The notes under the pieces are model-generated. The model was not told the origin of the DNA. It saw only the letters and a program-made list of their open reading frames with translations, and made no database searches. The position numbers and the translations under genes are program-made. 34,296 nucleotides of DNA from a virus. The stretch covers positions 1 through 34,296 of the IMG/VR virus record IMGVR_UViG_3300042459_000152; one strand, 5' to 3'. Below, piece after piece: positions 1-34,296 of this stretch (position 1 is its first letter; each line of letters begins with the position of its first letter).

Positions 1-833
1 CCGATACAAATAAGTTAACAGATGAGTTTTATAAAAAGGAAGAATTAGCATTAATTCGAAGTGGTGCAACTGAAGAAGAAATAAAAAAAGGTCAACAAGA
101 AATTGAGATTAAAGACCTAGAACAAAAAATCCAAAATGCAAAAGATTATGGACAAAGTACGGTTGATTTAGAACTTCAGTTAGAACAAAAAAAAATAGAT
201 GTAAAAAAAGATGCTGCTAAAAAACAAGAAGACATTTTACAAGAAGCTGCTAAAAATGAAAAGCTAAGTGCAGAGGAAAGGTATGCAGCATTAGATGCTT
301 TAAACAAAGCAGGTGTAATATCGGACAAGGAAGCAAGTGATGCTAAAATAGCAATCGCAAAAGCGGAGAAAGATGCAAGAAATGCAGCATTAGCAGAGGG
401 AGCAAATGTATTAAATCAAGCATCCGAATTATTAGGTAAGAATACAGCCGAAGGTAAGGCATTAGCAGTTGCATCAGCAACAATCTCAACTTATTTATCA
501 GCGCAAAAAGCGTTTGAATCATTTGCATCTATTCCAGTCTATGGTGTAGGTTTAGGTATTGCAGCAGCAAGTGTAGCAGTTGCATCAGGTTTAGCAACTA
601 TCAATAAAATATTAGCAGTTCCAGTACCAGGCGCAAGCGGTGGCGGTGGTGGCGGTGGTTCAATGCCAAGTATGCCCGCAGCACCTGCAATGAGACCAAC
701 AGGATTTAGCACAGGTCAGCCAAGTCAAACACCTCCAAAAGTTGAACCTCAAAAAGTCTATGTAGTGGAGAGTGATATAACTAACTCACAAAACAAAGTA
801 GCACGAATTCAAAGCAAAGCAACTATTCAATAA
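1..833 (+). CDS. Tail tape measure protein, C-terminal part (continues from 33190 across the contig ends)
   Basis: The open frame begins at base 3 and ends with TAA at 831-833. Joining base 34153 to base 1 puts it exactly in frame with the gene starting at 33190, giving one protein of about 598 residues. Tape measure proteins set tail length and line the tail tube. This part has a Lys/Glu/Ala-rich coiled-coil stretch, a hydrophobic Ala/Gly/Val/Ile segment near bases 530-625 that could insert into a membrane, a run of seven glycines (about 640-660), and a C-terminal motif YVVESDIT followed by QNKVARIQ. I recognise that motif from Bacteroidota phage tape measure or tail proteins. The prohead protease gene follows after 18 bases. 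Confidence 0.8.
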   Translation, partial: DTNKLTDEFYKKEELALIRSGATEEEIKKGQQEIEIKDLEQKIQNAKDYGQSTVDLELQLEQKKIDVKKDAAKKQEDILQEAAKNEKLSAEERYAALDALNKAGVISDKEASDAKIAIAKAEKDARNAALAEGANVLNQASELLGKNTAEGKALAVASATISTYLSAQKAFESFASIPVYGVGLGIAAASVAVASGLATINKILAVPVPGASGGGGGGGSMPSMPAAPAMRPTGFSTGQPSQTPPKVEPQKVYVVESDITNSQNKVARIQSKATIQ

Positions 834-851
834 TTTAATATTTAAAAGAGT

Positions 852-1748
852 ATGGCAATAGATAAAAGAATACCTATTTATAGGTTTGTAGTTGGAGAGG
901 ATGATGAAGCAGGAGTGACTGCAGTTGCATTAGTAGATAATCCTGCAATAGAGATGAATTGGCAAGCATTCAATATGCAATTTGAAGAAACCTATAATGA
1001 CTACCCAAAAGCAGCAAGCGAGAACGCACAAGCAGCGTTGAATTATGCAGAAAAAAACGGATGGGGTGATTGTGGAACTGATGTAGGAAAGCAAAGAGCA
1101 AATCAATTAGCGAAAGGCGAAAACATAAGTCGAGAAACTATTGCGCGCATGGCAGCATTCGAAAGACATAGACAGAACTCACAAAAAGAACTTGGGGATG
1201 GTTGTGGTCGTTTGATGTGGTTGGCATGGGGTGGCGATGAGGGTATCGAATGGGCGCAAAGAAAGCTAAAACAGATTGACCAAAAGATGAGTAAGTTCTC
1301 ATCTAATAAAGAAAAGAAAATAATAAGCGGTGCATTGATGGTAGCAGATTTGCCAATATATCGCAAAGATGAACAAGGCGAATATTATGGATTATTCACA
1401 GCCGAAGACATCTACAACATACGCAATAAGTTTTTTAAAAACAATAATACAAAATCGGTTAATGAGATGCACGACCCTAACAAAATGATTGATGGTGTGT
1501 ATATGATTGAATCATTCATTATAGATAGCAAGCGAGGAATAAACGCACCCGATGGATTAAAGCTAACAGATGGTTCGTGGTTTGGTAGTTACAAAGTAGA
1601 TAATGAAGATATATGGAATGACTTTATAAAGACAGGCGAATTCAAAGGGTTCAGCGTTGAAGGTGTATTTAAGACCACTAAGATTGATTCTAAGCCACTA
1701 TCTATTATTGAGCAAGCTATTGACATCATTAAGCAGATTGAAGACTAA
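852..1748 (+). CDS. Prohead protease, XkdF-like, with an extra N-terminal domain
   Basis: A 298-residue protein. Residues about 155-275 look like the XkdF-type phage serine protease that matures capsids: the motif NEMHD holds candidate catalytic His207, and GFSVEG holds candidate Ser268, with an LTDGSWFGSY block between them. Residues about 50-145 form a separate domain with conserved-looking VGKQRANQLA, TIARMAAFERH and MWLAWGGDEG motifs, which I have seen fused to phage head proteases; its role is unknown to me. Scaffold and major capsid genes follow directly, as expected for a head maturation block. Catalytic residues are inferred from motifs, not tested. Confidence 0.78.
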   Translation: MAIDKRIPIYRFVVGEDDEAGVTAVALVDNPAIEMNWQAFNMQFEETYNDYPKAASENAQAALNYAEKNGWGDCGTDVGKQRANQLAKGENISRETIARMAAFERHRQNSQKELGDGCGRLMWLAWGGDEGIEWAQRKLKQIDQKMSKFSSNKEKKIISGALMVADLPIYRKDEQGEYYGLFTAEDIYNIRNKFFKNNNTKSVNEMHDPNKMIDGVYMIESFIIDSKRGINAPDGLKLTDGSWFGSYKVDNEDIWNDFIKTGEFKGFSVEGVFKTTKIDSKPLSIIEQAIDIIKQIED

Positions 1749-1792
1749 AAAAGCAACGTAAAAACAAATTAATATTTAATAATAAAAAGAAC

Positions 1793-2353
1793 ATGACACC
1801 TAAAGAAGCATTAACAAAATTAACAATGTTGTTTAGCAAAGAAATGGCAGCACAACAAGCTAAGTTAGAAGATGGAACAATCATATCGTGGGAAGGCGAA
1901 TTGAAAGAAGGCACAGCGATAATGATAATTGATGAAGAAGGCAATATGTTACCTGCACCTGATGCAACACATACGTTAGAAGATTACACATTAGTAACAA
2001 CGGTTGGCGGATTAGTAACGAAAATCGAAAAGAAAGTTGAAGATGGCAAGAAGCCTGAAGAAATGTCAAGCGAATTTGAGCAGATTTTCACTAAGCACAT
2101 CGAACAGTTTAGCGGTGTAATTGGTAGAGTTGAAAAACTTGAAAATTCATTTGCAGAATTAAGCAAAGTAATTGCAGATTCTAAAGTTGATGTTGAAAGC
2201 AAGTTCAGCAAAGTAGTTGAATTAGTTGGAGAAATCGCAACAGAGCCAAGTGTTAGCACACCTGCACCTAAGAACGTATTATTTAAAAAAGACAAGCCTG
2301 CTAAATCAGCAGTTGACTTATTCATGGAATTTAAAAAATCACAAAATAAATAA
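1793..2353 (+). CDS. Probable capsid scaffolding protein
   Basis: A 186-residue acidic and Lys-rich protein between the protease and the major capsid protein, the usual place for a scaffold. Residues 1-75 resemble a small beta-rich domain (DGTIISWEGEL, then LVTTVGG). Residues about 85-155 are heptad-like and predicted coiled coil, with KLENSFAELSKVIADSK as an example. The tail ends in a Lys-rich segment after a Pro/Thr-rich linker, similar to capsid-binding tails of other scaffolds. The call rests on position and coiled-coil character; no sequence motif proves it. Confidence 0.6.
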   Translation: MTPKEALTKLTMLFSKEMAAQQAKLEDGTIISWEGELKEGTAIMIIDEEGNMLPAPDATHTLEDYTLVTTVGGLVTKIEKKVEDGKKPEEMSSEFEQIFTKHIEQFSGVIGRVEKLENSFAELSKVIADSKVDVESKFSKVVELVGEIATEPSVSTPAPKNVLFKKDKPAKSAVDLFMEFKKSQNK

Positions 2354-2366
2354 ATAAAAAAAAATT

Positions 2367-3311
2367 ATGGCATTTTCATTTACCAATCTATCAGATTACA
2401 CCAAGACCAATGAGCAGATGCTTATTGTTAAGTCTTTCTTTACTCCAAAGACTGCAACTTATATGCAGAAATTGACAGGAGTAAAATCATCAATTCAAGT
2501 ACCTTCATTAACTGATGATTTCTATTGGGCAGCAGGCGGAACTTGTGGTCAAATTACAGCATCGGGAGATACTAATATATCTGCAAGGGTATTAACAGTT
2601 GCACCTATTAAGATTGAAAAATCTTGGTGTATTGCTGATTTAGAAAAGAAGTACACACAATTAATGTTATCACCGGGTTCAAACTATGAATCGTTACCGG
2701 GTGGAATTGATGAAGCATTTATGAATTTCATCATGGGTTCACAAGGTGAGAAAGTAGAAATCGCATTATGGCAATCAGTATCGGGTGGTGGTAATTCAGA
2801 TTTCACAAGCAAATTCAATGGCTTAATTCAAGTAATTGGTGCAGCAAGTGGAACAATCAATGCAAACGCAAGTGCATTTATCACACCTGTGACAGCGATT
2901 ACAGCAGCAAATGTAATTTCAGTATTACAAGCTATTTACCAAGCAATACCAGTTGCAATATTAGACAAAGAAGACTTAAGAATCTTTATTGGAACAGATA
3001 CAAGCAGACTATATCAACAAGCATTAATAACTGCAAATCTTTTCAACTACATTCCAAGTGCAGACTCATTAGGTGAGTATTATTTACATGGAACAAACGT
3101 AAAAATAGTACCAGTAGCAGGATTGAATGGAACTGCTAAAGCATACGCATTAAGAACTTCAAATATGTTTTTAGGAACAGACCTTGAGGGAGAAGAAGAA
3201 GAATTGAAAACATGGTACTCATTAGACTTCGATTCAGTTTACATGAGAATGAAATTCAAATTAGGAGTTCAAATTTCTCAACCAACAGAAATAGTAAGAT
3301 TTATCGCATAA
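2367..3311 (+). CDS. Major capsid protein
   Basis: A 314-residue protein directly after the protease and scaffold genes, followed by a strong terminator. It shows patterns typical of HK97-fold shell proteins in Bacteroidota phages: an N-terminal arm (FSFTNLSDYTKTNEQM), a central Ala/Thr-rich helix region with QAIYQAIP followed by DLRIFIGTDT, and a C-terminal block LKTWYSLDFDSVYMRMKFKLG. The start at 2367 is preceded by an A/T-rich leader and no Shine-Dalgarno sequence, normal for this host group. A terminator immediately downstream fits a highly expressed transcript ending here. Confidence 0.75.
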   Translation: MAFSFTNLSDYTKTNEQMLIVKSFFTPKTATYMQKLTGVKSSIQVPSLTDDFYWAAGGTCGQITASGDTNISARVLTVAPIKIEKSWCIADLEKKYTQLMLSPGSNYESLPGGIDEAFMNFIMGSQGEKVEIALWQSVSGGGNSDFTSKFNGLIQVIGAASGTINANASAFITPVTAITAANVISVLQAIYQAIPVAILDKEDLRIFIGTDTSRLYQQALITANLFNYIPSADSLGEYYLHGTNVKIVPVAGLNGTAKAYALRTSNMFLGTDLEGEEEELKTWYSLDFDSVYMRMKFKLGVQISQPTEIVRFIA

Positions 3312-3314
3312 TTT

Positions 3315-3338
3315 AAGGGGGTTAACAGCCCCCTTTTT
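3315..3338 (+). terminator. Rho-independent terminator after the major capsid gene
   Basis: Stem AAGGGGG (3315-3321), 7-base loop, CCCCCTT (3329-3335) and a run of five T (3334-3338), four bases after the stop codon. It probably lowers readthrough into the next structural gene. Confidence 0.85.
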
Positions 3339-3346
3339 AAACTTAA

Positions 3347-3352
3347 AAGGAG
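3347..3352 (+). promoter_or_regulatory. Rare Shine-Dalgarno-like site
   Basis: AAGGAG, 10 bases before the ATG at 3363. Most genes here have only A/T-rich leaders, so this one stands out and supports strong translation of the structural protein. Confidence 0.55.
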
Positions 3353-3362
3353 AAAACAAGAT

Positions 3363-3881
3363 ATGCCATGTGCAATAGTTAGTTCATACGCCTTAGACTG
3401 CAAAGACGCAGTTGGAGGTATTAAAAATATTTACATCACAGAACTTGCAAATGTTACAGCAGTAACTGAGAATGCAAGTGGATTTGTGACAGCAATCACT
3501 AAGTCAGCAGGAACAAAGTTTTATAAATATGCTTTGTTGCCAAGAGCCAAAAATGATTTTACTCAAAACATTATGGCAGATGCCGCATTGGGTACAGTTG
3601 CATTTGAGCAAACCATCAACACTAATTTTACTAAGTTAGCTTATGTAACTCAATTTCAATTACAGACTTTGATTCAGAATAGATGTTCTGTGATAGTAGA
3701 AACTAAATCAGGTCAATACTTTTTATTTGGCAAAGAGAATGGTGTTGAAGTAACCGCAGGTAGTGCAGCGAGTGGAGCAGCGATGAATGAGTTCAATGGT
3801 TATATCTTGACCTTTACAGGAATGGAGAAGGCATTAGCGAATGAAGTTCAAGGAAGTATTATCGCAGCATTATTGACTTAA
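3363..3881 (+). CDS. Structural protein, probable major tail (tube) protein
   Basis: A 172-residue protein with a terminator on each side, so it is its own expression unit and likely made in large amounts. It begins CAIVSSYALDCKDAVGGIKNI, a pattern I recognise in a common Bacteroidota phage structural family: a Cys, a GGIK motif and short beta strands throughout, ending in a hydrophobic strand near residue 150. Tail tube is inferred from size, predicted beta content, abundance signals and place after the major capsid gene; a head decoration protein is the alternative. Unusually for this genome, a clear Shine-Dalgarno (AAGGAG, 3347-3352) lies 10 bases before the ATG. Confidence 0.55.
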   Translation: MPCAIVSSYALDCKDAVGGIKNIYITELANVTAVTENASGFVTAITKSAGTKFYKYALLPRAKNDFTQNIMADAALGTVAFEQTINTNFTKLAYVTQFQLQTLIQNRCSVIVETKSGQYFLFGKENGVEVTAGSAASGAAMNEFNGYILTFTGMEKALANEVQGSIIAALLT

Positions 3882-3908
3882 AATTATTATTCATATTTTA
3901 TAAAATTA

Positions 3909-3939
3909 GCCACTCTTAAATAGGGGTGGCTTTTTTTTT
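3909..3939 (+). terminator. Rho-independent terminator
   Basis: Seven-pair stem GCCACTC (3909-3915) with GGGTGGC (3924-3930, one G-T pair), then nine T (3931-3939). It closes the transcript of the structural gene at 3363-3881. Confidence 0.88.
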
Positions 3940-3972
3940 AGCAAAATTTCACACGAGTTATATATATAAGTA

Positions 3973-4401
3973 GTGATAAGAATTAGACAAGAGGAAATTC
4001 AAAATATTTATGTGACTTTAACCGAGAATAAAATCGGAACAAGTCCATATTATTTACTTGAATGCACGAACCAAGTTACAAACGATATTTCATATTGTAT
4101 TATATTTGATGACCAAAGTCAATATAAAGAAAGGTATAATGATTTTAATATCTTTATAGATTCAAATAATGCTAATAAAGGTTTGAATAAAAATCTGTAC
4201 TTACCTTATAGTGGTTTTTATACTTACGTTATATATGAAACTAATTTAACTGAAGAAACATATGATGATTTAGCTTCAGCATCGGAAGCACAAGGAACTA
4301 CTCTTTTAGAAACTGGATTACTTTGGTACATTCCAACTGCTCAAAATAACACAGAATATAATCCTGCCGATTCAACTACCTTTGTTTACACACCACAATA
4401 A
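3973..4401 (+). CDS. Conserved phage protein of unknown function, GTG start
   Basis: A 142-residue protein. The frame is closed by TAA at 3967-3969, so the GTG at 3973 is the only reasonable start and gives MIRIRQEEIQNIYVTLTEN. The pattern (an N-terminal strand with TLTEN, a PYYLLE strand, a DDQSQYKERYN segment, then PYSGFYTYVIYE) matches a small beta-rich protein family I often see next to portal genes in Bacteroidota phages. A virion or connector role is likely but unproven. The stop at 4399-4401 is directly followed by the portal ATG, suggesting translational coupling. Confidence 0.7.
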   Translation: MIRIRQEEIQNIYVTLTENKIGTSPYYLLECTNQVTNDISYCIIFDDQSQYKERYNDFNIFIDSNNANKGLNKNLYLPYSGFYTYVIYETNLTEETYDDLASASEAQGTTLLETGLLWYIPTAQNNTEYNPADSTTFVYTPQ

Positions 4402-6405
4402 ATGACAGATAAAAAAGAATATAATCCGAGTGTAATGGTTCTTAAATTTACGAATGATAAAGTGCCTACATTTGTTGAGCCTAAGTCTTCGCAAAGATTA
4501 AAGTATGTAAAGTATGGAGAGAACAATAACTATCCTAATTTTTTACTTACATTATTTAATCGCAGCGCAAAGCATAACGCAATATTAACAAGCAAGCAGC
4601 AATACATAACTGGTCAAGGTTGGATGTTTGATGAATTAGGAATGGAAGGAGAAGAAGTAGTTGCATTAAAAGCATTTATTGACAATCCAAATCCATACGA
4701 AACACTAAAAGACTTATTAAATAAAACAGACTTAGATTGTGAAATATTTGGAGGTTGTTATCTTAAAATAGTAAGCGACAAAAAAGGTGGAATTTCAGAA
4801 ATTTATCACGTTAATTATTGCGATGTTCGAAGCACAGAAGATAACAGCGAATTTTATATAAGTGATAAGTGGTTAAATAGTGAAGGTGGCGAAAACACAA
4901 ACATCAAAGAAGATGAATATAAGACCTTACCACCATTCGACCCAAGTTTAAAGAAGCTACCAAGTGAAAGCATTTACTATTATAAGTCGTATAGACCTAA
5001 CATCAATACTTACACACTACCCGAGTACATTGGTGCAATACCTGCAATTATTACTGATGCTGAAATAGCTAATTTTCATAGAGCCGAAATACAAAATAGT
5101 TTCAAAGGTTCTAAAATGATTGTCTTCAAAAATGGTGTACCTTCAGATGAAGAAATGAAGTCAACAGAACGAAAGTTAAAAGCTAAGTTTACACCAACAG
5201 ACAATGCAGGTAGTATAGTAATTGATTTCGTAGATGACCCGAATAGAGTACCTGAAATTTTAGACTTAGCAGCAGGAGATTTTGACAAGAAATACGAAGC
5301 GTTAAACGATACGATACAACAAGAAATATTTGTTGGACATAAGATTACATCACCAATGTTATTTGGTGTAAGAGTAGAGGGGCAATTAGGTGGGCGCAAC
5401 GAGATGGTTGATGCTTACAATTTATTCGCTAATACATACGTTAATCCAAAGCAAAGAGTACAAGAAGAAATTTATAACCTATTCTCTCCGGTAAAAGGCA
5501 AGCTAAAAATAAAAGCATTAGAACCAATCATGCCAAGTTTTAGCGAACAAACTTTAATGACCATTCTAACAAAGGATGAGATGCGAGAAATTATAGGTAG
5601 AAAACCTTTAGACATTCAAACTAATGTTAATTCAACTATTAGCGATGCCTTAAATTCATTAAGTCCACTTGTTGCAAATAAGGTATTAGCTTCATTAACT
5701 CAAGATGAGATTAGAGGTATAGTTAACAAGCCACCATTAGCAGCCGATGCAATACTTCCAACAGATAGTCCTGCACAATTCTCAAAATGTGAACACGATG
5801 AAATAGCCGATGATGATTTAGACTTTAGTATATTCTCAAAATATGGAGAGCCTATTGAGAATTTTGTAAGCATTAAGCATAAGAAGTTCATGTTTAGTTC
5901 ACAGCAATTCGCACTGACTAAACAAGACAATGGAGTTTTAGATTTAATTCAAAAAACACCTAATATCACGATTGAAGATTTAACTAAGATTTTAAAGACA
6001 GATAAGACTTCAATCATTGAAAGTTTGACAGCATTAGGAGATGAAGGTTTGATTGATTTAGATAGTGAAGGAAAGATAAGTTTAACAAGGTCAGGCGCAA
6101 GAAAAGTAGTACCAAGTTTTCAAGAATTATACATACGTTATAGATATGTTTTAAGACCCGATGCGCCTGCATTAGTTAAAGGTGGAACGAGTAGACCTTT
6201 TTGTGAAGCAATGATGGCAAATCCACGTTACTTTTCAAAGGATGACATAGACAAAATTGGTCAAGAATTAGGGGCAATATATGGAATACCTAACTATGAT
6301 GCTTTCAGACGAAGAGGCGGTTGGTATCACGACCCAAAACAAGATGTAAACTTGCCTTTTTGTAGGCACGTATGGGAACAATCTCTTATAAAAAGAATTA
6401 AATAA
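4402..6405 (+). CDS. Portal protein with C-terminal winged-helix-like and Cys/His domains
   Basis: A 667-residue protein. Residues 1-400 have the look of Bacteroidota phage portals (YVKYGENNNYPNFLLTL; ITGQGW; HKITSPMLFGVR; a GQLGGRNEMVDAYNLF motif). The portal forms the dodecameric vertex through which DNA is packaged. It is longer than a plain portal because two further domains follow: a winged-helix-like segment at about 510-568 and a C-terminal domain with SRPFCEAMM (Cys601) and CRHVWEQ (Cys654, His656), similar to a domain found at the end of phage head morphogenesis proteins. The gene lies after, not before, the major capsid gene, which is unusual. Confidence 0.82.
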   Translation: MTDKKEYNPSVMVLKFTNDKVPTFVEPKSSQRLKYVKYGENNNYPNFLLTLFNRSAKHNAILTSKQQYITGQGWMFDELGMEGEEVVALKAFIDNPNPYETLKDLLNKTDLDCEIFGGCYLKIVSDKKGGISEIYHVNYCDVRSTEDNSEFYISDKWLNSEGGENTNIKEDEYKTLPPFDPSLKKLPSESIYYYKSYRPNINTYTLPEYIGAIPAIITDAEIANFHRAEIQNSFKGSKMIVFKNGVPSDEEMKSTERKLKAKFTPTDNAGSIVIDFVDDPNRVPEILDLAAGDFDKKYEALNDTIQQEIFVGHKITSPMLFGVRVEGQLGGRNEMVDAYNLFANTYVNPKQRVQEEIYNLFSPVKGKLKIKALEPIMPSFSEQTLMTILTKDEMREIIGRKPLDIQTNVNSTISDALNSLSPLVANKVLASLTQDEIRGIVNKPPLAADAILPTDSPAQFSKCEHDEIADDDLDFSIFSKYGEPIENFVSIKHKKFMFSSQQFALTKQDNGVLDLIQKTPNITIEDLTKILKTDKTSIIESLTALGDEGLIDLDSEGKISLTRSGARKVVPSFQELYIRYRYVLRPDAPALVKGGTSRPFCEAMMANPRYFSKDDIDKIGQELGAIYGIPNYDAFRRRGGWYHDPKQDVNLPFCRHVWEQSLIKRIK

Positions 6406-6412
6406 AAAGATA

Positions 6413-7009
6413 ATGGCAAAGGCAATATTTTTAAGCGAAGCAACATTAAAGCAGGAGTCAATCTTGCAAGATAATGTAGATATGAAGGTAGTAACACCGA
6501 CAATAATTGATGTACAATCGTTTTATATTTTACCGATATTAGGAACAGCATTGTATAATGATTTTGTGACAAAGATTATAGCAGGAACATTGAGTAATTC
6601 ATATAAATTATTACTTGATACTTACATCACACCTGCAATGATTTGGTATGTTAGATATGAACTACCTTTAAATATTAATTACAAGTATTTCAACAAGGCG
6701 GTAGGGGTGCAGAATGCAGATAATATGCAGCCTGCAAGCATTGATGAACTAACTATGGTAATGGATAGGGCAAAGAATAAAGCCGAGTGGTATGCTGAAA
6801 GATTAACTAAGTATTTATATGCGAACGATACTACTTATCCTTTGTTTTTAAATCAACCAAATTCAGATTTAGCGACCATCTATGCAAAGCAATCTAATTA
6901 CACAAGTGGTATGCTATTAGATGATAATAGCTGTTGCAAAGGTCAATACAATTTTACAGATTTAGAAACAAGTCCAAGTGTAACTGGAAGAGGTTGCACA
7001 TTCTGCTAA
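6413..7009 (+). CDS. Probable head-tail connector (adaptor) protein
   Basis: A 198-residue, mostly helical protein following the portal gene by 7 bases. It resembles a Bacteroidota phage family (DUF6712-like, from memory) with a conserved start (LSEATLKQESILQDNVD), an internal FYILPILGTALYNDF segment and a Cys-rich end (CCKGQYNF, then GRGCTFC). Position between portal and neck proteins fits the gp6/gp15-type adaptor that docks under the portal. The stop codon overlaps the next ATG in a TAATG. Function is inferred from position and shape. Confidence 0.6.
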   Translation: MAKAIFLSEATLKQESILQDNVDMKVVTPTIIDVQSFYILPILGTALYNDFVTKIIAGTLSNSYKLLLDTYITPAMIWYVRYELPLNINYKYFNKAVGVQNADNMQPASIDELTMVMDRAKNKAEWYAERLTKYLYANDTTYPLFLNQPNSDLATIYAKQSNYTSGMLLDDNSCCKGQYNFTDLETSPSVTGRGCTFC

Positions 7010-7143
7010 TGAATAAGGGAATCAATAAGACAAACATCGAGAAATTACAAGCATTTATAAAGCAACAAAATGAAGTTCATAACACTAAACCAAGTACTAA
7101 ATATAATAAGAACAATTTGCAACAATCATCTACAAATAAATAG
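7009..7143 (+). CDS. Small overlapping protein, 44 residues
   Basis: ATG at 7009 overlaps the previous stop (TAATG), good for coupled translation. The 44-residue product is very basic and polar (NKGINKTNIEKLQAFIK, then an Asn/Lys/Ser-rich end). Its last 74 bases overlap the next gene in another frame, longer than the 4-14 base overlaps usual in this genome, so it may be a chance frame. I do not recognise it. It could instead serve only to bring ribosomes to the start at 7070. Confidence 0.35.
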   Translation: MNKGINKTNIEKLQAFIKQQNEVHNTKPSTKYNKNNLQQSSTNK

Positions 7144-7513
7144 TTTTGTTTTTGGTTCTATAACAGATATAAGCGCAAGTGAGCAGGAGCAGTACACGAT
7201 GGTTTGGTGCGATATAAACGATAGCCAAATGAGTGAAAGAATGTTTACCATGAATTTATCATTATACGTTTTAGACATTCAACGAGCAGATAATAGTAAT
7301 GAGATAGATGTATTGAGCGATACGTTAAGCATAGGCAGGGATTTAATCGCAGAGTTAAGCGATCCGATTTATCAAGATTATTTCAACGTGAGATACGATG
7401 TAAACTTTGGACAAGTTAGAGAAGGCTTTCCCGATGTAGTGAATGGATGGAAGTTAGACATAGCACTTGACTTGATGGAATTAAACGACAGATGTCAAGT
7501 ACCAACAATTTAA
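7070..7513 (+). CDS. Probable neck / tail-completion protein
   Basis: A 147-residue protein whose N-terminal helix and motif (LNQVLNIIRTICNNH, then INSFVFGSITDI) and its C-terminal GWKLDIALDLMELNDRCQVP match a family I recognise in Bacteroidota phages, where it sits between connector and tail genes. Length and layout (N-terminal helix followed by strands and a central helix SDTLSIGRDLIAELS) are like tail terminator or completion proteins, which cap the tail tube and join it to the head. The start at 7070 is supported by the conserved N-terminus even though it overlaps the small frame before it. Confidence 0.62.
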   Translation: MKFITLNQVLNIIRTICNNHLQINSFVFGSITDISASEQEQYTMVWCDINDSQMSERMFTMNLSLYVLDIQRADNSNEIDVLSDTLSIGRDLIAELSDPIYQDYFNVRYDVNFGQVREGFPDVVNGWKLDIALDLMELNDRCQVPTI

Positions 7514-7535
7514 ACAACAATTTATATATAATATT

Positions 7536-7802
7536 ATGAGTACAGCATTAGAAAAGATTAGCGGAATGGGTGGGTTCTACGTGAACGCAGGAACATCCGC
7601 AAGAACAGGATTAGCAGTAGAGAGCATAGTTGTAATGACTGATTGTGTTTTTACAGCATTTGCTATCAATGGAGTTAACCAAATGACTTTAAAAAATTTG
7701 ACAGGTGTTACGATTAAAGCAGGAACATATTTACCGACTAATCCTAACTTTAATATTACTGCTTATACATTGTCGAGCGGTTCAGTAATTGAGTATCAAT
7801 AA
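7536..7802 (+). CDS. Small virion-associated protein, unknown function
   Basis: An 88-residue beta-rich protein (MSTALEKISGMGGFYV; ending LSSGSVIEYQ) of a kind often found just before the LamG-like fibre gene in Bacteroidota phages. Small size, no Lys-rich or membrane segment and repeated Gly/Thr turns suggest a head decoration or fibre-associated protein. Its stop overlaps the next ATG in TAATG, so the two are translationally coupled and probably act together. Confidence 0.6.
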   Translation: MSTALEKISGMGGFYVNAGTSARTGLAVESIVVMTDCVFTAFAINGVNQMTLKNLTGVTIKAGTYLPTNPNFNITAYTLSSGSVIEYQ

Positions 7803-8650
7803 TGGCTAATTTTCCAACGATAGCAATAGGTTTACCATTTGTTAAGGCAGGCGGATTAGATGCCGATGCAGCATCGTTTATAGCACTTTCGGGTATTACT
7901 AATGCAACGCAAATAGCTGCAATAAATAACCTTTATAAAGACTTTAAAGGGCAAGGAGCAAATAATACAACTTATAATTTTTACACCCGATTAACAGCCT
8001 TTTGGTTATTTGTAGGAACAACAACTGCAAATATTAAATATAATGGAAAAACGCCAAGTGAAAGTAATACTTATAATTTAGCATTTAGTGGAACAGCACC
8101 AACTATCAATAGTAACGGTTGTAAATTTAATGGCACTAATGGATTTGCAGATACGTTTGTACCTCAAAATATCATATCAAATTCAGCCAATGGAATGTCT
8201 GTTTACTTTCGTGAAAATACAAAAAGAGATGAAGTTCAAATAGGTTACGTTAATCGTTCAGAATTTACTGCAACTGAAATAGGAATGGCTTGGTCGTTAA
8301 ATAATAAGGCTTATATTGGCAATAAATCAGGACAACAGTTTGGTGCAAATACATATACTAATGTAAATGGCTTAATTCGATTGAATAGACATTCGGGAAG
8401 TGCATATAGACTTTATAGAAATGGCTCACAAATAGAATTAATAACAGCAACGGCTTTAACTGATAATAATACAAATACAATAGTTATTGGTGGCGAGAGG
8501 TGGAGTGCAGGGAATCTTGTTGAAAATTATTCAGATAAGACATTTTGTTATGCAGATATAATGCTTTCAAGTTCATTAAGCGTAGCCGAAGAATTAGTGT
8601 ATTATAATTGTATTCAAGCATTCCAAACCGCTTTAAGTCGTAACGTATAA
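7802..8650 (+). CDS. LamG/concanavalin-like fold fibre or receptor-binding protein
   Basis: A 282-residue protein. Residues 15-65 hold a conserved-looking block (DADAASFIALSGITNATQ, then INNLYKDFKGQG). Residues 66-280 look like a jelly-roll (LamG/concanavalin-type) domain: strands around SGTAPTINSNGCKFNGTNGF, VYFRENTKRDEV, INRHSG-like strands and a closing FCYADIMLSSSLSVAEE helix start. I recognise this layout from Bacteroidota phages, where it is placed next to the tail and lysis genes and is presumed to bind glycans on the cell surface. Receptor binding is inferred; no binding residues can be named. Confidence 0.65.
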   Translation: MANFPTIAIGLPFVKAGGLDADAASFIALSGITNATQIAAINNLYKDFKGQGANNTTYNFYTRLTAFWLFVGTTTANIKYNGKTPSESNTYNLAFSGTAPTINSNGCKFNGTNGFADTFVPQNIISNSANGMSVYFRENTKRDEVQIGYVNRSEFTATEIGMAWSLNNKAYIGNKSGQQFGANTYTNVNGLIRLNRHSGSAYRLYRNGSQIELITATALTDNNTNTIVIGGERWSAGNLVENYSDKTFCYADIMLSSSLSVAEELVYYNCIQAFQTALSRNV

Positions 8651-8859
8651 TGAAAGTACATAAACTAACAGTCACACAAAAGAATAAGTTAATAGGTATT
8701 GAGTACATACCTAATTGCACTTACAATCCAGTACAAGATGCAAATGATGTTTGGATAATTACTATTGAAGAAGTTGAACAAACAACAGATGAAAATTATT
8801 TATGGATAAAAGATTTACCACAGATAGAATACGTTAAACCAAAAGACAATGCCTCATAG
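8650..8859 (+). CDS. Small conserved phage protein, unknown
   Basis: A 69-residue acidic protein with a pattern seen after LamG-like fibre genes: LIGIEYIPNCTYNPVQDANDVWII, then EEVEQT, then WIKDLPQIEYVKP. Short strands and turns suggest a compact beta protein, perhaps a fibre chaperone or attachment subunit. Start overlaps the previous stop (TAATG) and its end overlaps the next gene by 11 bases, so it belongs to the same operon. Confidence 0.6.
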   Translation: MKVHKLTVTQKNKLIGIEYIPNCTYNPVQDANDVWIITIEEVEQTTDENYLWIKDLPQIEYVKPKDNAS

Positions 8860-9043
8860 ATTCTTAGATATATTTGTTTCAGTACTTGGCTTCATAGCCT
8901 TGTTAGAAAAACATAATTTTTTATTCGCTTCCATTGCTTCGATTTGTACGATTATCTATTGGATATTTCGTTTTTGTAATTGGATTATAAAAATGATAAC
9001 CGACAAGTCTATTGATGATTTTGAAAAGGGATTAAAGAAATGA
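8849..9043 (+). CDS. Small membrane protein, holin-like
   Basis: A 64-residue protein with two hydrophobic stretches (about residues 5-20 and 25-48: VSVLGFIALL and ASICTIIYWIFRFCNWII) and a charged C-terminus (TDKSIDDFEKGLKK). Size, topology and place a few hundred bases before the lysozyme gene fit a holin or holin partner that permeabilises the inner membrane. There are three candidates here (8849, 9040, 9402) and sequence alone cannot say which is the holin. Confidence 0.5.
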   Translation: MPHRFLDIFVSVLGFIALLEKHNFLFASIASICTIIYWIFRFCNWIIKMITDKSIDDFEKGLKK

Positions 9044-9405
9044 TACAATTCGACTACATGATATTGGGTGTTTTATTCGCATTGATTGCAGGGTATTGCC
9101 GAGCATTATTCGAATGTATTATTTTATTCGATTCATTATTCGAGAAACATGGTTATAGTGAGTGGTGGTCTTATGCGAGATTTACACGAAATAAAATTGG
9201 ATATTGGGAGAATACATTCCCTAATGATGGTGGTCATCGAATCAAAATAATTGAGTTCATTTTTGATGCCTTAGCGTGTGTTTGTTTGAGTTATTCTTAT
9301 GATGAGATACTACATAGCTTTATTAGTACTATCCTTTGTGTAATCATAACTTATTTCTTTATTAAGTCATTTGGATTTGAACAAACCTTTAAGGAATTGA
9401 GATGA
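9040..9405 (+). CDS. Membrane protein in the lysis block
   Basis: A 121-residue protein overlapping both neighbours by 4 bases (ATGA). It has an N-terminal membrane segment (YMILGVLFALIAGYCRALF), a polar middle (WWSYARFTRNKIGYWENTF) and two further hydrophobic segments (FIFDALACVCLSY and FISTILCVIITYFFI). The four-base overlaps place it firmly in the lysis operon. I do not recognise the family; a holin accessory or antiholin role is a guess. Confidence 0.5.
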   Translation: MIQFDYMILGVLFALIAGYCRALFECIILFDSLFEKHGYSEWWSYARFTRNKIGYWENTFPNDGGHRIKIIEFIFDALACVCLSYSYDEILHSFISTILCVIITYFFIKSFGFEQTFKELR

Positions 9406-9605
9406 AAAGATTATCACTTAGAAACTACTTTGAGCCAACACCTAAGAACGTAAAGAAATGGTTATTAGCTATCAAGTCAATATTAGCGACCATCTCGGTT
9501 TCTGCTTATGTTAATGGTAATGAAAAGGTGGCATTTTGGATATTAGTCGGAGGTGCTTGTATTGATGAACTAACTAACTTAATAAGTAATGAAGATAGGA
9601 CTTAA
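9402..9605 (+). CDS. Small membrane protein, holin-like
   Basis: A 67-residue protein with a Lys-rich N-terminal part (PTPKNVKKWLLAIKSILATI) and one hydrophobic stretch (VAFWILVGGACIDELTNLI). Its 3' end overlaps the lysozyme gene by 17 bases, the tightest link of the three small membrane proteins to the endolysin. This kind of short protein right before a lysozyme is common in Bacteroidota phages. It is a good holin candidate, by position. Confidence 0.55.
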   Translation: MKRLSLRNYFEPTPKNVKKWLLAIKSILATISVSAYVNGNEKVAFWILVGGACIDELTNLISNEDRT

Positions 9606-10017
9606 AGGACTTGGATTAATCAAAAAATATGAGGGATGCAAATTGACTGCCTACTTATGTCCTGCTGGATTAGTCACGATTGGTTATGGAAATACCTTTT
9701 ATAAAAATGGTTCTAAAATAAAGTTAGGCGATAAGATTACACAGCAACAAGCAGAAGAATTATTAATGGATTTGCTTCCACAATACGAGGCGATAGTAAA
9801 TAAAAATATTAAAATAGATTTAACCCAATATCAGTTTGATGCCTTAGTTTCTTTTGCATGGAATTGCGGAAAGTCGGAGACCTTATTTAGATTAGTTAAT
9901 TCTAAATCTAAGGACCTTAAACAATGGTGGGAAACACACTACACAACAGGTGGCGGTAAGGTATTACAAGGCTTAGTAAATCGCAGGAAAGCAGAGGCAC
10001 AATTATTCCACTTATAA
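9589..10017 (+). CDS. Endolysin, T4-type lysozyme (GH24)
   Basis: A 142-residue muramidase that cuts the glycan chains of peptidoglycan at lysis. The GH24 active-site block is clear: Glu15, eight residues, Cys24, five residues, Thr30 (YEGCKLTAYLCPAGLVTIGY), the E-8-(D/C)-5-T triad with Cys in place of the more common Asp. The central DLTQYQFDALVSFAWNCG and the C-terminal GLVNRRKAEAQLF match the family. No signal peptide is visible, so release through a holin is expected. The metallophosphoesterase gene begins at the base after the stop. Confidence 0.93.
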   Translation: MKIGLKGLGLIKKYEGCKLTAYLCPAGLVTIGYGNTFYKNGSKIKLGDKITQQQAEELLMDLLPQYEAIVNKNIKIDLTQYQFDALVSFAWNCGKSETLFRLVNSKSKDLKQWWETHYTTGGGKVLQGLVNRRKAEAQLFHL

Positions 10018-11013
10018 ATGGCAGGTCAACCAAGTATTAAATCCGACATTGCAAAGGAATATTTATTAAAGTTCCCTAATACAGCGAACTTAACCTTAGC
10101 AAAAAAGATTTATGCTGAAAACAAAAGTGTTTATAAAAACATTGAGCAAGTTAGAAGTCACATAAGGGCTTTGAAAGGTGTTCATGGTGATAAAGCAAGA
10201 AAAGAAAATCATATTGAATTTCGGAAACAATTTGAAGCACTAAAAAAAGATTTGCCAAAAGGCGAAAGCGAAAGAATACAACCGTACACACTACCAAAAG
10301 CAAGCAAGAAGATTTTAATTATAAGTGACCTGCACATCCCTTACCACAATGATAATGCAATATTCGCAGCATTAGAATATGGATTGGACCAACAAGTTGA
10401 TACTATTATAATCAATGGTGATTTAATTGATTTTGCGACCATCTCTCGACATGAAAAGGACATGAGAAAGCGTTCAGTTAAATACGAAATGGATTGCACA
10501 AGAGTATTCTTAAAAGGTTTAAGAGCTATGTTCCCAAATGCATTAATAGTTTGGAGTTATGGCAATCATGATTTGAGATATGACAAGTATATAATGCAGA
10601 AAGCACCCGAGATATTTGATATTGAATTAATACAACTGCATGAATTATTAAAGCTAAGAGATTTAAACATAATAAAAGTAGATAGCACACAATATATCTA
10701 TGCAGGAAAATTAGCAATATTTCATGGACACGAAACAGGGCTTACATCGGGTGGTGTAAATCCTGCAAGGTCTTTAAGATTGAAGTTAAATAAAAGTGCA
10801 GTAACATCACACTTTCATCGTGAAACAAAAGACATGGGTAAGAACTTAGATGAACATCCTTATTCATGTTTCTCAATCGGTTGTTTATGCGACTTACACC
10901 CTGCTTATATGCCAATCAATATGTGGACTCATGGATTTGGATATTTAGAATTAAGTCAAAATGGAGATTATAAATTTTATCAAAAATCAATAATAGAAGG
11001 AAAAATTTTTTAG
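10018..11013 (+). CDS. Calcineurin-like metallophosphoesterase
   Basis: A 331-residue protein. Residues 1-60 form a helical, possibly HTH-like N-terminal part (SIKSDIAKEYLLKFPN; LAKKIYAENK). Residues 97-300 carry the full metallophosphatase motif set: SDLH (Asp104, His106), NGD (Asp135), GNHD (Asn183, His184), HGH (His236, His238) and SHFH (His265, His267), which bind two metal ions and hydrolyse phosphoester bonds. Substrate is unknown; phage members are often DNA or cyclic-nucleotide phosphodiesterases or phosphatases. It directly follows lysozyme, so it is probably expressed late. A TAnnTTTG promoter starts 14 bases downstream. Confidence 0.88.
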   Translation: MAGQPSIKSDIAKEYLLKFPNTANLTLAKKIYAENKSVYKNIEQVRSHIRALKGVHGDKARKENHIEFRKQFEALKKDLPKGESERIQPYTLPKASKKILIISDLHIPYHNDNAIFAALEYGLDQQVDTIIINGDLIDFATISRHEKDMRKRSVKYEMDCTRVFLKGLRAMFPNALIVWSYGNHDLRYDKYIMQKAPEIFDIELIQLHELLKLRDLNIIKVDSTQYIYAGKLAIFHGHETGLTSGGVNPARSLRLKLNKSAVTSHFHRETKDMGKNLDEHPYSCFSIGCLCDLHPAYMPINMWTHGFGYLELSQNGDYKFYQKSIIEGKIF

Positions 11014-11035
11014 GTTTAAAAGTTTAGTATATTTG
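11006..11035 (+). promoter_or_regulatory. Bacteroidota-type promoter
   Basis: Perfect -7 element TATATTTG (11028-11035) with a T-rich -33 region (TTTT, 11006-11009; consensus TTTG). The next feature downstream is a terminator only about 45 bases away, so this promoter may make a very short RNA. Confidence 0.55.
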
Positions 11036-11041
11036 CAGGAG

Positions 11042-11107
11042 TAGTTTTTTGTAGATTTCGTTTCATTAATTTGGTTAAGAGCCTCGAGTAAATCGGGGCT
11101 TTTTTTA
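11042..11107 (+). ncRNA. Possible short RNA between promoter and terminator
   Basis: The stretch from a perfect TATATTTG element to the terminator has no convincing gene. A transcript starting near 11042 would be about 65 nt and end in a strong hairpin. It may be a regulatory RNA, or a leader that is partly read through into the lipoprotein gene at 11121. There is no direct proof of transcription. Confidence 0.35.
11080..11106 (+). terminator. Rho-independent terminator
   Basis: Eight-pair stem AGCCTCGA (11080-11087) with TCGGGGCT (11093-11100, one G-T pair), five-base loop, and seven T (11100-11106). It lies before the spanin-like lipoprotein gene and after the short promoter unit. Confidence 0.88.
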
Positions 11108-11120
11108 TTATATTTGCTGC

Positions 11121-11555
11121 ATGAAAAAACTAATAACAATACTTTGCTTGACTTACTTATTATCGGGTTGCCTATACACTAAGAAACGAGCAATAGAGAA
11201 ATTTTGTACAACAGATAGTATTCCATATTCAGTTTTAGTTCACGATACAATTTACATCAAAGCAATCAAAGTAGATACATTCTTCAATTCAAGTATTGAT
11301 TCATTTGTTATCATTAAAGACCGATTAGAGATTAGGTACAAGAAAGTAGGCGAAAAGATATTTATTCAAGGCGAATGCAAATCAGATACTATATATAAGA
11401 CAAAATTAGTTGAGGTGCAAGTGCCGACAAAGGTTAAGAAATTAGAATGGTGGGAGAGCCTATACATAAAAGCAAAGGATTGGTTTGCTGTGATTGGCTT
11501 TTTAGCGATGTTCTTAGGGTTTTACTTATTAATGCCACATAAAAAGAGTGAGTAG
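11121..11555 (+). CDS. Lipoprotein with C-terminal membrane segment, probable unimolecular spanin
   Basis: A 144-residue protein. Residues 1-17 form a lipoprotein signal with lipobox LSGC (Cys17), so the N-terminus would be lipid-anchored. Residues about 25-105 are a periplasmic beta-rich part with repeated VHDTIYI, VDTF and KSDTIY segments. Residues about 116-138 (WFAVIGFLAMFLGFYLLMP) form one membrane helix with a short basic tail. An outer-membrane lipid anchor and an inner-membrane helix in one chain is the layout of unimolecular spanins such as T1 gp11, which fuse the two membranes at lysis. Position after the lysis genes supports this; the function is inferred. Confidence 0.65.
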   Translation: MKKLITILCLTYLLSGCLYTKKRAIEKFCTTDSIPYSVLVHDTIYIKAIKVDTFFNSSIDSFVIIKDRLEIRYKKVGEKIFIQGECKSDTIYKTKLVEVQVPTKVKKLEWWESLYIKAKDWFAVIGFLAMFLGFYLLMPHKKSE

Positions 11556-11579
11556 TTCGGAAAAACCGAATAAGTGAAT

Positions 11580-11611
11580 AGCCTTAAAAGTAAGATTTTG
11601 GGGCTTTTTTT
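11580..11611 (+). terminator. Rho-independent terminator ending the late transcript
   Basis: Ten-pair stem (11580-11589 with 11596-11605, two G-T pairs), six-base loop, and a T run at 11605-11611. A small perfect hairpin TTCGG-A5-CCGAA (11556-11570) sits just before it, right after the spanin stop codon. It separates the late lysis block from the early operon. Confidence 0.88.
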
Positions 11612-11674
11612 ACTTTTAGTCTAAAAAATATTAGCTTGATTTATAGTGAGTTATGATTTATTTTTAATGAATAT

Positions 11675-11705
11675 TTTGTAATGTCGTATAAACATACGAC
11701 TTTTG
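11675..11705 (+). promoter_or_regulatory. Early operon promoter with a palindromic operator
   Basis: TTTG (11675-11678), exactly 19 bases, then GACTTTTG (11698-11705), seven of eight matches to TAnnTTTG-type spacing and consensus. The spacer holds a perfect palindrome GTCGTAT-AAAC-ATACGAC (11683-11700) that overlaps the -7 element. A repressor bound there would block RNA polymerase. The first gene starts 25 bases downstream. Confidence 0.65.
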
Positions 11706-11729
11706 AACTCAGATAAACGAAACAAAATT

Positions 11730-11897
11730 ATGAAAAACTTAAGCAACGAAACAAAAACACAAACTGCAATTCAAATGGTAATTATGGATGCAATCGAAAA
11801 AGGACATACAAACGCAACTGAATTAATTGAGTATATGAAATCAGAAGTATTTGAAAAAGCAGTAAAAAATTATATTTCAATGTTTAACGAAGCCTAA
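11730..11897 (+). CDS. First early gene, small protein of unknown function
   Basis: A 55-residue protein. I use the ATG at 11730 rather than the TTG at 11703, which lies inside the promoter. The product (MKNLSNETKTQTAIQMVIMDAIEKGHTNATELIEYMKSE) is helical and mildly charged, with no motif I recognise. As the first gene after the operator-bearing promoter it could be a regulator or a host takeover protein, but nothing in the sequence proves that. Confidence 0.65.
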   Translation: MKNLSNETKTQTAIQMVIMDAIEKGHTNATELIEYMKSEVFEKAVKNYISMFNEA

Positions 11898-11939
11898 AAA
11901 TAATCAAAAGGGGAGCAGCATCCAACCAACTGCAAAATA

Positions 11940-12173
11940 ATGACAAGAACAGAAATGACAAAAGCAAACCGAGACCAGTTAGCCACCGACTACAACTTAC
12001 GAATTAAATTAAGTTTAGATTTAGGCTGCAATGAGCGAACCATCCAAAGGTGGGCAGTAAACAATAGCCCCAAATTGACAACTGATAGTTTCCTTAGCTA
12101 CTTTAAAAAGCACGCTAACTATACCGAACCATTAACACAAGAAATTAAATTAACCCAATTAATCGAACACTAA
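11940..12173 (+). CDS. Small helix-turn-helix-like protein, possible regulator
   Basis: A 77-residue protein. Residues about 18-45 read like a helix-turn-helix: LRIKLSLDLGCNERTIQRWA, with a Gly-Cys turn and a recognition helix holding ERTIQRW. Size and layout resemble small phage Cro- or CII-type DNA-binding proteins. Being second in the early operon, it is a natural candidate to bind the palindrome at 11683-11700, but this is inference. A purine-rich stretch (AAAAGGGGAG) lies about 30 bases before the ATG, too far for a classic ribosome site. Confidence 0.55.
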   Translation: MTRTEMTKANRDQLATDYNLRIKLSLDLGCNERTIQRWAVNNSPKLTTDSFLSYFKKHANYTEPLTQEIKLTQLIEH

Positions 12174-12177
12174 AATT

Positions 12178-12360
12178 ATGGAAAGAGCATTAGCCACCAA
12201 AGAAGAAAAGGAATACATCGAAAAGATGATGCCTGAATTAATCGACCATTGCAGATGGGGTGACCCTACATTTGGATTTACACCGCCTGACTTTTGGGTA
12301 ATTTATTTTAACAATAAATTTTCAATTACAAGATTTATTACAGCTTTACAAATCAGATAA
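12178..12360 (+). CDS. Small protein, unknown
   Basis: A 60-residue protein, 4 bases after the previous stop. It has a charged N-terminal helix (LATKEEKEYIEKMMPELIDH) and an aromatic C-terminal half (PPDFWVIYFNNKFSITRFITAL). I do not recognise it. Tight spacing to both neighbours and no alternative frame support it as a real early gene. Confidence 0.6.
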   Translation: MERALATKEEKEYIEKMMPELIDHCRWGDPTFGFTPPDFWVIYFNNKFSITRFITALQIR

Positions 12361-12364
12361 GAAC

Positions 12365-12592
12365 ATGGAAAAACTACTAAAAAAACTATTGTATGGTGAG
12401 GAAGCAAAACCCATCACCAACAAGTCAAGATCAAACACTATTCTTTCACGATATGAGCGTGTACAGCGACTGCGAAACATTGCAATAGATGATAATACAT
12501 TCTGCAAAGTATACCAAGCTAACAGGCTCTTAAAAGAACTCACAATCAAATTAAATCAAATCAATTCATACCAAACTTTAAACTTAAACTAA
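12365..12592 (+). CDS. Small basic protein, unknown
   Basis: A 75-residue protein, Lys/Arg-rich and helical (KSRSNTILSRYERVQRLRNI), which could bind nucleic acid. No family recognised. It is one base short of the next gene and fits the compact early operon. Confidence 0.6.
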   Translation: MEKLLKKLLYGEEAKPITNKSRSNTILSRYERVQRLRNIAIDDNTFCKVYQANRLLKELTIKLNQINSYQTLNLN

Positions 12593-12593
12593 A

Positions 12594-13199
12594 ATGACAA
12601 CACCACATCAAACTACAAAAGAATGTCTTATCCGCAACTTTCGGGCAGAATTAGACACAGAAGAAACATTCATCCCACTTGACTATCGTTTACTATTCAA
12701 CATTGCAACAGACATGATAATTGTACTGTATGAAGTTGAAACCGCACGAAAGATGTATTCAGATATTTACGCAAGTCTATTGAAGCAATCACCCGATAAA
12801 ATGGATTGGTTCATTCGTAAAATGTGGAATCACAACTTTGAATTAAAACTTGACAAGTCAGATTTTGACAAGTTATTAGCAGCGATAGATATTAGCAGAA
12901 CTTATGGTTTTAAAGTTGAATATGCAGTAAGTACCATTCACGATACATTAGGACACATAATTGAGGTTCAATACACACCTAAGCAAAGTAGTTTCACATT
13001 TAATTCAATTCTTAATTATGACCAAGTATTAACTATGATAAGCGAGTACAAAGACACCGCACTAATTGATACCTGCGATTTTGGAGTTCCTGAACATCGT
13101 GAGATACCAGTAATGTATGATTTGAATGATATGAGCCTCGAAGAAATTTGCGAAGCATATCTTAACATGGGTGGTCAACCTTTAATTATAGAACCATAA
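12594..13199 (+). CDS. Early protein of unknown function
   Basis: A 201-residue acidic protein with no membrane segment or signal peptide. Features visible: a helical N-terminal half with paired Asp/Glu and Tyr residues, a short motif SDFDKLLAAIDISRTYGFKV, and an acidic C-terminus (DLNDMSLEEICEAYL). I do not recognise the family. Its stop overlaps the next ATG in a TAATG. Confidence 0.65.
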   Translation: MTTPHQTTKECLIRNFRAELDTEETFIPLDYRLLFNIATDMIIVLYEVETARKMYSDIYASLLKQSPDKMDWFIRKMWNHNFELKLDKSDFDKLLAAIDISRTYGFKVEYAVSTIHDTLGHIIEVQYTPKQSSFTFNSILNYDQVLTMISEYKDTALIDTCDFGVPEHREIPVMYDLNDMSLEEICEAYLNMGGQPLIIEP

Positions 13200-13462
13200 T
13201 GCCAAGAACAAGACACATCACAACAATAGAGCAGACCTCAATAGGTGCTAATGGTTTCAGATTGCAGTATCTTTACGAAAAGAAACTTTTTGAAGTATGC
13301 CACAGCCACCACAACGGCAGGGCTGATGTAATTGACAGAACTTTATTTGTAAATGAAAAAGATGCGAGAAAGTACTTAGATAAAATAATGGCTGAAACGC
13401 AAGAGAGAATAAACGAATTTAAAATTAATCAATCATTCCCTTTAATCACTAAAATAATATGA
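13199..13462 (+). CDS. Small early protein, unknown
   Basis: An 87-residue protein with a beta-rich first half (TIEQTSIGANGFRLQYLYEK; a His-rich CHSHHNGRAD) and a helical end (DARKYLDKIMAETQERINEF). The His/Cys cluster might bind a metal. Overlaps the next gene by four bases (ATGA). Confidence 0.6.
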   Translation: MPRTRHITTIEQTSIGANGFRLQYLYEKKLFEVCHSHHNGRADVIDRTLFVNEKDARKYLDKIMAETQERINEFKINQSFPLITKII

Positions 13463-13692
13463 GAACAATAAGCGAGCAATACAAGACATTACAAAGAGAA
13501 AGGTTAAGACTTTTCGAGTGCCAAAGGAATCACACCGCAGCATTGAATAGACGCTACCTATATGAGACCGATGAAGCATACAAAGAATGTACTGAAGCAC
13601 TTAATGAATGGGATAAACAGACCGAATTAGTCGCTAAATTGCAGATTGAATACACCAACCACATAAACACGAAAGGATTGATTTATGAGTAG
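13459..13692 (+). CDS. Small coiled-coil protein, unknown
   Basis: A 77-residue, highly charged and helical protein (heptad-like YKTLQRERLRLFECQRN, then ALNEWDKQTELVAKLQIEY). It overlaps both neighbours by 4 and 8 bases. No family recognised. Confidence 0.6.
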   Translation: MRTISEQYKTLQRERLRLFECQRNHTAALNRRYLYETDEAYKECTEALNEWDKQTELVAKLQIEYTNHINTKGLIYE

Positions 13693-13885
13693 AGAGAAAC
13701 CATCACACAAGCGAATAGATTACAAGTCAGGGAAGACCGAATCCGTAGTTATGGAAAGAGACCTGCATAGTGCCCAGTATCGAATTATCTTATATAAAAA
13801 AGGCGGTGTAGGAATAGTCCAATATCGTTCATCAACAAAAGAGGCAACCGAATTATTCAACGAATTACTAAAAGAACTAAAATGA
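13685..13885 (+). CDS. Small basic protein, unknown
   Basis: A 66-residue basic protein with a Lys/Arg-rich start (SREKPSHKRIDYKSGKTES) and a beta-hairpin-like middle (YRIILYKKGGVGIVQYRSS). May bind nucleic acid. It overlaps the next gene in an ATGA. Confidence 0.6.
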   Translation: MSREKPSHKRIDYKSGKTESVVMERDLHSAQYRIILYKKGGVGIVQYRSSTKEATELFNELLKELK

Positions 13886-14112
13886 ACTACCAATTAATTG
13901 AAGATTTAACCACTAATTTAAGACAAATTTTAAATTTGATTAGGGATTACAAAGAACAGATTATATACTTGCAGGAGAAATGGGCTGAGACACAAGATAC
14001 TCATAGCAGTAAATTGTTCCTTACTCAAATCACGAACTGCGAAGCCCAAATCAAGCATAACGAAAAACAATACAAACAAACCATTAACCAAATTAATGAA
14101 CTACTACAATGA
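13882..14112 (+). CDS. Small helical protein before the recombination genes
   Basis: A 76-residue coiled-coil-like protein (LTTNLRQILNLIRDYKEQI, and QIKHNEKQYKQTINQINELL). Four-base overlaps (ATGA) on both sides tie it to the single-strand annealing protein gene that follows. Function unknown; an accessory to recombination is possible. Confidence 0.6.
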   Translation: MNYQLIEDLTTNLRQILNLIRDYKEQIIYLQEKWAETQDTHSSKLFLTQITNCEAQIKHNEKQYKQTINQINELLQ

Positions 14113-14651
14113 CAGACAAACAAACACTACCAACACTTAGCGACCTCACACAAGATGTTGAATTAAGCTACAAAAATGATGCTTTCAACTTATTATTAAG
14201 TCAGCAACCGCCTGCAACATGGGTTAAAAAACATCCATACATCAGGGATTACAATTATTTACCTATTGATAAGGTCGAACACTTGCTAAAGAAAATCTTT
14301 AAGCAGTACAAAATCGAGATTACTAATCAGGGAACAGCCTTCAATGGTGTATGGGTAACGGTTCGAGTACACTACTTAAACCCTACCAACAATGAGTGGA
14401 ACTTTCACGATGGAATAGGGGCTTGTCAATTACAAACCAAAAAAGATACATCACCTGCCGACCTTGCTAATATAAATAATGGAGCATTACAAATGGCATA
14501 TCCAATAGCTAAGACCATAGCAATCAAAGATGCCTGCGATATGTTCGGTAACTTATTTGGGGCTAACTTAAACAGACGAGATACAATCGAATTTAAAGTG
14601 GATGCAGATACATTGAACTTCATCAAAAGTAATAAGGAGAAAAATATATGA
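14109..14651 (+). CDS. Single-strand annealing protein, Rad52-like (Sak-type)
   Basis: A 180-residue protein. The first 145 residues have the layout of phage Rad52-fold annealing proteins: YLPIDKVEHLLKKIF near residue 51, NGVWVTVRVHYLNP as paired strands, FHDGIGA, and a helix AYPIAKTIAIKDACDMFGN followed by LFGANLNRRD. Such proteins pair complementary single strands, usually with a partner 5'-3' exonuclease. The next gene, overlapping by four bases, is such an exonuclease, which supports the call. Confidence 0.8.
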   Translation: MTDKQTLPTLSDLTQDVELSYKNDAFNLLLSQQPPATWVKKHPYIRDYNYLPIDKVEHLLKKIFKQYKIEITNQGTAFNGVWVTVRVHYLNPTNNEWNFHDGIGACQLQTKKDTSPADLANINNGALQMAYPIAKTIAIKDACDMFGNLFGANLNRRDTIEFKVDADTLNFIKSNKEKNI

Positions 14652-15310
14652 TTAGCAGATTTATATTTGAAACTAAGGAGCAATGGAAGGAATACCGCAA
14701 AGGTTTATTCACAGCATCCAATATTAATAAATTAACCGCAAATGGAAAGAGCGAAACAGGGCTTTCAGTTGGTGCAGTTTCTTATATCTTAGAAACCATT
14801 AACGACCAGGTAGGCGAACCTAAACCCGACATATTTAATGCAGCGATTGAATGGGGATTAGAGAATGAATCACAAGCGGTATTGAGATATGCAGACGATA
14901 ACGGACTTGATGTGAATGACAATGACTTCATCTATACATCGGTGGGTGGATTTGTGTTCTTTACTTACTTAGGAATATGCGGTGGCACTCCAGATGTAAT
15001 CTTAAAAGATAAAATAGTTGAAATCAAATGTCCGAACTCAGATACACACCTTTACAATAAGCTATTTGTGAACGCTGAGAACATCCAAAAAGAATATCCT
15101 ATCTATTATGACCAATGCCAACTTAATATGTTCCTAACGCAAAGAAAAGAGGCAATTTTGATGAGTTATGACCCAAGAATAAAACAGCATGAGAACCAAG
15201 TTCACTATGTAATTATTCCTTATGACAACGGAAGGGTTGAACTTTTAATGGATAAGATAAACGCAGCATCAAATTATCGTGATAAACTTTTAAAACAACT
15301 TAATGGCTAA
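14648..15310 (+). CDS. YqaJ-type (lambda-exonuclease-like) recombination nuclease
   Basis: A 220-residue PD-(D/E)XK nuclease of the lambda Exo/YqaJ type, which resects double-stranded ends to expose 3' single strands. Motifs seen: TASNINKL (residues 22-29), EWGLENESQAV with Glu72, GGTPDVIL with Asp116, and the core VEIK with Glu125 and Lys127. A conserved Gln/Tyr helix (YDQCQLNMFL) follows. The gene starts inside the stop of the annealing protein, so the two are translationally coupled and form a two-part recombination system. Confidence 0.87.
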   Translation: MISRFIFETKEQWKEYRKGLFTASNINKLTANGKSETGLSVGAVSYILETINDQVGEPKPDIFNAAIEWGLENESQAVLRYADDNGLDVNDNDFIYTSVGGFVFFTYLGICGGTPDVILKDKIVEIKCPNSDTHLYNKLFVNAENIQKEYPIYYDQCQLNMFLTQRKEAILMSYDPRIKQHENQVHYVIIPYDNGRVELLMDKINAASNYRDKLLKQLNG

Positions 15311-15833
15311 GTGCAAGTTTTGCAAAAAAGAATTTACTCAATTCAATAGTACAATTAGTGTCTGCGGATATCAATGTGCTATTGAGTTGGGCAAGTTGAA
15401 GCCTGCTAAAGTCAATTATAAGAGAGTTAATTCGCAGCTAAAAAGTGAAGCAAAAGAGAAACTTGAAACGTACAGCCAAAAAGTAAACAAGGCAAAAGTA
15501 ATATTCCAAAAATGGATAAGAGAAAGGGATAAGAATGAACCTTGCATATCATGTGGAACATTAACAGCAAACGAATGGCACGCATCACACTTCAAGAAAG
15601 CAGAAACTTACAGCGGAGTTATATTCAATGAAATTAACGTTTGGAAATCCTGTAAAAAATGCAATGTTTTTTTGAATGGCAACGAATTAAACTATCGTGA
15701 AAGACTTGTTAAAAAAATAGGATTAGACCAGGTTATCGCACTTGAAGACTTAGCGAATGAAACTCGAACAAAGAAATGGACAATAGAAGAATTACAACAA
15801 ATTAAAAACAAATACAAAAAACCAAACCAATAA
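15303..15833 (+). CDS. ninG: NinG/Rap-like recombination protein
   Basis: A 176-residue protein like lambda NinG (Rap), which binds and resolves branched recombination structures. An N-terminal Cys pair set (Cys4, Cys7, Cys21, Cys25) is followed by the diagnostic HNH-like zinc centre: CISCG (Cys81, Cys84), His93/His96 and SCKKC (Cys117, Cys120) with an Asn-rich stretch. It overlaps the exonuclease gene by 8 bases and completes the recombination block. Confidence 0.85.
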   Translation: MAKCKFCKKEFTQFNSTISVCGYQCAIELGKLKPAKVNYKRVNSQLKSEAKEKLETYSQKVNKAKVIFQKWIRERDKNEPCISCGTLTANEWHASHFKKAETYSGVIFNEINVWKSCKKCNVFLNGNELNYRERLVKKIGLDQVIALEDLANETRTKKWTIEELQQIKNKYKKPNQ

Positions 15834-15837
15834 ACAC

Positions 15838-16101
15838 ATGAAAAAACCAAAAACACAAACCGAAGCAATCATCTGCTACTTGATAGCAGGCAACAACATC
15901 ACATCAATTCAAGCAACGCAAAAGCAATTTGGATATTGTACTAAGTTACCGCAGCGAATTGCAGACATCATTGCACTGGGATTTAGCATCAAAAAAGAAC
16001 GAGTTACTAAGTTGTCAATTTTTGGCAATAGTTGTTCCTTCATTGAGTATTCGCTTGACTTTAAAAAGACATCTAAAAAACTACTAAATCAATATAACTA
16101 A
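15838..16101 (+). CDS. Helix-turn-helix domain protein (HTH_39-like)
   Basis: An 87-residue protein with the layout of small phage HTH proteins: an N-terminal helix QTEAIICYLIAGNNITSIQA, a recognition helix CTKLPQRIADIIALGFSI, and a beta wing ending in IEYSLD. It is probably DNA-binding, perhaps regulating the recombination or modification genes. No overlap with neighbours; 4 bases follow the ninG stop. Confidence 0.75.
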   Translation: MKKPKTQTEAIICYLIAGNNITSIQATQKQFGYCTKLPQRIADIIALGFSIKKERVTKLSIFGNSCSFIEYSLDFKKTSKKLLNQYN

Positions 16102-16115
16102 AAATTAAAATAAAA

Positions 16116-17504
16116 ATGAAACAAGAAAAACTATTTACTGACAAAATCGAATTAATTAATGTACCATCTGTTATCGGTTCAGGTTATGAATTACAAGTTG
16201 CAGAGTTAGCACTAATTGATAAAATAGCTTATAGGGCTGCTAGAAAAAATATGCAGATACATTCTGCTATTATCTTAAAAGTAAATGATGAATTCACAGG
16301 GTTTTTTACCTATGAAATAAACCACAAAGTAGGTGAGTTTTGTTTACTTCAATCTGCTATGTATCCAGATAAAAAGGACAAAGAAATATATAGTATGATG
16401 ATTTCTGAAATTATCAAACAAAATACTTTTAATTATCCAATGATAATGACAGTTAGTAAAAAACATGACTTAGAAAATCCAAAAGTATTTCATGCTTTAG
16501 GATTTAAAACTAACTTAGAAAAAAGTGATTTTGTTTATATGGTTTATGGTGAATTATCACAAGTAAGAGTTAAAAGATTATGCCACATGGCAATGACTAA
16601 TCTATGGCAATCTGTTAGTGGTGAGTGGATGAGTGTTAAAAAGGAATGGAATGAAAAAATAGAATCAGCAGGTGCAAAATATGGTATACCTAATCCTAAG
16701 TTTGCAAGTCGTGAGGGGTGTTGGCAAGGTAAAGCAGGTATGTCAAATGTTGTTTTATCAAAACAAAGTGTAGTAGATGGCGAGGTATTAACAGACAAAG
16801 GAAAAGATTTAAATGGTAATGCATCTGTCTTAGACCCTACAGCCTGCGAAATTATTGTTAGAATGTTTATGCCTACAAATGGTTGTAGAATTTATAATCC
16901 ATTTGGTGGGGGTGTACAAATGGGATTCGTAGCAGGCGGTTGTGATTATGAATATTTATCGTCTGAAATTAGAAAAAATCAATGTGATGCAAATAATGCA
17001 ATTTGTCAAGATTTTGTAAATGTAAAATGGTTACAATCTGATACTGCTAAATTTACACCAAAACAAAATTATGATTTAATTTTTAGTTGTCCTCCTTATT
17101 ATAAAGTTGAAACTTATTTGGATTATGATGGTAAAAGTCCTGAAGGTGAATTAAACTCACAGCCAACTTATGAGCAATTTAGAGATATGCTTTTTCAAGG
17201 TTATAAAAACGCAATTTCTGTAATGAATGATAATACTTTCTTTGTTGTAATGACTGGTGATAGTCGTAATAAAGATGGCGGTTATTATGGTAGTGATGCT
17301 GAACATGAATTGTTTTTTAAAGAACAAGGTTTACATATTTACAATAAAATAATTTATCTAGAAAGTGAATTTACTCGTAGGGCAACTGCTAAAAAGACTT
17401 TAAATAGTCGAAAATACCCAAAATGTGAACAGCGTATTTATGTATTCTATAAAGGTGATACATCAAAGATAAAAGATTTATTCCCTAATATTGGTAGACT
17501 ATAA
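16116..17504 (+). CDS. Two-domain DNA modification protein: GNAT-like domain fused to a DNA methyltransferase-like domain
   Basis: A 462-residue protein. Residues 1-150 have a GNAT acyltransferase look: strands around HSAIILKVNDEFTGFFTYEI and FCLLQSAMYP, then NPKVFHALGFK, the usual last GNAT motif. Residues about 235-455 are a Rossmann-type DNA methyltransferase domain: a motif I variant NPFGGG (261-266) and a motif IV variant SCPPY (324-328), then GDSRNKDGGYY and a KCEQRIYVFYKG end. This family is found in phages. Phage Mu Mom is a GNAT-like DNA modifier, so a base-modification role is plausible but inferred. The TAATG overlap with the next gene couples the two. Its DNA looks richer in T than flanking early genes. 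Confidence 0.68.
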   Translation: MKQEKLFTDKIELINVPSVIGSGYELQVAELALIDKIAYRAARKNMQIHSAIILKVNDEFTGFFTYEINHKVGEFCLLQSAMYPDKKDKEIYSMMISEIIKQNTFNYPMIMTVSKKHDLENPKVFHALGFKTNLEKSDFVYMVYGELSQVRVKRLCHMAMTNLWQSVSGEWMSVKKEWNEKIESAGAKYGIPNPKFASREGCWQGKAGMSNVVLSKQSVVDGEVLTDKGKDLNGNASVLDPTACEIIVRMFMPTNGCRIYNPFGGGVQMGFVAGGCDYEYLSSEIRKNQCDANNAICQDFVNVKWLQSDTAKFTPKQNYDLIFSCPPYYKVETYLDYDGKSPEGELNSQPTYEQFRDMLFQGYKNAISVMNDNTFFVVMTGDSRNKDGGYYGSDAEHELFFKEQGLHIYNKIIYLESEFTRRATAKKTLNSRKYPKCEQRIYVFYKGDTSKIKDLFPNIGRL

Positions 17505-18304
17505 TGAGAACTTATAAAAATATAATATCCCTCTCAAAAAACGAGAGGGGTATTTGGGATTTAGACACAATAAAAGGTTGCAAAAGTGGTTTGTTAAATA
17601 ATCAAAATGGATGTTATGGGGACTGCTATGCTCTAAAAACAGCTAAAAGATATGGGATTGATTTTTCAGTTTCAGTAGAACGTAATTTTATAGATGAAGC
17701 ACATAAAAATTCTATTGTAAAAAGTATTGAAAAAATTGATATGCCTTTTATTAGAATCGGTTGCACTGGAGACCCTTCAGAAAATTGGCATCATACAATT
17801 GATATAATAAGTAAACTTAGAACAACAAATCAATTGTCATTATTTGATATTAGTTCGAAAAAACAAATTGTTATAATAACTAGGCATTGGAATAAATTAA
17901 GTGATGAGCAATTGAATTATATAAAAAAATACAACATTTGTATTAATACATCTATTTCAGCACTAGACAATGATAGTTTAATAGAAAGTTGTTTGCATGA
18001 ATACAATAGGATTAAACCATATTGTAAAAGCGTTTTAAGAGTTGTTTCATGTGATTTTAATGAAGATACTGAGCAAGGTAAAATAATGGCTGAAAAGCAA
18101 AGAAAGCTATTTATAAACCATAATATTATTGATACAGTATTCAGACCATCATATAGCAATGATTTAGTAAAAAATAAAATTATAAACGTAAAAAAAATGA
18201 AGTTTATGAAATCAAAATTATTAGTATCAAAATTCAACAAAAAAACATATTTAGGCAAGTGCAACAAATGTTTAGAAATGTGTGGATTAAATTTAACTAA
18301 TTAA
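17504..18304 (+). CDS. Cysteine-motif protein, possible radical-SAM-like partner of the DNA modification protein
   Basis: A 266-residue protein with a Cys cluster near the N-terminus: Cys26, then GCYGDCYALK with Cys37 and Cys41. A second cluster sits at the C-terminus: GKCNKCLEMCG (Cys253, Cys256, Cys260). The middle holds RIGCTGDPSENWHHT and IVIITRHWNKLSDEQL, reminiscent of phage radical-SAM-like (Gp37/Gp68, DUF5131-type) proteins. The classical CxxxCxxC is not intact: spacing here is C-x10-C-x3-C. An iron-sulfur enzyme acting with the upstream methyltransferase-like protein is likely but inferred. Gene start overlaps the previous stop. Confidence 0.5.
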   Translation: MRTYKNIISLSKNERGIWDLDTIKGCKSGLLNNQNGCYGDCYALKTAKRYGIDFSVSVERNFIDEAHKNSIVKSIEKIDMPFIRIGCTGDPSENWHHTIDIISKLRTTNQLSLFDISSKKQIVIITRHWNKLSDEQLNYIKKYNICINTSISALDNDSLIESCLHEYNRIKPYCKSVLRVVSCDFNEDTEQGKIMAEKQRKLFINHNIIDTVFRPSYSNDLVKNKIINVKKMKFMKSKLLVSKFNKKTYLGKCNKCLEMCGLNLTN

Positions 18305-18407
18305 ACTAATTTATTGATGATAAAAGTAATTATAACAATCACTTTATGGGAGTTATTTGTGAAAAAGTATCTCTTAAAATTATTCCATTATTTGATTAAG
18401 TAGATAG

Positions 18408-18415
18408 TATATTTG
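18408..18415 (+). promoter_or_regulatory. Bacteroidota -7 promoter element before the replication gene
   Basis: Perfect TATATTTG. A TTTG lies upstream at 18391-18394 but its spacing (13 bases) is too short for a -33 box, so the -33 box is degenerate. A transcript from here would contain the structured leader at 18438-18553. Confidence 0.45.
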
Positions 18416-18437
18416 TAAAAGAAAATTGGAGCAACAA

Positions 18438-18553
18438 GTTTGACACCTTGCCAAAATAAAAACATGAAGAAATTTAATTTAAGCATCGTTATAAGTATCT
18501 GTAATCCTAAGTTTGGGATTGTGTCAAACAGAGAAAGTAGCGATGCTTTTTTT
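18438..18553 (+). promoter_or_regulatory. Structured leader with interleaved helices and a terminator-like stem (possible attenuator)
   Basis: Two long perfect pairings cross each other: GTTTGACAC (18438-18446) with GTGTCAAAC (18521-18529), and AAGCATCG (18481-18488) with CGATGCTT (18541-18548), the second followed by a T run at 18547-18553. A small hairpin AATCC/GGATT (18503-18507, 18516-18520) lies between. The order A-B-A'-B' means either a pseudoknot or two mutually exclusive folds, one of which is a terminator. It sits just before the start of the replication gene at 18564. Confidence 0.55.
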
Positions 18554-18574
18554 ATGCAGCAGAATGAAGAATAA
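18464..18574 (+). CDS. Possible 36-residue leader peptide
   Basis: A short frame within the structured leader, from ATG at 18464 to TAA at 18572-18574: [18 protein letters not shown], then a polar end. Its end overlaps the start of the replication gene at 18564 by 11 bases. Translation of this frame would unfold both helices of the leader, as in attenuation, but the peptide shows no obvious codon run for sensing. It may be chance. Confidence 0.3.
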
Positions 18575-19256
18575 AAAGGAATACTGTAAAATCACAAAAC
18601 AAGATATTGAGATTGCAGAAGTATTTTTTGAGAATGATAAGCATTTAGATGAATTTATTTCTAATGTTTTTAGATATTATTTGAAAAAAGATTTAACAAT
18701 TAAAACAAAAATTGTAAAAAAGTATTTCGAGACCTACAAGAAAACTATGGACTATGTATTAGAAGCAAAAGAATTTGGATTAAAAGGTTATGAGGTAAAA
18801 TCTAATAATCAAGAAGATACAGAAGATACCCTTGAAGGGGTCTTAGACATCCCTCAAACACCCCTTGAAGAGACCCTTGAAGCAAATATAATAAAGGATA
18901 ATAATATAAATAATAATAATATAATAGTAAAAGGTATAAGTAAAAAGCAAAAAACATTTTTACCACCATCTGAATTTGAATTTATAGAATTTGGATTAGC
19001 TTGTATTGAAAAAGCAGGCATGATAGGAAACTATGAATATGCTTTAAAGGCTAAATACTTTGATTATAACACAAATAATTGGCACGATGGACATGATACA
19101 CCAATAAAGAATTGGAAGACTAAATTAGCCAATGTAATTCAATATATGAAACCAATTAACAAAGGACAAAATTTGTCCAATGGACAACCGAGCAAAATGG
19201 AATCAATGGTTAATAGCGCAAAAGAGGCACTTAATATGCTTTATGACGAAAATTAG
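18564..19256 (+). CDS. Replication initiation-type protein
   Basis: A 230-residue protein. I use the ATG at 18564, since the longer frame from 18513 runs through the terminator stem. The N-terminal part ([19 protein letters not shown]) and a Glu/Asp-rich linker with many Asn (residues about 88-130) lead to a C-terminal domain [20 protein letters not shown] with [12 protein letters not shown] and [16 protein letters not shown]. The last motif, an Ile-Lys-Asn-Trp-Lys block near the C-terminus, is typical of phage O-like or DnaD-like replication initiators. The Asn-rich linker is encoded by a simple AT repeat (about 18896-18930). Confidence 0.65.
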
Positions 19257-19299
19257 AGCGTTTGGTTTTCAGTAAGTTATAAAATATATTTAATAATTA

Positions 19300-19340
19300 T
19301 TTGAAATAGTTTGCAGTTTCAAAATGTGACTCTATATTTG
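19300..19340 (+). promoter_or_regulatory. Strong Bacteroidota-type promoter with an inverted repeat around the -33 box
   Basis: TTTG (19310-19313), exactly 19 bases, TATATTTG (19333-19340): a full consensus match. An inverted repeat TTTGAAA (19300-19306) / TTTCAAA (19317-19323) brackets the -33 box and could be an operator. It drives the genes from 19361 and, probably, into the cassette array. Confidence 0.72.
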
Positions 19341-19360
19341 TGCTATAAATAACAAACAAA

Positions 19361-19627
19361 ATGGAAAAGCGAATAGTCAACATCAGTAAAGAGAAATTTG
19401 AAAGCATTGATTTTTCTCAATTTAAATGTGTTAAAAAGCATTTGTTGTCTCATCACGATATTGCAATCATTTCATTAATGAAAATGCCATACAAAGAGCG
19501 TAAAGATGTGCCGTCAGGGGTTTATTACAAAGATGGATTTCTCATTGAAGTAATATCTTTTAGAGGTAAATCTTCGGTTATTTGTAGAGAATTATTTAAA
19601 GCACAATGCGAAAAATATGAAGTTTAA
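19361..19627 (+). CDS. Small protein, unknown
   Basis: An 88-residue protein, first after the promoter at 19310-19340. Basic, with a helix-rich start (ISKEKFESIDFSQFKCVKKH) and a beta-like end (GVYYKDGFLIEVISFRGKSS). No family recognised. It overlaps the next gene by 11 bases. Confidence 0.62.
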   Translation: MEKRIVNISKEKFESIDFSQFKCVKKHLLSHHDIAIISLMKMPYKERKDVPSGVYYKDGFLIEVISFRGKSSVICRELFKAQCEKYEV

Positions 19628-19808
19628 AAAAGAAACAAGGGGAGGCACTCGGCAGGGGTCGGGTGCTAAACCTAAATACAACGAGCAAACTAAAACGGTT
19701 GCTTTTCGATGTCCATTGTCAAAGGTTGATGAACTGAAATTAGTTGTCAAGTCTAAACTTTCGGAGTGGTCTAAAGAAGCACTTAATATGATACAAGATG
19801 AAAACTAA
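19617..19808 (+). CDS. Small DNA-binding-like protein
   Basis: A 63-residue basic protein with a Gly/Arg-rich start (RGGTRQGSGAKPKYNEQTKT) followed by VAFRCPLSKVDELKLVVKSK. Similar small phage proteins look like ribbon-helix-helix DNA binders. Its C-terminus KEALNMIQDEN nearly repeats the end of the replication protein ([11 protein letters not shown]). Overlaps the next frame by 11 bases. Confidence 0.58.
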   Translation: MKFKKETRGGTRQGSGAKPKYNEQTKTVAFRCPLSKVDELKLVVKSKLSEWSKEALNMIQDEN

Positions 19809-20076
19809 AACAAATGTAAATATGAAAAACAAAAATTCAATTAACCAATTAGCCATTGCTTTTGCAAGTTTGCTGTTATGTACCGTTTTTTATTCATGTA
19901 TTGATGAAGAAAAAAGAAGTAAAAGAGAAAGAGAATATATTGAAAGGAAAGAGCTAATTTATAAAACAGAACATTGCAGGTTTTATTGTTTAGAACGTAA
20001 TGGACTTGAAGAGTGCAAGGTTGTTATTTGCGAATGTGATAGTGGGTATAACGCTGATGTATCTGTGTCATGGTAA
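19798..20076 (+). CDS. Lipoprotein-like protein spanning the left edge of the cassette array
   Basis: A 92-residue frame; an internal ATG at 19822 is an equally good start. It has a signal-like hydrophobic stretch (LAIAFASLLLCTVFYSC) with a lipobox-like FYSC, then a charged helix (EEKRSKREREYIERKE) and a Cys-rich end (CRFYC, EECKVVICEC). The left core site GTTATGTACC (19875-19884) falls inside the signal sequence, so the frame joins DNA from before the array to cassette DNA. It may be a chimera formed on insertion. Confidence 0.45.
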   Translation: MKTKTNVNMKNKNSINQLAIAFASLLLCTVFYSCIDEEKRSKREREYIERKELIYKTEHCRFYCLERNGLEECKVVICECDSGYNADVSVSW

Positions 20077-20160
20077 AATGGTACATAACGTTTTCGGGCT
20101 TGGCGAAGTGGCTTTTGTGCGTTGGCTTGTGTGTCGGAAAGCCATTTTGCCAAACCCGTG
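19876..20160 (+). mobile_element. Integron-like gene cassette 0
   Basis: Starts at a left core GTTATGTACC (19875-19884) and ends with attC-like site A, whose left core GGTACATAAC (20080-20089) is its exact inverse complement. Holds the C-terminal part of the lipoprotein-like frame. No complete attC precedes it. Confidence 0.6.
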
Positions 20161-20168
20161 TTATAAGC
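20080..20168 (+). repeat. attC-like site A
   Basis: About 85-89 bases. Left core GGTACATAAC (20080-20089), right core GTTATAAGC (20160-20168). Between them is a stem: CGGG (20095-20098)/CCCG (20155-20158), one unpaired base on each side (C20099, A20154), TTGGC (20100-20104)/GCCAA (20149-20153), an internal loop of four, TGGCTTT (20109-20115)/AAAGCCA (20138-20144), and a 22-base end loop. This is the stem with extrahelical bases and spacers seen in integron attC sites. Confidence 0.72.
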
Positions 20169-20235
20169 TGGCTGCGGATTATCAACCGAGAAACTTAATT
20201 TTGAAAACGAAACAGAAAAAATAAAAAATAGAGCG

Positions 20236-20424
20236 ATGGCAAAAAAAAATAGAAACAACATAGAAAATGAAATAGACCATAAATTAAGTGATTTGTATAG
20301 AAGATATTTCTTCAATAGGGATATGGGGGATATGTCAAGAGCAAATTATTGGTTAAGCAGAATTAAAGAATACGAACAATTAAACAACATAAAAAATGGA
20401 AACAACATTGCAGAAACTAATTAA
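20236..20424 (+). CDS. Small basic protein in cassette 1, unknown
   Basis: A 62-residue protein rich in Lys, Arg and Asn (KKNRNNIENEIDHKLSDLYR; RDMGDMSRANYWLSRIKEYE), helical. Preceded by an A-rich leader in cassette 1. No family recognised. Overlaps the next gene by 29 bases. Confidence 0.55.
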   Translation: MAKKNRNNIENEIDHKLSDLYRRYFFNRDMGDMSRANYWLSRIKEYEQLNNIKNGNNIAETN

Positions 20425-20650
20425 ACAAATAGACGATTTAATTAGAGATGAACAAAAAAACGGTGGGGATTGGGTCATCCCCTTTCAAAATGTGAAACAT
20501 AAAGCCGAATTGTTACTTAAAGATGAAAAGATAGAGCATCAAGACACTTGGGATGCTGCAATTAAAGCACACGACAACAGGGCTTATGTTCACGTAAGGT
20601 CTTGGTCTGATTTTGATGATTACTTTGAAGAAAGATTTACAAAAGAATAA
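20396..20650 (+). CDS. Small acidic protein in cassette 1, unknown
   Basis: An 84-residue acidic protein (TTLQKLIKQIDDLIRDEQK; WSDFDDYFEERFTKE). Its overlap with the basic protein before it suggests a paired small operon, such as a toxin-antitoxin or binding pair, but no known family is recognised. Orientation matches the attC sites, as in normal cassettes. Confidence 0.55.
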   Translation: METTLQKLIKQIDDLIRDEQKNGGDWVIPFQNVKHKAELLLKDEKIEHQDTWDAAIKAHDNRAYVHVRSWSDFDDYFEERFTKE

Positions 20651-20718
20651 AAAGCGGGCTGGCTATTTTTTATTTTTTCAATTACGAAACTGTCTTTGGA
20701 AAATGAATGTAGCAGCTT

Positions 20719-20856
20719 GCTTATAACGTTCCCACGCCTTGCGCTGTTGCTGATTGCGTGAGGATTATCTGTCAACCAAAAATAAAATAAATATGCGTAG
20801 AATAAACATAAAATTAAGAGGTTACCAGCAATGGCGCAAGACGTGTGTTAGCACCT
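20719..20856 (+). repeat. attC-like site B
   Basis: About 133-138 bases. Left core GCTTATAAC (20719-20727), right core GTTAGCACC (20847-20855). Stem: CACG (20733-20736)/CGTG (20842-20845), single unpaired C20737 and A20841, CTTGCGC (20738-20744)/GCGCAAG (20834-20840), TG/TG spacer, TTGCTG (20747-20752)/CAGCAA (20826-20831): 17 pairs. The 73-base end loop holds a leader and an ATG (20791). Spacings from core to stem are the same as in site A. Confidence 0.75.
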
Positions 20857-21521
20857 GTTGTTTTTTTGTCAATGCGAAGTGGTATCATTTTGTCCCGCTA
20901 ATAATGTGTCCTTACCAATGGTTATTATATTTTGCTTGGTCAACTCCGATACAACTTGTGTTAAGCTGTCTATGGTCATTTCTTTTTGTTTCAACTCTGT
21001 TTTTTTTGTATCTGTATTATAAAATTGATAAATGTTTAATGAAACAGAAAAAACAAAACCAATGATTAATATTATTTTGTCAACGATTTCAAGTTTTGTC
21101 TTAGTGCGTTCTAATGTTTTGTCTGATCGTGTAATTGATTGTTCATGCTTATGCTTGTCAACTGCATTATTATATTCTTTCAGTTTATTTATACCTAAGT
21201 CTGTAAGTTTGTTTTCGTTGTCAATAAAGCGATTATTATGTAACGATTGGAAAACTTTTAAAAAGTCGTCCCAAGAAAGCATTGATTCTATTTTTTTATG
21301 CATGTCTTGGTATGATAATTTTGTATTTTCTTTGTCACTAAGTAGTGCCAAAACTATGGATGTTTTATCGTCAATCATGTCGTCTTATACAATAGGTGCT
21401 AACGGTTTGCAGCTAAACGAGGTGGCTGATTATACCTCGAAACTTAATTAAGAAAACAAAATTATGAATACAGACAAAACTTCATTAGAAAACGAAAGCC
21501 AGCCATCTTGTTTAGGTGCTG
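20848..21521 (+). mobile_element. Integron-like gene cassette 2 (gene inverted)
   Basis: Starts after the G of the right core GTTAGCACCT (20847-20856) and ends in site C, whose left core AGGTGCTAAC (21394-21403) is the exact inverse complement (14 of 15 with the flank). Its gene is on the minus strand, opposite to the usual cassette orientation. Confidence 0.68.
20869..21378 (-). CDS. Membrane-anchored winged-helix-like protein in cassette 2 (only minus-strand gene)
   Basis: A 169-residue protein. Residues 1-70 look winged-helix-like (DDKTSIVLALLSDKENTKLS; FLKVFQSLHNNRFIDNENK; LTDLGINKLKEYN). A charged helix follows (residues 75-98), then one membrane helix at about 99-120 (KIILIIGFVFSVSLNIYQFY), and a Lys/Thr-rich coiled-coil end. 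The layout is host-like rather than phage-like. It lies wholly within cassette 2, opposite to every other gene, which supports recent capture. Function unknown; a membrane regulator or defence component is possible. Confidence 0.6.
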   Translation of the reverse strand: MIDDKTSIVLALLSDKENTKLSYQDMHKKIESMLSWDDFLKVFQSLHNNRFIDNENKLTDLGINKLKEYNNAVDKHKHEQSITRSDKTLERTKTKLEIVDKIILIIGFVFSVSLNIYQFYNTDTKKTELKQKEMTIDSLTQVVSELTKQNIITIGKDTLLAGQNDTTSH

Positions 21522-21530
21522 TTATACGCA
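21394..21530 (+). repeat. attC-like site C
   Basis: About 131-137 bases. Left core AGGTGCTAAC (21394-21403), right core GTTATACGCA (21521-21530). Stem: GCA/TGC, an unpaired G-G (21412/21516), CTAAAC (21413-21418)/GTTTAG (21510-21515), four further pairs including two G-T, and TGGCTG (21423-21428)/CAGCCA (21500-21505): about 19 pairs. The 71-base loop contains a leader and the ATG at 21464. Confidence 0.72.
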
Positions 21531-21679
21531 GTTTTCCTGACAATGTTGAAATATGGAAATGGTGGCAAACACAGAAATTTCAAAAAGAACAAGGTGAGCA
21601 AGAGTACACAATGATTTATGAAATTGACTTACCTAAGATACTCAAAGCATTTACGGAGCAGTTTCCAAATTGCGTATAA
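21464..21679 (+). CDS. Small protein translated from the attC C loop into cassette 3
   Basis: A 71-residue frame. Its ATG lies in the loop of attC-like site C; it crosses the recombination point within the right core (GCTGTTATACGC) and stops with TAA inside the next core (21677-21679). The cassette part (FPDNVEIWKWWQTQKFQKEQ, then YEIDLPKILKAF) has no other good start except an internal ATG at 21611. So the attC may lend its start codon to the cassette gene. Product not recognised. Confidence 0.42.
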   Translation: MNTDKTSLENESQPSCLGAVIRSFPDNVEIWKWWQTQKFQKEQGEQEYTMIYEIDLPKILKAFTEQFPNCV

Positions 21680-21680
21680 C
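21522..21680 (+). mobile_element. Integron-like gene cassette 3 (attC truncated)
   Basis: Begins after the G of the right core GTTATACGCA (21521-21530) and ends with the inverse core TGCGTATAAC (21671-21680). No attC stem follows; the phage promoter starts two bases later. This is the right border of the array. Confidence 0.6.
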
Positions 21681-21681
21681 T

Positions 21682-21712
21682 ATTGGATATAAGAACTTTT
21701 ATTATAAATTTG
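21682..21712 (+). promoter_or_regulatory. Bacteroidota-type promoter after the cassette array
   Basis: ATTG (21682-21685; 3 of 4 to TTTG), exactly 19 bases, TAAATTTG (21705-21712; full match to TAnnTTTG). The ATG at 21722 lies only 10 bases after the -7 element, so the transcript would have almost no leader. Confidence 0.62.
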
Positions 21713-21721
21713 TAGCTATAA

Positions 21722-21937
21722 ATGAAAGATTTAATTATAATAAGATATACTTTTGAACCATACTTTAGTGGCTATTATGAAGATGGAAACTGGTATAATA
21801 AAGATGGCAAAAAAATAAACAAGCGTAGCTACAATGGCTGCATCTGTATTCAAGATGGGCAGCGCAGATATGGAATGAAAAAACTTAAAACATTTGCAAA
21901 AAAAATAGAAACAATAAAAACTAAATTACCATTTTAA
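21722..21937 (+). CDS. Small protein, unknown
   Basis: A 71-residue basic protein with many Tyr and Gly residues (YTFEPYFSGYYEDGNWYNKD; RSYNGCICIQDGQRRYG). Directly behind a promoter and possibly translated with little or no leader. No family recognised. Confidence 0.58.
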   Translation: MKDLIIIRYTFEPYFSGYYEDGNWYNKDGKKINKRSYNGCICIQDGQRRYGMKKLKTFAKKIETIKTKLPF

Positions 21938-21938
21938 A

Positions 21939-22649
21939 ATGAAAACAAACGACAACCACTACTTAACTGCACTCAACTCAAAACTAATCGTTGATATGCA
22001 GCAACAAGAATTAAAAGACCGAGTGATTAAAGTACTTGCTAAGACTTACATTGACTGCGGAAAAGTCATTGAATCAAAGGAATTAATCAGCCTATCCAAT
22101 GGAGTGATTAACGAAATTAAGCGATACTTTATAAACTTAAAGATTGATGAACTTGACTTATGCTTCCAAAATGGAGTGAGAAAAGTATATGGCGAATACT
22201 TTGGTTTAAACATCGTTACATTTCACCAGTGGATTAAGTCCTTCATGGCTGAAGAAAAACGCTTAAAAGCTATTAAAATACGTTCTACACCAAGAATTGA
22301 ACCTATTAAGGAATACAGCGCAGAGGATAAGCTAAGAATTCGAGATGAATTTATGAATCATGCTAAATCTACTTATAAAAAAACTGGTCATTTTGGATTA
22401 TATGAACCAAGCATAGGTGACATTTATAAGATTTTAGTAGATACGAATGAGGTAAGTAATATCGAATTTAACGCTAATATGCAGGAGGCTTATGATTATG
22501 TATTAGAAGACTTAGAATATCAGTCTAAAACCAATGATTTATTATTGCGCAGAAAGCTAAGAGCGAAGATTGAAACGCTGACAATAGAATCAAAAGAAGT
22601 GATTAACATGGCAAAACAAATAACAATAGAAGACTTATGGAATCAATAA
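21939..22649 (+). CDS. Conserved early phage protein, possibly replication-related
   Basis: A 236-residue mostly helical, charged protein. A central block (NGVRKVYGEYFGLNIVTFHQWIKSFM) matches a family I have met in Bacteroidota phages near replication genes: a helix pair with KVYGEYFGLN and TFHQWIK. No catalytic motif is visible. A helicase loader or replication accessory is possible but unproven. Its end overlaps the MazG-like gene by 13 bases. Confidence 0.55.
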   Translation: MKTNDNHYLTALNSKLIVDMQQQELKDRVIKVLAKTYIDCGKVIESKELISLSNGVINEIKRYFINLKIDELDLCFQNGVRKVYGEYFGLNIVTFHQWIKSFMAEEKRLKAIKIRSTPRIEPIKEYSAEDKLRIRDEFMNHAKSTYKKTGHFGLYEPSIGDIYKILVDTNEVSNIEFNANMQEAYDYVLEDLEYQSKTNDLLLRRKLRAKIETLTIESKEVINMAKQITIEDLWNQ

Positions 22650-22912
22650 AAGAAATAATAAATCGCAACTATGCAGCCCAATTAAAGCGAGGTAAAGTCA
22701 CAAAAAAAATAGACTTTTACGATTGGATAATCGACATTCGAGATGAAGTAAACGAACTATGGAATAGCTACCCTAAACACAATTCAACTTTTGATGAAAA
22801 GGAATTAGCCGATATTATTCTCGTTTGCTTGAGTATGTCTAAGCACTATAACATTGACATCGTGAAAGTATTGGAAGAAAAGACAAAATACAACGAAAAA
22901 AGACTTGATTAA
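22637..22912 (+). CDS. MazG-like nucleotide pyrophosphohydrolase
   Basis: A 91-residue all-helical protein with the short MazG pattern: DEVNELWNSY (an E-x-x-E-like metal site), then EKELADIILVCLSMSKHYNIDI, where Glu and Asp residues would complete the metal-binding cluster, and the closing EEKTKYNEKR helix typical of the family. Such enzymes cleave nucleoside triphosphates to monophosphates and, in phages, may lower (p)ppGpp or clean the nucleotide pool. The exact E-E-E-D spacing is looser than in E. coli MazG, so substrate is unsure. Confidence 0.72.
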   Translation: MESIKEIINRNYAAQLKRGKVTKKIDFYDWIIDIRDEVNELWNSYPKHNSTFDEKELADIILVCLSMSKHYNIDIVKVLEEKTKYNEKRLD

Positions 22913-22931
22913 TTTATTTAAAAATTATAAC

Positions 22932-22939
22932 TAACTTTG
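22932..22939 (+). promoter_or_regulatory. Bacteroidota -7 promoter element before the sigma-like gene
   Basis: Full match TAACTTTG, 20 bases after the MazG-like stop codon. The -33 box is poor. The following 15-codon frame begins 5 bases later. Confidence 0.45.
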
Positions 22940-22943
22940 CAGC

Positions 22944-22991
22944 ATGGAACGAGAAGACGAAATATTTGCATTACTAAATCCCGACGAATGA
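22944..22991 (+). CDS. Possible 15-residue leader peptide coupled to the sigma-like gene
   Basis: A short frame MEREDEIFALLNPDE whose TGA (22989-22991) overlaps the ATG of the next gene in ATGA. It follows a promoter element directly. It may tune translation of the sigma-like gene by coupling, or be the remaining end of an older gene. Confidence 0.35.
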   Translation: MEREDEIFALLNPDE

Positions 22992-23449
22992 AACCCGATA
23001 GGCTGCATTTGGTTGATGTAATAGTTAGCGACAAGTCATTTAAAGAAATGTGCTTCAAGATAAATACACACTACGCTGAAGACATCTACCAAGAAACTAT
23101 CTGCGAAATTCTAACCATATCAGATGAACGACTGCCCGAACTTAACTATTTAAAGTTTTGGTTTTATCGAGTTGCATTTAACGTAATGTCGAGAAATGGA
23201 AAGTTAGGAAAAATAGTTTTAAGGGAGTTAGTTGAATTTGACATCTACACACCAAGTGAACTATCAAAAGAAATAATGACAAAGGAAGCCGAGCAGTTTA
23301 TGCTTTCCTTAAATGAGTTTGAGAATAGAATCATCTTATTATATAATCAATTTGGTGATATGAAGAAAGTCCAACGATTAACAGGAATTAGTTATTCAGC
23401 ACTTCGAGCAGTCAAAGAAAAAATTAAACAAAAAGCGAAACAAATATGA
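22988..23449 (+). CDS. Small sigma-factor-like protein
   Basis: A 153-residue protein with the two-part layout of ECF-type sigma factors: residues about 24-70 resemble region 2 (AEDIYQETICEILTI, then LKFWFYRVAFNVMSRNG), and residues about 108-150 resemble region 4 with a helix-turn-helix (FENRIILLYNQFGDMKKVQR, then TGISYSALRAVKEKIKQ). I start at the ATG at 22988, not the longer frame upstream. A phage sigma-like protein could redirect host RNA polymerase to late genes, perhaps replacing recognition of TAnnTTTG promoters. It overlaps the glycosyltransferase gene by 4 bases. Confidence 0.62.
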   Translation: MKPDRLHLVDVIVSDKSFKEMCFKINTHYAEDIYQETICEILTISDERLPELNYLKFWFYRVAFNVMSRNGKLGKIVLRELVEFDIYTPSELSKEIMTKEAEQFMLSLNEFENRIILLYNQFGDMKKVQRLTGISYSALRAVKEKIKQKAKQI

Positions 23450-24519
23450 TTAAACTACTTATAGTATTACCAAGTTACCCAAAGATAAGCGGAGTTGATT
23501 ATCATCGGTTGTGGATGCCACACAATGTGATGTCAGACCTTTTCAAAGATGAGATTGAGATTAGTCTAATAAATGAAGTAGACAGCGCAACAGATGAGTT
23601 CTTAAAGGACTTTGATTTGGTAGTGATGAATAGATTTGCTTCAAAGACAAACGAGCCGCAGGCACTCATTGATAAATTAAAAAGAGTTGGACTGCCTTAT
23701 GTAATTGACTTGGATGATGATTATATTCTTCCTAAAAATCATATCTTATACCATGTTGCAAAGGATGGCAACCATACCGAGCAGATTAGTTTAGCAGTTA
23801 AAAATGCAACCGCCTGCACCACCACACACGAACTATTAGCAAATACACTCAATAAGGAATTAGGGCAAAAGAATATTTATATCGTACCTAATGGGATTTA
23901 TCCTGATGGACATTTTGCATTAAGAGAACCGCAGAATAATGGTAAGTTAAACTTCGGATGGAGTGGTTCGATTACGCACTTAGAAGATGTTATTTTGATG
24001 CACGATGGATTGTATTCACTCTACACCGCAGATGATTATAAAGATAAGTTTAGAGTTGTTTATGGAGGATTTGCAACGCAGTCTGAAACAAGTCAAGCTA
24101 TACTTAGTGTATTGAGCGCAAGGGGCAAGGCAAGTGAATCTCAATTTGGAATCTTCAAAGAAACTGGAGTAAAAGAATATGGCAACTTTTATGACCTCAT
24201 AAACGTTTCACTCATACCACTTCGAAATAATCGTTTCAATAACAACAAGTCAAACCTTAAATTATTAGAATCGGGTTTTAAAATGAAAGCAGTAATTTGC
24301 AGCGATGTTTACCCATATTCGCCTGACTTGAAACATAATGTTAATTGCCTAAAAGTTAAACATAAAAACGATTGGTACAAGCATATGACTAAGTTAATAG
24401 ACAATCCAAACCTTGTCGAAGATTTAAGGGCGCAGTTGTATATTGATGTGCAAAGGTATCACATGACCAACGTAGCAACAGAACGATTTGAAGCATATAA
24501 GGAGATTTTAGGATGTTAG
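23446..24519 (+). CDS. Glycosyltransferase, GT-B type (GT4-like)
   Basis: A 357-residue protein with the look of two Rossmann domains: the N-terminal LLIVLPSYPKISGVDYHRLW, a linker VPNGIYPDGHF, a nucleotide-sugar side FGWSGSITHLEDV, and LIPLRNNRFNNNKSNLKLLE, a usual GT-B sugar-binding block. Typical transferases of this type add sugars to DNA bases, proteins or surface glycans. It starts in an ATGA with the sigma-like gene and leads a group of five genes for glycan or methyl chemistry. Confidence 0.75.
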   Translation: MIKLLIVLPSYPKISGVDYHRLWMPHNVMSDLFKDEIEISLINEVDSATDEFLKDFDLVVMNRFASKTNEPQALIDKLKRVGLPYVIDLDDDYILPKNHILYHVAKDGNHTEQISLAVKNATACTTTHELLANTLNKELGQKNIYIVPNGIYPDGHFALREPQNNGKLNFGWSGSITHLEDVILMHDGLYSLYTADDYKDKFRVVYGGFATQSETSQAILSVLSARGKASESQFGIFKETGVKEYGNFYDLINVSLIPLRNNRFNNNKSNLKLLESGFKMKAVICSDVYPYSPDLKHNVNCLKVKHKNDWYKHMTKLIDNPNLVEDLRAQLYIDVQRYHMTNVATERFEAYKEILGC

Positions 24520-24758
24520 AATTATTAGGAATACCTTTTTTACTAATATCATTCTTTACAATGACAAGTCTTCCAAGTTGGTTAGACTTCAAACCTTTTA
24601 ACTGCATTGTATGCCTTTCTTTTTGGTCTACGTTATTTGGTGTACTATTATTTATATTTGTACCGATAACGCAACCTTTCCTTATTGCATTAGGTTATGG
24701 TGGCTTTGCAAGTTACTTAGCTATATTGATGAAACGACTTTTAATTAAATTATACTAA
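24513..24758 (+). CDS. Small membrane protein with CIVC motif
   Basis: An 81-residue protein with three hydrophobic stretches (GIPFLLISFF; FWSTLFGVLLFIFVP; FLIALGYGGFASYLAILM) and a CxxC motif (FNCIVCLSFW) conserved in similar small phage membrane proteins. It overlaps the glycosyltransferase gene by seven bases, so it may anchor or support it. Function unknown. Confidence 0.58.
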   Translation: MLELLGIPFLLISFFTMTSLPSWLDFKPFNCIVCLSFWSTLFGVLLFIFVPITQPFLIALGYGGFASYLAILMKRLLIKLY

Positions 24759-25052
24759 ATGAAAACCTTTGATGAAATTTACAGCGAGATAATTTTTAAG
24801 GATGAAACCATTCGTTATTCATTGCGTGAACTCCTTCACGTTTTTCAAACTGAAAATAGTTGGATAGGGCAAACCAGTCAACTTCTTCAGCTAAAAGAAT
24901 TTCAACATGAATTGACAGGAATAAGACCAGGCGGTTGTAGTGGGTGTAACATCGAAGTACTGATGAACATGATTAGGTGGGTTAATAAGTACGAATCAGA
25001 TAAGGCAGCGCAGGAAGTTAAAAAGATAGGAAGACCCAAACGCAATGGATAA
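24759..25052 (+). CDS. Small protein with CSGC motif and an AT-hook-like tail
   Basis: A 97-residue protein, helical, with PGGCSGCN near residue 58, and a basic GRPKRNG tail that resembles an AT-hook. Possibly DNA-bound through the tail. Not recognised otherwise. Start abuts the previous stop and its end overlaps the next gene by 8 bases. Confidence 0.55.
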   Translation: MKTFDEIYSEIIFKDETIRYSLRELLHVFQTENSWIGQTSQLLQLKEFQHELTGIRPGGCSGCNIEVLMNMIRWVNKYESDKAAQEVKKIGRPKRNG

Positions 25053-25713
25053 AATAGTATATTCACATAGTGGTGGACATGGTGATATGATTTATTCCTT
25101 AGCGGTTTGCAAAAGGATAGGACCAGGTTATTATAAAACTAATTTTGATGATCAGTATTATCAAAACATCAAACCATTGCTTGAAGAACAACCATATATT
25201 ATTGATGTCCTTCCTAAGTCTTCACTCGAACCAATCACACATAATCTTGATGATTTTCGCAATATGCAAGGACTTGGCGAAGTATCACTACTTAAAAACC
25301 ACCTAAGAGCCTTTAATTTAAGCGAAGATAATTGGAATGATACTTGGCTAACCATAACACCTAAAAGATTAATTGAGGGCGAATATGCACTTGTAAACGT
25401 AACACCACGTTACCCTGCAATCGGATTTGATTGGCAAGCTGAAATAGACTACCTTAAAGAAAAGTACAAACAAGTTTACTATGTAGGCTACCAAGAGGAC
25501 ATGACACCAACTTTTAATTCATTGGAATACTTTAAAACAAACGATGCTCTCGAACTTGCACAATTAATAAATGAAGCACAGGTTATAAGTTGTAATCAAT
25601 CATTTGCTTTAACCATTGCACAAGGATTGGGCAAACCTTATAGATTAATGGTAGCAGATAACCACACTAATTGCATACACAGCGTACCAAACGAAACACT
25701 TTTAAACAGATGA
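25045..25713 (+). CDS. Glycosyltransferase-like protein (GT9-like fold)
   Basis: A 222-residue protein. The N-terminus YSHSGGHGDMIYSLAVCK matches the GD-x-(I/L) nucleotide-sugar strand-turn of heptosyltransferase-like enzymes, and the later NQSFALTIAQGLGKPY resembles their C-terminal helix. It is shorter than a full heptosyltransferase. Its stop overlaps the next start in ATGA. A sugar transfer or sugar-binding role is likely, target unknown. Confidence 0.6.
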   Translation: MDKIVYSHSGGHGDMIYSLAVCKRIGPGYYKTNFDDQYYQNIKPLLEEQPYIIDVLPKSSLEPITHNLDDFRNMQGLGEVSLLKNHLRAFNLSEDNWNDTWLTITPKRLIEGEYALVNVTPRYPAIGFDWQAEIDYLKEKYKQVYYVGYQEDMTPTFNSLEYFKTNDALELAQLINEAQVISCNQSFALTIAQGLGKPYRLMVADNHTNCIHSVPNETLLNR

Positions 25714-26351
25714 ATATAAACGGATTTGAATATAAAATAAATGAACAAGGGGTGCTTCAGCAAGTAAACCCGAGTGTTATTACTTATGATTCTGATTATG
25801 TAACATCGAGGTATGGTGCAATAATAGAACTAAGAAAACAAATGAGTATGCTAAGATATGGTTATATGGTAGGCAGCATCGGCAAACCAACTAAGATACT
25901 TGAAATTGGATATGGTGCAGGTGACTTCATTCAATTATGCGCAGAGCAAGGCATTGAATGTTTTGGCAATGACATCACAGGAATACCAACACCGCCAAAA
26001 GTAACCGCAACAGATAACATATTTGAGCAAGTAGATGTTGTTTGTATGTTTGATGTATTGGAACACTTTAAAGATATTAATTTCATCAAAGAATTGAACA
26101 CCAAGTATGTTTATGTTTCAGTACCTAACTGCTCACAGCCAACTAATATTGATTACTTGATGAGACACTACATACATTTAAGACCTAATGAACATCTGCA
26201 CCACTTCAATAAGTCTTCACTAATAGAACACTTCAAGTTAAATGGATATAAACTAATAACCATGTCAAACTGCGAAGACACGATAAGGAAAAGACCAAAT
26301 ACACCAATGAATATTTTATCTGCTATATTTGAAAAGGAAAATTTAAGCTAA
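25710..26351 (+). CDS. SAM-dependent methyltransferase
   Basis: A 213-residue protein. I start at the ATG at 25710, overlapping the stop before it. Motif I is clear (ILEIGYGAGDFIQLC), then the acidic strand end (CFGNDITG), the motif IV-like VVCMFDVLEHF and YVSVPNCSQP, the usual class I methyltransferase order. It resembles UbiE/Methyltransf_11-type small-molecule or glycan methyltransferases rather than DNA ones. Together with the two glycosyltransferase-like genes it suggests modification of a glycan or a base. Confidence 0.78.
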   Translation: MNINGFEYKINEQGVLQQVNPSVITYDSDYVTSRYGAIIELRKQMSMLRYGYMVGSIGKPTKILEIGYGAGDFIQLCAEQGIECFGNDITGIPTPPKVTATDNIFEQVDVVCMFDVLEHFKDINFIKELNTKYVYVSVPNCSQPTNIDYLMRHYIHLRPNEHLHHFNKSSLIEHFKLNGYKLITMSNCEDTIRKRPNTPMNILSAIFEKENLS

Positions 26352-26755
26352 TGGGAAAGAATAAATTTATAGAAACACCCGAAAAGATGTGGGAATACTT
26401 TGAAGGTTATGTTTTAAATGAGGCAAATAATCCTATGTTTAAAGTTGAGTATGTAGGCAAAGATGGAAGAATTGTAAAAACACCATTAGAAACACCAATA
26501 ACATTTGAAGGTTTTGAATGTTTCTTAGCAGACAAGAAAATTATAAATGATTTAGGAGATTATTCATCAAATAAAGACGGCAGGTATAGTGAATATGCCA
26601 CCATCATAACACGCATACAGAAAAATTGTTTTGTCCATAACTTCAAAGGTGCAGCAGTTGGGTTGTTTAATCCTAATCTTATTGCTAAAAAATTAGGGTT
26701 AATAGACAAAGTTCAAAATACAATAATTGAGCAACCGCTATTCCCCGATAATTAA
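26351..26755 (+). CDS. Terminase small subunit
   Basis: A 134-residue protein with patterns of Bacteroidota phage small terminases (gp3-like): IETPEKMWEYFEGYVL, a TPITFEGFECFLADK block with ITFEGFECFL, and a C-terminal AAVGLFNPNLIAKKLGLIDK. It recognises phage DNA and starts packaging with the large subunit encoded next. Its start codon overlaps the previous stop. A 92-base gap without a gene separates it from the large subunit. Confidence 0.75.
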   Translation: MGKNKFIETPEKMWEYFEGYVLNEANNPMFKVEYVGKDGRIVKTPLETPITFEGFECFLADKKIINDLGDYSSNKDGRYSEYATIITRIQKNCFVHNFKGAAVGLFNPNLIAKKLGLIDKVQNTIIEQPLFPDN

Positions 26756-26847
26756 AACCTTTTTATTGGGCTACCTTGCAAAACATAATACTTTGATTTC
26801 ATTGAGTAAAATGCGATTCTTCCATAGGTAAAACAAACTAAAAATAA

Positions 26848-28062
26848 ATGTTCAAACGTACCACCGCTATAAATAGATTATTGAAGTTATCTGCCCGAAA
26901 GAAAATCATTCAGGGTGGGACTTCCTAACATCCCCTTATGAGTAATTGTAAGGGGGACTAATCAGCAGGCAAAACATTTGGAATCTTACCCATCTTAATT
27001 GATAGGGCAGCAAAGACAGCACACCTTGAAATAAGTATAGTGAGTGAGACCATACCACATTTGCGAAGGGGTGCAATGAAAGACTTTTTAAAAATAATGG
27101 AATGGACTGGAAGGTACAATGATAATAATTGGAATCGTTCATTACTTACTTATCGTTTTTCAAATGGTTCTTATATAGAGTTCTTTTCAGCCGAAATGGA
27201 AAGCAAACTAAGAGGTGCAAGAAGAAATATCTTATACATCAATGAAGCGAATAACATCACATTTGAATCTTATCATCAATTAGCAGTTCGAACAAGTGGT
27301 GAAATATGGTTAGACTTTAATCCAACCAATGAATTTTGGGCGCATACCGAGTTGATGAATGATGAAGACACCGAACACATCATTCTAACTTATAAAGATA
27401 ATGAGGCACTACCCGAAACAATCATTCACGACATTGAAGCAGCCGAATTAAAAGCAAAGACCTCAACATATTGGGCTAATTGGTGGCAAGTTTATGGATT
27501 AGGACAAGTAGGCAGCCTGCAAGATGTCATATTTGACCAATGGAAGCAGATTGACACTATCCCCGAAAGAGCCGAACTTGTAGGACATGGAATGGATTTT
27601 GGATTTACAAACGACCCAAGCACACTTGTAGCTATTTACAAATATGAAGGCAAACTAATCATTGATGAATTACTGTACCGAACCAATATGACAAATAATG
27701 ACTTAGGTAACTTTCTTAAGTCAATCCAATTTGGGCGCAAGGAATTGATATGTGATAGTGCCGAGCCTAAGTCAATAGAAGAGTTAAGGCTGCAAGGTTT
27801 CAATGTAAGACCTGCGGTTAAAGGTGCAGATTCAATCAAGATAGGAATAGACATATTAAAACGATACGAAATACAAGTAACTAAGAACTCAACTAATTTA
27901 ATCAAAGAATTGAGGGGCTACACATGGGAGAAAGATAACGAAGGCAAACTAACAGGCAAACCAATAGACAGTCTAAATCATTGTGTTGACAGTATGAGAT
28001 ATGTAGCACTCTTAAAACTTAATAATAGACCAAGCGGAAAATATTCAACAATTTCAATCTAA
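26848..28062 (+). CDS. Terminase large subunit, interrupted by a 39-nt element in its Walker A motif
   Basis: Reading from ATG 26848 gives 26 residues ending IIQGGTS, then TAA (26926-26928). The same frame resumes after 39 bases as AGKTFGILPILIDRAAK, restoring the P-loop GGTSAGKT (Lys29). The joined protein has 391 residues: Walker B INEAN (Glu120), and a nuclease domain with GMDFGF (Asp237) and ICDSAEP (Asp290). Large terminases cut DNA and drive it into the head. A stop in the P-loop would destroy the ATPase unless it is bypassed. A pseudogene is unlikely in an otherwise complete phage. The gap is listed separately. Confidence 0.72.
26926..26964 (+). promoter_or_regulatory. 39-nt coding gap, candidate translational bypass element
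   Basis: Lies between Ser codon TCC (26923-26925), directly followed by TAA, and Ser codon TCA (26962-26964), after which the P-loop continues in frame. Length is a multiple of three with two in-frame TAA. A hairpin CCCCTTA (26932-26938)/TAAGGGG (26949-26955), 10-base loop, fills the gap. T4 gene 60 has the same plan: take-off codon, stop, hairpin, landing codon. The Ser codons differ in the third base. Confidence 0.55.
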
Positions 28063-28079
28063 ACTTATATTTATAAATA

Positions 28080-28703
28080 ATGATAGGCAATTACAACCAA
28101 CTAACCATTAAGCAGTTTTTAAAAATCAAACTTATTAGCGAACTTGAACAAGACCCACTTCACAGAAAGGTTTTAATTCTTAGCGAAATTAGTGGAGTAT
28201 CAGTTGATGAAATCGAAAGTATGCCAATAGGCGAAATGATTGAGGCATTGAAAGGACTTGACAAGATTGAGAATTTACAAGCGGATGAAAAGATTAAATT
28301 GAAATTCAAAGTAGGTGGAAGGAGATTCATAGTTAAGTGGAAAGAACAAGAATTAACAAGCGAGCAATTCATTGATGTTAGTCATTTTTGCAAAGAGCCT
28401 GAAAAGATATTGAGCAACATACATAATATACTTGCTTCAGTATGTGTAGAACGTAATTGGTATGGTAAAGAATTAGGGTATAAAGGCGATAAGCATAAAG
28501 AGGTTGCAGACTTGTTTTATAATGAGATGAAAATATCGACTGCATATCCTATCATGCTTTTTTTTTGCAAATACTACGAGGCATTGCAGCAAAATATCCT
28601 AACCTTTTTGGAATCGGAAGCGAACAAGGCGATGGAGAACACGAAGGAACTGATGGAGAAATTCAAACTTTTAGAACCAAATGGGGATGGATTGCAAGCA
28701 TAA
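28080..28703 (+). CDS. Tail assembly chaperone G
   Basis: A 207-residue helical protein located between terminase and tail genes (lambda G position). Contains LTIKQFLKIKLIS and SGVSVDEIESMPIGEMIEAL at the N-terminal side and a Lys-rich end. A slippery T run (28558-28566) after codon 160 lets ribosomes shift to the overlapping frame and make a longer G-T protein. Chaperones of this type coat the tape measure during tail assembly. Confidence 0.75.
   Translation: MIGNYNQLTIKQFLKIKLISELEQDPLHRKVLILSEISGVSVDEIESMPIGEMIEALKGLDKIENLQADEKIKLKFKVGGRRFIVKWKEQELTSEQFIDVSHFCKEPEKILSNIHNILASVCVERNWYGKELGYKGDKHKEVADLFYNEMKISTAYPIMLFFCKYYEALQQNILTFLESEANKAMENTKELMEKFKLLEPNGDGLQA
28557..28566 (+). promoter_or_regulatory. 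Programmed -1 frameshift site
   Basis: Nine T in a row; in the zero frame they read C-TT TTT TTT T-GC. The heptamer T-TTT-TTT allows a tandem -1 slip so that translation continues from 28565 in the frame of the T part. Clear A-P site pairing is kept after the slip. Confidence 0.78.
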
Positions 28704-28846
28704 ACGATATATGCAAAGATGATCGAACAAAATGGGATTACTTTTTTAGGATGAATGTAATTGAGTTCTTGAACACGATGACATTTTATAAAGACAAAAG
28801 CGAACACGACAAGGAAATATGGACAAGGCAGCAGCAGCAGCAATAG
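28565..28846 (+). CDS. Tail chaperone T part, made as a G-T fusion by -1 frameshift
   Basis: This 93-residue frame (-1 relative to G) has no good start of its own. With G residues 1-162 it gives a 255-residue G-T protein. The region KWGWIASINDICKDDRTKWD, then MNVIEFLNTMTFYKDKSEHD, matches the T part of chaperones in Bacteroidota phages. The frame ends with five Gln encoded by the same GCA repeat that the next gene reads as five Ala. Confidence 0.75.
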   Translation: MQILRGIAAKYPNLFGIGSEQGDGEHEGTDGEIQTFRTKWGWIASINDICKDDRTKWDYFFRMNVIEFLNTMTFYKDKSEHDKEIWTRQQQQQ

Positions 28847-29445
28847 GCGCAAAGTTTGGGGAGTCAATTAAAGACTACACAAAAGCAAGTGAGAATATCA
28901 TTGAGGCTATTGTTATGGAGCATTGCAACGAAGGTATAAGGCTAATGTCTAAACAGATTAAATCAAAGGCAAGGACAGGACAAGCGAGTACATTAGCAGC
29001 GAGTATGAGTAATGTTCCTATTCAAGTAAGTGCAACTAAGTTTCAAGTGAACACGATTACTACTGAGTATTATGCAGACTTTGTAGACAAGGGAGTGAAG
29101 GGTGTTAGAAACAAAGGCAAAGCACCAGGCAGCCCATATAGTTTTAGAAACTTAGGAACATCAAAGGCAATGGTTGAAAGTTTTAAGGACTACATCGCAA
29201 GGACTGGCAGCAAATCAATGAACAAAAAAACATTGATTAGAAAGAATAAGAAAAAACAATCAGACTTAATCACTAAGGAAGCTAAACAAATGGCAGTAGC
29301 AACTAAAATAGGAGGTATCAAACCAATGAATTTTATTAGCAAAGCAGACAATCCACAAAGGACAAAACAACTTGCAGCAAGTTTAGCAGCGGCATTAGGT
29401 AAGGCAATGGCAAAGAATATAAAATTATCAATCAATGGCAATTAA
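28819..29445 (+). CDS. Probable tail-completion / HK97 gp10-like protein
   Basis: A 208-residue basic protein with a motif YYADFVDKGVKGVRNKGKAP, a typical YADFV-DKG box, and Lys-rich ends. Such proteins are minor tail or neck components. It overlaps the G-T frame by 28 bases and the next gene by 11 bases, so all are in one operon. Role inferred from motif and place. Confidence 0.62.
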   Translation: MDKAAAAAIGAKFGESIKDYTKASENIIEAIVMEHCNEGIRLMSKQIKSKARTGQASTLAASMSNVPIQVSATKFQVNTITTEYYADFVDKGVKGVRNKGKAPGSPYSFRNLGTSKAMVESFKDYIARTGSKSMNKKTLIRKNKKKQSDLITKEAKQMAVATKIGGIKPMNFISKADNPQRTKQLAASLAAALGKAMAKNIKLSINGN

Positions 29446-30583
29446 CATAATATCAAATCCCAATAGCGTGGTAAGTGCATTTAATCAAATGGCTTTCAAT
29501 GTGAGTTCAACACAAGCAGGACAAAGTAACTTTAACTTTATAGCGGATGTTTATGTGAGTGGAATAAACACCGCAGTAAGTAGAATTGCAATACCTAAAC
29601 AACCGAGTGTGAATACTTGTTTAATTGATGCAAGTCCGATATTAAAGAACTATGTTAAAAATGATTTCTTTAATGTAAGCGGTTCTAATTATTGCGAGCC
29701 TAATATCAATAGTAGGGCAAAATATTACGTTCAATTTGGTGAGTTATACGATGTCAGCGGAGTGCCTACGATTTACCCTGACCTTAGAAGATTCCCGACA
29801 AGTGCAAGCAACACCGCAGTTAATTCTATATTTGGATTTGAGCAGTTCAACACTAATGTTTGGAATGGTTATGATGTAAGCGGATTTGGATTTTTAACTG
29901 AGATACCCGAAAGGATAACGATTGAGCAAGGTCAAGAATTAAGGTTGAGTTTTTATGACCCTAATAATTTGATAGGATTTTTATATGTTGATGGTTATTC
30001 GCTTGATTATGTTGTGGCAAATAAAGTAAGTGGTGAGTTCTTATATAATGTCAATGTTAAAAACTTATTTGGACTTAATCAAATTTATAGTACAATAGGA
30101 ACACATACAATAACACTTAGTAATCAATCTAATGCACCCGTTAAGACCATAACTATTGAGATAGTCGCTAAGTGTTCTAAGTTCGATACAATACGTTTGC
30201 ATTGGTTAAACAACTTAGGTGGGTGGGATAGTTATAACTTCACAAAGCAATCCATTAAAGCAATGGATATTGAACGCAAGCAGTTTAAGAAAATGCAATC
30301 AATTAACTATTCAAAGAGTGATAGGTTAAAAACTAACTACAACACAACCATAATAGACAAGTTACAGATTAATTCAGATTGGATAAGCGATGAAATGGCT
30401 GATTGGTTTCAAGGGTTACTTACAAGTCCGATAGTCTACTTAGAAAGGGGAGCAGATAACTTTGTTTCAGTTAACATTACCAATTCAGAATACTTAATCC
30501 AACAATATTTGAATGGTCGCAAAATTCACAACTTGCAGTTAGATATTGAATACTCATACAACCGTTATAGTCAATCGTTATAA
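29435..30583 (+). CDS. Tail structural protein, possibly distal tail
   Basis: A 382-residue protein with many strands and Asn/Ser-rich turns. A C-terminal block (LHWLNNLGGWDSYNFTKQSI) is a pattern I have seen in tail proteins of Bacteroidota phages. Placed between the tail chaperones and the tail-tip-like protein, so it may be a distal tail or baseplate protein. Overlaps the next gene in TAATG. Confidence 0.58.
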   Translation: MAINIISNPNSVVSAFNQMAFNVSSTQAGQSNFNFIADVYVSGINTAVSRIAIPKQPSVNTCLIDASPILKNYVKNDFFNVSGSNYCEPNINSRAKYYVQFGELYDVSGVPTIYPDLRRFPTSASNTAVNSIFGFEQFNTNVWNGYDVSGFGFLTEIPERITIEQGQELRLSFYDPNNLIGFLYVDGYSLDYVVANKVSGEFLYNVNVKNLFGLNQIYSTIGTHTITLSNQSNAPVKTITIEIVAKCSKFDTIRLHWLNNLGGWDSYNFTKQSIKAMDIERKQFKKMQSINYSKSDRLKTNYNTTIIDKLQINSDWISDEMADWFQGLLTSPIVYLERGADNFVSVNITNSEYLIQQYLNGRKIHNLQLDIEYSYNRYSQSL

Positions 30584-33186
30584 TGCAAAAAACAGAACTA
30601 AAAATATACGCAGATAGTAAGTATTTCAATGTGGACTTATTCGATAATGAGCCTATTGAGTTAACGAAGTCTATTATTGAATTGACCGAGCCTGAACAAA
30701 GAAAGTCAGACTATACAAAGACCATCAACATACCAGGAACAGCTAACAATAATTCAATCTTCTCAAATATATTCGATGTTAATCACTCGATATTGAACGG
30801 AGATAACTCTAACTTTTATGTTGACTTTGACCCAAGAAAAAAAGCTAATTGTATTTTATATCGTGAAGGCATACCGCAGTTAAGAGGCTATTTGCAAATG
30901 ACATCTATTAACATACTTGATGAGCAAAACATCACTTATGAATTAGTAGTTTATGGAAGGGTTGCAAATTTGTTTCAAGATGTCGGAGATAACTTATTAA
31001 GCGATTACGATTTCAGCGAATACACGCACTTGTGGACTGAAACGAATGTAAGAAACTCAATCAATACATCAATTATCATAAATGGTGTTACTGCAAATTT
31101 CCAATTAGGTAGAGGTTATGTTTACCCACTTATAGATTATGGCTTTGACAATAACAAACAACAGACTTATAATGTCGACCAACTATACCCTGCAATCTAT
31201 GTAAAGACTATCTTAGATAAGATTTTAAAAACACATGGGTATAGATACGAAAGCACAATCCAATCAAATAACTTTTTAAATTCAACAGACTTTAAGCGGT
31301 TAATAATTCCTGCAAGTGGAGTTCCAAGATTAACAAGTGAACAAATAATAGACAAGACATTTGTAGTTGATAGGACAACAGATAACAACTTAGGCTCACC
31401 TACTAATAGTGCAGTTAAATTAATATTTAACAACACCGAACAAGATACAGACCCTGCAGGCGTAGCAGTTGACCATTCATCATGGGTAGTGCCAACAAAT
31501 GGAGTTGGAACTTATAATCTTGTATTAAAGTTTTTTTTCAATATCGCATTAAAAAGTGGAGTTACTTTAAATACTAATTGGTTTATAAATTTTCATATGA
31601 ATATTTATATTGAAACTACTAGTGGAAGGGTTTTAAATCCTGGTGGTACTAATCAATATGTAAATTTAGAAGCTAATTTTAGAAGTCAAGATTTAATTTG
31701 TGTATTTCAAACTGATAATAGATTGCTTTATGATGGTGAAGAAATTATTGTAAAATGGCAATTAACATATCTAAATCAAGAAGACCCTAATAGTCTTTCA
31801 TACGCATTATATTCAAATAGTGATATTGATATAACTATTAAAACAGGAACACAATTTTACAGCCTACCAAAACCTGAACTATCAGAATTTTCAAATGTCA
31901 ATCCAACGAATGCACTACCTGAATTAAAGGCAAAAGACTTTTTAACTGCTTTGATTAAAATGTTCAATTTATATATTGAGCCAAACCAATTAGATGATAG
32001 GTTGCTAACGATTGAGCCAAGAGATATTTATTACAACGATAATGTAATAGACATTACTAATAATTTAGATGTGAGCAAAGACTTCATACAAAAACCTATG
32101 GGCGCATTAGACTTCAAGCAACTTGAATTTAGCTATGCAATGGATGATGATTATTGGAATAAAGACTACACAGACAAGTATAATTATAATCATGGATTTA
32201 AGAGGTTAGATGTTGAGAATGATTTTTTAGTTGAAACAAAAAAGATTGAATTGCCATTTGCACCAACTCCATTAGGCAAGCCTACAACGGATAGAATTAT
32301 TCCACAGATAGTTTGGTGGAAAGATCAAAATTCAGTTAATGGTAGGGTAAATAAAACAGCAAAACCGAGAATATTATATTATGGTGGATTGAAATATACA
32401 GGAAGTCCTTTGGTAATTCACTCAAATGGAACACCACCAACAAATACACCTTATTCTAATTATGGTTATGCAGGTCACATTGATGACCCAGTTAACCCTA
32501 ATTATGATTTGAATTGGGCAACATCACAAGAAATTTATTACACAATCGGAGGTCAAACACCGATTACAATAAACAATCTATATAAACGATATTGGGAAAA
32601 GTACATCAAGGAAATAACCGATAAGGACAGCAAGATTATAGAGTGCTATATGTACTTCAATAATGTTGAATTACAGAACTTATCCTTTAGAAATCTTTAT
32701 AAAATAGACCGACAATATTATAGACTTTACAAAGTTGAAACAGACTTGAATAGCAATGAGCCTGCAAAATGTCAGTTCTTAAAATTAAAGAATATAAACG
32801 TACCATTAGCAGACCAAGTATTAATTAATGGAGGTTCAGAAACTATAACAGGCGAAAGGTACACACCGATAATCAGTCAAACACCAAATCGAATTGATGT
32901 AATAAATCAAAGGGAGAATTTCAGCATAGAGATTCAATCAGCAATGGGAATAACAGATTATAGGATTGAGCCTAAATCTCAATTTATAAAAGTAAATAAT
33001 AATGTGTACTTACCACCTGCGAATGCTTCATTTGATTTTGATAATAATAAGTCAATAGAGGTTAAGATTTACAACAATCATAGCGGTAGTATTAGAGTTT
33101 ATACAACAGGCGATGCACATCATAGTGTAGCGAGTAATTCAGGAATAGTATTTTATTCAGATGGAACAAATTGGTATCATTTATAA
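30583..33186 (+). CDS. Tail tip / baseplate hub-like structural protein
   Basis: An 867-residue protein. Residues 1-110 hold the pattern VDLFDNEPIELTKSIIELTE then KSDYTKTINIPGTANNNSIF, which I recognise as a conserved N-terminal block of a large tail protein in these phages. The middle has several beta domains and the last part resembles a carbohydrate-binding module region. Role in tail tip or host contact is inferred. The tape measure gene follows after 3 bases, an unusual order. Confidence 0.62.
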   Translation: MQKTELKIYADSKYFNVDLFDNEPIELTKSIIELTEPEQRKSDYTKTINIPGTANNNSIFSNIFDVNHSILNGDNSNFYVDFDPRKKANCILYREGIPQLRGYLQMTSINILDEQNITYELVVYGRVANLFQDVGDNLLSDYDFSEYTHLWTETNVRNSINTSIIINGVTANFQLGRGYVYPLIDYGFDNNKQQTYNVDQLYPAIYVKTILDKILKTHGYRYESTIQSNNFLNSTDFKRLIIPASGVPRLTSEQIIDKTFVVDRTTDNNLGSPTNSAVKLIFNNTEQDTDPAGVAVDHSSWVVPTNGVGTYNLVLKFFFNIALKSGVTLNTNWFINFHMNIYIETTSGRVLNPGGTNQYVNLEANFRSQDLICVFQTDNRLLYDGEEIIVKWQLTYLNQEDPNSLSYALYSNSDIDITIKTGTQFYSLPKPELSEFSNVNPTNALPELKAKDFLTALIKMFNLYIEPNQLDDRLLTIEPRDIYYNDNVIDITNNLDVSKDFIQKPMGALDFKQLEFSYAMDDDYWNKDYTDKYNYNHGFKRLDVENDFLVETKKIELPFAPTPLGKPTTDRIIPQIVWWKDQNSVNGRVNKTAKPRILYYGGLKYTGSPLVIHSNGTPPTNTPYSNYGYAGHIDDPVNPNYDLNWATSQEIYYTIGGQTPITINNLYKRYWEKYIKEITDKDSKIIECYMYFNNVELQNLSFRNLYKIDRQYYRLYKVETDLNSNEPAKCQFLKLKNINVPLADQVLINGGSETITGERYTPIISQTPNRIDVINQRENFSIEIQSAMGITDYRIEPKSQFIKVNNNVYLPPANASFDFDNNKSIEVKIYNNHSGSIRVYTTGDAHHSVASNSGIVFYSDGTNWYHL

Positions 33187-33189
33187 GTC

Positions 33190-34296
33190 ATGGCAGAAGA
33201 AAAGGTAATATTAGAAACAGAGGTTAAACTCGGTAACTCGACCAACTCGGTTAAGAGTTTAAAGGCAGAGTTAAGACAAGTAACAAATGAACTTGCAAAT
33301 TTAGATGCAGGTAGTGCTGAGTTTGTTAAAATGGCACAAAGAGCAGGAGAATTAAGAGATAGGATTGATGATACTAAAAACGCAATCAATGCTTTTAATC
33401 CCGAAAAGAAATTTCAAGCATTAGCAGATACAATGGGTATTGCCGTTAATGGTTTTACTGCTATTCAGGGCGGTATGGCACTATTTGGAGCAGAGAATAA
33501 AAACCTGCAAGAAGTAATGGCTAAAACGCAAGGTGCAATAGCATTAGCAACGGGATTAAATGGGTTAATGGGGATGAAAGATACCTTTGTTAATTTAGGC
33601 GGTCAAGTTAAAAACATGATACCTATATTAAGGTCATTTAGTTCTGCAATGATTGGAGCATTGACTGGAGGGATTGCTATTGCTATAACTTTAATTATTG
33701 CATATTGGAAAGATTTAAAAGAATTAGTGACAGGAACAACCGAAGCAGTCATATTAAGTAATGAACAAATAGCTGAATCAACTAAAAAAGGTCATGATGA
33801 ATTTAAGAAGGCAGCCAATGAAAGAACAGCGATAGCAGAACGTGAAGCTAAGTTAAAATATGATGGACAAAAGTTAGATGAAGAACTTGCTAAAATTGAC
33901 AGACAAAGAAAGATTGATGAAGCGGTTGCAAGTGGTAAATTAGCGAGTGAAAAAAAGCTAATCGAAGATGAATACAACAAGTCAATTAAAGATATAAGAG
34001 AGAAATATTCAAAGATTGAAAAGGATAAGGCAAAGACCGACAAGGATAAACAAGAAAAGGATGAAAAAACAAAAAGAGATAGGGAAGAGAAATTATTAGA
34101 GGACAAAAAAAGACAGCAAGAAGAACTCATTGCAAGAACTGAAAAAGAATATACCGATACAAATAAGTTAACAGATGAGTTTTATAAAAAGGAAGAATTA
34201 GCATTAATTCGAAGTGGTGCAACTGAAGAAGAAATAAAAAAAGGTCAACAAGAAATTGAGATTAAAGACCTAGAACAAATGATACGGCGACCACCG
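33190..34296 (+). CDS. Tail tape measure protein, N-terminal part (continues at 1-833)
   Basis: Starts at ATG 33190. N-terminal region SVKSLKAELRQVTNELANLD matches the conserved start of tape measure proteins in Bacteroidota phages (ELR coiled coil), then GALTGGIAIAITLIIAYWKDL is a hydrophobic segment near residues 155-175, then a long Lys/Glu coiled coil. It runs off the contig end into repeated genome (34154-34279) and adapter. Combined with 1-833 it has 598 residues; by the usual ~1.5 angstrom per residue that would set a tail of about 90 nm. Confidence 0.8.
   Translation, partial: MAEEKVILETEVKLGNSTNSVKSLKAELRQVTNELANLDAGSAEFVKMAQRAGELRDRIDDTKNAINAFNPEKKFQALADTMGIAVNGFTAIQGGMALFGAENKNLQEVMAKTQGAIALATGLNGLMGMKDTFVNLGGQVKNMIPILRSFSSAMIGALTGGIAIAITLIIAYWKDLKELVTGTTEAVILSNEQIAESTKKGHDEFKKAANERTAIAEREAKLKYDGQKLDEELAKIDRQRKIDEAVASGKLASEKKLIEDEYNKSIKDIREKYSKIEKDKAKTDKDKQEKDEKTKRDREEKLLEDKKRQQEELIARTEKEYTDTNKLTDEFYKKEELALIRSGATEEEIKKGQQEIEIKDLEQMIRRPP
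34154..34279. repeat. 126-bp terminal repeat of the contig start
   Basis: Bases 34154-34279 equal bases 1-126 without a mismatch. Identity ends where the adapter begins. It shows the contig is a closed circle of about 34,153 bp read past its start, or a circularly permuted genome; it is not a biological repeat within the circle. Confidence 0.93.
34278..34296 (+). other. Illumina P5 adapter sequence at the contig end
   Basis: The last 19 bases read AATGATACGGCGACCACCG, the start of the Illumina P5 adapter. This is a library artefact, not phage DNA, and should be removed before joining the ends. Confidence 0.95.

Follow-up and report, generated by a model that had tools for sequence, protein, structure and literature searches.

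The window, as we call the whole 34,296-nucleotide IMG/VR virus record analysed here, carries a row of four gene cassettes between two phage genes. We judge it very likely that this row is a CALIN, an integrase-free cluster of attC sites, held at a fixed attI-like phage site, that its cassettes are exchanged by a tyrosine recombinase acting in trans, and that they are mostly reversed accessory genes expressed by read-through. The preliminary description of this DNA had known of no well-described case in a tailed phage, a claim that has to be withdrawn: phage CALINs, some of them from lytic phages, appeared in print in 2023 together with recombination assays (Qi et al., PMC9892861). According to the accessible part of that article, 17 CALINs were present in 10,705 genomes, and five of the six phage attCs tested recombined with attI1 via IntI1. 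As far as that part goes, the arrays described here resemble the published ones in being integrase-free attC clusters in phage genomes with DNA methyltransferase cargo, but differ from them in same-site turnover, in cassette sharing among unrelated phages and in reversed ORF polarity. Our scanner found no attC of the window's family in Polaribacter phage P12002L, whose attCs have been assayed. A literature search, with most subscription journals outside its coverage, returned nothing on cassette turnover at one site within a phage lineage, on reversed polarity or on an array recombinase in phages. The same-site turnover, the reversed polarity and an array-adjacent recombinase without the IntI insert in viral records go beyond the known phage attC clusters.

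Gene cassettes and attC sites in a phage record

Genes for a portal, a head-maturation protease and a glycosyltransferase are present in the window, in keeping with the earlier placement of the array inside a tailed phage. The window is a small tailed phage, and its host, judging by its relatives and its attC family, is probably a member of the Bacteroidota. Its nearest annotated isolates, the Nonlabens phages P12024S and P12024L, are remote (22–23% in the portal and in an 867-aa protein), and there are dozens of near relatives in IMG/VR. A search of annotated phages for the array gave no match. The record had also been called a whole circle, which is unsupported: it has no terminal repeat of at least 20 b, and its last 19 b (34278–34296) read AATGATACGGCGACCACCG, which we take to be the Illumina P5 adapter and hence a sequencing artefact. 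The record may be incomplete, which bears on the absence of an integrase from its 34,296 b (PF00589: 0 matches), an absence that the preliminary description had also reported.

The four units have cores that are exact inverses over 9–10 b, as had been claimed (Table 1). Among the 644 GTTA...TAAC pairs lying 120–800 b apart in the window, 10 b of complementarity was reached by three, all in the array, and 9 b by two, one of them in the array; this count bears out the claim that the pairing goes with the cassette and not with the site. As in gene cassettes, R'' and R' are complementary within each of the four, with the crossover at G^TT. An attC scanner written for this analysis found hairpins at 20087–20162 (score 30.9), 20725–20849 (30.1) and 21401–21523 (28.9), against a maximum of 19.2 in five Markov shuffles of the window. 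The proposed check of the array with an attC covariance model was carried out with R1, a model whose 16 source attCs all came from Bacteroidia genomes; of its 21 pairs, 17 show variation on both sides, a count that is partly circular as the attCs were picked by arm complementarity. R1 was run with default filters, since turning them off lost attC D with its long loop; it matched two sites, both on the minus strand at E of about 4e-10, and had no further match at E < 10 anywhere in the 34-kb window. Together with the third, middle site found by the scanner, three attCs thus lie within 1.5 kb in a record without an integron integrase, and the original reading as an integron-type cassette array stands. 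This attC family is marked by AACA...CGTT and, a fixed distance away, by an A.C mismatch, both of them conserved. Rfam gave no match in the window, and we know of no attC family in it.

Table 1. Features of the cassette array and its flanks (window coordinates; + and −, strand)
Feature	Position	Strand	Details
Left-flank phage gene	19617–19808	+	
Cassette 1	19824–20088	+	Lipoprotein-like ORF 19824–20076; unit cores 19875–19884 and 20080–20089
Broken attC, kept half	19850–19878	−	AGCCATTGCTTTTGCAAGTTTGCTGTTA; first core, 19875, lies in the kept half
Core pair, unit 1	19875/20089		10 b, exact inverse
attC B, of cassette 2	20083–20166	−	R1 54.3 bits, E 4.8e-10; 98.8% to an attC in viral contig L175
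Cassette 2 (attC B + unit)	20089–20726		+ strand ORFs 20236–20424 and 20396–20650
Core pair, unit 2	20160/20727		9 b, exact inverse
attC C, of cassette 3	20725–20849	−	Scanner 30.1, missed by R1; moves with unit 3 in L084
Cassette 3 (attC C + unit)	20727–21402		Minus-strand ORF 20869–21378, 169 aa
Core pair, unit 3	20847/21403		10 b, exact inverse
attC D, of cassette 4	21397–21527	−	R1 54.7 bits, E 4e-10
Cassette 4 (attC D + unit)	21403–21679		+ strand ORF 21464–21679
Core pair, unit 4	21521/21680		10 b, exact inverse; last core is the junction with phage DNA
attI-like/attG-like phage site	21680–21700	−	Crossover at 21679/21680; the minus strand reads TTCTTATATCCAATAG^TT
Bacteroidota-type promoter-like sequence	21683–21712	+	TTG-N19-TAAATTTG; belongs to the next gene, 21722–21937

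Our first reading, like the preliminary description, put the cassettes on the plus strand; it was dropped, as each attC stays with its right-hand unit in the blocks shared between contigs and R1 matches only the minus strand. Each cassette comprises an attC and the unit that lies to the right of it in plus-strand coordinates; the array therefore runs along the minus strand, and the earlier polarity of attCs and crossovers is reversed. Four lines of sequence comparison agree that the attCs would act on the minus strand. R1 matches this strand alone, both in the window and in relatives of like orientation. The flanking AACA...CGTT is arranged as in the Bacteroidetes integron L153, which has recombinase, attI and cassettes on one contig. 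Shared blocks consist of an attC and its right-hand unit: attC C with unit 3 in L084, attC D with unit 4 in L170, and an attC with the last unit of L088 in G022 and L181. Finally, in phages with the left end GATGAAAATACTTAAC, six different attCs follow directly on AA^C. With the attCs on the minus strand, cassette 4 adjoins the attI-like site and cassette 1, whose attC is half deleted, comes last. The other half of this attC and the crossover sequence AATACTTAAC are missing, though they are present in relatives with an intact left junction; relative L082 has the same broken junction, is 98.4% identical to the window over 19771–20090 and diverges right after GGTACATAAC. Cassette 1 can probably no longer leave via its broken attC; its ORF starts in the remnant and reads through the remnant's arm into the unit. 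The ORF of cassette 4 starts in the attC loop and stops at the TAA inside TATAAC. None of the four window cassettes has a confident Pfam match, the 169-aa product of cassette 3 giving a weak wHTH match below the cut-off (PF24409, E 5.5e-4).

Cassette turnover at one site and cassette sharing

The preliminary description would have been contradicted by the lack of an attC model hit together with an ordinary block of DNA without variation at the core sites in related phages; related phages do vary there, and it is not contradicted. Between the same two flanks, six contigs are cassette-free (L083, L086, L087, L090, L095 and L098), and in L083, L086, L087, L095 and L098 the end of the gene at the 19617–19808 position is closely joined to gene 21939–22649. 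At least 10 arrays of one to five cassettes, mostly different, lie between the same flanks (L082, L084, L088, L089, L092, L093/L094, L096, L097, L115 and L123). In relatives, six different attCs follow the left junction TACTTAA^CG, and the right junction AA^CTATTGGATATAAG stays the same next to different cassettes in L088, L089, L093 and L115 and at a second locus of L091. By eye, this constant junction, CTTATATCCAATAG^TT, is like the attI of integrase-bearing viral records, TATATATAATAG^TTA. The exact empty site ATACTTAACTATTGG was not found among the relatives, the cassette-free ones differing slightly at the junction. In L091, the second array (1820–2550) lies about 1 kb away and has the same right end, AACTATTGGATATAAGAAC.

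Cassettes are also shared beyond their backbones. Unit 3 of the window is 100% identical to L084 over 556 b with flanks at about 90–93%, and is thus more alike than the backbone. Cassette 4 (21400–21679) is 92% identical to DNA in viral contig L170, which has no other match of comparable identity to the window, and the last cassette of L088 (7267–7729) is 96.8% identical to DNA in the terminase-bearing G022; in the stretches compared, neither pair has other DNA of comparable identity. Whole cassettes hence recur at 92–97% across phages otherwise without DNA of such identity, and the ends of shared blocks and the junctions coincide with the crossover AA^C. Unit 4 lies beside a different attC in L115 than in the window, which simple cassette movement does not account for.

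In the mechanism that we propose, cassettes would be exchanged at this site, with folded attC strands being cut at G^TT. The minus-strand order is attI-like site, cassettes 4, 3, 2 and 1. Alternatively, the attC cluster could have been acquired once and now be an inert relic, its differences between relatives arising by ordinary homologous recombination and deletion. One attC is indeed broken, in a way common to L082, the 320-b block of 98% in common with that contig could reflect homologous exchange, and a search of the window and eight relatives found no array recombinase. We nevertheless regard this account as unlikely: many relatives break at AA^C with different attCs beyond, whole cassettes recur at 92–97% in phages without other DNA of comparable identity, and the ORF polarity, opposite to that of bacterial arrays, means that the array is not simply a piece of one. 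Insertion of cassettes at attG sites (Loot et al. 2024, as cited in PMC12901181) is similar to the proposed exchange in that cassettes enter at G^TT outside a resident integron, but differs in that here many relatives have their cassettes at one and the same phage site, in arrays of up to five.

ORF polarity and cargo

For each pair of neighbouring attCs, we compared the longest ATG ORF on the canonical attC strand with that on the other strand, a crude rule, and called polarity clear when the ORF was at least 1.5 times longer on one strand. Among 107 viral cassettes from 44 loci, all picked out by one attC pattern or by their relatedness to the window, 90 were clearly reversed versus one canonical, while 42 of the 55 cassettes from Bacteroidia genomes (12 loci) were canonical versus nine reversed, five of the nine on contig L297. 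The difference has a Fisher p of 6e-26, but cassettes of one array are not independent and the locus count is fairer: all 41 decided viral loci were reversed. Leaving out the window's own group gave 79 reversed to 0; records with a terminase gave 17 to 0 and those with an integrase 16 to 0. Reversal was also seen in LR756500 (L301) and LR745206 (L302), two deposited genomes of uncultured phages, 462 and 634 kb in size. The reversed frames are borne out by the enzymes that can be recognized in them, DNA methyltransferases among others. In roughly one in four clear cases (22/83) the start of the ORF lies within the attC of its own cassette, which is also so in window units 1 and 4. With canonical polarity, an ORF points to the attC of its own cassette; in the window only unit 3 is canonical by its longest ORF, and units 1, 2 and 4 are reversed. 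Counts of attC pattern matches, 69 versus 14, suggest enrichment in viral contigs, to be read as counts and not as a ratio as the base size of the viral collection is not given.

In canonical integrons, the choice of the bottom strand puts ORFs downstream of the Pc promoter (PMC8946536). Most phage cassettes would instead be "attC-first", with the ORF on the phage coding strand and opposite to the canonical integron strand. On this sequence-based view such ORFs would need read-through from phage genes, which is possible because they lie on the phage coding strand.

The cassettes may be interchangeable accessory genes, at least partly for counter-defence, as indicated by DNA methyltransferases and Tad6. 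Pfam searches of 107 phage cassette proteins recovered 10 DNA methyltransferases (seven N6/N4 methylases, two Dam and one C5 methylase), which make up most of the recognizable cargo, plus two YopX, one Tad6 and a few others; most proteins had no match. The anti-Thoeris protein Tad6 (Pfam E 7e-41) is encoded by a cassette on L297 (G084:C12, 2555–3172, minus strand) that adjoins a DNA methylase cassette. Because of its reversed polarity, this 9.4-kb contig, binned with a Bacteroidia genome, is probably a phage contig.

It is highly improbable that the array-bearing viral contigs are misclassified fragments of bacterial integrons. IMG/VR records are predicted and not isolated, and many of the loci lie on short contigs, but the window has the structural genes named above, a terminase exceeds the cut-off in 11 of the 50 records with arrays, the two huge deposited phage genomes named above also carry arrays of this attC family, and ORF polarity is unlike that of bacterial arrays in every subset. 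The idea that small, unrelated phage genes are merely separated here by terminator hairpins or repeats of another kind, with cores arising by chance, has a negligible probability: intergenic hairpins are common in phages and attC bodies are palindromic, but an independent bacterial attC model matches one strand only and the core pairing goes with the cassette, each of which already contradicts it; the conserved AACA...CGTT and A.C mismatch also speak against it.

Recombinases beside phage arrays

Because the window has no integrase, one would have to act on its array in trans. The preliminary description had called for a host integrase; a gene from outside would indeed be needed, but the host is not the sole possible source, as other viral records encode a recombinase next to arrays of this attC family. 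The tyrosine recombinase could thus come from the host or from a co-infecting phage that carries an integrase. A search of 50 viral records, 42 of which had been picked out by the attC pattern, identified a recombinase gene beside the array and divergent from it in four (G044, G033, G015 and G037), with products 44–49% (one 33%) identical to the L153 integron recombinase. By their position, these array-adjacent recombinases would be the enzymes that move the cassettes. The 246-kb, terminase-bearing G044 (L265, L267 and L268) has two recombinase genes and two arrays, of 6+ and 9 attCs.

The recombinases in viral records are tyrosine recombinases without the IntI-specific insert. Like the array recombinases of Bacteroidia, they lack the insert of about 40 residues between the GLR and LRH motifs: the distance from GLR..E to LRH is 82–88 residues in array recombinases, 129 in IntI1 and 94 in XerC/D, and a gap falls at the insert against the IntI4 structure. 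Their NCBIfam scores are below the IntI and XerA cut-offs. The additional domain serves to define intI (PMC2426708), and the window contains no integrase gene with this domain, by which an integron is recognized. Chromosomal arrays with a Xer-like recombinase lacking the insert occur on L153 and in the Bacteroidia genomes G203, G134, G077 and G065, most of these recombinases having an N-terminal extension of about 100 residues. Homologues of the array-adjacent recombinase are found in 18 of 25 attC-bearing Bacteroidia genomes, several of them close to an attC, which raises the question whether attC recombination depends on the IntI additional domain. In the integrase tree, four of five phage array recombinases split from 10 of 11 bacterial ones and all are apart from XerC/D; the tree gives no clear order between these and IntI1 or ordinary phage integrases. 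The phage arrays are like sedentary chromosomal integrons in attC structure, G^TT crossover, cassette units and, in integrase-bearing records, an attI by the recombinase, but unlike them in that the ORFs are on the opposite strand, the neighbouring recombinase has no IntI-specific insert and the window has no recombinase at all.

We lean slightly towards a broader proposal, that Bacteroidota phages keep an integron system of their own: a pool of reversed-polarity cassettes and a phage recombinase without the IntI domain, shared by large and small phages and serving as a store of counter-defence genes. Large phages would hold the recombinase, and small ones like the window only the attI-like site and cassettes. 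Integrons have been seen as bacterial devices, and phage cases until now as occasional captures. If phages do have their own pool, with a polarity fitted to phage transcription, they would gain counter-defence genes by precise one-step exchange and not by chance recombination.
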